Shown: in pieces, positions 1 through 64,000 of the stretch | Numbering within the stretch: position 1 is the stretch's first letter | Layout of the letters: each line of letters starts with the position of its first letter | Assembly (NCBI RefSeq): GCF_900104025.1 | Contig: NZ_FNIQ01000006.1 | Location: 62,001 to 126,000 of the forward strand | Direction: 5' to 3' | Origin: Geodermatophilus sp. DSM 45219 | GTDB taxonomy: Bacteria; Actinomycetota; Actinomycetes; Mycobacteriales; Geodermatophilaceae | DNA: 64,000 nt | Notes under the pieces: model-generated | Databases searched by the model: none | Told to the model about the DNA's origin: nothing | The model's input: only the letters and a program-made list of their open reading frames with translations | Translations under genes and position numbers: made by a program

Positions 1-179
1 CCAGCACTGACCCCGCGCACGGAGAACGCCCACCGCGGTGATCCCGGCACACGCAGCTCCACGCCGCCCCGGCCGCCCCGCGCGACGGGGCGGCTCGGTG
101 CGTCCGACCCGTGGGCGCCCGCGATGGCGGCCGTCAGCCGCGGCGCCGCCTCGTCGGCCCCGGCGACGGCCCGGTACAT
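1..179 (-). CDS. possible partial CDS running off the left edge, unknown
   Basis: A minus-strand frame is open from an ATG at 179 to the window edge (about 59 residues visible, starting MYRAVAGADEAAPRL). Codon third positions are mostly G or C as in the neighbouring genes, which is the main reason for listing it. No Shine-Dalgarno sequence or recognisable domain is visible, and the last codons before the edge are less biased. It would be divergent from the AlkD-like gene at 274. The alternative is plain intergenic DNA. Confidence 0.25.
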   Translation of the reverse strand, partial: MYRAVAGADEAAPRLTAAIAGAHGSDAPSRPVARGGRGGVELRVPGSPRWAFSVRGVSA

Positions 180-273
180 CCCGTAGGTGGCGACATCGTC
201 GGCCGCGTCCGGGGCTGCCCTACCTCCAACTCCAGGACCGAGGCGCCGCGCTGCGCCGGCACCGGGAGGCGCC

Positions 274-1032
274 GTGACCGACAGCCCGCGCGAACGTGCC
301 CGGCCCGACGGCGGGTCCGCCGTGGCGATCCGCACCGAGCTGGCCGAGCTGGCCGACCCTGAGCGCGCCGCGGGCATGGCCCGCTACTTCCAGGCGCGGC
401 CGGGCGGCTACGGAGAGGGTGACCGGTTCCTGGGGATCGCCGTGCCGGCGCAGCGGCGGATCGCTCGGCGGCACGCCGCGACGACGCCGCTGGCCGACGT
501 CGAGGAGCTGCTGGGCAGCCCGTGGCACGAGGAGCGGCTCACCGCGCTGTTCGTCCTCGTGCACCGCTTCGAACGGGCGGACGGCGACGAGCGCGACCGG
601 ATCGTGGAGCTCTACCTCGCCCGGCGAGCCCGGGTGGACAACTGGGACCTGGTGGACGCCTCGGCGCCGTACCTGCTCGGCCCCTGGCTGCTCGGCCGCG
701 ACCGGGCCGACGACTGGGCGCTGCTCGACGAGCTGGCCGCGTCGGCGTCGGTGTGGGACCGCCGGATCGCGGTGATGGCCACGTTCGCCGGCGTCCGGGC
801 GGGTCGTCCCGAGGCGACCCTGCGGCTGGCCGACCGGCTGCTCACCGACCCCGCGGACCTGGTGCACAAGGCCGTGGGGTGGATGCTGCGGGAGGTCGCG
901 AACCGGGACCGCGCCCGGGCGGAGGCCTTCCTCGTCCCGCGCTACCGGCGGATGCCGCGCACGATGCTCCGGTACGCGATCGAGCGGCTGCCCGCGGACC
1001 GGCGCCGTGACTACCTCGCCGGGCGGGTCTGA
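274..1032 (+). CDS. AlkD-like DNA alkylation repair protein
   Basis: Predicted HEAT-repeat DNA glycosylase of the AlkD family, which removes bulky or cationic alkylated bases without base flipping. The 252-residue length fits the family (about 230-240). The segment VDNWDLVD (residues 121-128) matches the AlkD catalytic region: W124 and D128 have the spacing of the Trp/Asp pair known in Bacillus cereus AlkD. The GTG at 274 is chosen because GGGAGG lies just upstream; an upstream in-frame start at 187 would add residues with no similarity. It is monocistronic, with 134 bp before the next gene. Family confidence is high; substrate range cannot be read from the sequence. Confidence 0.85.
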   Translation: MTDSPRERARPDGGSAVAIRTELAELADPERAAGMARYFQARPGGYGEGDRFLGIAVPAQRRIARRHAATTPLADVEELLGSPWHEERLTALFVLVHRFERADGDERDRIVELYLARRARVDNWDLVDASAPYLLGPWLLGRDRADDWALLDELAASASVWDRRIAVMATFAGVRAGRPEATLRLADRLLTDPADLVHKAVGWMLREVANRDRARAEAFLVPRYRRMPRTMLRYAIERLPADRRRDYLAGRV

Positions 1033-1166
1033 CCGCTCCGCTCGACCGGGCCCCGTAGCCGGCCGGCAGGTCGACGCGGACGCTGCGCCGCTGAGAGCGG
1101 CTCCCCGGCCGACGGGGTCCCCGGGCCGTCGAGAGGTGCCGTCCGGCGCCGTGCGAGCATCCGGAG

Positions 1167-2378
1167 GTGCTGTGGCGGGGGCGGGGGGAGCTGCCCCGTG
1201 AGGTCGGCATCCTCGCCGTCGTCGCGTTCGTCGTGGCACTCGGCTTCGGCATCGTCGCGCCGGCGATCCCGCTGTTCGCCCGCTCGTTCGGCGTCGGGAC
1301 GACGGCCGTCGGGCTCGCCGTCAGCGCCTTCGCGTTCTTCCGCTTCGTCTCCGCCTTCGGCGGCGGCTCCCTGGTCGAGCGGTTCGGCGAGCGGACCGTC
1401 CTGTCGACCGGCCTCGGCATCGTCGCGGTCACCACCGGGCTGGCCGGCCTGGCGACGTCCTTCCCGCTGTTCCTCGCCCTGCGTGCGGCCGGCGGCGTGG
1501 GCAGCGCCATGTTCACCGTCGCCGCGCTGTCGCTGCTGCTGCGGGTCGCCCCGCCCTCGCACCGGGGCCGTGCCGCGGCGACGTGGCAGGGCGGTTTCAT
1601 CCTCGGCGGCATCGCCGGCCCCGCGGCCGGCGGCCTGCTCGCCGAGCTCTCGCCCCGCCTGCCGTTCTTCCTCTACGCCGGGTTCCTCCTCCTGGCCGGC
1701 TCGGTCGCCATGGTGCTGCTGCGCCCGTCCGTGACGCAGCAGCGCTCGGCAGCACCTGCGGTGACCGGACCCGACCTCGCCGCCGACCCGGTCGGCCTCG
1801 GAGCGGCCCTGCGCTCGCGCGTCTACCTGACCGCGCTGGTGGCCAACTTCGGCGTGGGCTGGGTGCTGTTCGGCGTCCGCAACTCGCTGGTGCCCCTGTA
1901 CGTCACCGAGGAGCTGGGCCGGACGGTCGCGTGGGCCGGCGCCGGCCTGCTGGCGGGCTCGCTGGCGCAGGCCCTCGGGCTGCTGCGGTCGGGTCGCCTG
2001 GCCGACACGTGGGGCCGCCGGCCCGCGCTGGTCCTCGGCGCCGGGCTGGCCACGGTCTCGACGGCGGCCCTCGTCCTGCCTCCGGTGCTGTGGGTGTTCC
2101 TGGTGTCGATGGCGCTCTTCGGGCTGGCCGCCTCGTTCCTCGCCAGCGTGCCGGCGGCACTGGTCGCCGACGTCAGCCCGGCCCGCGGCGGTCGGGTGGT
2201 GGCGGTGTTCCAGATGTCGGCCGACCTCGGCGCCATCGCCGGTCCGCTGGTGGCCGGCTGGCTCACCGACGCCGCCTCGTACCAGGCCGCCTTCGCGGTC
2301 ACCACGGCGGTGCTGGCCTGCGGGCTGGGCGCCGCCCTCACCCTGCCGCGGACGGCGGGCACGGCCGTCCGGAGCTGA
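1167..2378 (+). CDS. MFS transporter, probable drug or metabolite exporter
   Basis: A 403-residue integral membrane protein with about twelve hydrophobic helices in two halves, the usual size for the major facilitator superfamily. An acidic/basic loop between helices 2 and 3 (LVERFGERTVL) resembles MFS motif A, and the second half repeats it as GRLADTWGRRPALV. The family moves small solutes by proton-coupled antiport or symport; the substrate is unknown. The GTG start at 1167 has only a weak GGAG directly adjacent, so a start a few codons downstream is possible. No regulator lies alongside. Confidence 0.8.
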   Translation: MLWRGRGELPREVGILAVVAFVVALGFGIVAPAIPLFARSFGVGTTAVGLAVSAFAFFRFVSAFGGGSLVERFGERTVLSTGLGIVAVTTGLAGLATSFPLFLALRAAGGVGSAMFTVAALSLLLRVAPPSHRGRAAATWQGGFILGGIAGPAAGGLLAELSPRLPFFLYAGFLLLAGSVAMVLLRPSVTQQRSAAPAVTGPDLAADPVGLGAALRSRVYLTALVANFGVGWVLFGVRNSLVPLYVTEELGRTVAWAGAGLLAGSLAQALGLLRSGRLADTWGRRPALVLGAGLATVSTAALVLPPVLWVFLVSMALFGLAASFLASVPAALVADVSPARGGRVVAVFQMSADLGAIAGPLVAGWLTDAASYQAAFAVTTAVLACGLGAALTLPRTAGTAVRS

Positions 2379-2523
2379 GCCCGGGTCCGACCGCCGTGGC
2401 GTCCCTCCGCGCGCCGGGGCGATGAGCGAGGTCACAGGACGATCACGGCGGATCGCGTCCCGTCACGCGCTGACGGCGCCGATGACTCCCGTGGCCGACC
2501 CGCAGCACTGACGCTGCCGCTCA

Positions 2524-3294
2524 GTGACGAGCGTCCGGACCGGTGTGCGGCTGTCCAGCCCGCCGGTGGCCACGCCCGCACAGCCCCCACTCGAACGGAT
2601 CCCCCGCTCCACCATGATCGCCGCCCTCGGCTCCCTCGCGGCTGCCCTCAGCATCACCGTCGTCTGGCCCCAGGTCTGGCTCTCCTGCCGGCACGGCCGC
2701 ACCCTCGGACTCTCCCCGACCGGCTCCTGGCTCGCGGTCGGGCTCAACCTCTGCTGGCTCACCTTCGGCCTGCTGGTCGGCGACCCGGCCCAGGTGGTCA
2801 CCCACGCGGTCGTCGGCGCGGGCAACACCGCCGTCCTGGCCGCCCAGCTCCGCGGCCAGCCGCACCTGCGGACGACGCCGGCGCTGACCCGCACCGCGCC
2901 GGGGGCCGCCGCCCTCGCCGCGCTCGCGGCCGGCAGCGTCGCCGCGGTGGTGCTCGGCGCGGAGGCCGCGGCGGTCGCGGCCGGGCTCAGCGCGGTCGTC
3001 ACCCTCGTCGGCGTCGTCGCCGCGCTGCCCCAACTGCTCGGCGTCCTGGACCGCACCAGCGACCTCTCCGGCATGTCCCCGCTGCGCTGGTACCTCGGCG
3101 CCGGCTCGTGCGCGTCCTGGACCGCCTACGGCTGGCTGCTCGGCCAGACCATGGTGTGGCTGTCGGCCGGCTTCGGGCTGGTCTGTGCCGTCGTGACCTG
3201 CCTGGCGATGCGCACCCGGCGCCCCGGGGCGCCCGTCGTCCCGCTGCACCGCCCGGGTGCCGACCGTCCGTGGCCCGCGCTCTCGGCGGCCTGA
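2524..3294 (+). CDS. PQ-loop (SWEET/SemiSWEET-like) membrane protein
   Basis: A 256-residue membrane protein with two PQ-loop modules. The first is near residues 49-66 (WPQVWLS, then GLSPTGSW) and the second near 169-187 (LPQLLGVL, then GMSPLRWY). Each module is the Pro-Gln motif followed by a basic loop and a conserved Ser-Pro, in the three-helix bundle arrangement of SWEET/SemiSWEET sugar carriers and PQ-loop amino-acid carriers. Having both modules in one chain resembles a fused SemiSWEET pair. The start could be GTG 2524 or a later ATG at 2614, where the first helix begins; the first 30 residues are not hydrophobic. The substrate is unknown. Confidence 0.7.
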   Translation: MTSVRTGVRLSSPPVATPAQPPLERIPRSTMIAALGSLAAALSITVVWPQVWLSCRHGRTLGLSPTGSWLAVGLNLCWLTFGLLVGDPAQVVTHAVVGAGNTAVLAAQLRGQPHLRTTPALTRTAPGAAALAALAAGSVAAVVLGAEAAAVAAGLSAVVTLVGVVAALPQLLGVLDRTSDLSGMSPLRWYLGAGSCASWTAYGWLLGQTMVWLSAGFGLVCAVVTCLAMRTRRPGAPVVPLHRPGADRPWPALSAA

Positions 3295-3329
3295 CGCGGG
3301 GCGATCGCCGTGGCTGGCACAGTGCCCCG

Positions 3330-3710
3330 GTGAGCACCGGCGACCTCGACGTCCTCCTGGCCCGTCTCGACCCCGGGGTCGCCGACCTGGTGCGTGCGGC
3401 CGACGCGCTGGTGCACGAGGTCGACCCGGACGTCGTCCGGGTGGTGTGGCCGCACCAGGGCACGGTGGGCTACGGCGTCGGCCCGGCCAAGAACAGCGAG
3501 CACTACGCCTACCTGGCGACCTTCGCCCGCCACCTGAACCTCGGCTTCAACCGTGGTGCGTCCCTCGACGACGGCGGGCTGCTCGAGGGCACCGGCAAGG
3601 CGTTCCGCAAGCTGACCGTGCGCAGCGCGGACGACCTCCGCGACCCGCGGCTGGTGCCGCTGCTGCGCACCGCCCGCCAGGAGCGACTGACCGCACTGGG
3701 CCGCGGCTGA
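3330..3710 (+). CDS. DUF1801 family protein
   Basis: A 126-residue soluble protein resembling DUF1801 (YdhG-like, SufE/IscU-type fold). Visible family features are the central Gly-Tyr-Gly segment (GTVGYGVGPAKN), the aromatic stretch YAYLATFARHLNLGF, and GTGKAFRKLTVRS near the end. The biochemical function of this family is not established. The GTG at 3330 has no Shine-Dalgarno, but the hexamer CACAGT lies 6 nt before it, consistent with a leaderless start. Confidence 0.7.
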   Translation: MSTGDLDVLLARLDPGVADLVRAADALVHEVDPDVVRVVWPHQGTVGYGVGPAKNSEHYAYLATFARHLNLGFNRGASLDDGGLLEGTGKAFRKLTVRSADDLRDPRLVPLLRTARQERLTALGRG

Positions 3711-3887
3711 ACCCCGCCCGCCCCTCGCGGAACGGTGGCGGACGTGGGATGGGTCACGTCGCCGGGCACCCGGACCGCTGACGGCGCGGCGCGGCGCGGC
3801 AGCGGGACGGCGGCCGGCGGGCCGCTCACCTGCGGGCGTCCCGGGGTACCACGGGCTGCGAGCGCCGGCAGCGCGTCCGATTCCGGG

Positions 3888-3901
3888 ACGGACCGGTCCG
3901 T
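3888..3901. promoter_or_regulatory. 14-bp perfect palindrome, candidate operator
   Basis: ACGGACCGGTCCGT is a perfect palindrome in the 273-bp gap between the DUF1801 gene and the secreted DUF4142 gene. A TAACCT hexamer (3936-3941) downstream could be the -10 element of the DUF4142 promoter. The palindrome may bind a dimeric regulator, but no cognate regulator is adjacent. The rest of the gap shows nothing gene-like. Confidence 0.3.
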
Positions 3902-3983
3902 TTCGTCGGGCTTCCGATCACGCTGTGCGCACGTCTAACCTCGCGCGGTCACTGCTGCTCCGGATCCGAGGACGCCGCCCTCC

Positions 3984-4766
3984 ATGCACTGCCGCCCCTC
4001 CGGGCCCCCGTCCGTCCGATCGCTGACCCGTCGGCTGCTCGCCGTCGTCGTCCTCGTGGCCACCGCCGTGCTCGCCGCCCCGGCGCCGGCCGGTGCGGCC
4101 ACCGACATCGGCACGCCGATGCGGCAGGACGACGGCCCGCTGGACCCGGCCGACCGCGACGTGCTGCACAAGGTCAAGCAGGCCGGGCTGTGGGAGATGC
4201 CGGTCGGCGCCTGGGCGGCCGAGCGCGCGGAGAGCCCGCGGGTGCGCGAGGTCGGCCGGCTGATCCACGTCGAGCACGCCGAGCTCGACCGCATCGTGCA
4301 CACCGCCGCCGCGCAGCTCGGTGTGGAGCTGCCCGTCGAGCCCACCGCGGAGCAACAGGACTGGATGGCCGAGATCGAGGCGCAGTCCGGCGCCGCGTTC
4401 GACGAGCGCGCGGTGTTCCTGCTGCGGCAGGCGCACGGGAAGGTGCTGCCGGTCCTCGCCCAGGTCCGCGCCGCCACCGAGAACCCGGTCGTCCGGCAGT
4501 TCACCACCGAGTCGATGGCGTTCGTCGCCCGCCACATCGAGTACCTCGAGTCGACCGGGCTCGTGGCGTACGCCGAGCTGCCCGACCCGGTCGCCCTCGG
4601 CACCGACGCCTGGTGGTCGGACGCGATGACCTTCGTCGTCTTCGCGCTGCTCACCGCCCTCTTCACCGCCCTGCTCCTCGTCGCCGGCCGCACCGTGGCC
4701 GAGCGGGCGAGGCGCCGGACCCCGACCCCCCGGGCGCGGGCCCGCGGGCACCACGCGAGGAGCTGA
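3984..4766 (+). CDS. secreted, C-terminally anchored DUF4142 protein
   Basis: A 260-residue exported protein. Residues 1-38 form a signal peptide (basic RR, hydrophobic core, A-x-A cleavage region PAGAA). The middle is a helical DUF4142 (ferritin-like four-helix) domain with the typical pattern DRDVLHKVKQAGLWEMPVG and later HIEYLESTG. A transmembrane helix near residues 211-232 is followed by a basic cytoplasmic tail. DUF4142 function is not established. The next gene begins 3 bp after the stop, so the two are almost certainly co-transcribed and may form one extracytoplasmic system. Confidence 0.75.
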   Translation: MHCRPSGPPSVRSLTRRLLAVVVLVATAVLAAPAPAGAATDIGTPMRQDDGPLDPADRDVLHKVKQAGLWEMPVGAWAAERAESPRVREVGRLIHVEHAELDRIVHTAAAQLGVELPVEPTAEQQDWMAEIEAQSGAAFDERAVFLLRQAHGKVLPVLAQVRAATENPVVRQFTTESMAFVARHIEYLESTGLVAYAELPDPVALGTDAWWSDAMTFVVFALLTALFTALLLVAGRTVAERARRRTPTPRARARGHHARS

Positions 4767-4769
4767 CCC

Positions 4770-5726
4770 ATGGACAGGACCACCCGCCGCCGCACGTACA
4801 CCGTCGTCGCCGGCATCGCGCTGGCCGGCCTCGTCGCCGGCACCGGCATGGCCTCGGCGCAGGGCGAGCCGGCCGCGACCGCGCCGGCCGCCGCCCAGCA
4901 CGACCACGGGACGTCGTCCACCGCGGAGGGCACGTCCTCCACGGCGACCGAGGTCCCGGCGCAGCAGGCCGCGCCCGCCCCCGCGCCCGCCGACGTGTGC
5001 GCGCAGTCCGACCTGCCCGCGCACACCGGTTTCCAGGCCGGGCCGGCCTGCGTCTCGCTGCCTTTCGGCGAGCTCGGCGCCCCCGAGGACAACCCGCAGC
5101 TGCTCATCACCCGGTTCCCGGACGAGGTCGCGGCTGGTGAGCCCTTCACCCTCCAGGTGTCCACCCGGAACCTGGTGCGCGACCGCTTCCTCCCGGCGGC
5201 GGAGGGCGGCTACTACGTCGAGCCCGCCACGCTGACCGACGACGGCCTCGTCCGCGGGCACTTCCACACCGCGTGCCGGGTGCTCGACGACCCCCGCGTG
5301 GCACCGCGGCCGGAGCGCCAGGCGGTCTTCGTGGCGACCGAGGACGGCGCCGGCGGCGCGACCCCGGACACCGTCACCGTGCGGATCCCGGGCCTGTCGA
5401 CGGCCGGCGAGGCGCAGTGCGCGACCTGGGCCGGCGACGGCTCGCACCGGATGCCGATGATGGCCTTCGCCAACCAGGTGCCGGCCTTCGACGCCGTCCG
5501 CATCACCGTGCGGGGCGCGGGGGAGGAGACCGCCGAGGTCCAGCCGCCGGCGCCGGCCGCCGAGGTCGAGCCGCAGGCACCGGCGGCCGAGGACGCCGCG
5601 GAGCCGGAGACGCCTGCGACGGCCGACCAGCCCCGGACCTCCGACGCCGACGTCGACGCGGAGCAGGCCGCCCCGCTGCCGGCGCAGGACGGCGCCGAGG
5701 ACGACGGGACCGGCGCCGAGGACTGA
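4770..5726 (+). CDS. secreted His-containing protein of unknown function
   Basis: A 318-residue exported protein with a signal peptide over residues 1-31 (TMs from AGIALAGLVAGTG, cleavage after ASA). After an A/P/T-rich linker with HDHG, a globular core of about 170 residues has two His clusters (RGHFHTACRVLDD and GDGSHRMPMMAFANQ) and several cysteines. This layout vaguely recalls secreted fungal repeat proteins with a similar GHxH...NHQP arrangement, but that is weak. The C-terminal 70 residues are acidic, Ala/Pro/Glu-rich and probably disordered. It is coupled to the DUF4142 gene with a 3-bp gap. A metal-binding extracellular role is only a guess. Confidence 0.6.
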   Translation: MDRTTRRRTYTVVAGIALAGLVAGTGMASAQGEPAATAPAAAQHDHGTSSTAEGTSSTATEVPAQQAAPAPAPADVCAQSDLPAHTGFQAGPACVSLPFGELGAPEDNPQLLITRFPDEVAAGEPFTLQVSTRNLVRDRFLPAAEGGYYVEPATLTDDGLVRGHFHTACRVLDDPRVAPRPERQAVFVATEDGAGGATPDTVTVRIPGLSTAGEAQCATWAGDGSHRMPMMAFANQVPAFDAVRITVRGAGEETAEVQPPAPAAEVEPQAPAAEDAAEPETPATADQPRTSDADVDAEQAAPLPAQDGAEDDGTGAED

Positions 5727-5731
5727 GGGCC

Positions 5732-5757
5732 GCCGTCCCCCCGGTCTGCCGGACGGC
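5732..5757 (+). terminator. possible hairpin after the secreted pair
   Basis: A 7-bp stem (GCCGTCC pairing with GGACGGC) with a 12-nt loop begins 5 nt after the stop codon of the secreted protein gene. There is no T-run, as is common for actinobacterial terminators. The 276-bp gap that follows, up to the DUF2000 gene, holds no convincing gene. Confidence 0.35.
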
Positions 5758-6002
5758 CGCCGCCGTGCGCACCGGGACGTCACGGGCGCGGAACGCCGGT
5801 GCAGCGGTCCCTCAGCGTCGGCGCCCGATCGCAGGCCGGGGGACGGCCATGGCCCGCAGCGAGCCGGACACCGCACCGACATGCGGGGCCGCGCCGGACG
5901 TCGACGCGGCGACCCGGGACGCTCGGGGGACCACGCGCTCCGGTTCGCTGTCCACCGACCGCGTGGGCGACCACGTCCTCCCGGCGCAGGACGGGTCGGC
6001 CG

Positions 6003-6434
6003 TCAGGGGTGCATCCGCGCGCCCTTGACCACCTTGTCCACCGCGTTGCGCGGACCGTGGAGCGCCAGGCCGACCAGGTCGAGGTCCGCGGTGGGGACGG
6101 CGCGCACCGCGGCCCGGTTGTCGTCGTCCCCACCGGTGGCGAACAGGTCGGCGGTGAACACCGACAGCGGCAGCCCGCGCTCCAGCGCCCGCGAGTGCGC
6201 CCCGGTCAGCGCCTCCGCGGTGCCGGTGAGCACCAGCACGGGCTGGCGGAACATCGGCAGGTAGGCGGTGCCGTCGGCGTCGGCGTAGGGCTCGCCGATG
6301 AGCTCCGGCAGCGTCGCGGCGATGCCGCTGGACAGGAACGCGGTGACGTTCAGCGCCTGCCACGACGCGAGGTCCTCCCGCAGCAGGACGGCGATCTTCG
6401 TGGGCCAGCGGACGGCGGGCGGGTCGGTCTCCAT
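6003..6434 (-). CDS. DUF2000 family protein
   Basis: A 143-residue protein resembling DUF2000, whose known structures have a peptidyl-tRNA hydrolase 2-like fold of unknown function. Visible family features are KIAVLLREDLASWQALNVTAF near the N-terminus, YADADGTAYLPMF in the middle, and the conserved C-terminal pair of helices. It is divergently transcribed from an AraC-type regulator that starts 49 bp away; this arrangement is common for DUF2000 and suggests the regulator controls it. The ATG at 6434 is the first start compatible with the domain. Confidence 0.75.
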   Translation of the reverse strand: METDPPAVRWPTKIAVLLREDLASWQALNVTAFLSSGIAATLPELIGEPYADADGTAYLPMFRQPVLVLTGTAEALTGAHSRALERGLPLSVFTADLFATGGDDDNRAAVRAVPTADLDLVGLALHGPRNAVDKVVKGARMHP

Positions 6435-6483
6435 GCCCCGACGATCGCCCGCCGCCGGAGGGTCGGTCTTGTACGTTCCTGAC

Positions 6484-7290
6484 GTGCCGAGCGGCTCCCG
6501 GGTCACGGCCTGGCGGCCGGGTGTGCCGGGCCTGGCCGAGGTCTTCCACGCCTCCTTCACCGACCACGCCTACCCCTCGCACACCCATGACGCGTGGACG
6601 CTGCTCGTCGTCGACGCCGGCGCGATCCGCTACGACCTCGACCGGCACGCCCACGGCGCCGCCCGCAGCGAGGTCACCCTGTTGCCGCCCGGGGTGCCGC
6701 ACGACGGGCGGGCCCACACCCCCGCCGGTTTCCGCAAGCGGGTCCTGTACCTGGACGCCGACACCCTCGGCGAGGACCGCGTCGGCTCCGCCGTCGACCG
6801 GCCCACCCTCGAGGACCCCGCACTGCGCGCCCGGCTCTCCCAGCTGCACGCCGCGCTCGCCCCGCGCACGGAGACCCTGGAGGCGGAGAGCCGGCTGGCC
6901 CTCGTGCTCGACCGGCTGCGGCAGCACCTGGCCGGCACGGTCGCTCCGCCACCGGTGGTGCGGGACGACGTCCTCGCCGACCGGCTCCGCGACCTGCTCG
7001 ACGCCCGCACCGTCGAGGGGCTCGGTCTGGCCGACGCCGGCGAGCTGCTCGGCGCACCGCCCACCCACCTGGTCCGCTGCTTCACCCGCCGGCACGGGCT
7101 CCCGCCGCACCGCTACCTCACCGGCCGGCGGCTGGACCGGGCGCGGCGGCTGCTCCTCGACGGGGTGCCGGCCGCGCAGGTGGCGCCGGCGGTCGGCTTC
7201 TACGACCAGGCGCACCTGACGCGGCACTTCCGGCGTCTGCTGGCGACCACGCCGGCCGCCTACGCCCGCTCCGGCTCGATCCTCGTTTGA
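6484..7290 (+). CDS. AraC family transcriptional regulator
   Basis: A 268-residue regulator with an N-terminal cupin-type sensor (HTHDAWTLLVV near residue 37, then PPGVPHDGR, which carry the metal or ligand-binding His residues) and a C-terminal AraC double helix-turn-helix. The second HTH ends in the signature GFYDQAHLTRHFRRLLATTP. It probably controls the divergent DUF2000 gene 49 bp away. The GTG at 6484 lacks a Shine-Dalgarno sequence, but TACGTT sits 6 nt upstream, as expected for a leaderless transcript. Confidence 0.85.
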   Translation: MPSGSRVTAWRPGVPGLAEVFHASFTDHAYPSHTHDAWTLLVVDAGAIRYDLDRHAHGAARSEVTLLPPGVPHDGRAHTPAGFRKRVLYLDADTLGEDRVGSAVDRPTLEDPALRARLSQLHAALAPRTETLEAESRLALVLDRLRQHLAGTVAPPPVVRDDVLADRLRDLLDARTVEGLGLADAGELLGAPPTHLVRCFTRRHGLPPHRYLTGRRLDRARRLLLDGVPAAQVAPAVGFYDQAHLTRHFRRLLATTPAAYARSGSILV

Positions 7291-7317
7291 CCATGCATGG
7301 CAGTGCATGACCATACT
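7287..7317 (+). promoter_or_regulatory. promoter with embedded 18-bp inverted repeat
   Basis: TTGACC (7287-7292) and CATACT (7312-7317) are separated by 19 bp and look like -35 and -10 elements. Between them lies a perfect inverted repeat, CATGCA at 7292-7297 and TGCATG at 7304-7309, with a 6-nt centre. An ATG follows the -10 hexamer by 6 nt, so the transcript could be leaderless. The placement suggests repression by a dimeric protein covering the spacer. Confidence 0.45.
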
Positions 7318-7323
7318 GACGCC

Positions 7324-7422
7324 ATGACCCCTGTCGTCGTCGTCCGTCCCGTCGCCTCGTCCCCCGTGGACACGCGACGCCGCGGCGGCCGCCCCGGAGG
7401 GCGTCGTCCCCCGGTGGCGTGA
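7324..7422 (+). CDS. possible small leader ORF upstream of the SGNH hydrolase
   Basis: A 32-codon ORF starts at ATG 7324, 6 nt after a -10-like CATACT, and its TGA overlaps the ATG of the SGNH hydrolase (TGATG, 7420-7424). The peptide begins MTPVVVVRPVASSP and ends in an Arg/Gly/Pro-rich stretch. The overlap suggests translational coupling of the downstream gene, which has a poorly placed Shine-Dalgarno of its own. It may equally be a non-coding leader with a chance ORF. Confidence 0.35.
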   Translation: MTPVVVVRPVASSPVDTRRRGGRPGGRRPPVA

Positions 7423-8024
7423 TGGACGTGCGGGTGTGCGTCCTCGGCGACTCGTTCACCGCCGGTGTCGGCGACCCGACCGGCGCGGGCTGGGTGGGCC
7501 CGGTCGCGACCGCGGCGCGCGGCGCGGGCTGGGACCTGACCGCCTACGCCCTGGGCGTGCGCCGGGACACCTCGGCCGACGTCGCCCGGCGCTGGCTGGC
7601 CGAGACGGGGTGGCGGCTGCGCAACGGCGACCGGTACGGCGTGGTCCTGGCCGTCGGTCTCAACGACGTCGTGCTGCAGGACGGGCGCCCCCGTGTGCCG
7701 CCGGAGCGGTCGCTCGCCGCGCTGGCCGGCGTGCTCGACGGCGCGTCCGCGCGGGGCTGGCCGGTACTGGTCGTCGGCCCGCCGCCGGTGTCCGGCGCGG
7801 GGGAGAGCGCCCGGGCCGCCGACCTCTCCGCCGGCCTGGCCGGGGTGTGCGCCGTGCGGTCGGTGCCCTTCGTGAGCACCACGGGGCTGGCTGCGGACCC
7901 GGTGTGGGTCGCGGAGGTCGCGGCCGGCGACGCGTACCACCCCTCGACGCGCGGTTACGCGCGTCTGGCCGCGCTCGTCGAGCCGGTGTTCCGGCGCTGG
8001 CTGGCCGAGCGGGTGGCGCCGTGA
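7422..8024 (+). CDS. SGNH/GDSL-family hydrolase
   Basis: A 200-residue cytosolic esterase/lipase-like protein of the SGNH superfamily. Block I is GDSFTAG with the catalytic Ser at residue 11, block III is GLND with Asn81, and block V is DAYHPS with Asp170 and His173. No signal peptide is present. Either GTG 7419 or ATG 7422 could initiate; the ATG overlaps the stop of a small upstream ORF. The downstream GNAT gene overlaps the stop by GTGA, so both are one transcript. The natural ester substrate is unknown. Confidence 0.8.
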   Translation: MDVRVCVLGDSFTAGVGDPTGAGWVGPVATAARGAGWDLTAYALGVRRDTSADVARRWLAETGWRLRNGDRYGVVLAVGLNDVVLQDGRPRVPPERSLAALAGVLDGASARGWPVLVVGPPPVSGAGESARAADLSAGLAGVCAVRSVPFVSTTGLAADPVWVAEVAAGDAYHPSTRGYARLAALVEPVFRRWLAERVAP

Positions 8025-8584
8025 ACGGCTCGTTGCCGGCGGGCCTGGCGGCCCGCCGCCCGGTGCCCGACGACCACGGGCGCGTCCTCGCGGTGCTCGA
8101 CACCTGGTGGGGCGGCTTCGGCGGTCCGGACGGCAGCCGCCAGCGTGCGCTGCTCCTGCCGCGGCTGTTCTTCGAGCACTTCGCCGACAGCAGCTGGGTG
8201 GTCGAGGACGCCGGCGGGGCCCTGCGTGCCTTCCTCGTCGGGTTCCTCTCCCCGGCCCAGCCGGAGGTCGGCTACGTGCACTTCGCCGGCGTCGACCCGG
8301 CGCTGCAGCGTCAGGGGGTGGCCGGTGCGCTGTACCGCCGCTTCGCCGAGCACGTCTCGCGGCGCGGTGCCCGCCGGCTGTCCTGCCTCACCAGCCCGGG
8401 CAACACGACCTCGCTGCGCTTCCACCGGGCCCTCGGCTTCGCCGTCGTCCCGGGCGACGACGTCGTGGACGGCGTCCCGGTGCACCGGGACCACGACGGC
8501 CCGGGCCTGCACCGGGTGCTGTTCACGCGGGTCGTCGACGACGGTCAGCCGGTCGGGTACCGGCCCCGCAGTTCGTCGACGTAG
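8021..8584 (+). CDS. GNAT family N-acetyltransferase
   Basis: A 187-residue acyltransferase. The acetyl-CoA-binding motif A is visible as VDPALQRQGVAGALYRRF, following the beta strand EVGYVHFAG, and a C-terminal NTTSLRFHRALGF segment matches motif B. The start GTG overlaps the stop of the SGNH gene by 4 bp, implying translational coupling. Its 3' end overlaps the convergent ketopantoate reductase by 40 bp. The substrate is unknown. Confidence 0.8.
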   Translation: MNGSLPAGLAARRPVPDDHGRVLAVLDTWWGGFGGPDGSRQRALLLPRLFFEHFADSSWVVEDAGGALRAFLVGFLSPAQPEVGYVHFAGVDPALQRQGVAGALYRRFAEHVSRRGARRLSCLTSPGNTTSLRFHRALGFAVVPGDDVVDGVPVHRDHDGPGLHRVLFTRVVDDGQPVGYRPRSSST

Positions 8585-9477
8585 CGGGCGGTGACCGGGA
8601 CGGCGATGCCGTGGCGGGTGGCCGACCGGACCACCGCACCGCCGATCGCGTCCAGCTCGATGGGCCGGCCGGCGGCGGCGTCCCGCTGCATCGACGAGCG
8701 CATGCCGGCGGGGACGCCGTCGAAGAAGGCCACGACCTGGTCCACGTCGGCGGGCGCACCCTCCGCGCGGGCGACGGCGGCGACCTCGGCGACGATGGCC
8801 CGCAGGTCCTCGCGCCGTGCCTCGCGGACCTCGCCCGCGGTCGCCTGCGCAGCCGTCGTGAGCAGCGCGAGCGGGGCCAGGAAGTTGAGCTTGCCCCACA
8901 GCGCGGCCTGCTCGTCGTCCCCGACCCGCGTGGTGACCCCCGCCCCCCGCAGGGCGTCGGCCAGCCGCTGCACGCGCTGCTCGAGGCCGGCGGTCGCGAC
9001 GAGGTCGACGGTCACGAACGGGCTGCCGTGCTCGATCACGCCTGGTCCGGTACGGGTGCTCTCGACGCGGATGGTGGCGGGGACGACGCCGGCCTGCGGA
9101 TACCTGTGCCGCAGCAGGTCGACGTGTTCGACGCCGTTGAGCAGCGGCACGACGAGCGCGTCGCCCAGCACGTCGGCGGGCACCCGCTCGAGAGCGGCGT
9201 CCAGCTGGGTGGCCTTGACGGCGATGATGCAGACGTCGACCGGCGTGGTCAGCCGCTCGGCGGCGTCCACCGGCGTCGTGAAGTCGCCGAACTGCCCGCT
9301 CTCGACCCGCACGCCCGCCGCCTGCAGGTGTGCGGCGGTCTCGCTGCGGGCCAGGCACCTGACCTGCGCGCCGGCGCGCGCGAGCAGCGCCGCCAGCAGT
9401 CCGCCCACACCGCCGGGGCCGAGCACCGCAACACGTAGGCCGACGTCCTGTCCTCGCTGGTCGCTCACGGTCGCCAT
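8545..9477 (-). CDS. 2-dehydropantoate 2-reductase (PanE/ApbA family)
   Basis: A 310-residue NADPH-dependent reductase of the PanE/ApbA family. The nucleotide-binding motif GPGGVGGLLAALLARAG is near residues 20-36, followed by the family's VKATQ segment near residue 88 and the N-G-V-E substrate-loop LLNGVEHVD. The C-terminal domain carries KLNFLAPLALLTTA with the conserved Lys/Asn pair. The reaction would be ketopantoate to pantoate in the CoA pathway, but many genomes carry paralogues that act on other 2-oxo acids, so no symbol is given. It starts about 100 bp from the divergent DUF222 gene. Confidence 0.75.
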   Translation of the reverse strand: MATVSDQRGQDVGLRVAVLGPGGVGGLLAALLARAGAQVRCLARSETAAHLQAAGVRVESGQFGDFTTPVDAAERLTTPVDVCIIAVKATQLDAALERVPADVLGDALVVPLLNGVEHVDLLRHRYPQAGVVPATIRVESTRTGPGVIEHGSPFVTVDLVATAGLEQRVQRLADALRGAGVTTRVGDDEQAALWGKLNFLAPLALLTTAAQATAGEVREARREDLRAIVAEVAAVARAEGAPADVDQVVAFFDGVPAGMRSSMQRDAAAGRPIELDAIGGAVVRSATRHGIAVPVTARYVDELRGRYPTG

Positions 9478-9558
9478 GCAAGCAGATGCGTGCTCACGCC
9501 ACGTTGCAGAGCGGCGGGGGGGCACCCGGCCAGCACTCGGCTGAGCTGCGCTTTCGTC

Positions 9559-9590
9559 TTGCCTTCGCCGTCGTTCGAACATATGATCGA
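9559..9590 (+). promoter_or_regulatory. LexA-like SOS box on the -10 element of the DUF222/HNH gene
   Basis: TTGCCT (9559-9564), a 17-bp spacer and TATGAT (9582-9587) form a good sigma-70-type promoter. The -10 lies inside TCGAAC-ATAT-GATCGA (9575-9590), which matches the actinobacterial SOS box TCGAAC-N4-GTTCGA in 11 of 12 defined positions. LexA bound here would block RNA polymerase directly. Mycobacterial 13E12-repeat genes are known LexA targets with a box at the same place. Confidence 0.7.
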
Positions 9591-9594
9591 ACAC

Positions 9595-11640
9595 GTGGAC
9601 GACGGGGCGCAGACCAGCACTCTCGGTGCTGTCGTGGCGCCCACGGTGGGGTGGGCGTCCGGACCGCTGGGCGCGGTGCAGGCCGCCGCCCGGGAGATCG
9701 CGCGGTTGACGGCGGTGCAGGCGCGGGCGGTGGCGGCGTTCGCCGCCTCGCGGCCGGCGTCGGTGGACCGTCAGCAGGGGGAGCGGGGTGCGATGTCCGC
9801 GGAGCGGTGGGCGGCCCGGGCGGAGGTGTTGCGGGCGGTCAGTGAGTGGGCGACGGCGGAGCTGGCGATCGCGGTGAACCTGACCCAGCAGGCCGCCGAG
9901 GCGCTGCTGTCCGAGTCGCTGACCCTGGTGCACCGGCTGCCGGGGACCCTGGCGGCCCTCGAGCGCGGGGTGGTGCACCGCGGGCACCTGTGGCACCTGA
10001 TCGACAAGGTCGCCCCGGTCGCCGATGCGGGGTTGCGGGCGGAGATCGAGGCCGACCTGCTGGCGTGGCTGGCCCGGCGGAACCGGGTGACCAGCCCGGC
10101 GCAGCTGGGGGACAAGGCGCGGCGGGTGGTGGCCCGGCGGGACGCCGCGGCGGCGGCGCGGCGGCTGGCCAAGGCAATTCAGGAGCGTGGGGTGTACCTG
10201 CGGCCGGAGCGGGCCGAGGGGATGGCCGCGGTCACCGTGGTGTGCACCATGCCGGAGGCGCGGGCGCTGCACGCGGCGCTGAGCAGCTACGCCGACGCGC
10301 TGGCCGACGAGGACGGCGGTGCGCGGCGGACGCGGGGGCAGCGGATGGTCGACGCGCTGGTGGACCTGGTGCTGCGCCCGGGTGAGACCGAGCTGCCGCC
10401 GGTGCGGGTGCTGCTCGGTGTGGTGGCGTCGATGGGCACGCTGCTGGGCGGGGACGCCCCCGGTGAGGTGGACGGGCAGCTGATCCCCGCGGAGATGGTC
10501 CGCCAGCTGGTGCACGGCCTGGCCGGCCGAGGCGTGGTGCTGCCCGATCACGAGGCGCGGGCGCTGGCCGACGCGGCCGACGCGGCCGACGCGGCCGACC
10601 CGGCCGAGGCCGGCCAGCCCGCCGGGGTGGCCTGGCAGGAGGCCGAGCAGGCCGAGCTGGGCGCCTGGTGGGATCAGGTGGAGGCCCGGCTGCTGGCCGG
10701 CGGGCTGGAGGAGCCCGACTGGCCGCCGGAGGACCTGTCCGGGCAGCGCTGGACGGACACCGCAGGCGCCCTCGACCCCGACCCCCTCGACCCCGACGCC
10801 CTCCCTCCCGATGGAGCAGACGGCCGGGAGCGGCGGGGTGATCCCGGCGGAGCGCCGGACATCCAGCCGCCGGCGTCGGGTTCGGGGACACCGCCCGAAC
10901 GGTGTCCGGCCGATGGCTGGTGGGCGGCCGCGGACCGGGCGGTCGAGGACGCCGGCGCGGCGGTGCACGCCGCCGGGCTGGCCCTCGGGCACGCCCGGCG
11001 CAGCGTGCGCACCGCGCAGGCCGCGGCGGCCGCGCAGGAGGCCGGCTGGCGGGCCGGCCCCGGCGGGCGGGTGGACGCCGCCCCCGACGCCCTCACCGCG
11101 CTGGCGGCGGCCGCCGACGGGCAGCGCCAGGCGCTGGCCGAGCTGCTGGCCGCCACCGCCGGGGGTGGGCTGGCCGACCGGCCGCGGATCGTGCTCGCCG
11201 ACGCGGTCACCGGCGCCTTCCGCACCCTGACCGACCTGCCCGCGCTGCGCCGCGCCGGGCACTGCGGCGCCGCCGCCTGCCGCCGCGCCCCCGATGCCTG
11301 CGGCCACGACCTGACCGGGCGTCCGGGGCTGCGCGGCGCCGGCCCCACCGGCGCCTACCGGCCGGGCGCGGCGCTGGACCGCCACGTGCGGGCGCGGGAC
11401 CGGCGCTGCCGGTTCCCCGGCTGCCGCCGCCCGGTCACCTGGGCCGGGGAGCTGGACCACGCCCGCCCGCACGCCGCCGGCGGGCCGACCAGTGCGGCGA
11501 ACCTGGCCGGCTACTGCACCGGGGACCACCGCGGCAAACACCAGGCCCCCGGCTGGACCCACACCCTGGGCCCCGACGGCACCCTGACCGTCACCACCCC
11601 CACCGGACTGACCGCCGTCACCGAACCCCCGCCCTACTGA
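9595..11640 (+). CDS. DUF222 / HNH endonuclease (13E12 repeat family)
   Basis: A protein of about 681 residues with an N-terminal helical DUF222 domain (roughly residues 20-300) and a C-terminal HNH nuclease module. The HNH core shows a C-x4-C pair (CRFPGC), then ELDHARPHAAGG, the Asn in SAANLAGYC and the final DHRGKHQ. A low-complexity Asp/Pro/Ala-rich linker joins the domains. GTG 9595 is preferred over the upstream ATG 9583 because the -10 hexamer TATGAT ends 7 nt before it and the ATG lies inside the promoter. The LexA-like box predicts induction by DNA damage. Families of this type are multi-copy in actinobacteria; the DNA target is unknown. Confidence 0.8.
   Translation: MDDGAQTSTLGAVVAPTVGWASGPLGAVQAAAREIARLTAVQARAVAAFAASRPASVDRQQGERGAMSAERWAARAEVLRAVSEWATAELAIAVNLTQQAAEALLSESLTLVHRLPGTLAALERGVVHRGHLWHLIDKVAPVADAGLRAEIEADLLAWLARRNRVTSPAQLGDKARRVVARRDAAAAARRLAKAIQERGVYLRPERAEGMAAVTVVCTMPEARALHAALSSYADALADEDGGARRTRGQRMVDALVDLVLRPGETELPPVRVLLGVVASMGTLLGGDAPGEVDGQLIPAEMVRQLVHGLAGRGVVLPDHEARALADAADAADAADPAEAGQPAGVAWQEAEQAELGAWWDQVEARLLAGGLEEPDWPPEDLSGQRWTDTAGALDPDPLDPDALPPDGADGRERRGDPGGAPDIQPPASGSGTPPERCPADGWWAAADRAVEDAGAAVHAAGLALGHARRSVRTAQAAAAAQEAGWRAGPGGRVDAAPDALTALAAAADGQRQALAELLAATAGGGLADRPRIVLADAVTGAFRTLTDLPALRRAGHCGAAACRRAPDACGHDLTGRPGLRGAGPTGAYRPGAALDRHVRARDRRCRFPGCRRPVTWAGELDHARPHAAGGPTSAANLAGYCTGDHRGKHQAPGWTHTLGPDGTLTVTTPTGLTAVTEPPPY
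10567..10602 (+). repeat. 9-bp tandem repeat encoding Ala-Asp-Ala
   Basis: Four tandem units of GCCGACGCG (the last has one change) encode an ADAADAADAADP run in the linker of the DUF222/HNH protein. The unit length preserves the reading frame, so copy-number change would only alter linker length. Confidence 0.7.
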
Positions 11641-11665
11641 CCAGGCAGACGACCGATCTCGGTGG

Positions 11666-12115
11666 TCAGCTGTCGAGGGCGTTCCGCAGCAACTGCTCGT
11701 ACGGTCCGGCGGTCGACGTCGGCTGCAGGTCGCCGAGGAACACCGCCACCACCTGGGCGTCCGGCCGGTCGGTCGACGCAGTGCGGATCTGCCGCCACAC
11801 CGCGAGGTTGGGGTGGTCGTACTCGGTGCACGCCTCGGCCGGCGCCAGCAGGTCGATGGCCTCCTGCAGCTGCCGCTCGTCGAGCAGGTACGTCGCCGTG
11901 CCGCGCACGTGCCCGCACACGGTCGCCAGCACGACCGCAGGGAGGAAGTTCTCGCCCCGGTTGATCCGGGGGAAGACGTCCGCGGCCCCGGCACCGGGTC
12001 CGTCGGTCAGCCCCAGCGCGTAGGCAGCCGGACGCTCGTAGCCCTCGATCGCGTCCTCCATCCGCTGCCGCGCGGCCGCGATCTCCTCGGTCGTCGTCCA
12101 TCCCTCGTCGGTCAC
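11666..12115 (-). CDS. hypothetical protein
   Basis: A 149-residue soluble protein that I do not recognise. It begins GTG at 12115 (MTDEGWTTTEEIAAARQRM) and contains a conserved-looking stretch FPRINRGENFLPAVVLATV near residue 50, followed by helical segments and a Trp-Arg pair (NLAVWRQIRTAST). It is acidic with no signal peptide or membrane helix. Codon bias supports it as a real gene. It is convergent with the DUF222/HNH gene (26-bp gap) and downstream of the GNAT operon by 78 bp, so it may be read from the same strand with it. Confidence 0.6.
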   Translation of the reverse strand: MTDEGWTTTEEIAAARQRMEDAIEGYERPAAYALGLTDGPGAGAADVFPRINRGENFLPAVVLATVCGHVRGTATYLLDERQLQEAIDLLAPAEACTEYDHPNLAVWRQIRTASTDRPDAQVVAVFLGDLQPTSTAGPYEQLLRNALDS

Positions 12116-12193
12116 GGTGTGCAGTCTCCCGCCCGCCGTCCTCGCAGCGTGGACGCCGGGGTCGCCGGCCCCGGGAGGATCCGGGCTCCCGGC

Positions 12194-12712
12194 TCAGCGG
12201 GGGCCGGCAGCGTCGTCCAGCGGAGCGGCCAGCTCCAGCAGCCACGGGCGGAAGCCGGCCCGCCGGTACAGCTGCACCGCGCCGTCGTTGGCCGCCATCA
12301 CGCTGACGGTCCAGTGCCTGCAGCCGCGGCTGCGCAGGTGCCGCCGGCACTCTTCCAACAGCGCCGTCCCCACACCGCCGCCCCGCGCGTGCGGGGCGAC
12401 CATCAGGGACTCCACCTCGCCGCGGGTCTCGCCGAAGTCGAAGGTCGGGCCGGACCGGACGAGGCGGCAGAACGCGTAGCCGGCCGGTGCTCCCGCGCCA
12501 TCCGCGAAGGCGAGCAGGAGCGCGCCGCTGCCGTCGTCCAGCCACGCCCGGTACTCCAGGCGCCGCATCGTCCACGCGTCGTCGGCGCCGCGGACCGGCA
12601 GCCCGTCCCCGGCGACCTGCCGGTGGTGCTCGACCATCGACCGCCACAGCGGCGCGACGAGCGCCAGGTCGTCGTCGGTGCCGCGCACCAGACGCACGTC
12701 GATGCCGCTCAC
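12194..12712 (-). CDS. GNAT family N-acetyltransferase (third gene of the MFS-GNAT-GNAT operon)
   Basis: A 172-residue GNAT acetyltransferase. Motif A is VAPHARGGGVGTALLEECRR near residue 115, preceded by the strand RGEVESLM, and NDGAVQLYRRAGF is motif B. GTG 12712 overlaps the stop of the upstream GNAT gene by 4 bp (GTGA), showing it is the last gene of a translationally coupled operon MFS-GNAT-GNAT. In such operons acetyltransferases often modify a toxic compound that the MFS protein exports; that role is inferred. Confidence 0.8.
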   Translation of the reverse strand: MSGIDVRLVRGTDDDLALVAPLWRSMVEHHRQVAGDGLPVRGADDAWTMRRLEYRAWLDDGSGALLLAFADGAGAPAGYAFCRLVRSGPTFDFGETRGEVESLMVAPHARGGGVGTALLEECRRHLRSRGCRHWTVSVMAANDGAVQLYRRAGFRPWLLELAAPLDDAAGPR

Positions 12713-13113
12713 CCCGACACCGTGGGGGCGACGTCGTCCAGGGGCTCGGAGCAGAGGACGTCCGGACACGGCAGGTGACCGAGCCGCTGCCAGGAGGCCA
12801 GGCCCGCGGCGTTGTCCGGCAGCACCAGCAGGTCGATGCGCGGAGCCCCGAGCGACCGGAAGCGTTCCTCCAGCTCGGCGACCAGCGCGGTGGCCAGGCC
12901 GGCGCGGCGGTGCCCGGGGGAGACGGCGAGCCGGTGGACCCAGCCGCGCCGGCCGTCGAAGGTCCCGAGCACCACCCCGACGACGCGCGCGCCCCGGGCC
13001 TCGGCCACGAGCAGCAACCCGGGGCCGTGCTCGAGAGCCGCCCGAGACTCGGCCTCGGGCACCACCTGGCTGCCTGCCGCGGCCCACATCTCGGTGACCA
13101 CGGGCACGTTCAC
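12709..13113 (-). CDS. GNAT family N-acetyltransferase (second gene of the operon)
   Basis: A 134-residue, single-domain GNAT protein. The acetyl-CoA loop is LAVSPGHRRAGLATALVAEL near residues 68-87, and the C-terminal motif is NAAGLASWQRLGH. Its GTG start overlaps the MFS stop by 4 bp, and its own stop overlaps the next GNAT start by 4 bp. The two acetyltransferases are not close duplicates of one another. The substrate is unknown. Confidence 0.8.
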   Translation of the reverse strand: MNVPVVTEMWAAAGSQVVPEAESRAALEHGPGLLLVAEARGARVVGVVLGTFDGRRGWVHRLAVSPGHRRAGLATALVAELEERFRSLGAPRIDLLVLPDNAAGLASWQRLGHLPCPDVLCSEPLDDVAPTVSG

Positions 13114-14315
13114 CGGCCACCTCCTCGCTGCCGCACGTCGTCGACCCGGGTCAGCATCTCCCGGCGCGGCTCCGGCGGCGCGCAGGGCCGGAGCGTCGCC
13201 GCGGCGGCCAGCGCGAGCAGTCCGGCCGCGAGGAGGAACGCGGGGAGGACGCCGGTGACGTCAGCGACCGCCCCGAGGACGACGGCCCCGGCCGCCTGCC
13301 CCGCCGTCAGCCCGGTGAACACCACGGCGGTCGCCTGACCCGGGGCTTGCGGCACCGCCTCGGCCGCCCACGCGATGAGGACACCGCTGAGCCCCACGAA
13401 GGCCGCGCCGAAGAGCCCGAGCGACAGCGCCGCGGCCGGCAGTGCACCCGGTGCCGCCGCGAGCAGCACCACCGCGACGGCGGCGGCCACGGCGGTGACC
13501 GGCCAGGCGAGCCGCACGCCGACCCGGCCGACCAGGTGGCCGCTGAGCCCGCCGGCCAGCCCGGCGGCTCCGAGCAGGCACCACAGCAGCGAGCTGACCC
13601 CCGCGGACACGCCGGCCTGCGTCAGCAGGTCGCGGCCGAAGGTCCACACCGACGCCGAGCCGGCCCCGGCGACGACGGCCGCGAGCAGCGGACGCCGCAG
13701 CGCGGGCAGGACGCCGGGTCGATCCGCCGGCGGCGGCGTGCGGGCTCCCGTCGGCCACATCGCGCAGCGGTCGGCCCACCACGTCACGAGCAGCGCCACG
13801 GCGGCGAAACCCGCCCACGCCCACCGCCACGCGGCCGGCGCGGTCAGCACGACCAGCCCGCCGAGGACGACGCCGGCTCCGGTCCCGCTGTTGACCACGC
13901 CCTGGGCCCGCGGCTCGGCCCGCGGAGGAACGGTCGCCCGGACCGCCTCGACCAGCGCCGGGGTGGCGAAGCCGGCGCCGCCGCCGGCGACCAGGACCCC
14001 GACGGCCAGCGCCTGCCACGACCACGCCGCCGCCACGACGACCGAGCCGAGGGCGGCGGTGCCCCCGGCCAGCCAGAGCACGCCGCGCGCCCGCCCGCGG
14101 GCCACCAGCCGCCCGGCGACGAGCGCGGTCAGGCAGTAGGCGAGCAGGCTGCCGGCAGCGATCCCGCCGGCCGCCGCGGTGGACAGCCCGAAGGCCGCCC
14201 GGAACTCCGGCAGCGACAGTCCGTACCCGTAGCGGGCCAGGCCGTAGGTCGCCCCGATGACGGCCACCCCGGCCGGCACCAGGAACCGGGTCTGCTGTAA
14301 CGATCGTTTCGCCAT
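13110..14315 (-). CDS. MFS transporter under TetR control
   Basis: A 401-residue MFS protein with about twelve hydrophobic helices; it opens with a short basic segment (MAKRSLQQTRF), then a first helix containing GATYGLARYGYGLSLPEFR, a pattern seen in YbfB/cyanate-type MFS carriers. The ATG at 14315 is the only start close to the first helix and lies within the twin operator region shared with the divergent tetR gene. It is first in an operon with two GNAT genes. Export of a small toxic molecule sensed by the TetR protein is the likely job, by analogy. Confidence 0.8.
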   Translation of the reverse strand: MAKRSLQQTRFLVPAGVAVIGATYGLARYGYGLSLPEFRAAFGLSTAAAGGIAAGSLLAYCLTALVAGRLVARGRARGVLWLAGGTAALGSVVVAAAWSWQALAVGVLVAGGGAGFATPALVEAVRATVPPRAEPRAQGVVNSGTGAGVVLGGLVVLTAPAAWRWAWAGFAAVALLVTWWADRCAMWPTGARTPPPADRPGVLPALRRPLLAAVVAGAGSASVWTFGRDLLTQAGVSAGVSSLLWCLLGAAGLAGGLSGHLVGRVGVRLAWPVTAVAAAVAVVLLAAAPGALPAAALSLGLFGAAFVGLSGVLIAWAAEAVPQAPGQATAVVFTGLTAGQAAGAVVLGAVADVTGVLPAFLLAAGLLALAAAATLRPCAPPEPRREMLTRVDDVRQRGGGR

Positions 14316-14330
14316 AACGCTCGTTACGCT
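14298..14330. promoter_or_regulatory. twin TetR operators and leaderless tetR promoter
   Basis: Two near-identical palindromes lie between the divergent MFS and tetR genes: AACGATCGTT (14299-14308, perfect) and TAACGCTCGTTA (14315-14326, one central mismatch), with centres 17 bp apart. The second overlaps the MFS start codon and the hexamer TACGCT (14325-14330), which sits 6 nt before the tetR GTG as a -10 element. A dimer on each site would silence both genes. Confidence 0.65.
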
Positions 14331-14336
14331 AGGCCC

Positions 14337-14945
14337 GTGACCACCGGATCCGCGACCCGGCCGGCGCGCGAGCGACTGCTGGCCGCGGCCGGGGAGCTGT
14401 TCTACGAGCAGGGCATCGCCGCGACGGGGGTGGACGCCGTCCTGGCCCGCGCCGGCGTCTCGCCGTCCACGCTGTACGCGCACTTCCCGGGCAAGGACGC
14501 GCTCGTCGCGGCCTACCTGGAGCGGCGCCACCGGGTGTGGGTGCAGACGTGGGACGAGGTGCTCGACGGGCGGACCGACCCCGCCGAGCGGCTGCTGTCG
14601 GTCTTCGACGCCCTGGCGCTGTACCGCGCCCGCGAGGGCAGCCGGCGGGGGTGCGCCTTCCTCGCCGCGGCCACCGAGCTGCCGGCCGGGCACCCGGCGC
14701 GGGCGTGGCTGGACGCCGACTCGCACCTGCTCGCCGGCCGGCTGCGCGAGCTGGCGACCGCCGCGGGCCTGGACGACGCCGACGCCGAGGACCTGGCGGC
14801 CGCACTGCTGCTGCTCTACGACGGCGCCCTCGCGCGGTGGGCGAGGGACGCCACCGTCGCCGACCTCGCGCAGGGCGACCCGCTGGCGAGGGCCCGGGGC
14901 CTCGCGGCAGACCTCCTGGCGGCCCGCCTCCCCGCCCGGTCCTGA
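14337..14945 (+). CDS. TetR family transcriptional repressor
   Basis: A 202-residue TetR regulator. The N-terminal helix-turn-helix spans about residues 10-55, with the signature GIAATGVDAVLARAGVSPST followed by LYAHFPGKDAL. The C-terminal ligand domain is all-helical, with GCAFLAAATEL typical of the TetR_C_33-like class. It is divergent from the MFS-GNAT-GNAT operon across 21 bp holding two operators, so it most likely represses both itself and that operon. The GTG start is probably leaderless. Confidence 0.88.
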   Translation: MTTGSATRPARERLLAAAGELFYEQGIAATGVDAVLARAGVSPSTLYAHFPGKDALVAAYLERRHRVWVQTWDEVLDGRTDPAERLLSVFDALALYRAREGSRRGCAFLAAATELPAGHPARAWLDADSHLLAGRLRELATAAGLDDADAEDLAAALLLLYDGALARWARDATVADLAQGDPLARARGLAADLLAARLPARS

Positions 14946-15017
14946 CGCGGGGCCCGGCTCAGCGGGGCCGCAGCACCAGGCGCGGCGGGATGAGCAGCGG
15001 GAGTGCCGGCCCTTCGG

Positions 15018-16457
15018 TCACCGGGCGAGCTGGCCGGCGAGGGCGCGGCCCAGCCGCCGGACGGCGTCGGCGAGCCGGTCGGGTGTGTGCGCGGCGTAGC
15101 CCAGCACCAGACCGGGCGGCCCGGGACGCTGCCGGTGCAGCGACAGCGGGTGCACCAGGACGCCGGCGTCGCGGGCCCGCGCGGCCAGCTCGGCGTCGTC
15201 GCGGTCGTCGTCCGGGAAGCCGATCACCAGGTGCAGCCCGGCGGCCGCACCGCCGATGCGCGCGGTGGGCAGGTGCTCGCGGACGGCGCCGACCACCGCG
15301 TCGCGGCGGGCCCGCTGGCGGGTGCGCACCAGGCGCAGGTGCCGGTCGTAGGCCCCGCCGGCCAGCAGCTCGGCGAGCACCAGCTGCGGCAGCACCGGGC
15401 TGCCCAGGTCGTTGGCGTGCTTGGCGGCCACGACCTCGGCGAGCAGGGCCGGCGGCGGGATCAGCCAGCCGATGCGCATGCCCGGCGCCAGCGTCTTCGA
15501 GGTGCTGCCGGTGTGGGCGACGTGCCCGGGTGCGCTCGCGTGCAGCGCCGGCACCGGCGCCCGGTCGTAGCGGTGCTCGGCGTCGTAGTCGTCCTCGACC
15601 ACCAGGCCGTCCGCCGACCGCGCCCAGGCCAGCAGCTCCCGGCGGCGGTCCGGCGCGAGGACCACGCCGGTCGGGAACTGGTGCGCTGGGGTGAGCAGCA
15701 CCGTCCGGGCACCCGTGGCGGCCAGGTCGGCGACCCGCACGCCGTCGTCGTCCACCGGGACCGGCGGCACCGCCAGCCCCCAGTGCGCCAGCGCGTCCCG
15801 GGCGCCGCGCGACCCCGGGTCCTCGATCGCGACGGCCCGCTCGCCCCGCGCGCGCACGACCTGCGCCAGCAGGGCCAGCGACTGGGCCACGCCGGCCACC
15901 ACCACGATCTCGTCGGCACCCGCGCGCAGCCCGCGGGTGCGGGCCAGCCACGCCGCCAGCACGGCGCGCAGCCGCGCGCTCCCGCGCGGGTCGCCGTAGC
16001 CGAGGTCGGCCGCGGTCGCGGTGGCCAGCACGGCGCGCTCGGCCCGTAACCAGGCGGCGCGGGGGAACGCCGACAGGTCCGGGATGCCGGGGGAGAGGTC
16101 GAGGTCGACACCGGCGGGGGCCCGCGCCGGCAGCAGCGGTCCCGTCGTCCCGGCGTCGTCCGCCGGCCGGGGGACGACGGCCTCCGGCGTCCCCGGCTGC
16201 GGGGCGACCACCGTGCCGGCGCCGACGCGGCTCACCACGACCGCCTCGTCGGTGAGCCGCCGGTAGGCCTCGACGACGACGCCGCGGGACACCCCGAGCT
16301 CCCGGGCCAGCGTCCGGGTCGGGGGCAGCGCGGTGCCCGCGGCCAGCCGGCCGTCCGCGACGGCGGTGCGCACGGCGCCCACGAGCCACGCGGTCAGCCC
16401 CCCGCGGGGTGCGTCCCGGCGGTGCAGCTGGAGGAAGTCCGCCCCGTCGCGCGTCAT
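15018..16457 (-). CDS. MocR/PdxR family (GntR-aminotransferase) regulator
   Basis: A 479-residue regulator combining a GntR winged helix (residues about 20-85; LPPTRTLARELGVSRGVVVEA) with a fold-type I aminotransferase-like domain. The PLP lysine is K321 in HTGSTSKTLAPG, with upstream PLP contacts at HQFPTG (259-264) and DDYDAE (289-294). ATG 16457 is chosen because GAGGAG lies 8-10 nt upstream; a GTG at 16481 is the alternative. It is divergent from an EamA transporter, the usual MocR arrangement, and PdxR proteins of this type control vitamin B6 or amino-acid-related genes. Confidence 0.85.
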   Translation of the reverse strand: MTRDGADFLQLHRRDAPRGGLTAWLVGAVRTAVADGRLAAGTALPPTRTLARELGVSRGVVVEAYRRLTDEAVVVSRVGAGTVVAPQPGTPEAVVPRPADDAGTTGPLLPARAPAGVDLDLSPGIPDLSAFPRAAWLRAERAVLATATAADLGYGDPRGSARLRAVLAAWLARTRGLRAGADEIVVVAGVAQSLALLAQVVRARGERAVAIEDPGSRGARDALAHWGLAVPPVPVDDDGVRVADLAATGARTVLLTPAHQFPTGVVLAPDRRRELLAWARSADGLVVEDDYDAEHRYDRAPVPALHASAPGHVAHTGSTSKTLAPGMRIGWLIPPPALLAEVVAAKHANDLGSPVLPQLVLAELLAGGAYDRHLRLVRTRQRARRDAVVGAVREHLPTARIGGAAAGLHLVIGFPDDDRDDAELAARARDAGVLVHPLSLHRQRPGPPGLVLGYAAHTPDRLADAVRRLGRALAGQLAR

Positions 16458-16538
16458 CGCCCTGCTCCTCGATTGGTCCACCCGGATGTCTCCCGATCGG
16501 ACCTGCCCGCAGGACCGGTCCGCTCCCAGGCTGGACCC

Positions 16539-17897
16539 GTGGTCAAGTCCCCGGAGCTCGCGCCGCCGCCCGTCCCGACGGCGCCGGCCGTGCGGGCCGC
16601 ACTGCCCGGAGCGGTGGCGATGGCGTTCGTCGGCGGCAGCGTCGCGGTGTCCGGGCTGCTCGCCGACGCGCCTCTGTCGACCACGCAGGCGCTGCGCTAC
16701 GCCGTCGCCTGCCTGCTGCTCGTGCTGCTCGCCCGCGTCTCAGGGCGCCGGCTGGTGCGGCCGCGCGGCGTCGAGTGGCTGTGGCTGACCGGCGTGGCCG
16801 TCGCCGGTCTCGTGGTGTTCAACGTGGCGCTGGTCCGCGGCGCCGACCACGCCGAGCCCGCGGTGCTGGGGGTGGCCGTCGCGTGCGTGCCCGTCGTCCT
16901 GGCCGTGGTGGGCCCGGCGCTGGAGGGGCGCCGGCCGCGCCCCGTCGTCCTCGCGGCCGCGGTGGTCGTGACCGTCGGCGCCGTCCTGGTGCAGGGATTG
17001 GGCCGCACCGACGGGACCGGGCTGGCCTGGGCGCTGGTCGTGCTCGCCGGCGAGGCGGCCTTCACGCTGCTCGCCGTCCCGGTGCTGGGCCGGCACGGGC
17101 CGTGGGGCGTGTCGGTGCACACCACCTGGCTCGCGGCCGTGGTCTTCGCGGTGCTCGGGGTCGCCACCGACGGCCCCGCAGCCGCCGCGGGCCTGCGGGT
17201 GCCGGACCTGCTGGCGGCCGGCTACCTGGCGGTCGCGGTCACCGCCGTCGCGTTCGTGCTCTGGTACTCGACGGTCACCCGGCTCGGCGCCGGGCGGGCC
17301 GGCCTGCTCACCGGCCTGGCCCCCGTGGCCGCCGCGGGCACCGGCGTGCTGCTCGGCGGGCCGGTCCCCGCGCCGGCGGTCTGGCTGGGCATCGTGGTCG
17401 TGGCCGCCGGGCTCGTCCTCGGCCTGGCGGGACGCCGACCGGCAGCCGCCGCGGTGAGGGGTCAGAGACCGGCCCAGAACCGCTCGAGGACGGCCGCGGA
17501 GCGCTGCGGGTCCTGCACCATCCACCAGTGCCCGAGGCCGTCGAGCACCTCGACGCGGGCACCGGCCCGCCCGGCGGCGCGGCGGCGCTGGGCGTCCGTG
17601 CCGACGAAGGCGTCCTCCGAGGCGAGCAGGGCGAGACCGGGACGGGCGGCCGCGGCCTCCAGCGACCGGCCCGCCTCCGCCATCACCGGCTGGGCGGCCG
17701 AGCGGTACAGCGCCAGGACGGCCCGGCCCATGTCGTCGTCCTGCCCGGCGGCCACCTGCTCGGCGGTGGCCGGCGGGAAGCCGAACGAGACCAGCCGCGC
17801 GGCCTTGTCGGCGGCACTCCCGCCCAGCAGCTGCGCGATCGACTCCTCGCCGACGCCGGGCTGCTGCCACTGCTCGGCGAGGTCGTGCCAGCGGTAG
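16539..17897 (+). CDS. EamA/DMT-family transporter with no stop at the end of the domain
   Basis: The first ~305 residues form a ten-helix drug/metabolite transporter with two EamA repeats (the second ends GIVVVAAGLVLGLAGRRP). The frame then stays open for about 147 more residues to 17897, running antisense through the convergent hydrolase gene. That tail is Ser/Arg/Ala-rich and looks like an antisense shadow. A TGA exists at 17455 in the next frame, exactly where the protein should end, so a one-base indel or a lost stop is likely. GTG 16539 follows CAGGCT by 6 nt (leaderless). It is divergent from the MocR gene that probably controls it. Confidence 0.7.
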   Translation: MVKSPELAPPPVPTAPAVRAALPGAVAMAFVGGSVAVSGLLADAPLSTTQALRYAVACLLLVLLARVSGRRLVRPRGVEWLWLTGVAVAGLVVFNVALVRGADHAEPAVLGVAVACVPVVLAVVGPALEGRRPRPVVLAAAVVVTVGAVLVQGLGRTDGTGLAWALVVLAGEAAFTLLAVPVLGRHGPWGVSVHTTWLAAVVFAVLGVATDGPAAAAGLRVPDLLAAGYLAVAVTAVAFVLWYSTVTRLGAGRAGLLTGLAPVAAAGTGVLLGGPVPAPAVWLGIVVVAAGLVLGLAGRRPAAAAVRGQRPAQNRSRTAAERCGSCTIHQCPRPSSTSTRAPARPAARRRWASVPTKASSEASRARPGRAAAASSDRPASAITGWAAERYSARTARPMSSSCPAATCSAVAGGKPNETSRAALSAALPPSSCAIDSSPTPGCCHCSARSCQR

Positions 17898-18205
17898 TCC
17901 TCGTCGAAGACGCCGACCGCGTCGCTGACCCAGCTGCGCAGCAGGTCCGGCCGCGCCATCGCGACGGCGACCACGTGCACACCGCCCCAGTCGTGGCCGA
18001 CCAAGTCGACCGGCTCGCCGAGCCGCTCCAGCTCGCCGACCAGCCAGTCGCGGTACTCGGGGACCGTCGCCCCGAAGCCCGCGGGCAGGGGCGCGCCGAA
18101 GCCGGGCGGCGCCGGCCGGACGACGTCCCGCTGCAGGTGGACGACGAGCGGGTCCCACAGCGCCGGCGTCTCCGGGTTGCCGTGGACGAGAACGGTGGGT
18201 GTCAT
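17462..18205 (-). CDS. alpha/beta hydrolase (haloalkane dehalogenase/epoxide hydrolase-like)
   Basis: A 247-residue alpha/beta hydrolase. The oxyanion region is HGNPETP (8-14) and the nucleophile elbow is GHDWGG with Asp72, the nucleophile type of haloalkane dehalogenases and epoxide hydrolases rather than a serine esterase. The catalytic base is probably the His in GLGHWW near the C-terminus. No signal peptide is present. The start at 18205 is the first ATG. Its 3' half overlaps the open but probably spurious tail of the EamA ORF on the other strand. Confidence 0.75.
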   Translation of the reverse strand: MTPTVLVHGNPETPALWDPLVVHLQRDVVRPAPPGFGAPLPAGFGATVPEYRDWLVGELERLGEPVDLVGHDWGGVHVVAVAMARPDLLRSWVSDAVGVFDEDYRWHDLAEQWQQPGVGEESIAQLLGGSAADKAARLVSFGFPPATAEQVAAGQDDDMGRAVLALYRSAAQPVMAEAGRSLEAAAARPGLALLASEDAFVGTDAQRRRAAGRAGARVEVLDGLGHWWMVQDPQRSAAVLERFWAGL

Positions 18206-18269
18206 CGGGCGGTCTCCTCTGCGGGTCCGGGTCGGGCGGCGGGCAGCGACGGGCGCTCCGGAGTCGCCC

Positions 18270-19337
18270 TCAGGAAGGGGGCGGCGGGCCGGTGGTCGTG
18301 CCGACCGAGAGGTGGACGTCGAGCACCACGTCGTCCGGACGCCGGCCCGCCACCAGGTCGGTGACCGCCCGGCCGACCACGCGGCCCTTCTCGGTGGTCG
18401 GCTGGACGACCGTGGTCAGCCGCACCGGCGGCAGCCACGGCAGCTCCGCACCGTCGAAGCCGGCCACGCTGACGTCCTCCGGGACGCGCAGCCCCAGCGA
18501 GTCCGCGGCGCGCAGGACGCCCGCGGCGAGGACGTCGCTCTGCGCGACGACCGCGGTGGGCCGCCCGCCCGCCGGGACGTCGAGCAGCTGCCGCCCCGCG
18601 CGCTCGCCCTCCTCGACCGCGTTGGCCGCCGTCTCCCACGCGGGCACCGGGCCGAAGGTGTCCTCGACCCCGAGGGTCCGCTCGCGCACGGTGCGGTGGT
18701 GCGTCCCTGCCCGGCGGGCGGCTCCGACGAGCCCACGGGTGCCGTCCAGGCGCAGCGGCAGCGTCACGACCGCGACCCGGCGGTGCCCCAGGTCGGCGAG
18801 GTGGCCGGCGAGCTCGGCGGTGCCCCGACGGTCCGGGATGCCGACGAAGACGACGTCGTCGACGCACGGTCCGTCGACGGCCACGACGGGCACCCCGCGG
18901 CGCTGCAGGTGCACCAGGGCCGGGTCGTCCTCCAGCCCGCAGGTCGCGTAGACGACCGCGTCGAGCGGGACGTGGGCCAGCTGGGCCAGCGTCGGGCCGT
19001 GCCGGTCGGCGTCCCCGGGGAGCAGCAGCAGGCCCACACCCAGCGGGCTGAGCACCTCGGTCACGCCGTCGAGCAGCTGCACCGACACCGGGTCGCTGAA
19101 GGCATGGGCCAGCCGGTCGCCGATCACCGCGCCGACGACGCCGCTGCGCCGGGAGCGCAGCGAGCGGGCGACCGGGTCCGGGCCGGCGTAGCCCAGGTCG
19201 GCGGCCGCGGCCAGCACCCGGTCCCGGGTCGCCGGCGCGACCCGGTCGGACCCGGCGAAGACCAGCGACGCCGTGGACGGCGCCACCGCGGCCCGGGCGG
19301 CCACGGTGGCCAGCGTGGGGCGGCTCCGGTCGCTCAC
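18270..19337 (-). CDS. LacI family transcriptional regulator
   Basis: A 355-residue LacI-type repressor. The N-terminal helix-turn-helix and hinge occupy about residues 7-65 (TLATVAARAAVAPSTASLVF, then VARSLRSRRSGVVGAVIGD). The rest is a periplasmic-binding-protein-like ligand domain, ending with DVSVAGFDGAELPWL and PVRLTTVVQP. GTG 19337 has GGAGG 8-12 nt upstream. It is divergent from an MFS transporter; a perfect 14-bp palindrome lies between them. Confidence 0.88.
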   Translation of the reverse strand: MSDRSRPTLATVAARAAVAPSTASLVFAGSDRVAPATRDRVLAAAADLGYAGPDPVARSLRSRRSGVVGAVIGDRLAHAFSDPVSVQLLDGVTEVLSPLGVGLLLLPGDADRHGPTLAQLAHVPLDAVVYATCGLEDDPALVHLQRRGVPVVAVDGPCVDDVVFVGIPDRRGTAELAGHLADLGHRRVAVVTLPLRLDGTRGLVGAARRAGTHHRTVRERTLGVEDTFGPVPAWETAANAVEEGERAGRQLLDVPAGGRPTAVVAQSDVLAAGVLRAADSLGLRVPEDVSVAGFDGAELPWLPPVRLTTVVQPTTEKGRVVGRAVTDLVAGRRPDDVVLDVHLSVGTTTGPPPPS

Positions 19338-19410
19338 GTGCGGGTCCTCCGCGGGCCGGGATCGTGGTCGGGGGCATCGGACGGTACGTCCAAGGCGCGG
19401 ACGACGGTAG

Positions 19411-19424
19411 TCGAATCGATTCGA
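19411..19424. promoter_or_regulatory. LacI-type operator, perfect 14-bp palindrome
   Basis: TCGAATCGATTCGA is a perfect palindrome centred on CG, the symmetry preferred by LacI-family regulators. It lies in the 125-bp gap between the lacI-type gene and the divergent MFS gene, closer to the MFS start. Confidence 0.6.
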
Positions 19425-19462
19425 TAAGGTGACGGGCGCATCCCCCGACGGAAGGACCCGGA

Positions 19463-20653
19463 GTGCGCCCGACCTCTCCCCCCGCCCACCTCGAGCGGGC
19501 GAGGGTGGCCGTCGCCGTGGCCTTCGTCGTCAACGGGTTCGCCTTCGCCTCGTGGATCTCCCGGGTGCCGGCCGCGCGGGACGCGCTGGACCTCTCCTCG
19601 GCCGGGCTGGGCCTGCTGCTGCTCTGCGTCGCCGTCGGCTCGACGGTCGCGCTGCCGCTGACCGGCCCGGTCGTGCACCGCATCGGCCCGGCCCGCGGCG
19701 TGCTGGGCGGCACGGCGCTGGCCGCCGCCGGCCTGCTGCTGCTGGCCCTCGGTCTCGGCTCCGGCCAGGTCGTGCCCGCCGGGGCCGGGCTCGTGCTCGT
19801 CGGGATGGGCGTGGGCAGCTGGGACGTCGCGATGAACATCGAGGGCGCGGCGGTCGAGCAGCGGCTGGGCCGCTCGCTGATGCCGCGGCTGCACGCCGGG
19901 TTCAGCCTCGGCACGGTCGCCGGTGCGCTGCTGGGTGCCGGGGCCGCCGCGCTCGCCTTCCCGCTCGGGGCCCAGCTGGTGCTGACGGCGGTCCTCGCCC
20001 TGGCCGCGCTCGCGGTGGCCACCCGGTCGTTCCTGCCCGCCGAGCCCGGGGCGGAGGAGGAGCGTGCTGCCGGGTCCGGGGTCGGGCGCGCCTGGCGGGA
20101 GCCGCGCACGCTCCTGGTCGGCTTCTCCACCCTGGCCTTCGCCTTCACCGAGGGCACCGCCAACGACTGGCTCGCGGTGGCCCTCGTCGACGGGCACGGC
20201 ATCGGCGAGGCGACCGCGGCCGTCGGCTTCGCCGTCTTCGTCGCCGCGATGACCGCCGTCCGGCTGGTCGGCGGCACGCTGCTGGCCCGGTTCGGGCGGG
20301 TGACCGTCCTGCGGGCCGGCGGCGGGACGGCGGTGCTCGGGCTGCTGCTGTTCGTCACCGCGCCCGCGCTGCCGCTCGCCCTCGCCGGGGCGGTGCTGTG
20401 GGGCGCCGGCGCCGCGCTCGGCTTCCCGGTCGGCATGAGTGCGGCGGCCGACGACCCGGCCCGCGCCGCCGCCCGGGTGTCGGTGGTCAGCTCGATCTCC
20501 TACACCGCGTTCCTCGCCGGGCCCCCGCTGATCGGGTTCGTCGCCGAGGTCACCGGCGTGCTGCAGGCGCTGCTCGTCGTCCTCGTCGTCCTCGCGCTGG
20601 GCCTGCTGGCCGCCGGGGCCACCCGGCCGCTGCGGACCGCCTCCGCCGCGTAG
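19463..20653 (+). CDS. MFS transporter (YbjJ-like) divergent from LacI
   Basis: A 396-residue MFS carrier with about twelve membrane helices. The first helix FVVNGFAFASWISRVPAAR and the half-molecule segment MNIEGAAVEQRLGRSLMPRLH are typical of the YbjJ/fucose-permease-like group. GTG 19463 is preceded by GGAAGGA at 19450-19456. The divergent LacI gene and the palindrome between them suggest control by a sugar or nucleoside-like ligand, though the solute is unknown. Confidence 0.8.
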   Translation: MRPTSPPAHLERARVAVAVAFVVNGFAFASWISRVPAARDALDLSSAGLGLLLLCVAVGSTVALPLTGPVVHRIGPARGVLGGTALAAAGLLLLALGLGSGQVVPAGAGLVLVGMGVGSWDVAMNIEGAAVEQRLGRSLMPRLHAGFSLGTVAGALLGAGAAALAFPLGAQLVLTAVLALAALAVATRSFLPAEPGAEEERAAGSGVGRAWREPRTLLVGFSTLAFAFTEGTANDWLAVALVDGHGIGEATAAVGFAVFVAAMTAVRLVGGTLLARFGRVTVLRAGGGTAVLGLLLFVTAPALPLALAGAVLWGAGAALGFPVGMSAAADDPARAAARVSVVSSISYTAFLAGPPLIGFVAEVTGVLQALLVVLVVLALGLLAAGATRPLRTASAA

Positions 20654-20743
20654 GCCGGCCGGCGACCTCCTGCCCGATCGCCGCGGCCGCCGCCCGGCGT
20701 CACGGCCCGATGACCGGCGGCGGTGCGGCGCCACACTGCCGTC

Positions 20744-21145
20744 ATGGCCACCTGGGACGACGTGCGGTGCCTGGTCGCCGCGCTGCCCGGCACGGACGAG
20801 CACCCCTCCTACGGCGGGCACCCGTCGTGGCGGGTGCGCGGGAAGGCGTTCGTGTGGGACCGCCCGCTCCGCCCGTCGGACCGCGAGGCCCTCGCCGACG
20901 CGGCTCCGGACGAGGCGGAGCCGGTGCTCGGCGTGCGCGTGGCCGACGAGGGGGTGAAGGCCGCGCTGGTCGCCGACGACCCCGCGGTCTACTTCACCAC
21001 CCCGCACTTCGACGGCCACCCCGCCGTGCTCGTCCGGCTCGCGCAGATCGCCGCCGACGAGCTCGCCGAGCTGGTGGAGGACGCGTGGAGGCTGCGGGCG
21101 CCCGTGGCGCTGGTGGCCGAGCTCGACCGCCGTCCGCGACCGTGA
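20744..21145 (+). CDS. MmcQ/YjbR family DNA-binding-like protein
   Basis: A 133-residue protein of the MmcQ/YjbR family. The family pattern is visible as VAALPGTDEHPSYGGHPSWRV, then KAFVWDRP and YFTTPHFDGHPAVLVRL. Members adopt a CyaY-like fold; function is not established despite the DNA-binding label. The ATG is preceded at 6 nt by CACACT, suggesting a leaderless transcript. Confidence 0.8.
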   Translation: MATWDDVRCLVAALPGTDEHPSYGGHPSWRVRGKAFVWDRPLRPSDREALADAAPDEAEPVLGVRVADEGVKAALVADDPAVYFTTPHFDGHPAVLVRLAQIAADELAELVEDAWRLRAPVALVAELDRRPRP

Positions 21146-21200
21146 GGGCACGGGTACCACGGACGTCGTCGCCGACCGGGCGGCTGGCACCCTGAGCTGT

Positions 21201-21629
21201 GTGCGGGCGAGACGGTGGGCCGGCGTCCCGGCCACGGAGCGCCGGCTCGCCCTCGCGGCGGCGGCGGTGCTCGGCTACGGCGCGGTCGTGCACGTCGTCC
21301 AGCTCGTGCTCGGTGGCAGCGACCCGTACCCGTCCATGCCGGGGTGGCTGGCCGGCTACTTCGTGTCACTGACCCTGCTGGATCCCGTCGCGGCCGTGCT
21401 CCTGCTGCTGCGTCGACGGGCGGGCCTGGTCCTCGGCTGCGCGGTCCTGCTCACCGATGCCGTCGCCAACGGCTACGCGAACCACGTGGTCGACGGGGCC
21501 TCCGGCCTGACCGCCGGTCGCGCCGGACACGCGGTGATCACGGTGCTGGCCGTGACGCTGCTCGCAGCGGCTCCGCGCCTGTGGCCCTGGCTGCGTCCCG
21601 TGGCCGTGCGGCGGGGGCCGATCGGCTGA
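21201..21629 (+). CDS. small integral membrane protein, unknown
   Basis: A 142-residue protein with four predicted membrane helices (LALAAAAVLGYGAVVHVVQL, a second around SLTLLDPVAAVLLLL, a third GLVLGCAVLLTDAVAN and a fourth AVITVLAVTLLAAA). The family is not recognised with confidence. The GTG at 21201 follows CACCCT by 7 nt. Its coding region lies under the open antisense tail of the esterase ORF on the other strand; codon use and hydrophobicity favour this strand. Confidence 0.55.
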   Translation: MRARRWAGVPATERRLALAAAAVLGYGAVVHVVQLVLGGSDPYPSMPGWLAGYFVSLTLLDPVAAVLLLLRRRAGLVLGCAVLLTDAVANGYANHVVDGASGLTAGRAGHAVITVLAVTLLAAAPRLWPWLRPVAVRRGPIG

Positions 21630-23009
21630 GCGTGTGCGGCGGTCTGGGTGGGGCGTCACGACGCGGGATCCAGGACCGCTCCCTACGCTGGCGCGGGTGC
21701 TCCTCCTCTTCGGCCTCGGCACCAAGCAGCAGCACCTCGGCCCCGGGGAGACCCGGACCTGCCCGCGCTGCCACAACACGACGCGGTGGGAGCGGATGCG
21801 GGAGTTCACGCAGTTCACGGTGTTCTTCGTCCCGGTCGCGCGGTGGAAGCGCCGGCGGTTCGAGGTCTGCGGCATCTGCGGCACCGCCGTCGCGGTCTGA
21901 GCGCTCGACGCCGCGGGTGTCCGGAGAGCCCGCACCGGACTGCTGCGGCTCCTCACCCACCTCGGGGACCCGCCCGCGTGAACGGCCTCGGTCTGCCCGC
22001 TCGCCGTGCGCAGCCCCTCGTGTCCCGTGGGGACGGCGCAGGACGATGGTGCCGTCCGGACATCGGCGGTGAAGGCACCGCGGAGAGCGGCGGCGATGTC
22101 TGCGAGGGCGGGTTCGGCGTCGCTGAAGGTGGCCGGGTCGCCGAGGAAGCCGTGCAGGTGCCCGTCCCACCGCCGGTGCTGTACCGGCACGCCCGCGGCG
22201 TGCAGTGCCCGGGCGTAGGCCTCGCCCTCGTCGCGGAGCACGTCGTACTCGACGGTGAGGACGTAGGCCGGGGGCAGCCCGGCCAGGGAGCCGGCGCGCA
22301 TCGGTGAGGCATCCGGGGAAGCGGGATCGCCCTCCGGGCCGAGGTAGTGGTCCCAGTAGGACAGCCCGTCCTCGTAGCGGAGGCCGTAGCCCTGACCGCA
22401 CTGGGAGTAGCTGGGGTGGGCGTTGGTGTCGCGGTAGGCGACGGCGTCGACGGGCGGGTGGACCAGCACCTGGAGCACAGGTGCTGGCGCGCCGGCGTCG
22501 CGCAGCCGGCGGGCGAGCACGGCGGTGTTGTTGCCGCCGGCGCTGTCCCCGGCGACGGCGACCCGCCCGCTGCTCTCCGGTGCCAGGGCCCCGGCCCGAT
22601 CCAGCGTCCAGCAGTAGGCCGCTTCGGCGTCGTCCACCGCGGCGGGGCACCGGTGCTCGGGGGCGCGCCGGTACCCCACCGAGACCACCGTCGCCGGCGT
22701 CCGGTTGGCCAGGCGGCGGGTGAGGCCGTCGTAGCTGTCGATCGTGCCGGTGACGTGGCCGCCGCCGTGCAGGTAGACCAGCGTGCCCAGCGGGCGCTCG
22801 GCCGGGGTGTAGACCCGCACCGGGATCGGCCCGGCCGGTCCCGGCACCGTGGTGTCCACGACCTGCGCCACCGGCTCGACACCGTCCGCCGGCACGTCGG
22901 CCTTCGCCCGGGCCTGCGCGACGGTCAGCTCGTGATCAGGACGGACCCCGGCCAGGCGCTGGCGGGTGAGGAAGGCGGCGGCCTCCGGGTGCAACGGCAC
23001 GGTGAACAC
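21366..23009 (-). CDS. HSL-type alpha/beta hydrolase (esterase) with no stop at the end of the domain
   Basis: Residues 1 to about 318 form a complete hormone-sensitive-lipase family esterase: HGGGHVTG oxyanion motif at 81-88, nucleophile Ser156 in GDSAGGN, Asp256 and His286 (DGHLHGF) completing the triad. Family members stop at about 310-320 residues, corresponding to about 22055 here. The frame instead stays open another 229 residues to 21366, antisense over two plausible plus-strand genes, and that tail is Arg/Gln-rich without a fold. The real 3' end is therefore uncertain: a stop-codon loss, a sequencing error or a true extension. The start is GTG 23009. Confidence 0.7.
   Translation of the reverse strand: MFTVPLHPEAAAFLTRQRLAGVRPDHELTVAQARAKADVPADGVEPVAQVVDTTVPGPAGPIPVRVYTPAERPLGTLVYLHGGGHVTGTIDSYDGLTRRLANRTPATVVSVGYRRAPEHRCPAAVDDAEAAYCWTLDRAGALAPESSGRVAVAGDSAGGNNTAVLARRLRDAGAPAPVLQVLVHPPVDAVAYRDTNAHPSYSQCGQGYGLRYEDGLSYWDHYLGPEGDPASPDASPMRAGSLAGLPPAYVLTVEYDVLRDEGEAYARALHAAGVPVQHRRWDGHLHGFLGDPATFSDAEPALADIAAALRGAFTADVRTAPSSCAVPTGHEGLRTASGQTEAVHAGGSPRWVRSRSSPVRALRTPAASSAQTATAVPQMPQTSNRRRFHRATGTKNTVNCVNSRIRSHRVVLWQRGQVRVSPGPRCCCLVPRPKRRSTRASVGSGPGSRVVTPHPDRRTRSADRPPPHGHGTQPGPQARSRCEQRHGQHRDHRVSGATGGQAGGPVDHVVRVAVGDGIGEQDRAAEDQARPSTQQQEHGRDGIQQGQ
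21697..21900 (+). CDS. small zinc-ribbon protein
   Basis: A 67-residue protein with two Cys pairs, CPRCHN near residue 22 and CGICG near residue 59, that can bind one zinc ion. Between them is an aromatic strand FTQFTVFFVPVARWKRR, typical of the zinc-ribbon_15 family found in many actinobacteria. Function is unknown. The GTG at 21697 follows TACGCT by 7 nt with no Shine-Dalgarno, consistent with a leaderless start. The esterase ORF is open antisense to it. Confidence 0.7.
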   Translation: MLLLFGLGTKQQHLGPGETRTCPRCHNTTRWERMREFTQFTVFFVPVARWKRRRFEVCGICGTAVAV

Positions 23010-23191
23010 CTATCTCATGCGGCTGCGGCCAGGGAGTCGAGCCTTGCACGGAGGCCCCCGTGGCGGGTCCGTCGGTCGCAGCAGGTCCACGGCAGCCCCG
23101 CCTCGAGGGGGGCCGCTGCTGCCGAGGTGCTGCTGGTGCGGATGGAACCGACACCTACCGCTGCTGTGCCGAGCTGACGCGTCGGAAGGAG

Positions 23192-23221
23192 TTGACATGT
23201 CGGGGATGGCCGACGCATCAT
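23192..23221 (+). promoter_or_regulatory. promoter of the ArsR-SRPBCC operon
   Basis: TTGACA (23192-23197), an 18-bp spacer and CATCAT (23216-23221) form a consensus-like promoter. The -10 ends 6 nt before the GTG of the ArsR gene, predicting a leaderless mRNA. The partial repeat GACATGTCGG in the spacer could be an ArsR-binding element. Confidence 0.6.
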
Positions 23222-23227
23222 CCCCTC

Positions 23228-23539
23228 GTGCCGAGTGACGCCGTCTTCCTCGCGCTGGCCCATCCGGTGCGCCGGCGGCTGCTGCAGATCCTCGCCGAGG
23301 GCCCGCGCATCGCCGGCGACCTCGCCGAGCAGTTCGACCTGAGCCGTCCCGCGGTCGCCGAGCACCTGCAGGTGCTGCGGCGAGCGGCCCTGGTCCGCGA
23401 CGAGCAGGTGGGCCGCCAGCGGCGCTACCACCTCACGGCCGGGCCACTCGCCGAGGTCGAGGACTGGCTGCACCCCTTCGAGCACTTCTGGCGGGCGCGC
23501 CTGCGCTCGTTCGCTGACATCGCCGAGGAGAACGCGTGA
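23228..23539 (+). CDS. ArsR family transcriptional regulator
   Basis: A 103-residue winged-helix regulator of the ArsR/SmtB family. HPVRRRLLQILAEGP leads into the recognition region LAEQFDLSRPAVAEHLQVLR and the wing VGRQRRYHLT. The metal-binding cysteines of true ArsR/SmtB sensors are absent, as in the large subgroup partnered with SRPBCC proteins. Its stop overlaps the SRPBCC start by GTGA, and such pairs are usually autoregulated. GTG 23228 is set by the promoter 6 nt upstream. Confidence 0.85.
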   Translation: MPSDAVFLALAHPVRRRLLQILAEGPRIAGDLAEQFDLSRPAVAEHLQVLRRAALVRDEQVGRQRRYHLTAGPLAEVEDWLHPFEHFWRARLRSFADIAEENA

Positions 23540-23961
23540 CCGAGACCAGTGCGACCGCCCAGCCGGGCACCATCGAGGTCGACCAGTTCGTCGACGCCGC
23601 GCCCGCCCGGGTGTGGCAGACCCTCACCGACCCGGGGCTGCTCGCGCGCTGGTGGGCGCCCGGCGACATCGCTCCGCGGGTCGGGCACCCGTTCCACCTG
23701 GACATGCCCGGCTGGGGGCAGGTGCCCTGCGAGGTGCTCGAGGTCGTCGAGCAGGAGCGCCTGGTGTACACCTTCAACGCCACGTGGACGCTCACCTGGC
23801 GGCTGGTCCCCGAGGGCAGCGGAACCCGGCTCCTCCTCGAGCACACCGGCTTCGACCTCCAGCAGAAGCGCGAGCAGGACGCCCTCGACCGCATGGGCCC
23901 CGGCTGGCGTGACGGCGTCCTGCCCCGCCTGGCCGAGGTCGCGGCCGACCCACGGGTCTGA
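23536..23961 (+). CDS. SRPBCC domain protein (AHSA1-like), partner of ArsR
   Basis: A 141-residue START-like protein of the AHSA1 family. The N-terminal signature VDAAPARVWQTLTDPGLLARWW is clear, followed by the beta-grip strands and the closing GFDLQQKREQDALDRMGPGW helix. These proteins enclose a hydrophobic cavity that binds small ligands. Translation is coupled to the ArsR gene (GTGA overlap). The ligand is unknown. Confidence 0.85.
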   Translation: MTETSATAQPGTIEVDQFVDAAPARVWQTLTDPGLLARWWAPGDIAPRVGHPFHLDMPGWGQVPCEVLEVVEQERLVYTFNATWTLTWRLVPEGSGTRLLLEHTGFDLQQKREQDALDRMGPGWRDGVLPRLAEVAADPRV

Positions 23962-24078
23962 GCCGGGCAGCGATCCTGCGCCCGAAGATGTCGTCGTGGG
24001 ATGTCGAGAACCCCGGCGCGGCTCCGTCCCCGGAGTGCACACGGCCACGATGGGCCGTACCCCACCGAGGAGAACGCG

Positions 24079-24486
24079 ATGGCCAAGTACCTGCTGCTCA
24101 AGCACTACCGCGGCGCACCGGCAGCGGTCAACGACGTGCCGATGGACCAGTGGACGCCGGAGGAGGTCTCGGCCCACGTCCAGTACATGCAGGACTTCGC
24201 CCACCGGCTCGAAGGCACCGGCGAGTTCGTCGACGAGCAGGCCCTCTCCGAGAAGGGCATGTGGGTCCGCTCCGACGGCGAGGGGCGGCCGCCGGTCACC
24301 GACGGCCCGTTCGCGGAGACCAAGGACCTGATCGCCGGCTGGATGGTGATCGACGTCGAGAGCGAGGAGCGGGCGATCGAGCTGGCCGGTGAGCTGTCCG
24401 CGGCGCCGGGCGCTGGTGGGGAGCCCATCCACGAGTGGCTCGAAGTGCGCCCGTTCTACGGCGAGCCGTCGACCATCACGGAGTGA
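24079..24486 (+). CDS. YCII-related DGPF-domain protein
   Basis: A 135-residue YciI-like protein. The family hallmark DGPF occurs in VTDGPFAETKDLIAGW near residue 75, with the N-terminal strand MAKYLLLKHYRG. DGPF proteins are the established genomic partners of ECF42 sigma factors, and the sigma gene follows after 5 bp. The reaction is not known. The ATG at 24079 has GAGGAGA upstream. Confidence 0.85.
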   Translation: MAKYLLLKHYRGAPAAVNDVPMDQWTPEEVSAHVQYMQDFAHRLEGTGEFVDEQALSEKGMWVRSDGEGRPPVTDGPFAETKDLIAGWMVIDVESEERAIELAGELSAAPGAGGEPIHEWLEVRPFYGEPSTITE

Positions 24487-24491
24487 CGCAC

Positions 24492-25640
24492 ATGGTGGAC
24501 GAGAGCCTGCTGCGGGCGCTCATCCCCACCGTGATCGGGGTCCTCGGCCGCCGCGGAGCCGACTTCGCGGCGGCCGAGGACGCCGTGCAGGACGCCCTGG
24601 TGGAAGCCGTGCGCGTGTGGCCGGACGACCCGCCGCGGGACCCCAAGGGCTGGCTGGTCGCCGTGGCCTGGCGCAGGTTCCTCGACGCCGCCCGCGCCGA
24701 CACCTCGCGCCGGCGGCGCGAGGTGCGCGTCGAGGACGAGCCGGCGCCCGGGCCGGCGGAGGAGGTGGACGACACGCTCCGGCTGTACTTCCTGTGCGCC
24801 CACCCGTCGCTGTCGCCGGCCTCGGCGGTCGCGCTCACGCTGCGCGCGGTCGGGGGTCTGACCACCCGGCAGATCGCGCAGGCCTACCTCGTGCCGGAGG
24901 CGACCATGGCGCAGCGGATCAGCCGGGCCAAGCGGACCGTCTCCGGCGTCCGGTTCGACCGGCCCGGGGACGTCGCCACGGTCCTGCGGGTGCTCTACCT
25001 GGTCTTCAACGAGGGCTACTCCGGTGACGTCGACCTGGCCGCCGAGGCGATCCGGCTCGCTCGCCAGCTGGCGGCCAGGACCGAGCACGAGGAGGTGGCG
25101 GGCCTGCTCGCGCTGATGCTGCTGCACCACGCGCGGCGCCCCGCGCGCACTCGGCCCGACGGCAGCCTCGTGCCCCTCGCCGAGCAGGACCGCGGCCTGT
25201 GGGACACCCGGCTGATCGCCGAGGGCGTCGACGTGCTCCAGACCGCCCTCGCCCGCGACCGCCTGGGCGAGTTCCAGGCCCAGGCCGCCATCGCCGCCCT
25301 GCACGCCGACGCCCGGACCGCCGAGGAGACCGACTGGGTGCAGATCGTCGAGTGGTACGACGAGCTGGTGCGGCTCACCGACAGCCCGGTGGCCCGCCTC
25401 AACCGGGCCGTCGCGGTCGGCGAGGCCGACGGCCCACGGGCCGGTCTGGCCGCCCTGGCCGGGCTCGACCCCGCCCTGCCCCGCCACGCCGCCGTCACCG
25501 CGTACCTGCACGAGCGGGACGGCGACCCGGCGACCGCGGCACGGCTCTACGCCGAAGCCGCCCGGTCGGCGACCAACCTCGCCGAACGCGACCACCTCAC
25601 CCGGCAGGCCGCACGGCTCAACGCGGACCTGCGCGGGTGA
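24492..25640 (+). CDS. ECF42-type RNA polymerase sigma factor
   Basis: A 382-residue sigma factor. Sigma region 2 (AAEDAVQDALVEAVRVWP) and region 4 (GLTTRQIAQAYLVPEATMAQ) occupy the first 170 residues. A C-terminal helical extension of about 200 residues follows, beginning with the diagnostic YLVFNEGYSGD motif of the ECF42 group, whose TPR-like tail replaces an anti-sigma factor. The DGPF gene lies 5 bp upstream in the same operon, as in other ECF42 loci. ECF42 regulons usually include the DGPF genes themselves. Confidence 0.88.
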   Translation: MVDESLLRALIPTVIGVLGRRGADFAAAEDAVQDALVEAVRVWPDDPPRDPKGWLVAVAWRRFLDAARADTSRRRREVRVEDEPAPGPAEEVDDTLRLYFLCAHPSLSPASAVALTLRAVGGLTTRQIAQAYLVPEATMAQRISRAKRTVSGVRFDRPGDVATVLRVLYLVFNEGYSGDVDLAAEAIRLARQLAARTEHEEVAGLLALMLLHHARRPARTRPDGSLVPLAEQDRGLWDTRLIAEGVDVLQTALARDRLGEFQAQAAIAALHADARTAEETDWVQIVEWYDELVRLTDSPVARLNRAVAVGEADGPRAGLAALAGLDPALPRHAAVTAYLHERDGDPATAARLYAEAARSATNLAERDHLTRQAARLNADLRG

Positions 25641-25658
25641 GCGGCGCGCGGCGAGCGG

Positions 25659-25793
25659 TCACGAGACCGCGCTGACCGGTTGACGCAGGATCGTCCGCAA
25701 CCTCGCGGGTTCGGTCCGGCGGGGATCGGAGAGGTGGACCTCGTGGTGGCGGCCCGTCGGCGCGAGCCCGTTGGCGGGGAGGTCCGCCGGACC
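25659..25793 (-). pseudogene. C-terminal fragment of a GyrI-like domain protein
   Basis: The minus strand encodes about 43 residues ending at a TGA, containing ANGLAPTGRHHEVHLSDPRR and LRTILRQPV. This matches the C-terminal end of GyrI-like small-molecule-binding proteins (the HHEIYLSDPRR...LRQPV pattern). Nothing upstream on this strand continues the domain, so it is a remnant of a deleted gene. The rest of the 270-bp gap before 25911 shows no gene. Confidence 0.55.
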
Positions 25794-25910
25794 GTCGCCC
25801 GCGGCATCCGCACCCTGAGGCGTTCCCGCTGACCCGGCCCGGCGGACGGGACCCGCCCTGCCCTGCCGATGGGAGAGGGGACCAGGGCGACCACTCATCG
25901 GGAGACCAGC

Positions 25911-27115
25911 ATGGGACGACCCCTCACCGCGTGGCCTCGCCGGTGCCCGGGCCATGTCCGGCCGGCACGTCGCCGCCGGAGACTCCGGTGGCTGCTGGTG
26001 GCAGTGGCGGCGGCGTGCGTGGCCGCGGCCGTCCTGGTGGTGGCGGGACGGTGGCGCCGTGGCGCCACGGCCCGGGCCCGCACGCGCCCTACGCCCACGC
26101 GCCGCTCGACGAGCGGTCCGTCGCCGGGCCGGTGAGCGTGGGTGGGGACGCGCAGCGGATCACCGACGGGCTCGGGGCAGAGGGCTTCTCCTGCGCGCAG
26201 GTCCGCAGCAACGCGCGGTCGGCCCAGCTGTGGTGCCGTCACCGGCAGGGCAGTGCGCTCCAGGAGCGGGTGACCCCCGTGGAGGTCGTCGCCACGACCA
26301 CCGGCGACCTGGTCCACGCCCGGGTGGAGATCGACGGGACGGAGCCAGCAGGGCGACCCGGCCACGGCGAGTGGATGCGGCGGATCGTCACCGCGTCGTT
26401 CCTGCGGGCGTGGCCGTCGGACGAGTCCGAGGTGACCGCGGCCATGGACGAGGCCGAGCACCTCGGCGCGTGGGAGGAGAGCCAGGCGTACGAGACGCCG
26501 CCGGTCGAGTCGGCCGTGACCGCCAACGCGGAATACGGGTTCGTCGGACACGGCCTCACCGAGATGACCGCACACACCCGGCTCGCCGCTGAGGCGACCT
26601 GGCCGTACGGCGCCGACCACTACGCGCTGACCCCGACCCAGGCTCTTCCCGGCGTGCTGGCCGGCGGGTCCGAGTGCCATCCGCCCGCCTACACCTCCTG
26701 CTGGCCCGGGCAGACACCCGCACCTCCAGGAGGGCTGCCGACGATGCCGGATGCCGATGGCGGGCTGTACCTCACCTTCACCACCGTCGAGCACGCGAAC
26801 TGGGCCGGTGACCCGGCGACGCCCGGGGACCAGATCACCAGCGCCGAGTTCGGGATCGGCGTCCTCGTCCCGGTCGACGGGCCGCCGCCGACCCTGGCCG
26901 AGGAGGGCTTCCCGGCGGGGCTGTCGTTCCTGACCCCGCAGGTCGAGCCGGCCGTGCGGGCCCAGGTCGAGCAGTGCATGGCCACCGGTACCCCGTTCCA
27001 CGGCGTCGTCGCCGGGACCGTGCTCCTCATCGACGCCCAGCGCACCGAGCCCCTCGACGGGCGCTTCGTCACCCACTGCGGCGTCACGGTCGGCGTGCCG
27101 CTGGTCCAGCCCTAG
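25911..27115 (+). pseudogene. membrane-anchored protein of unknown function, probable frameshift
   Basis: ATG 25911 (GGGAGA upstream) opens a frame encoding a basic N-terminus and one transmembrane helix (LRWLLVAVAAACVAAAVLVV), but that frame stops at 26135. A second frame, clearly coding by codon use, runs from about 26090 to 27115 and encodes an extracytoplasmic-type domain of about 330 residues with Cys pairs and no start or anchor of its own. The two halves fit as one single-pass protein of about 400 residues joined by an indel between about 26035 and 26090. The alternative is a separate gene from GTG 26132. The domain family is not recognised. Confidence 0.5.
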
Positions 27116-27314
27116 GCGACTGGTACGGCCCTGGGCGACGCACGCCGTCCCGCAGGGCTGCCACCAGCGGGACCGACTCGCCGCCCGGGGCCGAGCACCG
27201 CGCCTTCGGAGGTCGGACCGATGAGTTCGCCCTGCCGGGGTCGCCCCCCGGGTGACTGACCGATCACCCAGCAGGACCGACCGGGGAGCAGAGGCAGTGG
27301 GCAGCGGTGCCCGA

Positions 27315-27929
27315 TCAGCGTCCGCTCGGCCCGGTGGGATCGCTGCGCGACGCGCCGTCGACCCCGGGCGGTCCGGTGAGCACCGTGGGGACGTACTCGA
27401 GGAGTTGGAGCCGTCCGTCGAAGGTGCGGCTCGCGACCATCTCGAGGGCCACGTCGGGGTACCCGTCGAAGATGCGATCGGTGCCGGTGGCGCCGGTGAT
27501 CACCGGGAAGACGACGACGCGGAACCGGTCCACCAGGCCGGCTGCGAGCAGCGACCGGCACAGGGTCAGGCTCCCGAGGGTCCGCATCGGACGGGAGGCG
27601 TCCCGCTTCATCGCGCGCACGGCCTCGACCGGGTCACCCTCGACCAGCTCGGTGTTGGCCCACGACAGTGGTGGCTCCAGGGTCGAGGAGAAGACCACCT
27701 TGGGCATCGCGGCCAGTCCGGCGAGGCCGGGTTCCTCCGGCATCTCGGCGGCGAACCCCGACATCAGCCGGTACGTCGTCGCGCCCATGAGGACCGTGTG
27801 CTCGGTCGCGCCCTCCTCGTCCAGCCAGCCGAGGTACTCGGGCCCTTCCAGGCCCCAGTAGCCCGGCCAGCCCTCGGCCGCCGCGCAGCCGTCCAAGGAG
27901 ATGATGAAGTCCACCATCAGGTTGGCCAT
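27315..27929 (-). CDS. dihydrofolate reductase family protein (RibD C-terminal-like)
   Basis: A 204-residue protein of the bacterial dihydrofolate reductase/RibD-C family. The N-terminal LMVDFIISLDGCAAA carries the typical SLDG motif, followed by VLMGATTYRLM and a nucleotide-binding GSLTLCRSLLAAGLVD segment. Such stand-alone proteins are NADPH reductases of mostly unknown substrate and are not the essential DHFR. ATG 27929 has GGGGAGGGA upstream. The 199-bp gap before it (27116-27314) holds nothing recognisable. Confidence 0.8.
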   Translation of the reverse strand: MANLMVDFIISLDGCAAAEGWPGYWGLEGPEYLGWLDEEGATEHTVLMGATTYRLMSGFAAEMPEEPGLAGLAAMPKVVFSSTLEPPLSWANTELVEGDPVEAVRAMKRDASRPMRTLGSLTLCRSLLAAGLVDRFRVVVFPVITGATGTDRIFDGYPDVALEMVASRTFDGRLQLLEYVPTVLTGPPGVDGASRSDPTGPSGR

Positions 27930-28082
27930 GGCGTTCCCTCCCCGGTGCTCGGTGTGCAGGGAGGGACCGCTGCGACCGGCGGAACTCATCGCACCGCAGC
28001 CCAGGGGCGGCGTGACGTGTCGCGCCGCCCCCGTGGACGGGATGCGTCGACTGCAGGCGGCCGGCCTGCCACGCTGACCGGC

Positions 28083-29210
28083 ATGGCGAGGGTGCTCTTC
28101 ACCTCGTGCCCGGCGTACGGCCACGTCCTGCCGATGCTGCCGCTGGTCCGGGCGGCCGAGCGCGCCGGCCACGACGTGCGGGTCGCCACCGGCCCGGACC
28201 TGGCCGGTCCGCTGGCCACCCGGGGACTCGACGTCCACGCCGTCGGACCGACCTGGGCGACGTCGTGGTCGGCACACGAGGTGGTCTGGGCGGACCAGGG
28301 CAGGCCCGAGGAGCAGAAGATGATGGACGGGGTGGTGGTGCTGTTCGGCCGGCCGGCCCTCGCCCGGCTCGCCGACCTGGTCGTCATGGCGCAGCGGTGG
28401 CGCCCCGACCTCGTCGTCCACGAGGTCCTCGAGATGGCGGCGCCTCTGCTGGGCCGACGGCTCGACGTGCCGAGCGTCGTGCACGGCATCGGGCCGATGT
28501 TCCCGTCCTATGCCGAACTCATCGGCCCCGCGGGAGCTCTGATCGGCGAGCCCGGGTTGTGGGCGCAGGTCTCGGCCGAGCGGGCCCTCGACCTCTGCCC
28601 GCCCTCGTTGCAGCCCGACGGCCCGCCGCCGTGGCCGGGGGCGGTCCCGCTGCGGCCGAGCGCCGGCGAACCCGGCCCGGTGCCGCCCGAGGTGGCCGAC
28701 GTCCTCGCGGGTGACCGGCCGATCGCCTACTTCACCCTCGGCACGGTCAAGAACACCGACACCGCCGACCTCGCGGCCGGGCTCACGGCCCTGGCGGGGT
28801 ACGACGGCGTCGTGGTCGCCACGACCGGGCGCCGGCTCCATCCCGACGACCTCGGCCCGGTACCGGGCAACGCCGTGGTCGCGGAGTTCGTCCCACAGGC
28901 CGCCGTGCTGGAGCGGGCTGACCTGCTGGTCTCCCACGGCGGGTCGGGCACGATGCTCGGCGGCCTCGTGCACGGCGTGCCCCAGGTCGCCCTGCCGCGC
29001 GGGACCGACCAGCCGCACAACGCCGCCCTGCTGGCCCGGGCCGGCGCGGGGGTGGTCGTCGCCCCCGAGGACTACGCCGTTCCCACGATCCGGGCCGCGG
29101 TCGCGGAGGTGACCGGCGACCCGGCGTTCCGGGCGGCGGCCGAGCGCACACGCGACGAGATCGCCGCGATGCCGGACGCCGACGCGGTGTGGGCTGAGCT
29201 CAGCGCCTGA
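28083..29210 (+). CDS. glycosyltransferase, UGT/MGT-like (GT1)
   Basis: A 375-residue GT-B fold glycosyltransferase. The N-terminal acceptor domain begins RVLFTSCPAYGHVLPMLPL, with the GH dyad typical of GT1. The C-terminal domain has the donor-binding signature FVPQAAVLERADLLVSHGGSGTMLGGLVHG with HGGSGT and later RGTDQPHNAALLARAG. Enzymes of this family transfer sugars from NDP-sugars to small lipophilic acceptors such as macrolides. It is not in an obvious biosynthetic cluster. The ATG at 28083 follows CACGCT by 7 nt. Confidence 0.82.
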   Translation: MARVLFTSCPAYGHVLPMLPLVRAAERAGHDVRVATGPDLAGPLATRGLDVHAVGPTWATSWSAHEVVWADQGRPEEQKMMDGVVVLFGRPALARLADLVVMAQRWRPDLVVHEVLEMAAPLLGRRLDVPSVVHGIGPMFPSYAELIGPAGALIGEPGLWAQVSAERALDLCPPSLQPDGPPPWPGAVPLRPSAGEPGPVPPEVADVLAGDRPIAYFTLGTVKNTDTADLAAGLTALAGYDGVVVATTGRRLHPDDLGPVPGNAVVAEFVPQAAVLERADLLVSHGGSGTMLGGLVHGVPQVALPRGTDQPHNAALLARAGAGVVVAPEDYAVPTIRAAVAEVTGDPAFRAAAERTRDEIAAMPDADAVWAELSA

Positions 29211-29250
29211 CCCACACCGCCGCCTCGAGGCGCGGGGTCAGCACGGTCGC

Positions 29251-29819
29251 TCACGAGAGCCTCCGGACGACGGACAGCGGCAGCACCCGCATCGCCGCGC
29301 CGATCGGCACCCACGGCCACGCCGGCACGTAGGCCCTCGTCCGGCGCTCCTCGATGGCGTCGACCATGGCGCGCACGCCGGTCGGGGTGTCGACCACGAA
29401 CCGGGTGCGCTGCTGCACGTGCTGGTTCATCTCCGAGCGGATGTAGCCCGGGTGGACCACCGACACGTCCACCCCCGGGATGCGCTCGGCGCGCAGGCCC
29501 TCGGCGAGCGCGGCGACGCCGGCCTTGGTGGCGGCGTAGGTGGTCATCGACCTGCGCATGCCGCGGAGCGCCGACATCGACGAGACGAGCACCAGGTGCC
29601 CGCGGCCCTGACGGCGGAAGACCTCGAGTGCGGCCTCGCACTGGGCCAGCGCGCGGACGACGTTGGTCATCGCCGTCTCCCGGTTGGCGCCGGCGCGGCC
29701 GATGCCCAGCGGGGCGCCGCGCACCGAGCGAGGTCGTGGCCGAGGGCGGCGAACTGCCGGGCCATCTCCGCGCCCAGGCCGGAGCTGGCCCCGGTGACCA
29801 GGACGACGCCCCTGCTCAT
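29251..29819 (-). pseudogene. SDR oxidoreductase broken by an internal deletion
   Basis: ATG 29819 begins a normal Rossmann start, VLVTGASSGLGAEMARQF then AALGHDLA, but the frame is lost about 30 residues in. The rest of an SDR (from PLGIGRAGANRETAM through the catalytic YAATK region to the end at 29251) resumes in another frame. About 65-70 residues expected between the cofactor motif and the fifth strand, including the NNAG segment, are missing. The gene is therefore deleted internally and shifted. It overlaps the upstream SDR gene by ATGA, so it was second in a two-gene operon. Confidence 0.7.
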
Positions 29820-30640
29820 GCGCGCTCCCTCGCGGCGTCCTGCCCGGCCCGGTGGATCCGCCGCCCGGCGGCGGCCATCTGCCGGTCGTAGAGGGGGCGG
29901 GCCAGCCGCTTGCCCCAGGTGACCAGCCGCGCGGTCCGGTCGGGGAGGACGAGGAACCGGCGGGCGTCGACCGCCGCCACCACCCGCCCGGCGACCTCGT
30001 CGGCGCCCAGCGGCGCCCGGGTGATCAGCCGGGTGGCGAGCTGCTCCACCAGCGGGTCCTCGCCGCGCAGCGACGCGGCCAGGTCGCTGCGGAAGAACGA
30101 GGGGCAGACGACGGACACGTCCACGCCGTACGGCGCCAGCTCCGCCCGCAGGCTCTCCGAGAGCGCGACGACCGCGGCCTTGCCGGCGGCGTAGGAGGTC
30201 ATCGCCGGCGGGTGCACCAGCCCGGCCACCGATGCGACGTTGACCAGGTGACCGGTGCCCTGCTCCGTGAACAGGGGCACGAACGTGCGGCAGCCGTGCA
30301 CGACGCCCAGCACGTTGACGTCGAGCACCCGGCGCCAGTGGGCGGCGTCGAGCCGGTCGATGCGCCCGCCGGCGGCCACGCCGGCGTTGTTGACCAGCAC
30401 GTCGAGGCCGCCGAGGTCGTCGCGCACCCGCTCGAGCGCGGCGGCCCAGTCGGTCTCGGAGGTGACGTCGAGGCGCTGGTAGCGCGCACCGGCCGGGACG
30501 TCGGCGTGCGCGGCGAGGTCGGTGACCAGGACGTCGTCCCCGCGGCCGGCGTACCGCGCGGCGAGGGCGGCACCGAGGCCGGAGGCGCCGCCGGTGACGA
30601 GCACCCGGCGCGGGCCGGGGGAGGAGGGGGAGGAAGGCAC
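29816..30640 (-). CDS. short-chain dehydrogenase/reductase (SDR)
   Basis: A 274-residue intact classical SDR. The cofactor motif TGGASGLGAAL is near residue 16, NNAG near residue 88, and catalytic Ser and YAAGK lie near residues 141 and 154-158. A C-terminal basic extension of about 40 residues follows the core. GTG 30640 is preceded on its strand by TAGCGT at 6 nt, indicating a leaderless start. It is the first gene of an operon whose second member, a related SDR, is broken. Confidence 0.85.
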   Translation of the reverse strand: MPSSPSSPGPRRVLVTGGASGLGAALAARYAGRGDDVLVTDLAAHADVPAGARYQRLDVTSETDWAAALERVRDDLGGLDVLVNNAGVAAGGRIDRLDAAHWRRVLDVNVLGVVHGCRTFVPLFTEQGTGHLVNVASVAGLVHPPAMTSYAAGKAAVVALSESLRAELAPYGVDVSVVCPSFFRSDLAASLRGEDPLVEQLATRLITRAPLGADEVAGRVVAAVDARRFLVLPDRTARLVTWGKRLARPLYDRQMAAAGRRIHRAGQDAARERA

Positions 30641-30708
30641 CAGCGCACGCTAGATCCGGGCTGTCCCGGCCCGTCGCCCGGGGCGGCGGGCAGCCCAGCG
30701 GCACGCGC

Positions 30709-31527
30709 TCAGGTGCGGGCAGCCGCGGGGCGGAGCTGGGCGAGCACGAACCCGGCCACGACGTCGTGCACGGCGTCGCGGTCGTGCTCGTTGAGGACGT
30801 CGTGCAGGTCGCCGGGGAAGGTGCGCAGCGTGGCCCGGGGCAGCCGCGCGACGAGGGCCCGCGAGTCCTCGACCGGGACCATCGGGTCGTCCTCGCCGTG
30901 CAGGACCAGCGTCGGGATCGACGGCCGGCCCTCGGCGACCCCTGCCGCCACCGCGGGCCAGGTCGCCACCACCGCCTCCATGGTCTGCCGGGGCACGGGC
31001 CCGCGGTGCACGAGCGGGTCGTTCCGCAGCGCGTCGAGGTACTCGGGGTGGGTGCTGAACACCGTGCCGGGGTCGGGGTCCGCCACCTCCCCGGCGTCCT
31101 CGGCCATCAGGGCCTCGACCCACGGCAGCGGCTGGGCCGGTGGCGCGGACACCACCAGGGCCTGCGCCAGGTCGGGGGAGCGCTGGGCCAGCAGCAGCGC
31201 CGCCACGCCGCCGCCGGAGTGCCCCATGAGCACCAGCGGGCGGCCCGGGTGCTGCGCCTGCGCGAGGCCGGCCAGCGTGCGGGCGTCGTCGACGTAGTCG
31301 TCCCAGGAGGGCAGCAGGTCGCGCTCGCCGTCGCTGCGGCCGTGCCCGATGGCGTCCAGGGCGTGCACCGCGATGCCGTCGGCGGCCAGCCGGCGGCCCA
31401 GCGGCTCGTAGAGGCCCAGGTGCTCGCCGAAGCCGCCGTGGCAGAACACGGCGACGGCGCGGACCTCGCCGTCGGGCAGCCAGGCGTCGTGGTGGATGCG
31501 GCCACGGGAGCCGTCGAAGAAGGGCAT
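30709..31527 (-). CDS. alpha/beta hydrolase, monoacylglycerol lipase-like
   Basis: A 272-residue serine hydrolase of the lysophospholipase/monoglyceride lipase group. It shows the oxyanion motif CHGGFGEHLGLY, the nucleophile elbow GHSGGG (Ser near residue 104), the acid in HGEDDPMVP and the base in DLHDVLNE. The family hydrolyses monoacylglycerols or lysophospholipids. ATG 31527 has GGAGGGAGG upstream. A long frame open further upstream is not used. Confidence 0.82.
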   Translation of the reverse strand: MPFFDGSRGRIHHDAWLPDGEVRAVAVFCHGGFGEHLGLYEPLGRRLAADGIAVHALDAIGHGRSDGERDLLPSWDDYVDDARTLAGLAQAQHPGRPLVLMGHSGGGVAALLLAQRSPDLAQALVVSAPPAQPLPWVEALMAEDAGEVADPDPGTVFSTHPEYLDALRNDPLVHRGPVPRQTMEAVVATWPAVAAGVAEGRPSIPTLVLHGEDDPMVPVEDSRALVARLPRATLRTFPGDLHDVLNEHDRDAVHDVVAGFVLAQLRPAAART

Positions 31528-31631
31528 CGCGGCCCCTCCCTCCGGAGTGCGCGGACGGGGTCCCCGTTGCGGCGATCCTCCTCGCCGGCGGCGCGGGCCG
31601 GAGGGGTCTTCCGGCCCGACCGGGCGGCGGC

Positions 31632-31787
31632 TCAGACCCGGGTGTCCCGCTTGCTCCAGCCGAGCACCGCGGTGCCGAGGAACAGCAGCAGGCCCACCAC
31701 GGCCAGCCAGAACAGGCCCTCGAGGACCGCGCCGACGACGGCGACGACCAGCCACACGACCAGCAGGAACCCGATGAGTCGCAGCAC
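31632..31787 (-). CDS. small hydrophobic membrane protein
   Basis: A 51-residue protein with two predicted membrane helices (LIGFLLVVWLVVAVVGAVLE and LFWLAVVGLLLFLGTAV) ending in a charged tail WSKRDTRV. GTG 31787 is set by GGAGG 8-12 nt upstream. Proteins of this size and pattern are common in actinobacteria and have no assigned function. It is divergent from the aldo/keto reductase gene at 31873. Confidence 0.7.
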   Translation of the reverse strand: MLRLIGFLLVVWLVVAVVGAVLEGLFWLAVVGLLLFLGTAVLGWSKRDTRV

Positions 31788-31872
31788 GGCGCACCTCCGG
31801 TGGGGCGGGGGTCCCAGCGTAGGGCCGGGGTGGCCCGGTTCGGGCGGGTGCGGGCCGGGCAGGATGCCGGCC

Positions 31873-32904
31873 ATGGGCTTCCGCGCAGCTGACGACCGCT
31901 ACGACTCGATGACCTACCGGCGCACCGGCCGCAGCGGCCTGGACCTGCCCGCGGTGAGCCTCGGTCTGTGGCACAACTTCGGGGACGACGTCCCGTTCGA
32001 CCGGCAGCGGGACATCCTCCGCCGCGCCTTCGACCTCGGCGTCACCCACTTCGACCTGGCCAACAACTACGGGCCGCCCTACGGCAGCGCCGAGACCAAC
32101 TTCGGCCGGCACCTGCGCGACGACTTCCGCCCGTACCGCGACGAGCTGGTCATCTCGACCAAGGCCGGCTACGACATGTGGCCCGGCCCGTACGGCCAGG
32201 GCGGCGGCGGCCGCAAGTACGTGCTGTCCAGCCTCGACCAGTCGCTGGCCCGGATGGGCCTGGAGTACGTCGACGTCTTCTACTCGCACCGGCCCGACCC
32301 GACCACGCCGCTGGAGGAGACGATGGGCGCGCTGCACAGCGCCGTCCAGGCCGGCAAGGCCCTCTACGTCGGCATCTCGTCGTACTCCCCGGAGGACACC
32401 GCCAGGGCGGCGGAGATCCTCGCCGACCTGGGGACGCCGCTGCTGATCCACCAGCCCTCGTACTCGATGCTCAACCGCTGGGTCGAGACCGAGGGGCTGC
32501 TGGACACCCTCGAGGACGTCGGCGCCGGCTGCATCGCGTTCTCCCCGCTCGCGCAGGGGATGCTCACCAGCAAGTACCTGGACGGCGTCCCGGAGGGCTC
32601 GCGGGCCAGCCAGGGCAAGTCGCTGTCGACCGACCTGCTCACCGAGGAGGCGCTCGGCCACGTCCGGGCGCTGGACGACATCGCCGGGAAGCGCGGGCAG
32701 AGCCTGGCCCAGCTGGCCCTGGCCTGGGCACTGCGCGACGAGCGGGTGACCAGCGTGCTGGTCGGCGCGAGCAGCGTCGGGCAGCTGGAGCAGAACGTCG
32801 CCGCGCTCGACCGGCTGGACTTCACCGACGACGAGCTGGCCGCGATCGACCAGCACGCCGTCGACTCCGGCATCGACCTGTGGGAGGCCCCGCGGACGGC
32901 GTAG
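31873..32904 (+). CDS. aldo/keto reductase (YghZ/GprA-like)
   Basis: A 343-residue NADPH-dependent aldo/keto reductase. The catalytic Asp and Tyr are in FDLANNYGPPYGSAE, the Lys in VISTKAGYDMWPGPYG and the His in DVFYSHRPDPTTP. The GPYGQGGGGRKYVL stretch is characteristic of the YghZ/GprA subgroup, which reduces L-glyceraldehyde 3-phosphate and methylglyoxal. The ATG at 31873 has no Shine-Dalgarno; CAGGAT lies 7 nt upstream. Confidence 0.88.
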   Translation: MGFRAADDRYDSMTYRRTGRSGLDLPAVSLGLWHNFGDDVPFDRQRDILRRAFDLGVTHFDLANNYGPPYGSAETNFGRHLRDDFRPYRDELVISTKAGYDMWPGPYGQGGGGRKYVLSSLDQSLARMGLEYVDVFYSHRPDPTTPLEETMGALHSAVQAGKALYVGISSYSPEDTARAAEILADLGTPLLIHQPSYSMLNRWVETEGLLDTLEDVGAGCIAFSPLAQGMLTSKYLDGVPEGSRASQGKSLSTDLLTEEALGHVRALDDIAGKRGQSLAQLALAWALRDERVTSVLVGASSVGQLEQNVAALDRLDFTDDELAAIDQHAVDSGIDLWEAPRTA

Positions 32905-32907
32905 GGG

Positions 32908-33372
32908 TCAGCGCTCGACCAGGGCAGCGAGCCGGTCCAGCGCCATCCGCCAGCCGAGCTCGTTGTCCTCGGGCCGGACGCCGTCGGGGACGCCCTCGTG
33001 CACCGCGGTCAGCTCGGTGCCGTCGCCGGCGTCGGCCAGCGCGATCGTGCTGGTCATCGCGCCCTGCATCGCGGGGTCGCCGGTCTCGAACACGTCGGCC
33101 TCGACGACCAGCTCGCCGGGCACCAGCCGGACGAAGCGGCCGCGGTAGGTGTCGGTGTGCGCCGTCGTCTTCCCCTGCTGTCCCGGCTCGTCGTAGCTGA
33201 GCGAGACCCGTAGGGTGCCGCCCTCGCGGGCGTCCCACTCGTGCACCTCGCACGTCATCCCGTCGGGCACCCTCCAGCGGGCGACGGCGTCCGGGTCGAG
33301 CAGCGCCCGGTAGACGGCCGCCCGCGGCGCCCGGAGGTGCCGGCTCACCCGCGTGGTGGTCACGGCCGCCAT
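32908..33372 (-). CDS. SRPBCC (AHSA1-like) domain protein
   Basis: A 154-residue START-like protein. The signature APRAAVYRALLDPDAVARWRVP near the N-terminus and the closing helix NELGWRMALDRLAALVER identify the AHSA1 family. It is convergent with the aldo/keto reductase (3 bp apart) and divergent from the coiled-coil gene at 33472. The intergenic region between the divergent pair carries a large palindrome. Confidence 0.8.
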   Translation of the reverse strand: MAAVTTTRVSRHLRAPRAAVYRALLDPDAVARWRVPDGMTCEVHEWDAREGGTLRVSLSYDEPGQQGKTTAHTDTYRGRFVRLVPGELVVEADVFETGDPAMQGAMTSTIALADAGDGTELTAVHEGVPDGVRPEDNELGWRMALDRLAALVER

Positions 33373-33397
33373 CGTGCCGTGCCCCCTGCCGCGCCGA

Positions 33398-33448
33398 GTG
33401 CTACGAACTCGTGGTGATCGCGGCCTGATCACCACGAGTCCGCAGCAC
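33398..33448. repeat. 51-bp imperfect palindrome (REP/MITE-like)
   Basis: ACTCGTGGTGATC (33407-33419) pairs perfectly with GATCACCACGAGT (33427-33439) around a 7-nt loop. After a 4-nt mismatch on each side, GTGCT (33398-33402) pairs with AGCAC (33444-33448). The element fills most of the short gap between two divergent genes, so it is not a simple terminator. Its size and symmetry resemble interspersed palindromic elements. Confidence 0.7.
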
Positions 33449-33471
33449 TGGACGGCAGCGAGGGGGCGCCG

Positions 33472-34452
33472 GTGGACCTCGACGAGGTGGCCGACGAGCT
33501 GTACGCGGTGCCGCCCGACGAGTTCGTCGCGCTGCGCAGGCAGCGCCAGGACGACGCCCGCGCCGCGGGGGACCGCACGCTGGCCCGCGAGGTCGGCGCG
33601 CTGCCCAAGCCGACGACCGCCGCCTGGGTGGCCAACCTGCTGGCGCGCGAGCAGCGCGCGGAGATCGAGGGGCTGGTCGAGCTCGGCGGGCTGCTGCGGG
33701 AGGCGCAGGAGAGCCTGGCCGGCGACCAGCTGCGGGCTCTGGACCGGCAGCGCTCGCAGCTGCTGACCGCGCTCACCCGGCAGGCGACCGCGCTGGCCCG
33801 CGGGCGCGGCGTCCGGGTGGGCGGCACGGTCGAGACCCAGGTCGCGGACACGCTGCGGGCCGCGATGGCCGACCCGGAGGCGGGGGAGGCGCTGCTGTCG
33901 GGCCGGCTCACCGGCGCGATGTCCTACAGCGGCCTGGGGACGACGGGCAGCCGGCCGGTGCTGCGGTTGGTGCCCCCGCGCCCGGAGCCGCCGCGGGAGC
34001 GGGACCGCCTGCGGAACGGCACCGCGGGGGCCCGCCGGCGCCGCGACGAGGACGCCCGCCGGGCCGCCGAGGAGGAGGTGAGACGCCGCGAGGAGGAGGC
34101 GAGACGCCGCGAGGAGGAGGCGCGCCGGGCGGCCGAGGAGCGCCGCCGCCGGGAGCTGGCGGAGGCGCGGGCCGCCGCGGAGGAGGCGACGGCGCTGGCC
34201 GCCGAGGCGGTCGCCGCGGCCGAGGAGGAACGGCACCGGGTCGACGACCTCGACGCCCGCCGGGCCCACCTGCAGGCGCGGGTGCAGGAGCTGGCCGACG
34301 AGCTGGCCCGTGCCGAGCGGGAGGCCGCCGACACCGCCGAGGAGCTCCAGCGGGCCGAGCGGCACCGGCGCACCGCCGACCGGCACGCCACCGAGGCCAC
34401 CGCGGCCCGCGACCGCGCGCTCGAGACCGTGCGCGCGCTCGAGGAGGGCTGA
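33472..34452 (+). CDS. coiled-coil protein of unknown function
   Basis: A 326-residue protein. The first ~110 residues form a conserved helical domain widespread in actinobacteria, beginning DLDEVADELYAVPPDEFVAL and containing LPKPTTAAWVANLLAREQR. From about residue 190 it becomes a long Arg/Glu/Ala coiled coil, with a 21-bp direct repeat (34080-34121) encoding RRREEEA units. There is no signal peptide. The function is not known; a structural or scaffolding role fits the coil. GTG 33472 is the first start after the palindromic element. Confidence 0.65.
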   Translation: MDLDEVADELYAVPPDEFVALRRQRQDDARAAGDRTLAREVGALPKPTTAAWVANLLAREQRAEIEGLVELGGLLREAQESLAGDQLRALDRQRSQLLTALTRQATALARGRGVRVGGTVETQVADTLRAAMADPEAGEALLSGRLTGAMSYSGLGTTGSRPVLRLVPPRPEPPRERDRLRNGTAGARRRRDEDARRAAEEEVRRREEEARRREEEARRAAEERRRRELAEARAAAEEATALAAEAVAAAEEERHRVDDLDARRAHLQARVQELADELARAEREAADTAEELQRAERHRRTADRHATEATAARDRALETVRALEEG

Positions 34453-34491
34453 CGCGGCCCGGGCCCGGTGGGTGGGGTCCGGGCGGGCGGG

Positions 34492-35013
34492 TCAACCCAT
34501 CGTCTTCTGGCCGTCGAGGGTCTCCCGCAGGATGTCGGCGTGACCGGCGTGCTGGGCGGTCTCGGCGACGATGTGCAGGAACACCCGGCGGGCCGAGCGC
34601 GTGGCGCCGGGCTCGAACCACGGCGCCTCGGGCAGCGGGTGCGTCGCGTCGAGGTCGGGGAGGGTGCGCACCAGGTCGTCGGTGCGCCGCGCGATCTCCG
34701 CGTAGTGCGCCAGCACGCCGTCCAGCGTCTCGTCGGGGCCGAGCCGGAACTCCTCGGCCCACTTCGCCATCTGCGCGGGGTCGCTGGCCGCGGCCATGGC
34801 GGCCGGGCCGTTCACGATGAAGTCCACCCAGCCGGCCTCCTGGGAGGCGACGTGCTTGACCAGCCCGCCGAGGGTCAGCTCGCTGGCCGTCGGCCGCAGC
34901 CGGGCCTGCTCCTCGGTGAGGCCCCGGACGGTGAAGCGCAGGAAGTGCCGGTGGGCGGCCAGCGCCTCCAGCAGGTCCGCCCGCTCGCCGGTGAGGGTCG
35001 TGGTCGCGTCCAT
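34492..35013 (-). CDS. DinB family protein (DUF664)
   Basis: A 173-residue four-helix DinB-like protein. Metal-ligand His residues are placed as expected: LGGLVKHVASQEAGW near residue 50 and HIVAETAQHAGHADILRE near residue 150, with the family's WFEPGA in between. Members are often thiol-dependent S-transferases or hydrolases using mycothiol or bacillithiol; that activity is inferred for this one. The ATG at 35013 is the first start giving the full bundle. Confidence 0.82.
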   Translation of the reverse strand: MDATTTLTGERADLLEALAAHRHFLRFTVRGLTEEQARLRPTASELTLGGLVKHVASQEAGWVDFIVNGPAAMAAASDPAQMAKWAEEFRLGPDETLDGVLAHYAEIARRTDDLVRTLPDLDATHPLPEAPWFEPGATRSARRVFLHIVAETAQHAGHADILRETLDGQKTMG

Positions 35014-35164
35014 GGCAGTCGCCTTCCACACGGGGTCCGGAGTGCGGCCCACGCTAGGGGGAGGGACCGACGGTCCGGGCCGTCGTCTCCGCGGAATCCG
35101 GCCGACCCGGGAACGTCACACCCCCCGCATAGCGTCGGGGTCGTCCCACCGAGGGGAGGCCGCC

Positions 35165-35374
35165 ATGACCGACACCGTGCCCAGCACCGGAACGACCGGC
35201 GCAGCGCCGCTCACCACCGAGGAGATCGACCTGGCGATCACCGTGGCCGCGGTCGCGGTCGGCGTCGCCCGCCGGGCGGAGGAGCGCTGCCCGTCCGCGG
35301 AGAACGCGCAGCGGGTCGCCCACGCCGTGGCCGCCGTCGACGCCCTGCTCGACCAGCGGCTGGCCTCCGTCTGA
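35165..35374 (+). CDS. small hypothetical protein
   Basis: A 69-residue protein beginning MTDTVPSTGTTG and then forming one long amphipathic helical hairpin (EEIDLAITVAAVAVGVARRA and AHAVAAVDALLDQRLA). ATG 35165 follows GGGGAGG with good spacing, and a TAGCGT hexamer about 30 nt upstream may be the -10. The family is not recognised. Codon use is typical of the region. Confidence 0.55.
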   Translation: MTDTVPSTGTTGAAPLTTEEIDLAITVAAVAVGVARRAEERCPSAENAQRVAHAVAAVDALLDQRLASV

Positions 35375-35419
35375 CGGGACGGGCTGCGGGGGCCGCACCC
35401 CCGCCCTAGCGTCGGGCGC

Positions 35420-36219
35420 ATGACCGCACCACGCGTCGCCGTCGTCACCGGCTCGGAGTCCGGCATCGGTCGGGCCACCGCCGTGGCGCTCGCCGAGCAG
35501 GGCTGCGACCTCGGCATCACCTGGTACCGGGAGGAGGAGGCCGCCGAGGCCACCGCCGCCGAGGTGCGCGCGCTCGGGCGCCGCGCGGAGGTCCGGTACG
35601 TCGACCTCACGCAGCTGCCGCAGGCCGCCGACGTGGTCGACGACCTGGCCGAGGCCCTGGGCGGGCTCGACGTCCTGGTCAACGACGCCGGCACCGGCCA
35701 CGCGACGGCCCTGCTCGACACCGACTACGCCACCTGGCGGGAGGTGCTCGCCACCGACCTGGACGCGGCGTTCCTCTGCCTGCAGCGGGCCGCCGCCGGA
35801 TGGTCGCCGCCGGCCGCGGCGGGCGGATCGTCAACGTCACCAGCGTCCACGAGCACCAACCGCGGGTGGGGGCGGCGGCCTACTGCGCGGCCAAGGGCGG
35901 GCTGGGCCTGCTCACCCGGGTCGCCGCGATCGAGCTCGCCGAGCACGGCATCACGGTCAACGCCGTCGCGCCCGGCGAGATCGCCACCCCGATGACCGGC
36001 CAGGACGACGAGGACCCCACCGCCCCCGGGCACGAGCGCCCCGGCGTCCCGCTGCGCCGCCCGGGCGACGCGCGCGAGGTGGCCGCCGTCATCGCGTTCC
36101 TCGCCTCCCCGGAGGCGTCCTACGTGACCGGGTCCTCCTACGCCGTGGACGGCGGGATGCTGCAGATGGGCCCGATGGCCGGCTCGCACCTGGACTCCGA
36201 CGACTGGCGTCGTCCCTGA
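35420..36219 (+). pseudogene. SDR oxidoreductase with a frameshift at about 35795
   Basis: The first frame (35420 on) encodes a normal SDR start, VVTGSESGIGRATAVALAEQ and DVLVNDAGTG. It loses coding character after CLQRAA near 35795. The remainder, RMVAAGRGGRIVNVTSV-like sequence with the catalytic YCAAKGG and the usual C-terminal VDGGM, is in the next frame and ends at 36219. Loss of a single C in the GCCGCC run would explain it. Restored, the protein would be about 266 residues, similar to glucose/3-oxoacyl-ACP-type SDRs. TAGCGT lies 7 nt before the ATG. It is either a real inactivation or a sequence error. Confidence 0.7.
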
Positions 36220-36220
36220 C

Positions 36221-37618
36221 TCAGGCCGACAGCAGCTCCAGCAGCCGGGTCCGGTCCGGGCCGGGGGTGACCGGCGGCGGCTCCCCGGCGTGCGCGGCGA
36301 TCCGCTGGGCCATCCCCGGGCGGGCCAGCACCTCGTCCGGCAGCGCCAGGCAGGTCACCGTCTCGAGCAGCCCCCGGTAGGCGTCGGGGTCGTGCACCGC
36401 GGCGGCGAGCAGGCCGGCCCGCACCGGGTCCGGTGGCGGCGCCTCGCGGCCGGCGCGCAGGGCGTCCATCTCGGCGATCCGCGCCCGGTCGGCGGCGAGC
36501 TGGGTGCGGTAGAACGGCGTCACCCCGCGCTCGGTGGCCTCGTCGAAGGCGCGGACGAGCCCGGCGGGGTCGTCGAGCTCCGCGCGCACCGCGGCCCGCA
36601 GCAGCTGGGCGTGCACCGCCCCGACGGAGATGCCGCGCCCGGCGGAGGGGTTGGTGCAGGCCCAGGCGTCGCCCACCGCGACGAGGCCGGTCACCACGGG
36701 CTCGCCGTCGACCACCAGGCGGCGGTAGCGGTCGAGCACCCCGGCCATGGCCAGCACACCGGTGACCGGCCGGCCGTCGAGCCAGTGCGCCTGCCGCGGG
36801 CAGGCGCCGACCACCCGGTCGAACACCGCCGGCTCGCGCAGCGCCTTGAGCGGGGTGTCGCGGGTCGGCCCGAAGACGGTCACCGACCAGGTGCCGTTGT
36901 CCCCGCCCAGCGTGATGAGCGAGACGCTGCCCAGCGGTGCCAGCTGGGGGCCGATCCGCCGCGGCTGCTCGGGGCCGGCGAAGTAGCGGGTGTAGTACGC
37001 GAAGCCGCTGGTCTGGCTCTCCACCCGGGCCGGGTGGGCGCCCAGCTCGGTCAGCCAGTCCGCGCTCGGCGAGCGCCGTCCGGTCGCGTCGACCACCAGG
37101 TCGGCGCGCACCTCCGCACCGCTGTCGGTGCGCACGCCGGCGACGTGCGGGACGCCGGGCAGCGCCGCGGGCCCGGCCACCAGGCCCACGACCCGCACCC
37201 CGCGGCGGACCGACAGCCGGGGGTGCGCCTCGGCAGCCGCGGCGACCACGGCCTCGGTGACCGGGCGCCGCCCGGTGACGAAGCGGAGCCGGTCGTCGCC
37301 GGGCCGGGGCGTGCGGTCCTCGATCGACGGCGGCAGGGACTCCAGGTAGTCGACCCAGACGCACCCGCCGTCGACCAGCCGGTCCACCAGGCCGGGCAGC
37401 TCGGCGTCCGCGACCTGCCGGAAGCGCGGGAACAGGGTGTGCGGCTGGCGGAACTGGGCGACCCCGCCCCGCCGCCAGTCGTCCCAGGCGGCGGCGGGCT
37501 GCTCCGGCGGGCCGGTGGGGTCGGGCTCGAGCACGGTGACCTCGTGCCCGTCCTCGGCCAGCATCAGGCCGGCGCACAGGCCGACGACCCCGCCACCGCA
37601 CACCACGATCCCCGCCAC
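36221..37618 (-). CDS. FAD-dependent monooxygenase/oxidoreductase
   Basis: A 465-residue flavoprotein. The FAD-binding motif IVVCGGGVVGLCAGLMLAED is at the N-terminus, and the second FAD motif LVAVGDAWACTNPSAGRGIS (the GD segment) is near residue 310. The overall plan matches p-hydroxybenzoate hydroxylase-like or halogenase/geranylgeranyl-reductase-like enzymes; substrate unknown. GTG 37618 has GGGGAGG upstream. Its stop is one base from the end of the convergent SDR pseudogene. Confidence 0.78.
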   Translation of the reverse strand: MAGIVVCGGGVVGLCAGLMLAEDGHEVTVLEPDPTGPPEQPAAAWDDWRRGGVAQFRQPHTLFPRFRQVADAELPGLVDRLVDGGCVWVDYLESLPPSIEDRTPRPGDDRLRFVTGRRPVTEAVVAAAAEAHPRLSVRRGVRVVGLVAGPAALPGVPHVAGVRTDSGAEVRADLVVDATGRRSPSADWLTELGAHPARVESQTSGFAYYTRYFAGPEQPRRIGPQLAPLGSVSLITLGGDNGTWSVTVFGPTRDTPLKALREPAVFDRVVGACPRQAHWLDGRPVTGVLAMAGVLDRYRRLVVDGEPVVTGLVAVGDAWACTNPSAGRGISVGAVHAQLLRAAVRAELDDPAGLVRAFDEATERGVTPFYRTQLAADRARIAEMDALRAGREAPPPDPVRAGLLAAAVHDPDAYRGLLETVTCLALPDEVLARPGMAQRIAAHAGEPPPVTPGPDRTRLLELLSA

Positions 37619-37685
37619 GGCGCCTCCCCGGTCCGCGGGCGACGCTGCCAGCGGGGCGGGACGGCCGGACAGGGCCGCAAGCCCC

Positions 37686-38615
37686 TCAGGTCCTGCGGCG
37701 GCTGCGCTTGCTGCGGTAGAGCTCGGTGTCGGCGCGCACCAGCAGGTCGGCCAGCGTGTCCCCGGGCCCCGCGGTCGCCGTCCCGGCCGACCAGGCCGCC
37801 GGGTGGGCGGCGCGCAGCCGGGCCAGCAGGTCCTCGGCGCGTGCGGCGTCGGTCGCGGGGAGGCTGAGCACGAACTCGTCGCCGCCGTAGCGGCCGAGCA
37901 GGTCCGACATCCGCAGCTCGGCGTTCCACGCGCGGGCCAGCTCCTGCAGCAGGGCGTCACCGGCGCCGTGGCCGGCCTGGTCGTTGACCGCCTTGAACCC
38001 GTCGAGGTCGATGAGGGCGACGGTGAACGGCTCCGCGCTGCGCCGGGCCTGCGCCAGCCCGCGGTCGGCCGTCACCTGCCAGGCGCGCCGGTTGGCCAGC
38101 CCGGTGAGCGGGTCGGTGCCCGCGGCCCGCAGCAGGTCGCCGGACAGCCGCGTCTGCGCCTCGGTGAGGACGACGACGGTGACCACCGTGGTGAGCCACT
38201 GCGGCAGGAACCCCGAGGGCGCGGCGGCCACCGCGCCGGCGGTGGTGAGCGCGAGCAGCAGCCCGACGTGCAGCCGGGCCGCGCGGGAGGAGAGGAAGTG
38301 GGCGCTGAAGACGGCCATGGCGACCATGGCCGGGCCGAGCCCGACGATGCCCACCGCGGTCGCCGAGCGCCAGGCCAGCAGGCCCAGGGCGACCGACGGC
38401 AGGAACACCGCCGCGTGCACGGACCGCGGACCCAGCCGGTCGCGGCGCAGCCACAGCACGGCCGACCCGGCGGCGCCGAGCGCGGCCAGCGCCCACAGCA
38501 GGCGGACCGGGGACCGATCGGACGCGGGCGCCAGTGCGCTCACGGCGCACAGCGCGGCGCCCACTGCGTACAGCAGTGAGAGCAGCGCGATGCCGCGTGG
38601 CCGGAGCGTGTGCAC
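37686..38615 (-). CDS. membrane-bound diguanylate cyclase (GGDEF)
   Basis: A 309-residue protein with about five or six N-terminal membrane helices (to residue ~145) and a C-terminal GGDEF domain. The catalytic motif YGGDEF is intact, and RMSD lies five residues before it, matching the RxxD inhibitory I-site. DPLTGLANRRAW begins the domain. It should make cyclic di-GMP from GTP with product inhibition. The membrane part has no recognised sensor name. GTG 38615 is the first start before the first helix. Confidence 0.85.
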   Translation of the reverse strand: MHTLRPRGIALLSLLYAVGAALCAVSALAPASDRSPVRLLWALAALGAAGSAVLWLRRDRLGPRSVHAAVFLPSVALGLLAWRSATAVGIVGLGPAMVAMAVFSAHFLSSRAARLHVGLLLALTTAGAVAAAPSGFLPQWLTTVVTVVVLTEAQTRLSGDLLRAAGTDPLTGLANRRAWQVTADRGLAQARRSAEPFTVALIDLDGFKAVNDQAGHGAGDALLQELARAWNAELRMSDLLGRYGGDEFVLSLPATDAARAEDLLARLRAAHPAAWSAGTATAGPGDTLADLLVRADTELYRSKRSRRRT

Positions 38616-38761
38616 GGATCCCCCGTTCGTCCGGGTCAGGATCTGCGGCTCCGGCGACCTCCCGCAGCGCTGCGTGACCGTTCCGACCCCATGGAGGGAG
38701 GCGGCACCGCCCGACCGGGCGAGTGGTCGGCCACTTCCGGTCACTCTCCGGTCTCGCCCGG

Positions 38762-39730
38762 TCACCCGCCGGTGAGCTCGGTGGGCACCGTGATGACGTC
38801 GACCATGGCGCCGCGCCGGTGCACCGTGACCGGCAGCGGCCGGCCGATCGCCTCGTCGAACAGCAGCCGCTGCAGGCTCTGCGCCTCGGCGACCGGCCGC
38901 CGCCCGGCCTCCAGCACCAGGTCGCCGGCCTTGAGCCCGGCCCGGTCGGCCGGCGACCCGGGGACGACGTCGACGACCCGCAGCCCCCGGCGGCGCCCGG
39001 TGCGCTCGGCCAGCGGCGCGGGCAGCGGGGCCGGGGTGCTGACCAGCCCCAGGTAGGCCCGGCGGACCCGGCCGTCGCGGACCAGCGCGTCGACGATCCG
39101 CCGGGTGGTGTCGTTGACCGGCACCGCCAGCCCCAGCCCCCAGCCGGCGACCGCGGTGTTGACCCCGACCACCCGGCCGGCGGAGTCCGCCAGCGCTCCG
39201 CCGGAGTTGCCCGGGTTGAGCGCGGCGTCGGTCTGGATGACGTCCTCGACCACCCGCGCCGTCCGCCCGTCGCGGGTCGGCAGCGACCGGCCCAGGCCGC
39301 TGACCACCCCGGCGGTCACCGAACCGGCCAGCCCCAGCGGGTTGCCGACGGCGACGACCAGCTGGCCCACCCGCAGCGTCGCCGCGTCACCGAGCTGCGC
39401 CGGCGGGGGAGTGGCCCCGCACGCCCGGACGACGGCGAGGTCGGACAGCGGATCGGCGCCGACCACGTCGACGTCGGTCTCGCTGCCGTCGCTGAACACC
39501 GCCCGGCCCGTGCGCGCCCGGCCGACCACGTGGGCGTTGGTGAGCATCAGCCCCGCGCCCGGGACGACGACCGCCGAGCCCGCGCCGCCGCGGCCGTCGG
39601 GCCCGGTGACCTGCAGCGCGGCCACGTGCGGCGTCATCTCGGCCGCGACCGCGGTGACCACCCGCGAGTAGGCGTCGAGCCCCTCCTCGTCGGTGGAGCC
39701 CGCGGTGCCCGGCTCCGGCAGCACGCTCAT
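38762..39730 (-). CDS. HtrA-like trypsin-type serine protease with PDZ domain
   Basis: A 322-residue S1C protease. The catalytic triad is visible as His in LTNAHVV, Asp in DPLSDLAVV and Ser in NPGNSGGAL. A PDZ domain follows (GLRVVDVVPGSPADRAGLKA, about residues 235-310). Unlike most HtrA proteins there is no signal peptide or membrane anchor, so it appears to be cytosolic. ATG 39730 has AGGAGGTG upstream. It is divergent from the amylosucrase operon, 100 bp away; the gap carries a GATTAC direct repeat (two copies 2 bp apart). Confidence 0.85.
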   Translation of the reverse strand: MSVLPEPGTAGSTDEEGLDAYSRVVTAVAAEMTPHVAALQVTGPDGRGGAGSAVVVPGAGLMLTNAHVVGRARTGRAVFSDGSETDVDVVGADPLSDLAVVRACGATPPPAQLGDAATLRVGQLVVAVGNPLGLAGSVTAGVVSGLGRSLPTRDGRTARVVEDVIQTDAALNPGNSGGALADSAGRVVGVNTAVAGWGLGLAVPVNDTTRRIVDALVRDGRVRRAYLGLVSTPAPLPAPLAERTGRRRGLRVVDVVPGSPADRAGLKAGDLVLEAGRRPVAEAQSLQRLLFDEAIGRPLPVTVHRRGAMVDVITVPTELTGG

Positions 39731-39830
39731 CCCGCACCTCCTCGATTACCCGATTACACGAGTGAACGCCTCCCACGCCGGCTGTGGCGGCGGTCATGCC
39801 GTGGGCGAACAGCGGCCCGATACTGGCGCG

Positions 39831-41804
39831 GTGACCATCCCGGCGACGGCCCGCCGAGCAGCGGCGGAACAGGCGTGGACCCAGGTGCGGCCGGAGCTGG
39901 CGGCCGAGGCGCTGGCCACGCTGGGCCCGGCGGAGGGCGATGCCTTCCTCGCCCGCGCCGACCTCGCGCTCCACGACCTGCACGAGCCGCTGGCCGCGCT
40001 CTACGGGGACGCCGTCGGTGAGCTGTTCCCCCGCGCGCTGCGCGCCGCGCTGGCCGCCGCGGCGCAGCGGCCCGAGGCGCTGCGCCGGCTCGACCGGCGC
40101 CGGGAGATCGACCCCGGCTGGTTCCTGCGGTCCCGGGTGCAGGGGTACGTCTGCTACGTCGACCGGTTCTGCGGCACCCTCGACCGCTTGCCCGGCCGGC
40201 TGGACCACCTCGCCGAGCTCGGCACGACCTACCTGCACCTGATGCCGCTGCTGCAGCCGCGGCCGGGGGAGAACGACGGCGGCTACGCCGTGGTGGACTA
40301 CCGGGCGGTCGACCCGCGGCTGGGCACGATGGCCGACCTGGAGGACGTCGCCGGCGCGCTGCACGACCGCGGCATGGTGCTGTGCATCGACCTGGTGCTC
40401 AACCACACCGCCCGCGAGCACGCCTGGGCGCAGGGCTGGCTGGCCGGCGACCCGGCGTACGCCGGCTTCTACACCGCCTTCCCCGACCGCACGATGCCCG
40501 ACGCCTACGACGCCACCATCCCGGAGGTCTTCCCCGACCGGGCACCGGGCTCGTTCAGCTGGGTGCCGGAGGCGTGCGGCGGCGCCGGCGGCTGGGTGTG
40601 GACGACGTTCTGGCCGTACCAGTGGGACCTGGACTACGCCAACCCCGAGGTCACGCTGGCGATGCTGGGCGAGATCACCTGGCTGGCCAACCGCGGCGTC
40701 GACGTCTTCCGCATGGACGCCGTCCCCTTCATGTGGAAGCGGCTGGGCACCAGCTGCCAGAACCAGCCCGAGGGCCACAGCCTGCTGCAGCTGCTGCACG
40801 CGCTGACCCGGCTGGCCGCCCCCGGCGTCGTCTTCAAGGCCGAGGCGATCGTCTCCCCCGACGACCTGGTCGGCTACCTCGGCGGCCACGACCGCTACCG
40901 GCCCGAGTGCGAGCTGGCCTACCACAACCAGCTCATGGTGCTGCTGTGGAGCAGCCTGGCCACCGGCGACGTGCGGCTGGCCCGGCAGGCGCTGCACCGG
41001 ATGCGCCCGATCCCGCCGACCGCCACCTGGACCACCTACGTGCGCGGCCACGACGACATCGGCTGGGCCATCACCGACGAGGACGCCGCCGCGGTCGGGC
41101 TGGACGCCTCCGCCCACCGCCGCTTCCTCAACGACTTCTACGCCGGCCGCTTCCCCGGCTCGTTCGCCCGCGGCGCGCCGTTCCAGGAGAACGAGGCCAC
41201 CGGCGACGCCCGGATCTCGGGCTCCGCTGCGTCGCTGTGCGGCATCGAGGCCGCGCTCGGGGCCGGCGACGACGCCGCGCTGGACGCCGGGGTGCGCCGG
41301 CTGCTGCTGCTCCACTCGGTCGCCTACGCCTACGGCGGCATCCCGCTGCTGTACATGGGCGACGAGCTCGCGCTGCGCAACGACACCGGCTACCTCGCCG
41401 ACCCCGCCCTCGCGCCGGACAACCGCTGGATGCACCGGCCGCCGATGGACTGGGCCGCCGCCACCCGCCGCCACGACCCGGCGACCGTCGAGGGCCGGGT
41501 GTGGTCGGGGATCCGCCGGCTGGGCGAGGAGCGCCGGGCGCAGCTGGCTCTGCGCGGCGGGGTGGAGTCGGCGGTGGTGGACGCCGGCAGCGACGCGGTG
41601 CTGGTGTGGCGGCGCAAGCACCCGCGCAGCGGGACCTTCGTCGGGCTGGCCAACTTCGCCCCGTCCCCGCAGGCCGTGGACGCCGACACGGTGACCGGCT
41701 TCGGCTCCTTCGCGCAGGTGCACGGCAGCGACGGCGTGCTCCCGGTGGCCGACGGCCGTCTCGTCGTCCCCGGGCTCGGTTTCGCCTGGTTCGCCGAGCC
41801 GTGA
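39831..41804 (+). CDS. amylosucrase (GH13_4 alpha-amylase family)
   Basis: A 657-residue GH13 enzyme matching amylosucrase in length and motif spacing. Catalytic residues are the nucleophile Asp296 (VDVFRMDAVPF), the acid/base Glu338 (VFKAEAIVS) and Asp409 (YVRGHDDIGW). The amylosucrase-type N-terminal helical domain precedes the barrel. The enzyme transfers glucose from sucrose to make alpha-1,4-glucan and fructose. It has no signal peptide. GTG 39831 follows GATACT by 6 nt (leaderless). It leads a five-gene unit in which the next gene overlaps it by GTGA. Confidence 0.85.
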   Translation: MTIPATARRAAAEQAWTQVRPELAAEALATLGPAEGDAFLARADLALHDLHEPLAALYGDAVGELFPRALRAALAAAAQRPEALRRLDRRREIDPGWFLRSRVQGYVCYVDRFCGTLDRLPGRLDHLAELGTTYLHLMPLLQPRPGENDGGYAVVDYRAVDPRLGTMADLEDVAGALHDRGMVLCIDLVLNHTAREHAWAQGWLAGDPAYAGFYTAFPDRTMPDAYDATIPEVFPDRAPGSFSWVPEACGGAGGWVWTTFWPYQWDLDYANPEVTLAMLGEITWLANRGVDVFRMDAVPFMWKRLGTSCQNQPEGHSLLQLLHALTRLAAPGVVFKAEAIVSPDDLVGYLGGHDRYRPECELAYHNQLMVLLWSSLATGDVRLARQALHRMRPIPPTATWTTYVRGHDDIGWAITDEDAAAVGLDASAHRRFLNDFYAGRFPGSFARGAPFQENEATGDARISGSAASLCGIEAALGAGDDAALDAGVRRLLLLHSVAYAYGGIPLLYMGDELALRNDTGYLADPALAPDNRWMHRPPMDWAAATRRHDPATVEGRVWSGIRRLGEERRAQLALRGGVESAVVDAGSDAVLVWRRKHPRSGTFVGLANFAPSPQAVDADTVTGFGSFAQVHGSDGVLPVADGRLVVPGLGFAWFAEP

Positions 41805-42940
41805 GCCGAACGGGCGTGCCTCCGGCCCACCCGCCGCCCCCGGCCACCGCCGGTGCCACCCTCGGCGTCGAGGAGGAGTTCCACCTCGTCGACCCGGACA
41901 CCCTCGCGCTCACCCCGGGTACGACGGTCGTGGCCGCGGCGCTCGCCGGCGAGGCGGGTGAGCACGTGCACGCCGAGATCGTCACCACGCAGCTGGAGAC
42001 CTCGACCGGCGTCTGCACCACGCTGGCCGAGCTGCGTGCCGCGCTGGCCGCCACCCGCGCCGAGGCGGCCGCGGCCGCCGCCCGCGACGGGCTCGCGGTG
42101 CTGGCCGCCTCCACCCACCCGTTCGGCACCTGGCGCGAGCAGCGGCTCACGGGCGCGCCGCGGTACCGGGCGATGGTGCGGCGGTGGGCGGCGCTGGCCG
42201 ACCGGCAGGACATCTGCGGCTGCCACGTGCACGTCGGCGTGCCCGACACCGCGACGGCGGTCGCGGTGATGGACCGCGTCCGGCCGTACCTGCCGGTGCT
42301 GCTCGCGATGACCGGCAGCTCGCCGTTCCACGACGGCGCCGACACCGGCTACGAGTCCTGGCGCACCGTGTGGTGGTCGCACTGGCCCAACGCCGGGCCG
42401 CCCGAGCCGATGGGCAGCGCGCGGCGGTTCACCGAGGTCGTCGACGGGCTGGTCCGCTCCGGCGTGGTGGAGGACGGCCGGCACCTGTACTGGGACGTCC
42501 GACCCTCGGCGCGCTGGCCGACGCTGGAGTTCCGGCTGGCCGACGTCTGCACCGACCTGGACGCCGCCGTCCTGCACGCCGCGCTGGCCCGGTCGCTGGT
42601 GCGGGTGCTGGCCGGCCGGGACGGCCCGGTCCCCGAGGTGCGCCCGGAGCTGCTGCGCGCGGCCCGCTGGCGGGCCGCGCGCGACGGTCTGGGCGGGGAG
42701 CTGTTCGATCCCGTGCGCGGCGAGCCGGCGCCCGCACGGCAGGCCGTCGGGGCGCTGGTCGCCGGGCTCGCGGACGACCTGCGGGCGCACGGTGAGGAGG
42801 ACGACGTCGCCGCGCTGCTGGACCGGCTGTGGCGGCGCGGCACCTCGGCCGCCCGCCAGCGGGCCACCTGGGAGCGCACCGGCGACCCGCGCGCCGTGGC
42901 CGCCGAGATCGTGCGGGACGGGACCGCCGCGACGGGGTGA
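41801..42940 (+). CDS. carboxylate-amine ligase, GCS2 family (YbdK-like)
   Basis: A 379-residue ATP-grasp-like ligase of the glutamate-cysteine ligase 2 family. The N-terminal LGVEEEFHLVD and the glycine/metal segment ICGCHVHVGVPD are the family hallmarks, and RPSARWPTLEFRLADVC near residue 235 is also conserved. YbdK-type enzymes have weak glutamate-cysteine ligase activity; actinobacterial paralogues act in other amide bond formations. The start overlaps the amylosucrase stop by 4 bp, so both are translated together, an unusual partnership. Confidence 0.82.
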   Translation: MSRTGVPPAHPPPPATAGATLGVEEEFHLVDPDTLALTPGTTVVAAALAGEAGEHVHAEIVTTQLETSTGVCTTLAELRAALAATRAEAAAAAARDGLAVLAASTHPFGTWREQRLTGAPRYRAMVRRWAALADRQDICGCHVHVGVPDTATAVAVMDRVRPYLPVLLAMTGSSPFHDGADTGYESWRTVWWSHWPNAGPPEPMGSARRFTEVVDGLVRSGVVEDGRHLYWDVRPSARWPTLEFRLADVCTDLDAAVLHAALARSLVRVLAGRDGPVPEVRPELLRAARWRAARDGLGGELFDPVRGEPAPARQAVGALVAGLADDLRAHGEEDDVAALLDRLWRRGTSAARQRATWERTGDPRAVAAEIVRDGTAATG

Positions 42941-42970
42941 CGCGCGGACCGCCGGGGTAGGGGGACGCGC

Positions 42971-43762
42971 ATGACCGGACCGCGACCCCTCGCCCTCGTC
43001 ACCGGCGCCTCGAGCGGCATCGGCTTCGAGCTGGCCCGCCAGTTCGCCGAGAACGGCTTCGACCTGCTGGTCACCGCCGAGGACCCCACCATCGACACCG
43101 CCGCGGCGAAGCTGCGCAGCTCGGGCACCGCCGTGTCGGGCTTCCAGGCCGACCTGCGCACCGCCGCCGGGGTCGACGCCCTGTGGGACGCCGTGCAGGC
43201 CACCGGCCGGCCGCTCGCCGCGGCGGCCCTCAACGCCGGGGTCGGCAAGGGCGGCCCGTTCGTCGAGAACCCGGTCGAGGACGAGCTGGCCATCATCGAC
43301 CTGAACGTCCGCTCGACCGTGCTGCTGGCCAAGCACGTGCTCCGCGGCATGGCGGCCCGGGGCGAGGGCCGGGTGCTGTTCACCTCGTCGGTCGCCTCGA
43401 CCATGCCCGGTCCCTTCCAGGCGGTCTACAACGCCTCCAAGTCCTTCGTGCAGTCCTTCGCCGAGGCGCTCGCCGAGGAGCTGGCGGACACCGGGGTCAC
43501 CGTCACCTCGCTCATGCCCGGGCCCACCGACACCGAGTTCTTCGAGCGCGGCGACCTCATGGACACCACGCTCGGCCAAGGCCCCAAGGACGACCCGGCC
43601 CAGGTCGCGAGGCAGGGCTTCGAGGGCCTCATGGAGGGTGAGCGCAAGGTGCTGGGCGGCTCGGTGATGAGCAAGGCGCAGGCGGTGGTCAACTCGGTGC
43701 TGCCGGACAAGCTCAAGGCCAAGGGCCACGCGAAGATGGCCGAGCCGGGCAGCGCGGGGTAG
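42971..43762 (+). CDS. short-chain dehydrogenase/reductase (SDR)
   Basis: A 263-residue classical SDR. TGASSGIGFELARQF is the cofactor motif near residue 11, LNAGVGKGGPF replaces NNAG, Ser is in FTSSVAS and the catalytic YNASK is near residue 156. A C-terminal extension rich in Lys follows. It lies 30 bp after the ligase gene and 4 bp before the erythromycin-esterase-like gene, so it is in the same unit. The substrate is unknown. Confidence 0.83.
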   Translation: MTGPRPLALVTGASSGIGFELARQFAENGFDLLVTAEDPTIDTAAAKLRSSGTAVSGFQADLRTAAGVDALWDAVQATGRPLAAAALNAGVGKGGPFVENPVEDELAIIDLNVRSTVLLAKHVLRGMAARGEGRVLFTSSVASTMPGPFQAVYNASKSFVQSFAEALAEELADTGVTVTSLMPGPTDTEFFERGDLMDTTLGQGPKDDPAQVARQGFEGLMEGERKVLGGSVMSKAQAVVNSVLPDKLKAKGHAKMAEPGSAG

Positions 43763-43766
43763 TGCC

Positions 43767-45050
43767 GTGGCCGGCGTCCGCGACCTGGCCCTGCCGCTGC
43801 GGGACCCGGCCGACCTCGACCCGCTGCTGGAGCGGGCCGGGGACGCGCGCGTCGTGGCGATCGGCGAGGCCAGCCACGGCACCCACGAGTACTACGCCTG
43901 GCGCGCGGCGCTGACCCGCCGGCTGGTCACCGAGCACGGCTTCGGCTTCGTCGCGGTCGAGGGGGACTGGCCCGACTGCCAGCGGGTGAACCGGAGCGTC
44001 AAGCTGCGGGACGGTGCCGACGCCGACCCGCGCGACGCGCTCGACGCCTTCGCCCGCTGGCCGACCTGGATGTGGGCCAACGACGACGTCGTCGAGTTCT
44101 GCCGCTGGCTGCGCGACCTCAACGCCGAGCGGGCCGACGACGAGCGGGTCGGCTTCTACGGCCTGGACGTCTACAGCCTCTGGGACTCCATGCACGAGCT
44201 CGTGGGCTGGCTGCGCGAGAACGAGCCGGACCACGCGGACGCCGCCGTCCGGGCGCTGCGCTGCTTCGAGCCCTTCGGGGAGGACGGTGCGGAGTACGCC
44301 TTCGCCAGCCGCTTCGCGCCGTCGTCCTGCGAGCAGGCCGTGGTGGACCTGCTGCACCGGTTGTGCCAGGAGCGCGGGCGGGAGGGACCCGGCACCGACC
44401 CGGAGGCCCGCTTCTCCGCCGAGCAGAACGCCGCGGTGGTGGTGGACGCCGAGCGCTACTACCGGGCGATGGTGCAGGGCTCGGCGGAGTCCTGGAACGT
44501 CCGCGACGTGCACATGGCCGACGTCCTCGACCGGCTGCTCGGCCATGCCGGGGACAGGGCCGTCGTGTGGGAGCACAACACGCACGTCGGCGACGCCCGG
44601 GCCACCGACATGGCCGACGCCGGGATGACCAACGTCGGGCAGCTGCTGCGGGAGCGGCACGGTGCGGACGACGTCGTCCTGGTCGGGTTCGGCGGGTACC
44701 GCGGCGGGGTGGTCGCGGGCAGCGAGTGGGGCGCGCAGATGGAGCGGATGCCGGTGCCGGAGGCCCGCGGCGGCAGCCTCGAGGCGGTCCTGCACGAGGA
44801 GCTGGGGCACGACGCGCTGCTCGTCTGGGAGCCCGGCGGCGCGCGTCCGCCCGCGCTGGACCGGCGGCTGGACCACCGGGCGATCGGCGTGGTCTACCGG
44901 CCCGAGCGCGAACGGTGGGGCAACTACGTGCCCACCGTGCTGGGGGAGCGGTACGACGCCTTCCTGTACCTGGAGGACACCACCCCGCTGCAGCCGCTGC
45001 ACCTGGAACGTCCCGACGAGCACGTGCCGCCGCTGGCACACGTGGTCTAG
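43767..45050 (+). CDS. erythromycin esterase family protein
   Basis: A 427-residue EreA/EreB-like protein. The family signature GEASHGTHEYYAWR is near residue 33, with the second His/Glu cluster in VWEHNTHVGDARATDMAD near residue 270. True Ere enzymes open the macrolactone ring, but most actinobacterial homologues lie in stress or succinoglycan-like loci with unknown substrates, so resistance should not be assumed. It sits 4 bp after the SDR and directly abuts the next gene. GTG 43767 is the only start compatible with that spacing. Confidence 0.8.
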   Translation: MAGVRDLALPLRDPADLDPLLERAGDARVVAIGEASHGTHEYYAWRAALTRRLVTEHGFGFVAVEGDWPDCQRVNRSVKLRDGADADPRDALDAFARWPTWMWANDDVVEFCRWLRDLNAERADDERVGFYGLDVYSLWDSMHELVGWLRENEPDHADAAVRALRCFEPFGEDGAEYAFASRFAPSSCEQAVVDLLHRLCQERGREGPGTDPEARFSAEQNAAVVVDAERYYRAMVQGSAESWNVRDVHMADVLDRLLGHAGDRAVVWEHNTHVGDARATDMADAGMTNVGQLLRERHGADDVVLVGFGGYRGGVVAGSEWGAQMERMPVPEARGGSLEAVLHEELGHDALLVWEPGGARPPALDRRLDHRAIGVVYRPERERWGNYVPTVLGERYDAFLYLEDTTPLQPLHLERPDEHVPPLAHVV

Positions 45051-45782
45051 ATGGAGGACCCCCTGACCCCCCACCACTCGCAGGCTCGCGGCGGGCCCCT
45101 GCAGGGGGCGGCCCGCGGGGCCGCGGAGGGACGGCTCGGTGCCCGGCAGGTGGCGGCTCCGGCGGCGGTCCCGTACCCGCCCGGCCGGCGCAGGCTGGAG
45201 CTCGGCCCGCACGCGCAGGCCGAGCTCGTCGTCCCCGAGGGCCCGCCGCGGCCCCGGCCGCTGCTGGTCTTCTTCCACGGCGCGGGCGGCACGGCGGCGC
45301 AGGGCGTCGCCCTGGTCGGCGACCCCGCCACCGCGCGGGACGCGCTGGTGCTGGCGCCCTCGTCGGTCGGCTCGACCTGGGACCTCATCGCCGGCGGGCT
45401 GGGCCGCGACGTCGCGGTGCTCGACGCCGCGCTGGACCAGGTCTTCGCCCGCCAGCCGGTCACCGGGGTGGCCTTCGGCGGCTTCTCCGACGGCGCCTCG
45501 TACGCCCTGAGCCTCGGCCTGGCCAACGGCGACCTGGCCGGGGCGGTGCTCGCCTTCTCGCCCGGGTTCGCCGCCCCGCCGCGGCTGGCCGGCCGCCCGC
45601 GGGTGTGGATCTCCCACGGCACCGGCGACCGGGTGCTGCCGGTCGAGCGGTGCGGACGGCGACTGGCCCGACAGCTGACCGACGGCGGGTACGACGTCAC
45701 CTACGAGGAGTTCGACGGCGGCCACGTCGTCCGGCCCGAGGACGTGACGGCCGCCCTCACCACCTGGCTCGGCGACGCCTGA
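45051..45782 (+). CDS. alpha/beta hydrolase (phospholipase/carboxylesterase-like)
   Basis: A 243-residue serine hydrolase. It shows VFFHGAGGTAAQG (oxyanion), the nucleophile elbow GGFSDGAS near residue 150, the acid in GTGDRVLPVE and the base in DGGHVVRPED. The overall layout resembles the phospholipase/carboxylesterase and feruloyl-esterase-like families. Its ATG directly follows the TAG of the erythromycin-esterase-like gene (no gap). It is the last gene of the operon and is followed at once by a perfect hairpin. Confidence 0.78.
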   Translation: MEDPLTPHHSQARGGPLQGAARGAAEGRLGARQVAAPAAVPYPPGRRRLELGPHAQAELVVPEGPPRPRPLLVFFHGAGGTAAQGVALVGDPATARDALVLAPSSVGSTWDLIAGGLGRDVAVLDAALDQVFARQPVTGVAFGGFSDGASYALSLGLANGDLAGAVLAFSPGFAAPPRLAGRPRVWISHGTGDRVLPVERCGRRLARQLTDGGYDVTYEEFDGGHVVRPEDVTAALTTWLGDA

Positions 45783-45814
45783 GCGGTGCCTCCCGCGCGC
45801 GGGAGGCACCGCTC
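45781..45814. terminator. 34-bp perfect palindrome, bidirectional terminator
   Basis: The arm GAGCGGTGCCTCCCGCG (45781-45797) is followed immediately by its exact reverse complement. It lies between the end of the amylosucrase operon and the end of the convergent ndh gene (45818), so it can terminate both. There is no T-run. A second member of the same family occurs at 56924-56949. Confidence 0.75.
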
Positions 45815-45817
45815 GGG

Positions 45818-47242
45818 CTATGCAGACCTGCGCTCGGTGACGTCCGTGGGTGCTGCGTCCGGGTCCTTGCGGCCGCCGGTCTTGGAGACGGCGAACTGCG
45901 GGCCGAGCTCCTCCAGCGCCAGCCGGCCGTAGACCTGCTGCTGGGTGGCCACCCGCTCGGCGCGGCCGCGGCCGAGGAAGCTGACCAGCCAGTGCAGCAC
46001 CGCGGTCAGGCGGCTCTTGAACCCGACGATGTACAGCAGGTGGACGACCAGCCACAGCACCCAGGCGGTGAAGCCCTCGAACTTCAGGCCCTTGATGTCG
46101 GCGACGGCCGAGAAGCGCGAGATGGTCGCCATGTTGCCCTTGTCCCGGTAGTGGAACGGGCTCTGCGGCTGCTTGCCGGCGATCCGCCGCTGGATCGCCT
46201 CGGCTGCGTACCGACCGCCCTGGATGGCGACCTGGGCCACGCCGGGCAGCTTGTCGAGCGCCATCATGTCGCCGACCACGTGCACCTCGGGGTGCCCGGG
46301 CAGGGTCAGGTCGGGCTGCACCGAGATCCGGCCGGCCCGGTCGACCTCGGCACCGGACTGCTCGGCGAGCAGCCGGCCCAGCGGGCTGGCCTGCACGCCC
46401 GCCGCCCACACCTTGGTGGCCGCCGAGATCCGCCGGACCTGACCCTCGGCGTCCTTGATCTCGAGACCGTTGGCGTCCACGTCCGTCACCATCGCGCCCA
46501 GCTGCACCTCGACGCCGATCTCGTTGAGGTGCCGGCGGGCGCGCTCGCCGAGCTTCTCGCCGAACGGCGGGAGGACCTGCGGCGCGGCGTCGAGCAGGAC
46601 GATCCGCGACTGGGTCGGGTCGATGCTGCGGAAGTCGCGGCGCAGGGTGCGGTGGGCCAGCTCGGCGATCTGGCCGGCCATCTCCACTCCGGTGGGCCCG
46701 GCGCCCACCACGACGAAGGTGAGCAGCCGGTCGCGCTCGGCCGGGTCGGTGGCCAGCTCCGCCAACTCGAACGCGCCGAAGATGCGGCCGCGCAGCTCGA
46801 GGGCGTCGTCGATGCTCTTCATGCCCGGCGCGAACTCGGCGAACTGGTCGTTGCCGAAGTAGGACTGCCCGGCGCCCGCGGCGACGACGAGCTCGTCGTA
46901 GGGGTGCACCGTGGTGCGACCCAGGATGGTGGAGGTGACCGTGCGGGCGGCCAGGTCGACGCCGGTGACCTCACCGAGCACGACCCGGGCGTTCTGCTGG
47001 TGCCGCAGGATCTCGCGGGTGGCCGGTGCGATCTCGCCCTCGGACAGGATGCCGGTGGCCACCTGGTAGAGCAGCGGCTGGAACAGGTGGTGGCTGGTCT
47101 TGCCGATGACGGTGAGGTCGACCGGTGCCCGCCTGAGCGCCTTGGCGGCGAACAGCCCGCCGAAACCGGAGCCGACGATGACGACCCGGGGCCGACCGGA
47201 CGAGGAGGCGCCGACGGGGTCGGCCACAGGTGATGTCGTCAT
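45818..47242 (-). CDS. ndh: type II NADH dehydrogenase
   Basis: A 474-residue non-proton-pumping NADH:quinone oxidoreductase. The FAD motif VVIVGSGFGGLFAAKAL is at residues ~19-35 and the NAD motif FVVVGAGPTGVEMAGQIAEL near residue 180. The conserved C-terminal quinone-site region with AIQGGRYAAEAI is followed by a hydrophobic membrane-binding segment (WVLWLVVHLLYIVGF). It passes electrons from NADH to menaquinone at the inner membrane face. ATG 47242 is the start; it is monocistronic, with a palindromic terminator after it. Confidence 0.92.
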   Translation of the reverse strand: MTTSPVADPVGASSSGRPRVVIVGSGFGGLFAAKALRRAPVDLTVIGKTSHHLFQPLLYQVATGILSEGEIAPATREILRHQQNARVVLGEVTGVDLAARTVTSTILGRTTVHPYDELVVAAGAGQSYFGNDQFAEFAPGMKSIDDALELRGRIFGAFELAELATDPAERDRLLTFVVVGAGPTGVEMAGQIAELAHRTLRRDFRSIDPTQSRIVLLDAAPQVLPPFGEKLGERARRHLNEIGVEVQLGAMVTDVDANGLEIKDAEGQVRRISAATKVWAAGVQASPLGRLLAEQSGAEVDRAGRISVQPDLTLPGHPEVHVVGDMMALDKLPGVAQVAIQGGRYAAEAIQRRIAGKQPQSPFHYRDKGNMATISRFSAVADIKGLKFEGFTAWVLWLVVHLLYIVGFKSRLTAVLHWLVSFLGRGRAERVATQQQVYGRLALEELGPQFAVSKTGGRKDPDAAPTDVTERRSA

Positions 47243-47361
47243 GATGAATCAGTCTCCCACCTCGGTGTCTGCCGGCCGTGCACGGCCGGGAGCGATCCAG
47301 GCCACAGTCCGCACACCTACCCGCTGCCGTGCTCCCCACGCCGGCGCGGTAGACCGGTCCG

Positions 47362-48036
47362 GTGTCGGAACCCCTGATCGAGCTGGTGGTCGTCCCCGGT
47401 CTCGGCCTCGACGAGCGGTCCTGGGCCCGGGTGCTCGACGAGCTGCCGGCCGACCTGGTCCTGTTGCCGGGACTGGGGCTGCCGGCGCCGGTGCCGCCGC
47501 TGGAGACGCTCGCCGCCCGGCTGCGGGACCGCCTCGGCGACGGGCCGGTGCTGCTGGCCGGGCACTCGCAGGGCTGCCAGGTGGTCGCGGCCGCGGCCGG
47601 TGACCCGCGGGTGGCCGGCCTGGTGCTGCTCGGGCCGACCACCGACCCCCGGCTGCGGTCGGTGGCCGGGCTGGTCCGGCGCTGGCTGGGGACGGCGGTG
47701 CGCGAGCGGTGGCCGCACGCGCCGCTGGTGGTGCCGCAGTGGCTGCGCACCGGCCCGCGCGCGATGCGGCAGCTGTGGGTGGCCGCCTCGCCCGACCCGA
47801 TCCAGGACCGGCTGCGGACGGTGCGGGTGCCGGTCACCGTCGTCCGCGGGACGCGTGACCGGCTCTGCGCGCACGACTGGGCCACCGCGGTGCGGGCGGC
47901 CGCGCCGCACGCCCGGCTGGTCGAGCTGCCCGGGGCGGCGCACCTGACCCCGATGACCCATCCGGGCGAGGTCGCGGCGGTGCTCCGCCGGGCCGCGGGC
48001 GAGGCCGCCGTGCTCCGGTCGCGGCCCGGCGCCTGA
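47362..48036 (+). CDS. alpha/beta hydrolase
   Basis: A 224-residue serine hydrolase with VPGLGLDERSW near the N-terminus, the nucleophile elbow AGHSQGCQ near residue 70, Asp in RGTRDRLCAHDW and His in GAAHLTPM. It is smaller than typical esterases and has no cap domain. GTG 47362 follows TAGACC by 6 nt with no Shine-Dalgarno. It stands 119 bp from the divergent ndh gene. The substrate is unknown. Confidence 0.78.
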   Translation: MSEPLIELVVVPGLGLDERSWARVLDELPADLVLLPGLGLPAPVPPLETLAARLRDRLGDGPVLLAGHSQGCQVVAAAAGDPRVAGLVLLGPTTDPRLRSVAGLVRRWLGTAVRERWPHAPLVVPQWLRTGPRAMRQLWVAASPDPIQDRLRTVRVPVTVVRGTRDRLCAHDWATAVRAAAPHARLVELPGAAHLTPMTHPGEVAAVLRRAAGEAAVLRSRPGA

Positions 48037-48093
48037 GGACCCGTTCGGCTCACGGCCCCTGGCGGGGAGGCGACTGCGTGTCACGATGTGGAC

Positions 48094-49260
48094 GTGGCCT
48101 CCTCCTCCGCCTCGGCCGGCGCGCTGCTGCGGCACGTCCGCACCGGGCGCGCACGCAGCCGGGCCGAGCTGGTGGCGCTCACCGGCGCCTCGCGCAACAC
48201 CGTGAGCGCGAGGGTCGACCAGCTGATCGCGGCGAACCTGCTGGCCGAGGGCGGACGGGGCTGGAGCACCGGCGGCCGGCCGCCCACCCTGCTGGAGTTC
48301 AACAGCCGGGCCGGCTGCGTGCTCGCCGTCGACCTCGGTGTCACGAGCGTCGACGTCGCGGTCACCGACCTCTCCGCGCGGATCCTCGCCACGATCGGCC
48401 ACCCGATCGACATCGCCGACGGCCCCGGCCCGGTGCTGGCCGAGGTCGACCGGCTGGCCCAGCTGGTGCTCGCCGAGGCGGGCCTGGAGCCGGCCGACGT
48501 GTGCGCCATCGGCATCGGCGTGCCCGGCCCCGTGGAGCACTCCAGCGGGCGCCCCTCGCACCCGCCGATCATGCCGGGCTGGCACGACTTCCCCATCCCC
48601 AGCGCGTTCGGCCGCTACGAGTGCCCGGTGTACGTCGACAACGACGTCAACGTCATGGCGCTGGGGGAGATGGGCGCCGCCGGGTCGGTGCAGGACGTGC
48701 TGGTCGTCAAGGTCGGCACCGGCATCGGCTGCGGCGTCATCGTCGACGGGCGGGTCTACCGCGGCGCGCAGGGCAGTGCCGGGGACATCGGGCACATCCA
48801 CGTGACCACGGCCGACGGCCGGCTGGTGACCTGCCGCTGCGGCCAGGAGAACTGCCTCGAGGCGCTCGCCGGCGGGGGCGCGCTGCTCCGTGACGCGCTG
48901 GCCGCGGGGTTGCCGGTGAGCACCACCCGCGAGGTCGTGGAGCGCGCGGCGCACGGCGACGGGGCGGCCATCGAGCTGGTGCGCGAGGCCGGCCGGACGA
49001 TCGGCACGGTGCTCGCGGCGCTGGTCAACTTCTTCAACCCGCACCGCATCGTCATCACCGGCGGCGTGGCGCAGGCCGGCGTCCCGCTGCTGGCCGGCAT
49101 CCGCGAGTCGGTCTACCGGCGGTCGATGCCGCTGGCCGCCCGCACGCTGGAGATCACCGTCAGCGCGGCCCCCGAGCTGTCCGGGCGGGTGGGCGCCGCG
49201 CTCATGGCGATCGAGGGCTTCCTGGACGAGGACTCGGTCGAGCAGGCGCTCGCCCGCTGA
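48094..49260 (+). CDS. ROK family transcriptional regulator
   Basis: A 388-residue ROK protein with an N-terminal winged helix (RSRAELVALTGASRNTVSAR, residues ~20-60) and a sugar-kinase-like domain. The ATP-site motif is LAVDLGVTSVDVAV, and the ROK zinc motif is CRCGQENCLEAL near residue 250. GTG 48094 is preferred over GTG 48088 because CACGAT ends exactly 6 nt before it. It probably responds to a sugar; the ribose-type ABC operon about 1.45 kb downstream, beyond a serpin gene, is the likely target. Confidence 0.83.
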   Translation: MASSSASAGALLRHVRTGRARSRAELVALTGASRNTVSARVDQLIAANLLAEGGRGWSTGGRPPTLLEFNSRAGCVLAVDLGVTSVDVAVTDLSARILATIGHPIDIADGPGPVLAEVDRLAQLVLAEAGLEPADVCAIGIGVPGPVEHSSGRPSHPPIMPGWHDFPIPSAFGRYECPVYVDNDVNVMALGEMGAAGSVQDVLVVKVGTGIGCGVIVDGRVYRGAQGSAGDIGHIHVTTADGRLVTCRCGQENCLEALAGGGALLRDALAAGLPVSTTREVVERAAHGDGAAIELVREAGRTIGTVLAALVNFFNPHRIVITGGVAQAGVPLLAGIRESVYRRSMPLAARTLEITVSAAPELSGRVGAALMAIEGFLDEDSVEQALAR

Positions 49261-49269
49261 CGGGGCAGC

Positions 49270-50523
49270 TCAGCCGCCGGGGCTGTGGACCGCGGCGAGG
49301 AACAGCGGTGAACGCGTCGCCGTGTCGGTGAGCAGGAGCAGGAACGGGCGGTCGAAGGAGACCACGCGCGACGCGGGGACCCGCGCCGAGGCCTCGAGCG
49401 CGATGCCGGTGGCGGCGGCCGCCTCCGTGCCCTCCTCGTCCACCGCCAGGAAGGTCTTCTGCACCACCTGGGCCACCTGCAGCGGGCCGCCGAGGGCCGG
49501 GAAGTCGCCGGCGGCGGGCAGCCCGAGGGCGGTCAGCGGCACGAGCAGCTCGTGGGTCTGCTCGACCGTCATCCGCGGCAGCCGGACGCCGACGTCCTCG
49601 GGTGTGCCGCTCTGCAGGGCGGCCAGCGTCGCGGCGTCGACCGCGCAGGGCCCGGTGCCCTCGGGCGGCAGGACGGCGACGGCGGCCAGGGTGCCGTCGC
49701 GGTAGGGCAGCTCGACGCCCTGCCAGCCGCCCGACGTGCGCAGCCGACCGGACCCGCCGGCCATCATGTCGACGGTGCGTGTGCCCGAGGGGGTGGCGAA
49801 CGGGGCCTCCCCGGTGCCGGTGAACGGCACCGCCCACCGGGCCTGCAGGTGCAGGGCGTTGGTCAGCACGGCCTGGGTGCCCGGCGGCAGCGGCCGGTCG
49901 AACAGGTCCTGGATCCGCCCGCGGGTGTCCTCGGCGACGGTCGCGTCGATCCGGTCGGTGGCGCCGGCCGGGTCGCCGGCGAAGTCCAGCGCCCGGACGT
50001 CGGCCGCCAGGGCCGTGGCGATGTCGTCGAGGTAGCCGGTGTCGGGCGCCAGGCCGCGGGCGGTCCAGAGCCGGTTGCTCGTCTGCAGCGAGTCCGGCGC
50101 GTCCTCGTCGTCCGGGTCGCCCGCGTACCGCAGGCCGTCGAGGGCCGCCGTGTGCTCGCGCATCGCGGCGACCAGTTCCGGGGACCACGCCGGCAGGTGC
50201 AGCAGGTCCTGCAGCGCGTCGGCCGTCGGCCCGGCAGCCGCCGGGTACAGCAGGCTCAGCGCCAGCGCCGCGGACGCCGGGGACAGCAGCACGTCCTGTT
50301 CCGCGGCGTCCCGGCACACCTCCTGCAGCAGGTCGACGCCGAAGGCGGTCTGCGCCGCGGCGACGTCGTCCGCCGTCAGGCTGCCGCCCGGGACCGGGAC
50401 GACGTCCCCCCGGTGCACCAGCGGGGTCGCGCCCGCCGAGCCGCAGGCGGTCAGCACGGCGGTCACGGCGACGGCGGCCAGCCGCCGGGACGGGCCGAGT
50501 CGACCGTCCGTCTCCCGAGCCAT
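49270..50523 (-). CDS. serpin lipoprotein (serine protease inhibitor)
   Basis: A 417-residue serpin with a bacterial lipoprotein signal (AVTAVLTACGS, Cys ~27). Serpin core motifs are present, such as SNRLWTARGLAPDTGYL, TNALHLQARWAVPF and a C-terminal SFDRPFLLLLTD. The reactive-loop hinge EEGTEAAAAT (starting at residue 363) is the canonical inhibitory form with small residues at P12-P9, so it should trap proteases rather than be a non-inhibitory relative. By the usual register the scissile bond lies about at the Ser-Ala/Arg of LEASARVP. ATG 50523 has GAGGAG upstream. It is convergent with the ROK gene. Confidence 0.85.
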   Translation of the reverse strand: MARETDGRLGPSRRLAAVAVTAVLTACGSAGATPLVHRGDVVPVPGGSLTADDVAAAQTAFGVDLLQEVCRDAAEQDVLLSPASAALALSLLYPAAAGPTADALQDLLHLPAWSPELVAAMREHTAALDGLRYAGDPDDEDAPDSLQTSNRLWTARGLAPDTGYLDDIATALAADVRALDFAGDPAGATDRIDATVAEDTRGRIQDLFDRPLPPGTQAVLTNALHLQARWAVPFTGTGEAPFATPSGTRTVDMMAGGSGRLRTSGGWQGVELPYRDGTLAAVAVLPPEGTGPCAVDAATLAALQSGTPEDVGVRLPRMTVEQTHELLVPLTALGLPAAGDFPALGGPLQVAQVVQKTFLAVDEEGTEAAAATGIALEASARVPASRVVSFDRPFLLLLTDTATRSPLFLAAVHSPGG

Positions 50524-50632
50524 GCCACTCCTCTCGTCGCCCCCTGCTCATCGGACGCGGTGAGGGCGCGGCCCCGCACGACGCCGTGGCCGAACCGTGA
50601 CCTACCGCCTCGGGATCGGCCGTGCCGTGGCC

Positions 50633-50661
50633 TTGACCACACTCAGTCGGCCCCTTATGTT
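50633..50661 (+). promoter_or_regulatory. promoter of the sugar ABC operon
   Basis: TTGACC (50633-50638), a 17-bp spacer and TATGTT (50656-50661) match a sigma-70-type promoter. An inverted pair AGTCGG (50645-50650) and CCGACT (50672-50677) brackets the -10 and start region and could bind a repressor such as the nearby ROK protein. Confidence 0.55.
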
Positions 50662-50714
50662 CTCGACTCAGCCGACTAATGGTCAGCGCTGAGCAGAAGT
50701 CCGGGAGGACCGAT

Positions 50715-52291
<1,577 letters not shown>

Positions 52292-52295
<4 letters not shown>

Positions 52296-53464
52296 GCAGC
52301 AGCACGGCAGCGACGACGGCGGAGGCCCCGCGGCCGCCGGCCGGCCCGGCACCGCGCGGCGGCGGGAAGGGCGCCGGGTTCATGTCCGGCCCGGTCGGCC
52401 GCAACCTCGGCCTGGTGGTCGCCCTGGTGGTGCTCTGCATCGTCGGCGCGGTCACCGCACCGGACCGGTTCGTCGACGTCGACAACGTGCTCACCATCCT
52501 GCGGGCGGCGGCGGTGATCGGCGTGGTCAGCGTCGGCATGACGTTCGTGATCATCGGCGGCGGCATCGACCTCTCGGTCGGCGCGATCGTGGCGCTGTCG
52601 TCGGTCTGGGCGACCACGCTGGCCACCCAGGCCATGGCCGAGGACGTCCACTGGGTCGTCATGGTCTTCACCGCGCTGGCCGTCGGGGCCGGGGCCGGCC
52701 TGGTCAACGGCGTGGTGATCGCCTACGGCAAGCTGGTCGCCTTCATCGCCACGCTCGCCATGCTCGCCGCCGCCCGGGGCCTGGCGGAGATCATCGCCAA
52801 CCGGCGCACCCAGATCGTGCAGAACGCCGACTTCCTCGCGTTCTTCTCCGGTGACGTGCTCGGCGTCCCGACCCTGGTCATCATCTTCGCGCTGGTCGCG
52901 GTCGCCGGCTGGGTGCTGCTCAACCGGACGACGTTCGGCCGGCGCACCTTCGCCGTCGGTGGCAACGCCGAGGCCGCGCGGCTGGCCGGCATCCGGGTGC
53001 AGCGGCACACCATGTGGCTCTACGTGCTGTCCGGGCTCACCTGCGGCATCGCCGCGGTCATGCTCATGGCCCGGACGACGACCGGCAGCTCCACCCACGG
53101 CACGCTCTACGAGCTGGACGCGATCGCCGCGGTCGTCATCGGCGGCACGCTGCTCATCGGCGGCCGGGGCACGATCGTCGGCACCGTCCTCGGCGTGCTG
53201 ATCTTCACCACGCTCGGCAACGTCTTCACGCTGAACAACCTGTCCAGCTCCGCCCAGGCCGTCGCCCGCGGCGTGATCATCGTCGTCGCCGTCCTGCTGC
53301 AGATGCGGCTGGCCACCGGCAGCTTCAGCCTGCGCCGGCTGGGCCGGGGCTCGGACGCCGGGAGCCCGCCCGCGGTGGCCGGCGCGGCCGGCACGGTCTC
53401 CGGCGGCGCGACGCCGGGCGGCCCGGGTGGACCGGCACCCGGCGCGACGACCGACCGCGCCTGA
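52292..53464 (+). CDS. ribose-type sugar ABC transporter permease
   Basis: A 390-residue inner-membrane permease of the RbsC/BPD_transp_2 family with eight to ten helices. The family segment GGGIDLSVGAIVALSSV is clear, as are FAVGGNAEAARLAGI (the coupling loop) and IGGTLLIGGRGTIVGT. A hydrophilic N-terminus and a Gly/Ala/Pro-rich C-terminal tail of about 40 residues flank the core. ATG overlap with the ATPase shows coupled translation. Confidence 0.9.
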
Positions 53465-53566
53465 CGGCGCCGCACCCCTGGACTCCCCGGGCCGCCGGCT
53501 CGGGAGACGCACCACCCCCACCACCTGGCCGACACCAGCCAGGGAGGCGATCCCCGAGGAGAAGAG

Positions 53567-54616
53567 ATGACTGCACCGAGGCAGCGGCGCTCCCGCCTGT
53601 CGACCACCGCGGTGGCCCTCGTGGGCGCCGGCGCCCTGCTCGCCGGCTGCACGAGCAACACCCCCGAGACCGCCGCCGAGGGGGGTGGCGCCGAGGCCGC
53701 CAGCCCCAACGACGAGGCCGGCGAGACCGTGCGCATCGGCTTCTCGGCGCCGGCCGCCGACCACGGCTGGATGGCCGGCATCAGCCAGGCCGCGCAGGCC
53801 GAGGCCGAGCGCTACGAGGACGTCGAGCTCACCATCGCCGAGGGCACCAACGACGTCAGCACCCAGATCAGCCAGGTCGAGACCTTCATCAACGAGGGCG
53901 TCGACGCCATCGTGCTGCTGCCCTTCGACGGCGCCGCGCTGACCCCGGTCGCGCTGCAGGCCATGGAGGCCGGGATCCCGGTCATCAACGTCGACCGCGA
54001 GTTCAACAGCCCGTTCGCCGCGCGGGCCACGGTGCTGGGCGACAACTACGGCATGGGCGTCTCGGCCGGCACGTACATCTGCTCGCAGCTGGGCGACCAG
54101 CCCGACGCCGTCGTCGCCGAGATCGCCGGGATCGACTCGCTGCCGCTGACCCAGGACCGCAGCCGGGGCTTCGCCGACGCGCTCGCCGAGTGCGGGCTCA
54201 ACGTCGACAACCGGGTCGCCGCGGAGTTCACCGTGGAATCCGGTGAGGAGGCGGCGGCCAACCTGCTGCAGGCCGCGCCGCAGATCGACGCCCTGTGGAA
54301 CCACGACGACGACCAGGGCGTCGGCGTCCTGGCCGCCATCAACAACGCCGGGCGCGACGAGTTCCTCATGGTCGGCGGCGCGGGCTCGGCCAACGCGATG
54401 CGCGAGATCCAGGGCGGCCAGTCGGTGCTCGAGGCGACGGTCATCTACCCGCACACCCAGGCCGCCGACGGCATCGCGCTCGGCCGGCTGATCGCTCAGG
54501 GCAAGAGCATGTCCGACCTGGTCTCCCAGGCGGTGCCGCAGCGGATCGTGCTGAACGCGCCGGTCGTCACCGCGGAGAACGTCGACCAGTACATCGACGC
54601 CGCGTTCGAGTCCTGA
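53567..54616 (+). CDS. sugar ABC transporter substrate-binding lipoprotein
   Basis: A 349-residue lipoprotein with the lipobox LLAGC (Cys ~28) and a type 1 periplasmic-binding fold of the ribose/LacI type: [18 protein letters not shown], then [16 protein letters not shown] and [11 protein letters not shown]. The ligand-binding arginine region [13 protein letters not shown] is conserved. It delivers the sugar to the upstream ATPase/permease. ATG 53567 has GAGGAGAAGAG upstream, and the 102-bp gap before it has no other gene. Confidence 0.9.
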
Positions 54617-54625
54617 CCCGCTGAC

Positions 54626-54667
54626 GCGGAGTCGCCGGGGTACCCACGGGGTCCCCGGCGACTCCGC
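54626..54667 (+). terminator. 15-bp perfect hairpin inside the sugar operon
   Basis: GCGGAGTCGCCGGGG (54626-54640) pairs perfectly with 54653-54667 around a 12-nt loop. It starts 10 nt after the binding-protein stop and ends 14 nt before the dehydrogenase start, overlapping the Shine-Dalgarno area. It may be a partial terminator that keeps the binding protein in excess, or an RNA-stabilising element, rather than a full stop. Confidence 0.6.
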
Positions 54668-54681
54668 TCCAAGGAGACCCC

Positions 54682-55860
54682 ATGAAGCCCTCCCTCGGCG
54701 TCGGCCTGATCGGCTACGCCTTCATGGGCGCCGCGCACTCCCACGCATGGCGCACCGCCCCCCACTTCTTCGACCTGCCGCTGGCCCCTGCGCTGACCGT
54801 GCTGGCCGGCCGGGACGCCGTCCGGGTCGCCGACGCCGCCGAGCGGCTGGGCTGGTCGGGCACCGAGACCGACTGGCGCCGTGTCCTCGAGCGGGACGAC
54901 GTGGACCTGGTCGACGTCTGCACCCCCGGCGACACCCACGCCGAGATCGCGATCGCCGCGCTCGAGGCCGGCAAGCACGTGCTGTGCGAGAAGCCGCTGG
55001 CCAACACCGTCGCCGAGGCCGAGGCGATGGCCGAGGCCGCCGCCCGCGCAGCCGAGCGCGGGGTGCGGTCGATGGTCGGCTTCACCTACCGCCGGGTGCC
55101 GGCGATCGCCCTGGCGCGCGAGCTCGTCGCCCGGGGCCGGCTCGGCCGGATCCGGCACGTGCGCGCCCAGTACCTGCAGGACTGGATCGCCGACCCCGCG
55201 GCCCCGATGTCCTGGCGGCTGCAGAAGGACCGGGCCGGCTCCGGCGCGCTGGGCGACATCGGCGCGCACATCGTCGACCTCACCCAGCACATCACCGGGC
55301 AGCGGCTCACCGGGGTGAGCGCGCTGCTGGAGACCTTCGTCAAGGAGCGGCCGCTGCCGGCCTCGGAGGGCTCGCTCGCCGGGGTCGCCGGCGAGGGCAC
55401 CGGCACCGTCACCGTCGACGACGCGGCGGTCTTCCTCGGCCGGTTCGACGGCGGGGCGCTGGCCAGCTTCGAGGCGACCCGCTTCGCGCTCGGCCGCAAG
55501 AACGCCATCCGGATCGAGGTCAACGGATCGCGCGGCAGCCTGGCCTTCGACTTCGAGGACATGAACGTCCTGCACTTCTTCGACGGCGACGAGCCGGCCG
55601 AGACCGCGGGCTTCCGGCGCATCGTCGTCACCGAGCCCGGCCACCCCTACGTCGGCGCCTGGTGGCCGGCGGGGCACGGGCTGGGCTACGAGCACGGCTT
55701 CACCCACCAGGTCGTCGACCTGGTCACCGCCATCGGCAAGGGCGAGGACCCGACCCCCTCCTTCGCCGACGGACTGCAGGTGCAGCAGGTGCTCGACGCC
55801 GTGGAGCGCAGCGCGGCAGCCGACTCCGTGTGGACCCGGATCCAGGAGAGGAACGACTGA
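54682..55860 (+). CDS. Gfo/Idh/MocA family dehydrogenase
   Basis: A 392-residue NAD(P)-dependent sugar or inositol dehydrogenase. The Rossmann motif is [17 protein letters not shown] at the N-terminus; the catalytic EKP motif is [14 protein letters not shown] near residue 98; [10 protein letters not shown] provides the downstream Asp and His. It is co-transcribed with the ABC transporter, so it likely oxidises the imported sugar. AAGGAGA stands upstream of ATG 54682, and its TGA overlaps the next ATG (TGATG). Confidence 0.87.
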
Positions 55861-56867
55861 TGCCCCGTCCCGTCACCCTGTTCACCGGCCAGTGGGCCGA
55901 CCTGCCGTTCGAGGAGGTGTGCCGGCTGGCCTCCGGGTGGGGCTACGACGGCCTGGAGATCGCCTGCTGGGGCGACCACCTCGACGTCGAGCGCGCCGCC
56001 ACGGACGACTCCTACGTGCAGGAGCGGCTCGAGCTGCTGAAGCGGCACGACCTGTCGGTGTTCGCGATCTCCAACCACCTCAACGGCCAGGCCGTCTGCG
56101 ACGACCCGATCGACGAGCGGCACCGCGGCATGGTGCACCCGCGCGTGTGGGGGGACGGCGACCCCGAGGGCGTGCGGCAGCGGGCGGCCGAGGAGATGGA
56201 GACGACCGCGCGCGCGGCGGCGAGGCTCGGCGTGGACACCGTCGTCGGGTTCACCGGGTCGAAGATCTGGAAGACCGTCGCCATGTTCCCGCCGGTCCCC
56301 GAGTCGATGGTCGAGGACGGTTACGCCGACTTCGCGGCCCGGTGGAACCCGATCCTCGACGTCTTCGACGAGGTGGGCGTGCGGTTCGCGCACGAGGTGC
56401 ACCCGTCGGAGATCGCCTACGACTACTGGACGACGGTCCGCGCGATGGAGGCGATCGGCCACCGCGAGGCGTTCGGGCTGAACTGGGACCCGTCGCACTT
56501 CGTGTGGCAGGACCTCGACCCGGTCTCCTTCATCTGGGACTTCCGGGACCGGATCTACCACGTCGACTGCAAGGACGCGAAGAAGCAGGTGGGCAACGGC
56601 CGCAACGGCCGGATGGGCTCGCACCTGCCCTGGGCCGACCCGCGGCGCGGCTGGGACTTCGTGTCCACCGGGCACGGCGACGTCCCCTGGGAGGCGTGCT
56701 TCCGGATGCTCAACACCATCGGCTACGACGGGCCGATCTCGGTGGAGTGGGAGGACGCCGGCATGGACCGGCTCGTGGGTGCGCCCGAGGCGCTGGAGTT
56801 CGTCCGCCGGCTGGCCTTCGACCCGCCCGCGGCCGCGTTCGACGCCGCCTTCGCCAGCGGGGGGTGA
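55860..56867 (+). CDS. sugar phosphate isomerase/epimerase (xylose isomerase-like TIM barrel)
   Basis: A 335-residue AP-endonuclease-2/xylose-isomerase-like barrel. Metal ligands are visible: Glu in [13 protein letters not shown], Asp/His in [10 protein letters not shown], the HVDCKD strand and the closing Glu in [11 protein letters not shown]. Together with the upstream Gfo/Idh enzyme and the ABC transporter it forms a catabolic set of the kind used for myo-inositol or rare sugars; which one cannot be read from the sequence. The ATG overlaps the dehydrogenase stop. Confidence 0.85.
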
Positions 56868-56923
56868 GCAGGGCCGGGGGTGGACAGCGATCGGGGATCC
56901 GCCGTCCACCCCCCGGCCCCCGA

Positions 56924-56949
56924 GGTGCCTTTCGCGCGCGAAAGGCACC
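56924..56949. terminator. 26-bp perfect palindrome, bidirectional terminator
   Basis: GGTGCCTTTCGCG (56924-56936) is followed directly by its reverse complement. It lies between the convergent ends of the sugar operon (56867) and the cupredoxin gene (56956). It shares its GGTGCCT arm end and CGCGCG centre with the 45781-45814 palindrome, with matched base changes on both arms. Confidence 0.75.
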
Positions 56950-56955
56950 CCGGGC

Positions 56956-57447
56956 TCAGGCGCTGACCGTGACCGGCGTCTCCATGCCGGCGGCGCGGTG
57001 GGCGCCGACCGAGCAGTAGAAGACGTAGTCGCCCTCCTCGAGGGCGACCGTGAGGGTGGCCGACTGCCCCGGCTGGAGCACCTCGGTGGCCGCGACGTCC
57101 GCCCCGTCGCGCTCCACCACGAAGTCGTGCGGCATGTTGCCCTCGTTGACGACCTCGAAGGTGTACTCGCCGGCGGCGTAGCTGTCCTCGGACAGCTCGA
57201 TGAACATCTCGCCCTCGGTGACCTGGACCGTCTCGGCCTCGGCCTCCGCGGGCGCGCTCGACTCCGGGGCGCTCGACGAGGGCGGGGCCGAGGGTGCCGA
57301 GCTGCTGGCCTCCGCGCTGCTCGCGGGGGCCGCCGCCTCGGGGGCCGCCTCCTCGTCGGAGGAACAGCCGCTGACGACCAGGCCGAGGGCCAGGACGAGG
57401 GGCGCGGCGCGGCGGGCGGTGCGGGCGGGACGGGTCGGGAACGACAC
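56956..57447 (-). CDS. cupredoxin (plastocyanin-like) lipoprotein
   Basis: A 163-residue lipoprotein with a signal and lipobox (LGLVVSGCSS), an Ala/Ser/Pro/Glu-rich linker and a C-terminal cupredoxin domain of about 85 residues. The type 1 copper ligands are seen as His in NMPHDFVVE and Cys, His, Met in YCSVGAHRAAGM. It is probably an extracellular, membrane-tethered electron carrier. GTG 57447 has GGAGG upstream; an in-frame upstream extension has no sense. Confidence 0.85.
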   Translation of the reverse strand: MSFPTRPARTARRAAPLVLALGLVVSGCSSDEEAAPEAAAPASSAEASSSAPSAPPSSSAPESSAPAEAEAETVQVTEGEMFIELSEDSYAAGEYTFEVVNEGNMPHDFVVERDGADVAATEVLQPGQSATLTVALEEGDYVFYCSVGAHRAAGMETPVTVSA

Positions 57448-57625
57448 GCGGGGCCTCCAAGGCGTCGGCGGCGGACCGCTCCGGTGGCGGGCCCCGCTCA
57501 GGACCGATGGTGCACGGACGCAGCGGCTGCGGACAGCCCCTGCTCTGGGTGTTCGGTCCGCACCGGCGCGTCGGATGGGCGACACCCCGCGGTTTCCGTG
57601 GCGGGCACGACGGATCCCGGGGGAG

Positions 57626-57657
57626 CGGGGGCCGGGGACACGCGTCCCCGGCCCCCG
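57626..57657 (-). terminator. hairpin downstream of the DoxX-like gene
   Basis: A perfect 14-bp stem, CGGGGGCCGGGGAC with its complement, and a 4-nt loop lie 8 nt after the stop of the minus-strand DoxX-like gene. The position and stability fit a terminator for that gene. The rest of the 217-bp gap up to the cupredoxin gene shows nothing recognisable. Confidence 0.65.
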
Positions 57658-57664
57658 CGACGCG

Positions 57665-58177
57665 TCACGCCGCGCGCCGGGCCGCCTTCTCGCTGGCCTT
57701 CGCGACCTTCTTGTTGGCCTTGGCCAGCGTCTTGGCGGCCTTGCGCACCCGGCGCGGCCCCCGGTCGACGGTGCCCCGGGTGAGCAGGCCGACGCCGATG
57801 CCGAGCAGCCACACGTCCTTGGCCACCGCGAGCCCGTCCTGGGTCGGCGCCAGACTGCCCGGCTTCCGCATGCCTGGGGTGTTCAGGTACAGCCCGACCA
57901 GCCCGCCGGAGAAGCCGGTCAGCAGCGCGCCGGCCAGTGCGGTCGGCACGAACGGGGTCAGCAGCGCGGCGCCGACGCCGATCTCCGCGTAGGACAGCGC
58001 CTTGACGAAGGTCTTCGGGTCGACGTCCTTGAGGAACGGGTAGGTGCCCGAGGCGAACCCGTGCAGGCCGGCCGCGGTGCCCTCGTCGGCGCCCCGCTTG
58101 CCCAGGCCGCTGTTGAGGATGAACGCTCCGGCCGAGATGCGGGGGCCGATCTCGGACAGGGTGATGGGCAGACGCAT
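57665..58177 (-). CDS. DoxX-like membrane protein
   Basis: A 170-residue membrane protein with about four helices; LSEIGPRISAGAFILNSGL near the start, SYAEIGVGAALLTPFVPTAL in the middle and AKDVWLLGIGVGLL near the end match DoxX-type proteins. A Lys/Ala/Arg-rich cytoplasmic tail of about 35 residues follows the last helix. DoxX proteins are linked to redox or oxidative-stress functions, but this is uncertain here. ATG 58177 has GAGGAGC upstream. Confidence 0.65.
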   Translation of the reverse strand: MRLPITLSEIGPRISAGAFILNSGLGKRGADEGTAAGLHGFASGTYPFLKDVDPKTFVKALSYAEIGVGAALLTPFVPTALAGALLTGFSGGLVGLYLNTPGMRKPGSLAPTQDGLAVAKDVWLLGIGVGLLTRGTVDRGPRRVRKAAKTLAKANKKVAKASEKAARRAA

Positions 58178-58269
58178 GGTGCTCCTCGCTGATAGCCGAT
58201 GGTCAGGGCCCATCCTGGCCCTGGTCGCGGGGTGCAGTGCCCACCACCCCCGGCGTCAACCCCCGCCGG

Positions 58270-59865
58270 TCAGCGGCCCCCGCGGCGCGAGCGTCCGCTG
58301 AACGACGAGGCCGAGTGCGTGCCGGCGCGGGCGGCGAGCTCGGCGCGGGTGCGCGCCGGGCCGCTCGACCGGCCGGAGCCGCCGCGTGCGCCGCCGGTCG
58401 AGGAGCCGCCGGAGGACGAACCACCGCCCGCGGTGGACCCGCTCCCGGAGCCGCCGCGGCGGCGCCGGCCGCCGCCGGCGCCCTGCGGCTGGGGCTCCGG
58501 TGCGGGCGCCGGCTCGACGAACGGCGCGGCCGGCCCGGTGAGCTCGGTGATCTCCGCCGCGCCCGGGCGGACGACGCTGACCTTCGGGGTGATGCCGGCC
58601 TGGCGGGCCAGCGTGCGGACCTCGCCGGCCTGGTCCGGCGTCGAGACGGTGACGACGGCGCCCTCGGCGCCGGCGCGGGCGGTGCGGCCCGAACGGTGCA
58701 GGTAGGCCTTGTGCTCGGCGGGCGGGTCGACGTGGACGACGAGCGCGACGTCGTCCACGTGGATGCCGCGCGCCGCGATGTCGGTGGCGCACAGGACCCG
58801 GCTGGCACCGGTGGTGAACGCCTCGAGGTTGCGCTCGCGGGCGTTCTGGCTGAGGTTCCCGTGCAGGTCGACCGCCGGGATGCCCGACGCGGTCAGCTGC
58901 TTGGCGAGCTTCTTGGCCTGGTGCTTGGTGCGGGTGAACAGCACGCTGCGGCCCAGACCCGAGGCGAGCTGGCGCACGACCTCGGCCTTGTCGGCGTTCT
59001 GCACCTGCAGCACGTGGTGGGTCATGGTGCTGACCGGGGCCACCGCCGGGTCGACCGAGTGGGTGATCGGGTTGCTCAGGTAGCGCTTGACCAGCACGTC
59101 GACGCCGTTGTCCAGCGTGGCGGAGAAGAGCAGCCGCTGGCCGACCTTCGGCGTGCGGTCCATCAGGCGCTTGACGCCGGGCAGGAAGCCCAGGTCGGCC
59201 ATGTGGTCGGCCTCGTCCAGGATCGTGATCTCGACCGCGGACAGGTCGCAGTGGCCCTGGCCGATGAGGTCCTCGAGCCGGCCGGGGCAGGCGATGAGGA
59301 CGTCGATGCCGCCCGCGAGGGCCTGTACCTGCGGGTTCTGGCCGACGCCACCGAAGATCGTCGTGGTCCGCATGCCGAGGGCGCGGGCCATCGGGTCGAC
59401 GACGGCGGCGACCTGGTTGGCCAGCTCGCGGGTGGGGACGAGGATCAGCGAGCGGGGCCGCTTGGGCTGCCGGCGGCTGTCCGAGGCGGCGAGGCGGGCG
59501 ACCAGCGGCAGGCTGAAGGCCAGCGTCTTGCCCGAGCCGGTGCGTCCGCGGCCGAGCACGTCGCGGCCGGCGAGGCTGTCGGGCAGCGTCGCGACCTGGA
59601 TCGGGAACGGTGCGGTGATCCCGCTGGCGGTCAGCACCTCGACCAGCGGGGCGGGGACGCCGAGGTCGGCGAAGGTGGCGTCGGTGGGCAGCACGGTCGC
59701 GGGCGCGCCGGCCGGGACGACCGGGGCCGGAACCGCCTCGGCGGCCGGCGCCGGCCGCTGCTGCGCGGCCTGCTGGCCGGTGTCCGGGCGGCTGCCCCGG
59801 CCGCGGCCGCCACGGCGGCGGCGGGTGCCCTCGGGGGCAGGGGTGGTGGCGTCGTGCGGGGTCAT
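58270..59865 (-). CDS. DEAD-box ATP-dependent RNA helicase
   Basis: A 531-residue helicase. The Q motif region ends FPIQ, motif I is GRTGSGKT, Ia is PTRELANQ, II is DEAD (ILDEADHMADLG), III is SAT, IV is LFTRTK, V is ATDIAARGI and VI is HRSGRTARAG. Basic, Gly/Ser/Arg-rich tails flank the core at both ends and probably bind RNA. It unwinds RNA duplexes, typically in ribosome assembly or RNA decay. ATG 59865 has GAGGAA upstream; a 220-bp gap precedes it. Confidence 0.9.
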   Translation of the reverse strand: MTPHDATTPAPEGTRRRRGGRGRGSRPDTGQQAAQQRPAPAAEAVPAPVVPAGAPATVLPTDATFADLGVPAPLVEVLTASGITAPFPIQVATLPDSLAGRDVLGRGRTGSGKTLAFSLPLVARLAASDSRRQPKRPRSLILVPTRELANQVAAVVDPMARALGMRTTTIFGGVGQNPQVQALAGGIDVLIACPGRLEDLIGQGHCDLSAVEITILDEADHMADLGFLPGVKRLMDRTPKVGQRLLFSATLDNGVDVLVKRYLSNPITHSVDPAVAPVSTMTHHVLQVQNADKAEVVRQLASGLGRSVLFTRTKHQAKKLAKQLTASGIPAVDLHGNLSQNARERNLEAFTTGASRVLCATDIAARGIHVDDVALVVHVDPPAEHKAYLHRSGRTARAGAEGAVVTVSTPDQAGEVRTLARQAGITPKVSVVRPGAAEITELTGPAAPFVEPAPAPEPQPQGAGGGRRRRGGSGSGSTAGGGSSSGGSSTGGARGGSGRSSGPARTRAELAARAGTHSASSFSGRSRRGGR

Positions 59866-59958
59866 GGGGTGTTCCTCGGGCTCGGTTCGCCGTCGGGCGG
59901 CCCGGCCGGAGCGCGCCGGCGCGCCTGCACGGGGCAGGGCGGGCGCACGTCCTCGGCG

Positions 59959-60010
59959 GGACGTCGGACAGCCGGGCGCGCCGGGGTGGCGCTGCCGCGG
60001 TCCGACGTCC
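59959..60010. promoter_or_regulatory. 11-bp inverted repeat upstream of the helicase gene
   Basis: GGACGTCGGAC (59959-59969) and GTCCGACGTCC (60000-60010) are perfect reverse complements separated by 30 nt. They lie 94-145 nt before the helicase start and could be an operator pair or, if transcribed, a 5'-leader stem. Cold-shock-type helicase mRNAs often have structured leaders, but nothing here proves it. Confidence 0.35.
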
Positions 60011-60085
60011 GTTCCCGCGCCCCGGATGGGCGGCGGGACAACGCCGGTACCCCCACTCAACCAGACGCGGCGCGCGACCGTGCCG

Positions 60086-61453
60086 TCACACGGGGGAGTG
60101 TCCGGTCACACCGCCGCCGCGGTAGCTGCGCCGGTAGGTGCCCGGGGCGACGCCGATGGTGGCGCGCAGGTGCTGGCGCAGGGACGCCGGCGTGCCGAAG
60201 CCGGCCTCGGTGGCGACCCGGTCGATCGGCGCGTCGGTGGACTCCAGCAGCTGACGCGCCAGCGCGATCCGCTGTCCGGCCAGCCAGCGCAGCGGCGACA
60301 GGCCGGTCTCGTCGCGGAACCGGCGGGTGAAGGTGCGCACGCTCATCCGGGCGTGTGCGGCGAGGTCCGCGAGGGTCAGCGGCTCGGCCAGCCGCTCGAC
60401 GGCCCACGCCCGGGTCGCCGCCGTCCCCACGTCGCCGGCCTCGGGCAGCGGCCGCTCGACGAACTGGGCCTGACCGCCCTCCCGCCACGGGGCGACGACG
60501 TTGCGCCGGGCCACCCGGTTGGCCACCTCGCAGCCGTGGTCGCGGCGGACCAGGTGCAGCAGCAGGTCGATGCCCGCGGCGTTGCCGGCCGAGGTCAGCA
60601 CGTCGCCGTCGTCGACGAAGAGCACCCCGGGGTCGAGGCGGACGGCGGGGAACAGGCCGCGGAAGGCCTCGGCGTGCATCCAGTGCGTGGTGGCCGGTCG
60701 CCCGTCGAGCAGCCCGGCTGCGGCCAGGACGAAGGCGCCGGTGCAGATGGAGACCAGCCGCGCGTGCCCGGCGGCGGCGCGCAGCGCCCCGGCCAGCCCG
60801 TCGGGGAGCGTCCCGTCGGTCATGGCCGGCCCCCCGTACACGCCGGGGACGACGACCGTCCCCGCGCTCTCCAGCAGCGAGGCGTCGTGCTCGGGGATGA
60901 CGGAGTAGCCGGCGGAGGTGCGCACCGGGCCGCCGTCCAGGGTGGCCACCCGCACCCGGTAGAGCCGCCGGCCGTCGGCGTCGACCGCGGACTCCAGCAG
61001 CCGGTGGGGCAGGCCCAGCTCGAAGGCGATGCTGTTCGGCAGCGCGAGGACGGCGACCTCGTGGGGGCGGGCGGGGTGCGGAACCCTCGTCGCGGCCGGG
61101 ACCGGGCCAGACGTCCCGCCCGGACTCGGGGCTGGTGTCCCGCCCGGACTCGGGGCTGGTGTCCCGCCCGGACTCGGGGCTGGTGTCCCGCCCGGACTCG
61201 GGGCTGGTGTCCCGCCCGGACTCGGGGCTGGTGTCCCGCCCGGACTCGGGGCTGGTGTCCCGCCCGGACTCGGGGCTGGTGTCCCGCCCGGACTCGGGGC
61301 TGGTGTCCCGCCCGGACTCGGGGCTGGTGTCCCGCCCGGACTCGGGGCTGGTGTCGCGGCCGGGACCGGGCCAGACGTCCCGCCCGGACTCGGGGCTGGT
61401 GTCCCGCCCGGACTCGGGGCTGGTGTCCCGCCCGGACTCGGGGCTGGTGTCAT
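60086..61453 (-). CDS. GlxA-type regulator (DJ-1/PfpI plus AraC) with a repetitive N-terminus
   Basis: A 455-residue protein. Residues 2-121 are fifteen 8-residue repeats (TPAPSPGG or TSGPVPAA). Then follows a DJ-1/PfpI-like domain (VAVLALPNSIAFELGLPHRL onward, with the nucleophile-elbow ICTGAFVLAAAGLLDG) and a C-terminal AraC HTH pair ending in GFGTPASLRQHLRATIG. ATG 61453 is supported by AAGGA 7-8 nt upstream, and no other start precedes the DJ-1 domain. The regulator is divergent from an MFS transporter, probably its target. The repeat domain is unusual for this family, whose members normally begin at the DJ-1 domain. Confidence 0.75.
   Translation of the reverse strand: MTPAPSPGGTPAPSPGGTPAPSPGGTSGPVPAATPAPSPGGTPAPSPGGTPAPSPGGTPAPSPGGTPAPSPGGTPAPSPGGTPAPSPGGTPAPSPGGTPAPSPGGTPAPSPGGTSGPVPAATRVPHPARPHEVAVLALPNSIAFELGLPHRLLESAVDADGRRLYRVRVATLDGGPVRTSAGYSVIPEHDASLLESAGTVVVPGVYGGPAMTDGTLPDGLAGALRAAAGHARLVSICTGAFVLAAAGLLDGRPATTHWMHAEAFRGLFPAVRLDPGVLFVDDGDVLTSAGNAAGIDLLLHLVRRDHGCEVANRVARRNVVAPWREGGQAQFVERPLPEAGDVGTAATRAWAVERLAEPLTLADLAAHARMSVRTFTRRFRDETGLSPLRWLAGQRIALARQLLESTDAPIDRVATEAGFGTPASLRQHLRATIGVAPGTYRRSYRGGGVTGHSPV
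61091..61450. repeat. fifteen 24-bp tandem repeats
   Basis: The array, read on the plus strand, has the order one V unit (61091-61114), ten R units (61115-61354), one V unit (61355-61378) and three R units (61379-61450). All R units appear identical, as are the two V units. The unit length is a multiple of three, so on the minus strand it codes for TPAPSPGG (R) or TSGPVPAA (V). There are no spacers, so it is not a CRISPR array. Confidence 0.95.
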
Positions 61454-61525
61454 GGCCGGATCCTTGCACGTGTTGGCTGCCGGGCCACTGTCCGGTGCCG
61501 CGCCCCATCGGCCATGCTGTCGGCC

Positions 61526-62842
61526 GTGACGAGCACCGCCGCGCCGCGCACGTACCGGATCCACCCGGCCTGGTGGGTCGCCGCGGTGACCTTCCTGGCC
61601 CTGGTCGGCGCCGCGGCGTTCCGCGCGGTGCCCGGCGTGCTCATCGAGCCGCTGCGTGCGGAGTTCGGCTGGTCGCTGACGACGATCTCGGCCGCCGTCG
61701 CGGTCAACATGGCGCTGTTCGGGCTGACCGCGCCGTTCGCCGCCGCGCTGATGGAGCGCTTCGGCATCCGCCGGGTCGTGGTCGCGGCGCTGCTGCTGAC
61801 CGCGGCCGGCAGCGGGCTCACCGTCTTCATGACCGCGAGCTGGCAGCTGGTGCTGCTGTGGGGCGTCGCCGTGGGCCTGGGCACCGGCTCGATGGCACTC
61901 GCGCTGGTCGCGACGGTGACCGGCCGCTGGTTCGTCGCCCGCCGCGGCCTGGTGTCGGGCATCCTCACCGCTGGGAGCGCGACGGGGCAGCTGGTGTTCC
62001 TGCCGGTGGTCGCCTGGACCGACGCGACCTGGGGCTGGCGGGCGGCGTCCCTGGGCACGACCGCGGCGGCACTGGCCGTCGTCCCGCTGGTGCTGTGGCT
62101 GCTGCGCGACCGGCCGCGCGACGCCGGGGTCGCCCCCTACGGCGGGACGGCGGCCGACGACGTCGACCCGGTGCGCTCCGGCGCGGCCCGGACGGCGGTG
62201 CGCGGGCTGGTCTCCGCGGTGCGCAGCGTCCCGTTCTGGCTGCTGGCCGGGGGCTTCTTCATCTGCGGGCTGTCGACCAACGGGCTGGTGCAGCCGCACT
62301 TCATCCCGGCCGCGCACGACCACGGCATGCCGGTGACCACCGCGGCGGGGCTGCTCGCCGTCGTCGGCGTCTTCGACATCGCCGGGACGGTGCTGTCGGG
62401 CTGGCTCACCGACCGCACCGACCCGCGCGTGCTGCTGCTGGCCTACTACGGCCTGCGCGGGCTGTCGCTGTTCGCGCTGCCGGCCCTCTTCGGCCCGGAC
62501 CTGCACGTCAGCATGGTCGCGTTCATCGTCTTCTACGGGCTGGACTGGGTGGCCACGGTGCCCCCGACGCTGGCGCTGTGCCGGGAGTTCTTCGGCGCGC
62601 GGGCTCCGGTGGTGTTCGGCTGGGTGTTCGCCTCCCACCAGCTCGGGGCGGCGGTCGCGGCCTTCGGCGGCGGCGTGATCCGCGACGTGACCGGCTCCTA
62701 CGACCCGGCGTGGCTGATGGCCGGGGCGCTCTGCATCGCCGCGGCGGTCATGTCGTTCCTCATCCCGCGCCGTCCACCCGCCGCCGGGACCGCGCTGCCG
62801 ACCGACCGCGAGGAGGCCGCCGCCGCCCAGGCCCACGGCTGA
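61526..62842 (+). CDS. MFS transporter (OFA/MCT-like)
   Basis: A 438-residue MFS carrier with about twelve helices. The first helix WWVAAVTFLALVGAAAFRAV and the loop PLRAEFGWSLTTISAAVAVN are typical of the monocarboxylate/oxalate-formate group, as is the later FGARAPVVFGWVFASHQLGA segment. GTG 61526 is preferred because CATGCT lies 7 nt upstream; ATG 61514 is the alternative. It diverges from the GlxA-type regulator, 72 bp away, suggesting control by it. The solute may be a carboxylate or amide-type compound. Confidence 0.78.
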   Translation: MTSTAAPRTYRIHPAWWVAAVTFLALVGAAAFRAVPGVLIEPLRAEFGWSLTTISAAVAVNMALFGLTAPFAAALMERFGIRRVVVAALLLTAAGSGLTVFMTASWQLVLLWGVAVGLGTGSMALALVATVTGRWFVARRGLVSGILTAGSATGQLVFLPVVAWTDATWGWRAASLGTTAAALAVVPLVLWLLRDRPRDAGVAPYGGTAADDVDPVRSGAARTAVRGLVSAVRSVPFWLLAGGFFICGLSTNGLVQPHFIPAAHDHGMPVTTAAGLLAVVGVFDIAGTVLSGWLTDRTDPRVLLLAYYGLRGLSLFALPALFGPDLHVSMVAFIVFYGLDWVATVPPTLALCREFFGARAPVVFGWVFASHQLGAAVAAFGGGVIRDVTGSYDPAWLMAGALCIAAAVMSFLIPRRPPAAGTALPTDREEAAAAQAHG

Positions 62843-62857
62843 CCCGCCGTTCGCCTT

Positions 62858-62908
62858 TATCGCGACTTTGGCGGACTTGCCTCGCTGCCTTCATCGCGAC
62901 ATCGGCGG
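62858..62908 (+). repeat. two copies of a 17-bp TCGCGA repeat before the DUF559 gene
   Basis: TATCGCGACTTTGGCGG (62858-62874) and CATCGCGACATCGGCGG (62892-62908) share the pattern YRTCGCGAYNTYGGCRG. Two more copies in the same orientation lie just after the DUF559 gene. They are intergenic and not in the coding sequence. Confidence 0.6.
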
Positions 62909-62999
62909 CTTCCCGCCCGATCGCGACCAGGACGGTGGACACGTCGTCGACCTGTGGACGACGGCCGGGAAGCGGCCGCTCGTGTCGCAGGCTGGCCGG

Positions 63000-63866
63000 A
63001 TGTCCGCTCCCCGTCGTCTCCTCACCGGCGTCTTCATCGGCAGCCACGCGATCGCCGACGGGTACCTCACCCGCAACCAACTGCGCACCCGCAGCTATCG
63101 CCGGCTCGTGCAGGGGGTCTATGCCGATCCGGCCCTGGTCCTCGACCACCGGTTGCGGTGCCGCGGTGTGGCCCTCGTGATGCCTCCGGGTGCCGCCATC
63201 GGCGGGCATTCGGCCGCCGCCTGGTTCGGCGCCCCCTTCGCGGGGGCCACGGACCCGGTGACGGTCCTCTGCCCGGAGGAGGTCCGGTGGCGGGGTCCCC
63301 GCGAGGTCCGGCTGCACCACACGGACCTGCCGCCTCGCGAGGTCGTCATCGTGGACGACGTTCCGGTGACCACGGTCCTGCGGACGGCGTGGGACGTCAT
63401 GGCGCTCGAGCCCCTGAGCACGGCGGTGGCCGCCCTCGACGCGATGGTCCGCGCTGGAGGCGTGTCGCTGCCCGATCTGGAGACGCTGGCGCAGCAGGGG
63501 AGTGGCCGGTGGGGCGTCGCCCGGGTCCGGCGGGCGGTGCCGCTGGTGGACCCGCGTGCCGAGTCCCCTCAGGAGTCCCGGTTGCGGGTGGCCCTCGTGC
63601 TCGCCGGGATGCGGCCGGTGCCGCAGTTCGAGGTGCACTCCGGGGGGCGGTTCGTCGCTCGCGTCGACCTCGCGTTCCCGGAGGTGCGCCTGGCCGTCGA
63701 GTACGAGGGTGCCCACCACTTCGTCGGCGACCAGATCGCGCGTGATGAGGCGCGGCTCGACCGGCTCCGGGCGGCGGGCTGGCGGGTCATCCGGGTCAGC
63801 GCGGCCGACATGCGCGACCTCGAGTCGCTCGTCGCCCGGATCCGCCTGGCTCTCGCCGAGGCCTGA
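63000..63866 (+). CDS. DUF559 (Vsr-like endonuclease fold) protein
   Basis: A 288-residue protein common in actinobacteria. The N-terminal half (HAIADGYLTRNQLRTRSYRR, LVQGVYADPA) resembles an AbiEi-type winged helix, and the C-terminal DUF559 domain resembles very-short-patch repair/restriction nucleases: ARVDLAFPEVRLAVEYEG has the Asp and Glu of a PD-(D/E)xK-like core, followed by DEARLDRLRAAGWRVIRVSA. ATG 63000 is the first start; in-frame codons upstream run through the repeats and are rejected. Its role (defence, repair or selfish element) is unknown. Confidence 0.75.
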   Translation: MSAPRRLLTGVFIGSHAIADGYLTRNQLRTRSYRRLVQGVYADPALVLDHRLRCRGVALVMPPGAAIGGHSAAAWFGAPFAGATDPVTVLCPEEVRWRGPREVRLHHTDLPPREVVIVDDVPVTTVLRTAWDVMALEPLSTAVAALDAMVRAGGVSLPDLETLAQQGSGRWGVARVRRAVPLVDPRAESPQESRLRVALVLAGMRPVPQFEVHSGGRFVARVDLAFPEVRLAVEYEGAHHFVGDQIARDEARLDRLRAAGWRVIRVSAADMRDLESLVARIRLALAEA

Positions 63867-63874
63867 GCCGCCGT

Positions 63875-63921
63875 TGTCGCGATGTCGGCAGCTCAGGATG
63901 CCAATATCGCGATAATGGCGG
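63875..63921 (+). repeat. two copies of the 17-bp TCGCGA repeat after the DUF559 gene
   Basis: TGTCGCGATGTCGGCAG (63875-63891) and TATCGCGATAATGGCGG (63905-63921) follow the DUF559 stop. They share YRTCGCGAYNTNGGCRG with the two copies on the other side and have the same orientation. The last copy touches the stop of the next minus-strand gene. Confidence 0.6.
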
Positions 63922-64000
63922 TCAGGCGGTGCCGGTGAGGGCCGGGTCCACGCTGCGGCCGGTGACCAGGTCGGCCGCCCGCTCGGCGATCATGATCGTC
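63922..64000 (-). CDS. C-terminal end of a probable GMC oxidoreductase (partial)
   Basis: The minus strand encodes TIMIAERAADLVTG followed by 11 residues and a TGA at 63922-63924; the gene continues beyond the right edge. The TIMIAERAADL sequence is the conserved end of GMC-type flavoprotein oxidoreductases such as choline dehydrogenase and glucose-methanol-choline oxidases. Only about 25 residues are visible, so the subfamily cannot be told. Confidence 0.6.
   Translation of the reverse strand, partial: TIMIAERAADLVTGRSVDPALTGTA

Follow-up and report, generated by a model that had tools for sequence, protein, structure and literature searches.

An in-frame minisatellite directly after the start codon of an AdpA-like regulator gene in Geodermatophilus sp. 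DSM 45219, most likely encoding a tolerated N-terminal tail

The regulator gene and its start-adjacent array

Within the window, i.e. the whole 64-kb stretch of Geodermatophilus sp. DSM 45219 DNA that was analyzed, a regulator gene and an MFS transporter gene are divergently oriented, and a minisatellite occupies the regulator frame from codon 2 onward (Table 1). Read on the minus strand from codon 2, the units follow the order R3-V-R10-V, from 61450 down to 61091, which corresponds to V-R10-V-R3 on the plus strand. The original prediction of fifteen 24-bp units in this order, with an ATG directly abutting them at 61453-61451, was confirmed, the unit count being that of the assembly. All 13 R units are identical to each other, as are both V units, with 9 of 24 positions differing between R and V; the 24 bp beyond the end of the array do not form a further unit (13 mismatches to R and 11 to V). 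The array has the properties of a coding VNTR, namely head-to-tail tandem units, a unit length that is a multiple of three, and a coding frame without a stop. Consistent with earlier expectations, copy number can change without a frameshift given the 24-bp unit, and the array is open in the other frames as well, i.e. in all six. The recent expansion that had been proposed was also upheld. The array is the longest readable one among those compared; it is of an old kind and reached its copy number recently.

Table 1. Features of the regulator locus, with positions counted from the first nucleotide of the window
Feature	Position	Strand	Basis or remark
AdpA/FtrA-like regulator, 455 aa	60086..61453	-	Pfam, NCBIfam, PDB sequence search
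24-bp minisatellite, 15 units, residues 2-121 (TPAPSPGG / TSGPVPAA)	61091..61450	-	
Domain-proximal V unit	61091..61114	-	
R units (n=10)	61115..61354	-	
Inner V unit	61355..61378	-	
Start-adjacent R units (n=3)	61379..61450	-	
Start codon ATG	61451..61453	-	Same place under the conserved block in 53/53 readable orthologues
TGGCCGGATC, 10/10 to the AdpA consensus	61453..61462	+	Candidate site; overlaps the start codon
Conserved block immediately upstream of ATG	61454..61489	-	
AAGGAT, -10-like hexamer, 6 nt before the A of ATG	61460..61465	-	Putative leaderless promoter
Inverted TGGC-N6-GCCA element	61474..61487	-	Putative operator
Divergent MFS transporter	61514..62842	+	Start-to-start gap of 60 bp

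TRF results were compared over 864 kb of the 4.97-Mb genome, made up of the window and an 800-kb sample. The array was detected with a period of 24 and a score of 620, against 104 for the runner-up in the 64-kb window, and ranked ninth by score in the 864 kb, where the rows outscoring it had units of 42-369 bp. Only one other array with units of 50 bp or less scored above 300 in this sample (42 bp x 11.5, score 774), indicating that such arrays are rare in the genome, although not unique. This second minisatellite, with 95% matches, lies at G000:C6:83436-83920 of the same genome, and a degenerate, GAG/GCC-rich 21-bp repeat that is perhaps coding was observed at 34040-34229 of the window. An identity as a dispersed element was rejected, as a DNA search of the organism's own genome returned six matches, all inside the array.

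Pfam assigned a DJ-1/PfpI domain to residues 133-303 and an AraC helix-turn-helix to residues 364-442. This order of domains is the AdpA-type architecture; AdpA has an N-terminal DJ-1/PfpI domain. The best solved-structure match of the DNA-binding domain in a PDB sequence search was likewise AdpA (3w6v, E 4e-27). The protein also resembles FtrA, sharing the same two domains along nearly the whole NCBIfam profile NF006902 (323.7 bits, profile positions 8-323 of 327), but the score falls below the curated cut-off of 425. The gene had been described as a GlxA-type DJ-1/AraC regulator; the DJ-1 and AraC domains and the translated N-terminus stand, while the type is corrected to AdpA-like. In an AlphaFold prediction based on 18 aligned proteins, nearly all of residues 1-126 had a pLDDT below 50, whereas residues 131-140 averaged 97 and contained the first strand (131-137); a single-sequence run (mean pLDDT 42.5) was replaced by this alignment run. 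The 120-residue repeat segment is thus predicted to be a disordered tail directly before the DJ-1 domain.

Start codon, upstream block and candidate control elements

At a threshold of E <= 1e-100, orthologues were present in 24 of the 26 genus genomes and, across the family, in 53 of 112, own genome included, with near relatives in Geodermatophilus, Blastococcus, and Trujillonella; two genomes (G014 and G021) contained only a distant paralogue. The N-terminus was read at 54 loci, comprising 24 from the genus, 28 from the rest of the family, and two more (L051 and L058). One of the 54, L011 of genome G010, lies at a contig end with no readable start and therefore falls outside the 53 readable orthologues. 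A locus whose match begins at residue 69 and in which no start was found (L093, G083) was left out, and the second copy in G106 is not among the loci. A maximum likelihood tree was built with 52 rows; L058, whose frame ends early, and the distant L094 are among the 53 but outside the tree.

The conserved ATG and the DJ-1 domain share one reading frame in 52 of 53 readable orthologues, and in 36 of these 52 it is the only in-frame start ahead of the domain. The window has no ATG, GTG, or TTG between array and domain, and the next in-frame start is codon 166, within DJ-1, on which ground a start after the array was rejected for this gene. Orthologues without units begin at the homologous ATG, indicating that the start is ancestral and that the array sits between start and domain. 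A conserved start inside the repeat, the outcome named beforehand as fatal to the original prediction, was not found. The array is, judging from these reading frames, almost certainly translated as the N-terminus of the regulator.

The block upstream of the ATG is strictly conserved. Invariant in all 53 readable orthologues are AGTGGCC (-36 to -30), G at -28 and -24, CA (-22, -21), TG (-15, -14), A at -11, AT (-8, -7), and GGCC (-4 to -1), where the search expression had itself fixed -8 and -4 to -1, allowed two letters each at -7 to -5 (T or C only at -7), and left the rest free. The pattern from -36 to -11 occurs once in the genome at zero mismatches and three more times at two mismatches, compared with 23 for a reversed control. 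A loose version of the pattern gave no match in the part of seven paralogue loci that was searched, whose true starts are uncertain. The block faces an MFS gene at 52 of 54 loci, as had been predicted for the window, the exceptions being the broken L011 and the distant L094. Uniqueness of the block in the genome suggests a local rather than a global regulator, and the pair likely serves local autoregulation together with the transporter. Beside the MFS gene, an ORF with a weak match to DUF559 / MTES_1575 nuclease-like proteins was noted at 62868-63866 of the window.

The hexamer at -12 to -7 reads AAGGAT in 32 of 53 orthologues and varies at both G positions, while A is present at -12 in 50 of 53 and, as above, A-11, A-8, and T-7 are constant, the latter two under the constraint of the search expression. 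AGGA, GGAG, or GAGG is retained in only 34 of 53, so that the Shine-Dalgarno sequence proposed originally was not substantiated. With variable G positions and constant A-11, A-8, and T-7, AAGGAT is better read as a -10 element, presumably of a leaderless promoter, than as a Shine-Dalgarno sequence. In actinobacterial leaderless genes, the start is described as preceded by TANNNT at a distance of about 12 bp (PMC3160421, PMC3898074). The hexamer resembles those of such TA-led genes in having nAnnAT 12 to 7 nt before the ATG (PMC3160421) but differs in its first base, which is A and not T. Transcription probably begins at the A of the ATG, which would make the mRNA leaderless. A function of the array as an RNA hairpin was considered and found weak (first 100 nt, z -2.12, with 5 of 200 shuffles as good; single-unit folding, z -1.21 to 0.33).

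The candidate AdpA-type site overlapping the start codon matches the consensus TGGCSNGWWY, as given in PMC4021200, at 10/10 positions in 49 of 53 orthologues and at 9/10 in the remaining four, rows that share ancestry and are not independent; the chance density of the consensus in the organism's own genome is 2e-5 per position and strand. The window site also fits TGGCCGRAWH, the AdpA motif stated for S. venezuelae in PMC12466573. Seven distant homologues were compared as well, with 10/10 matches in two Streptomyces, 9/10 in Actinophytocola, and 6-8 of 10 in the four others, whose starts are less certain. In these Streptomyces (L056, L059) and Actinophytocola (L057) loci the start-overlapping TGGC box is kept at 54-60% protein identity. 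The upstream inverted element matches the AdpA consensus at 7-9 of 10 positions on one strand and 5-7 on the other.

Units in relatives, their turnover and origin

Besides the window, 19 loci carry recognizable units, 34 in total (at most five mismatches; including two divergent units in L016). The statement that the encoded segment is not part of the known family proved half right: related 8-residue units occupy this position in 18-19 further readable species and in G010. In the latter, contigs C9 and C83 each break off within a homogeneous array built from a related unit, giving at least four units. A single chance-like core match in L084, out of register, was not counted as a unit. In L016 (G023) the corresponding position is occupied by a different, 12-bp repeat (ATTP), as though the site were prone to repeats. 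The tail between start and domain ranges from 2 to 129 residues across readable orthologues, and from 2 to 19 in those without units (21 in L016).

Orthologues with and without the array were both found, and copy number varies across species, as in a VNTR. Units are lacking in 32 of 52 tree rows, a count in which L016 is labelled with zero units despite its two divergent ones counted above; L011 is labelled with eight units though at least four are shown, which leaves its class of two or more unaffected. The unit-less rows cluster on the tree (10 changes vs a shuffled mean of 16.4, none of 500 shuffles being as low). G010, G012, and G009, only 0.02-0.04 changes per column apart, contain at least four, zero, and one unit, respectively, and such differences among close species amount to rapid gain and loss at one fixed position. 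With none to several copies at the same spot in relatives, the array is a fast-changing add-on beside a strictly conserved control region.

The units of the relatives mostly end in RGTCCGGCC, which is followed by ATG or GTG in 19 of 34 and resembles the start region GATCCGGCCATG; the unit end often copies the gene start (TCCGGCCATG). The idea that the unit copies all 21 bp upstream of the ATG was rejected, the left 12 bases giving p 0.17-0.73 in 19 of 19 comparisons. Since these 12 bp are unlike the upstream region, derivation from the start region is supported by the last 7-10 bases only. The R units of the window have lost both the ATG and the AdpA-type box, and its two V units match the box at 9/10 on the other strand.

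Explanations for the array and comparison with known systems

The most likely explanation, with a probability of about 0.7, is a minisatellite that is translated in frame from codon 2 of the AdpA-like regulator gene onward and whose product is a tolerated tail. Its seed would have been a short piece of the start region (TCCGGCC, often with the longer gene-start copy described above) directly repeated 24 bp downstream of the original, and replication slippage or unequal exchange would have duplicated the 24 bp between the repeats. Gains and losses of units would be nearly neutral, given that 24 is a multiple of three and that the DJ-1 domain tolerates a disordered tail. A recent burst in DSM 45219, perhaps with a block duplication carrying V, would then have produced the 15 units. 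As the mRNA is probably leaderless, the array would form its 5' end.

The wobble positions of the first unit are unexpected for a purely neutral tail and raise the possibility of constraint at the DNA level. Codon 6 has a wobble T in 15 of 19 species, a frequency that does not rise above 2 of 19 in the 317 codon columns of the gene body, and codon 3 a wobble A in 13 of 19, compared with at most 3 of 19 in the gene body. Array homogenization does not explain this pattern, as the T of codon 6 is kept in 9 of 11 single-unit species; among other orthologues the wobble base of codon 6 is G or C in 32 of 33, a comparison in which the codon already belongs to the domain where tails are shortest. Furthermore, in 12 of 19 species a second AdpA-type box, matching at 9/10, lies downstream of the start-overlapping one at a distance of exactly 24 bp, where L010, with a tail below 40 nt, was unscanned and counted as without. 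According to PMC3411110, AdpA binds boxes at oriC that deviate from the consensus by one nucleotide. The first unit may accordingly be a second regulator-binding site, with extra units extending an intragenic operator array and changing autoregulation. This reading is unlikely: the box is absent in 7 of 19 species, orthologues without an array manage without it, and in the window a box remains only in the two V units, on the other strand. The wobble conservation could also stem from selection against mRNA structure close to the start.

A further reading, somewhat less likely again, combines these features in a minisatellite that is its own operator, in which each slippage event would add a candidate binding site, an in-frame start, and eight disordered residues at once, most copies in the window's species having since lost site and start. 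If true, the strength of autorepression, the number of isoforms, and protein length would be coupled to one mutable locus, family-wide.

It is very unlikely that the array is a strain-variable tuning device, in which tail length would set the activity or stability of the regulator and copy number would switch it. Copy number does differ widely between close species, and the 24-bp unit preserves the frame, but no length is conserved, most tree rows have no unit, and the tail is predicted to be disordered. The nine rows with two or more units showed no clustering on the tree (8 changes, against 8.5 on average after shuffling; 207 of 500 shuffles were as low), which argues that tail length matters little and leaves tuning, as originally suggested, unsupported.

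An assembly artefact affecting copy number or unit perfection is highly improbable. A 360-bp array is longer than most short reads, and the homologous array breaks the G010 assembly, but related units occur in many independent assemblies, three of them single-contig (G004, G008, and G009), and an artefact would affect the count only.

Hardly probable at all for the window is a leader, untranslated or separately translated, with the regulator starting beyond it: the GC3 of the array (0.66, vs 0.97 in the gene body) is in keeping with a leader, but GC3 is also lowered at codons 2-5 of orthologues without units (0.70-0.79), and the window has no start codon between array and domain. Such an arrangement is probably real in one relative (L020 of G008, on one contig), where a TGA in the last unit closes the array frame and the GTG that overlaps it is in the domain's frame; the array there would be a leader ORF outside the regulator, which likely starts at the GTG after the array.

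The preferred reading of a tolerated tail places the array close to other coding minisatellites and VNTRs of bacteria, with which it shares in-frame, perfect units, a disordered product, and a copy number that varies between relatives. It is unlike them in starting precisely with the second codon of a regulator gene that is probably leaderless and in that the unit of the relatives is often followed by a start-codon copy. The regulator itself is comparable to AdpA of Streptomyces in its DNA-binding domain and in the consensus site at its start, but unlike AdpA it is paired with a divergent MFS gene and has a conserved block that is unique in the genome. To our knowledge, no AdpA with a repeat tail has been described, and a literature search, whose coverage excluded most subscription journals, found no such array for this regulator family.

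Taken as a series, the loci offer natural copy-number variation at one start-anchored site in some twenty species, beside a strictly conserved promoter/operator block. The series allows one to ask how a minisatellite is born, how important tail length is for a transcription factor, and whether the DNA-level constraint in the first codons reflects autoregulation. If the array is ordinary, it would still be a clean example of how nearly free the N-terminal length of such regulators is.
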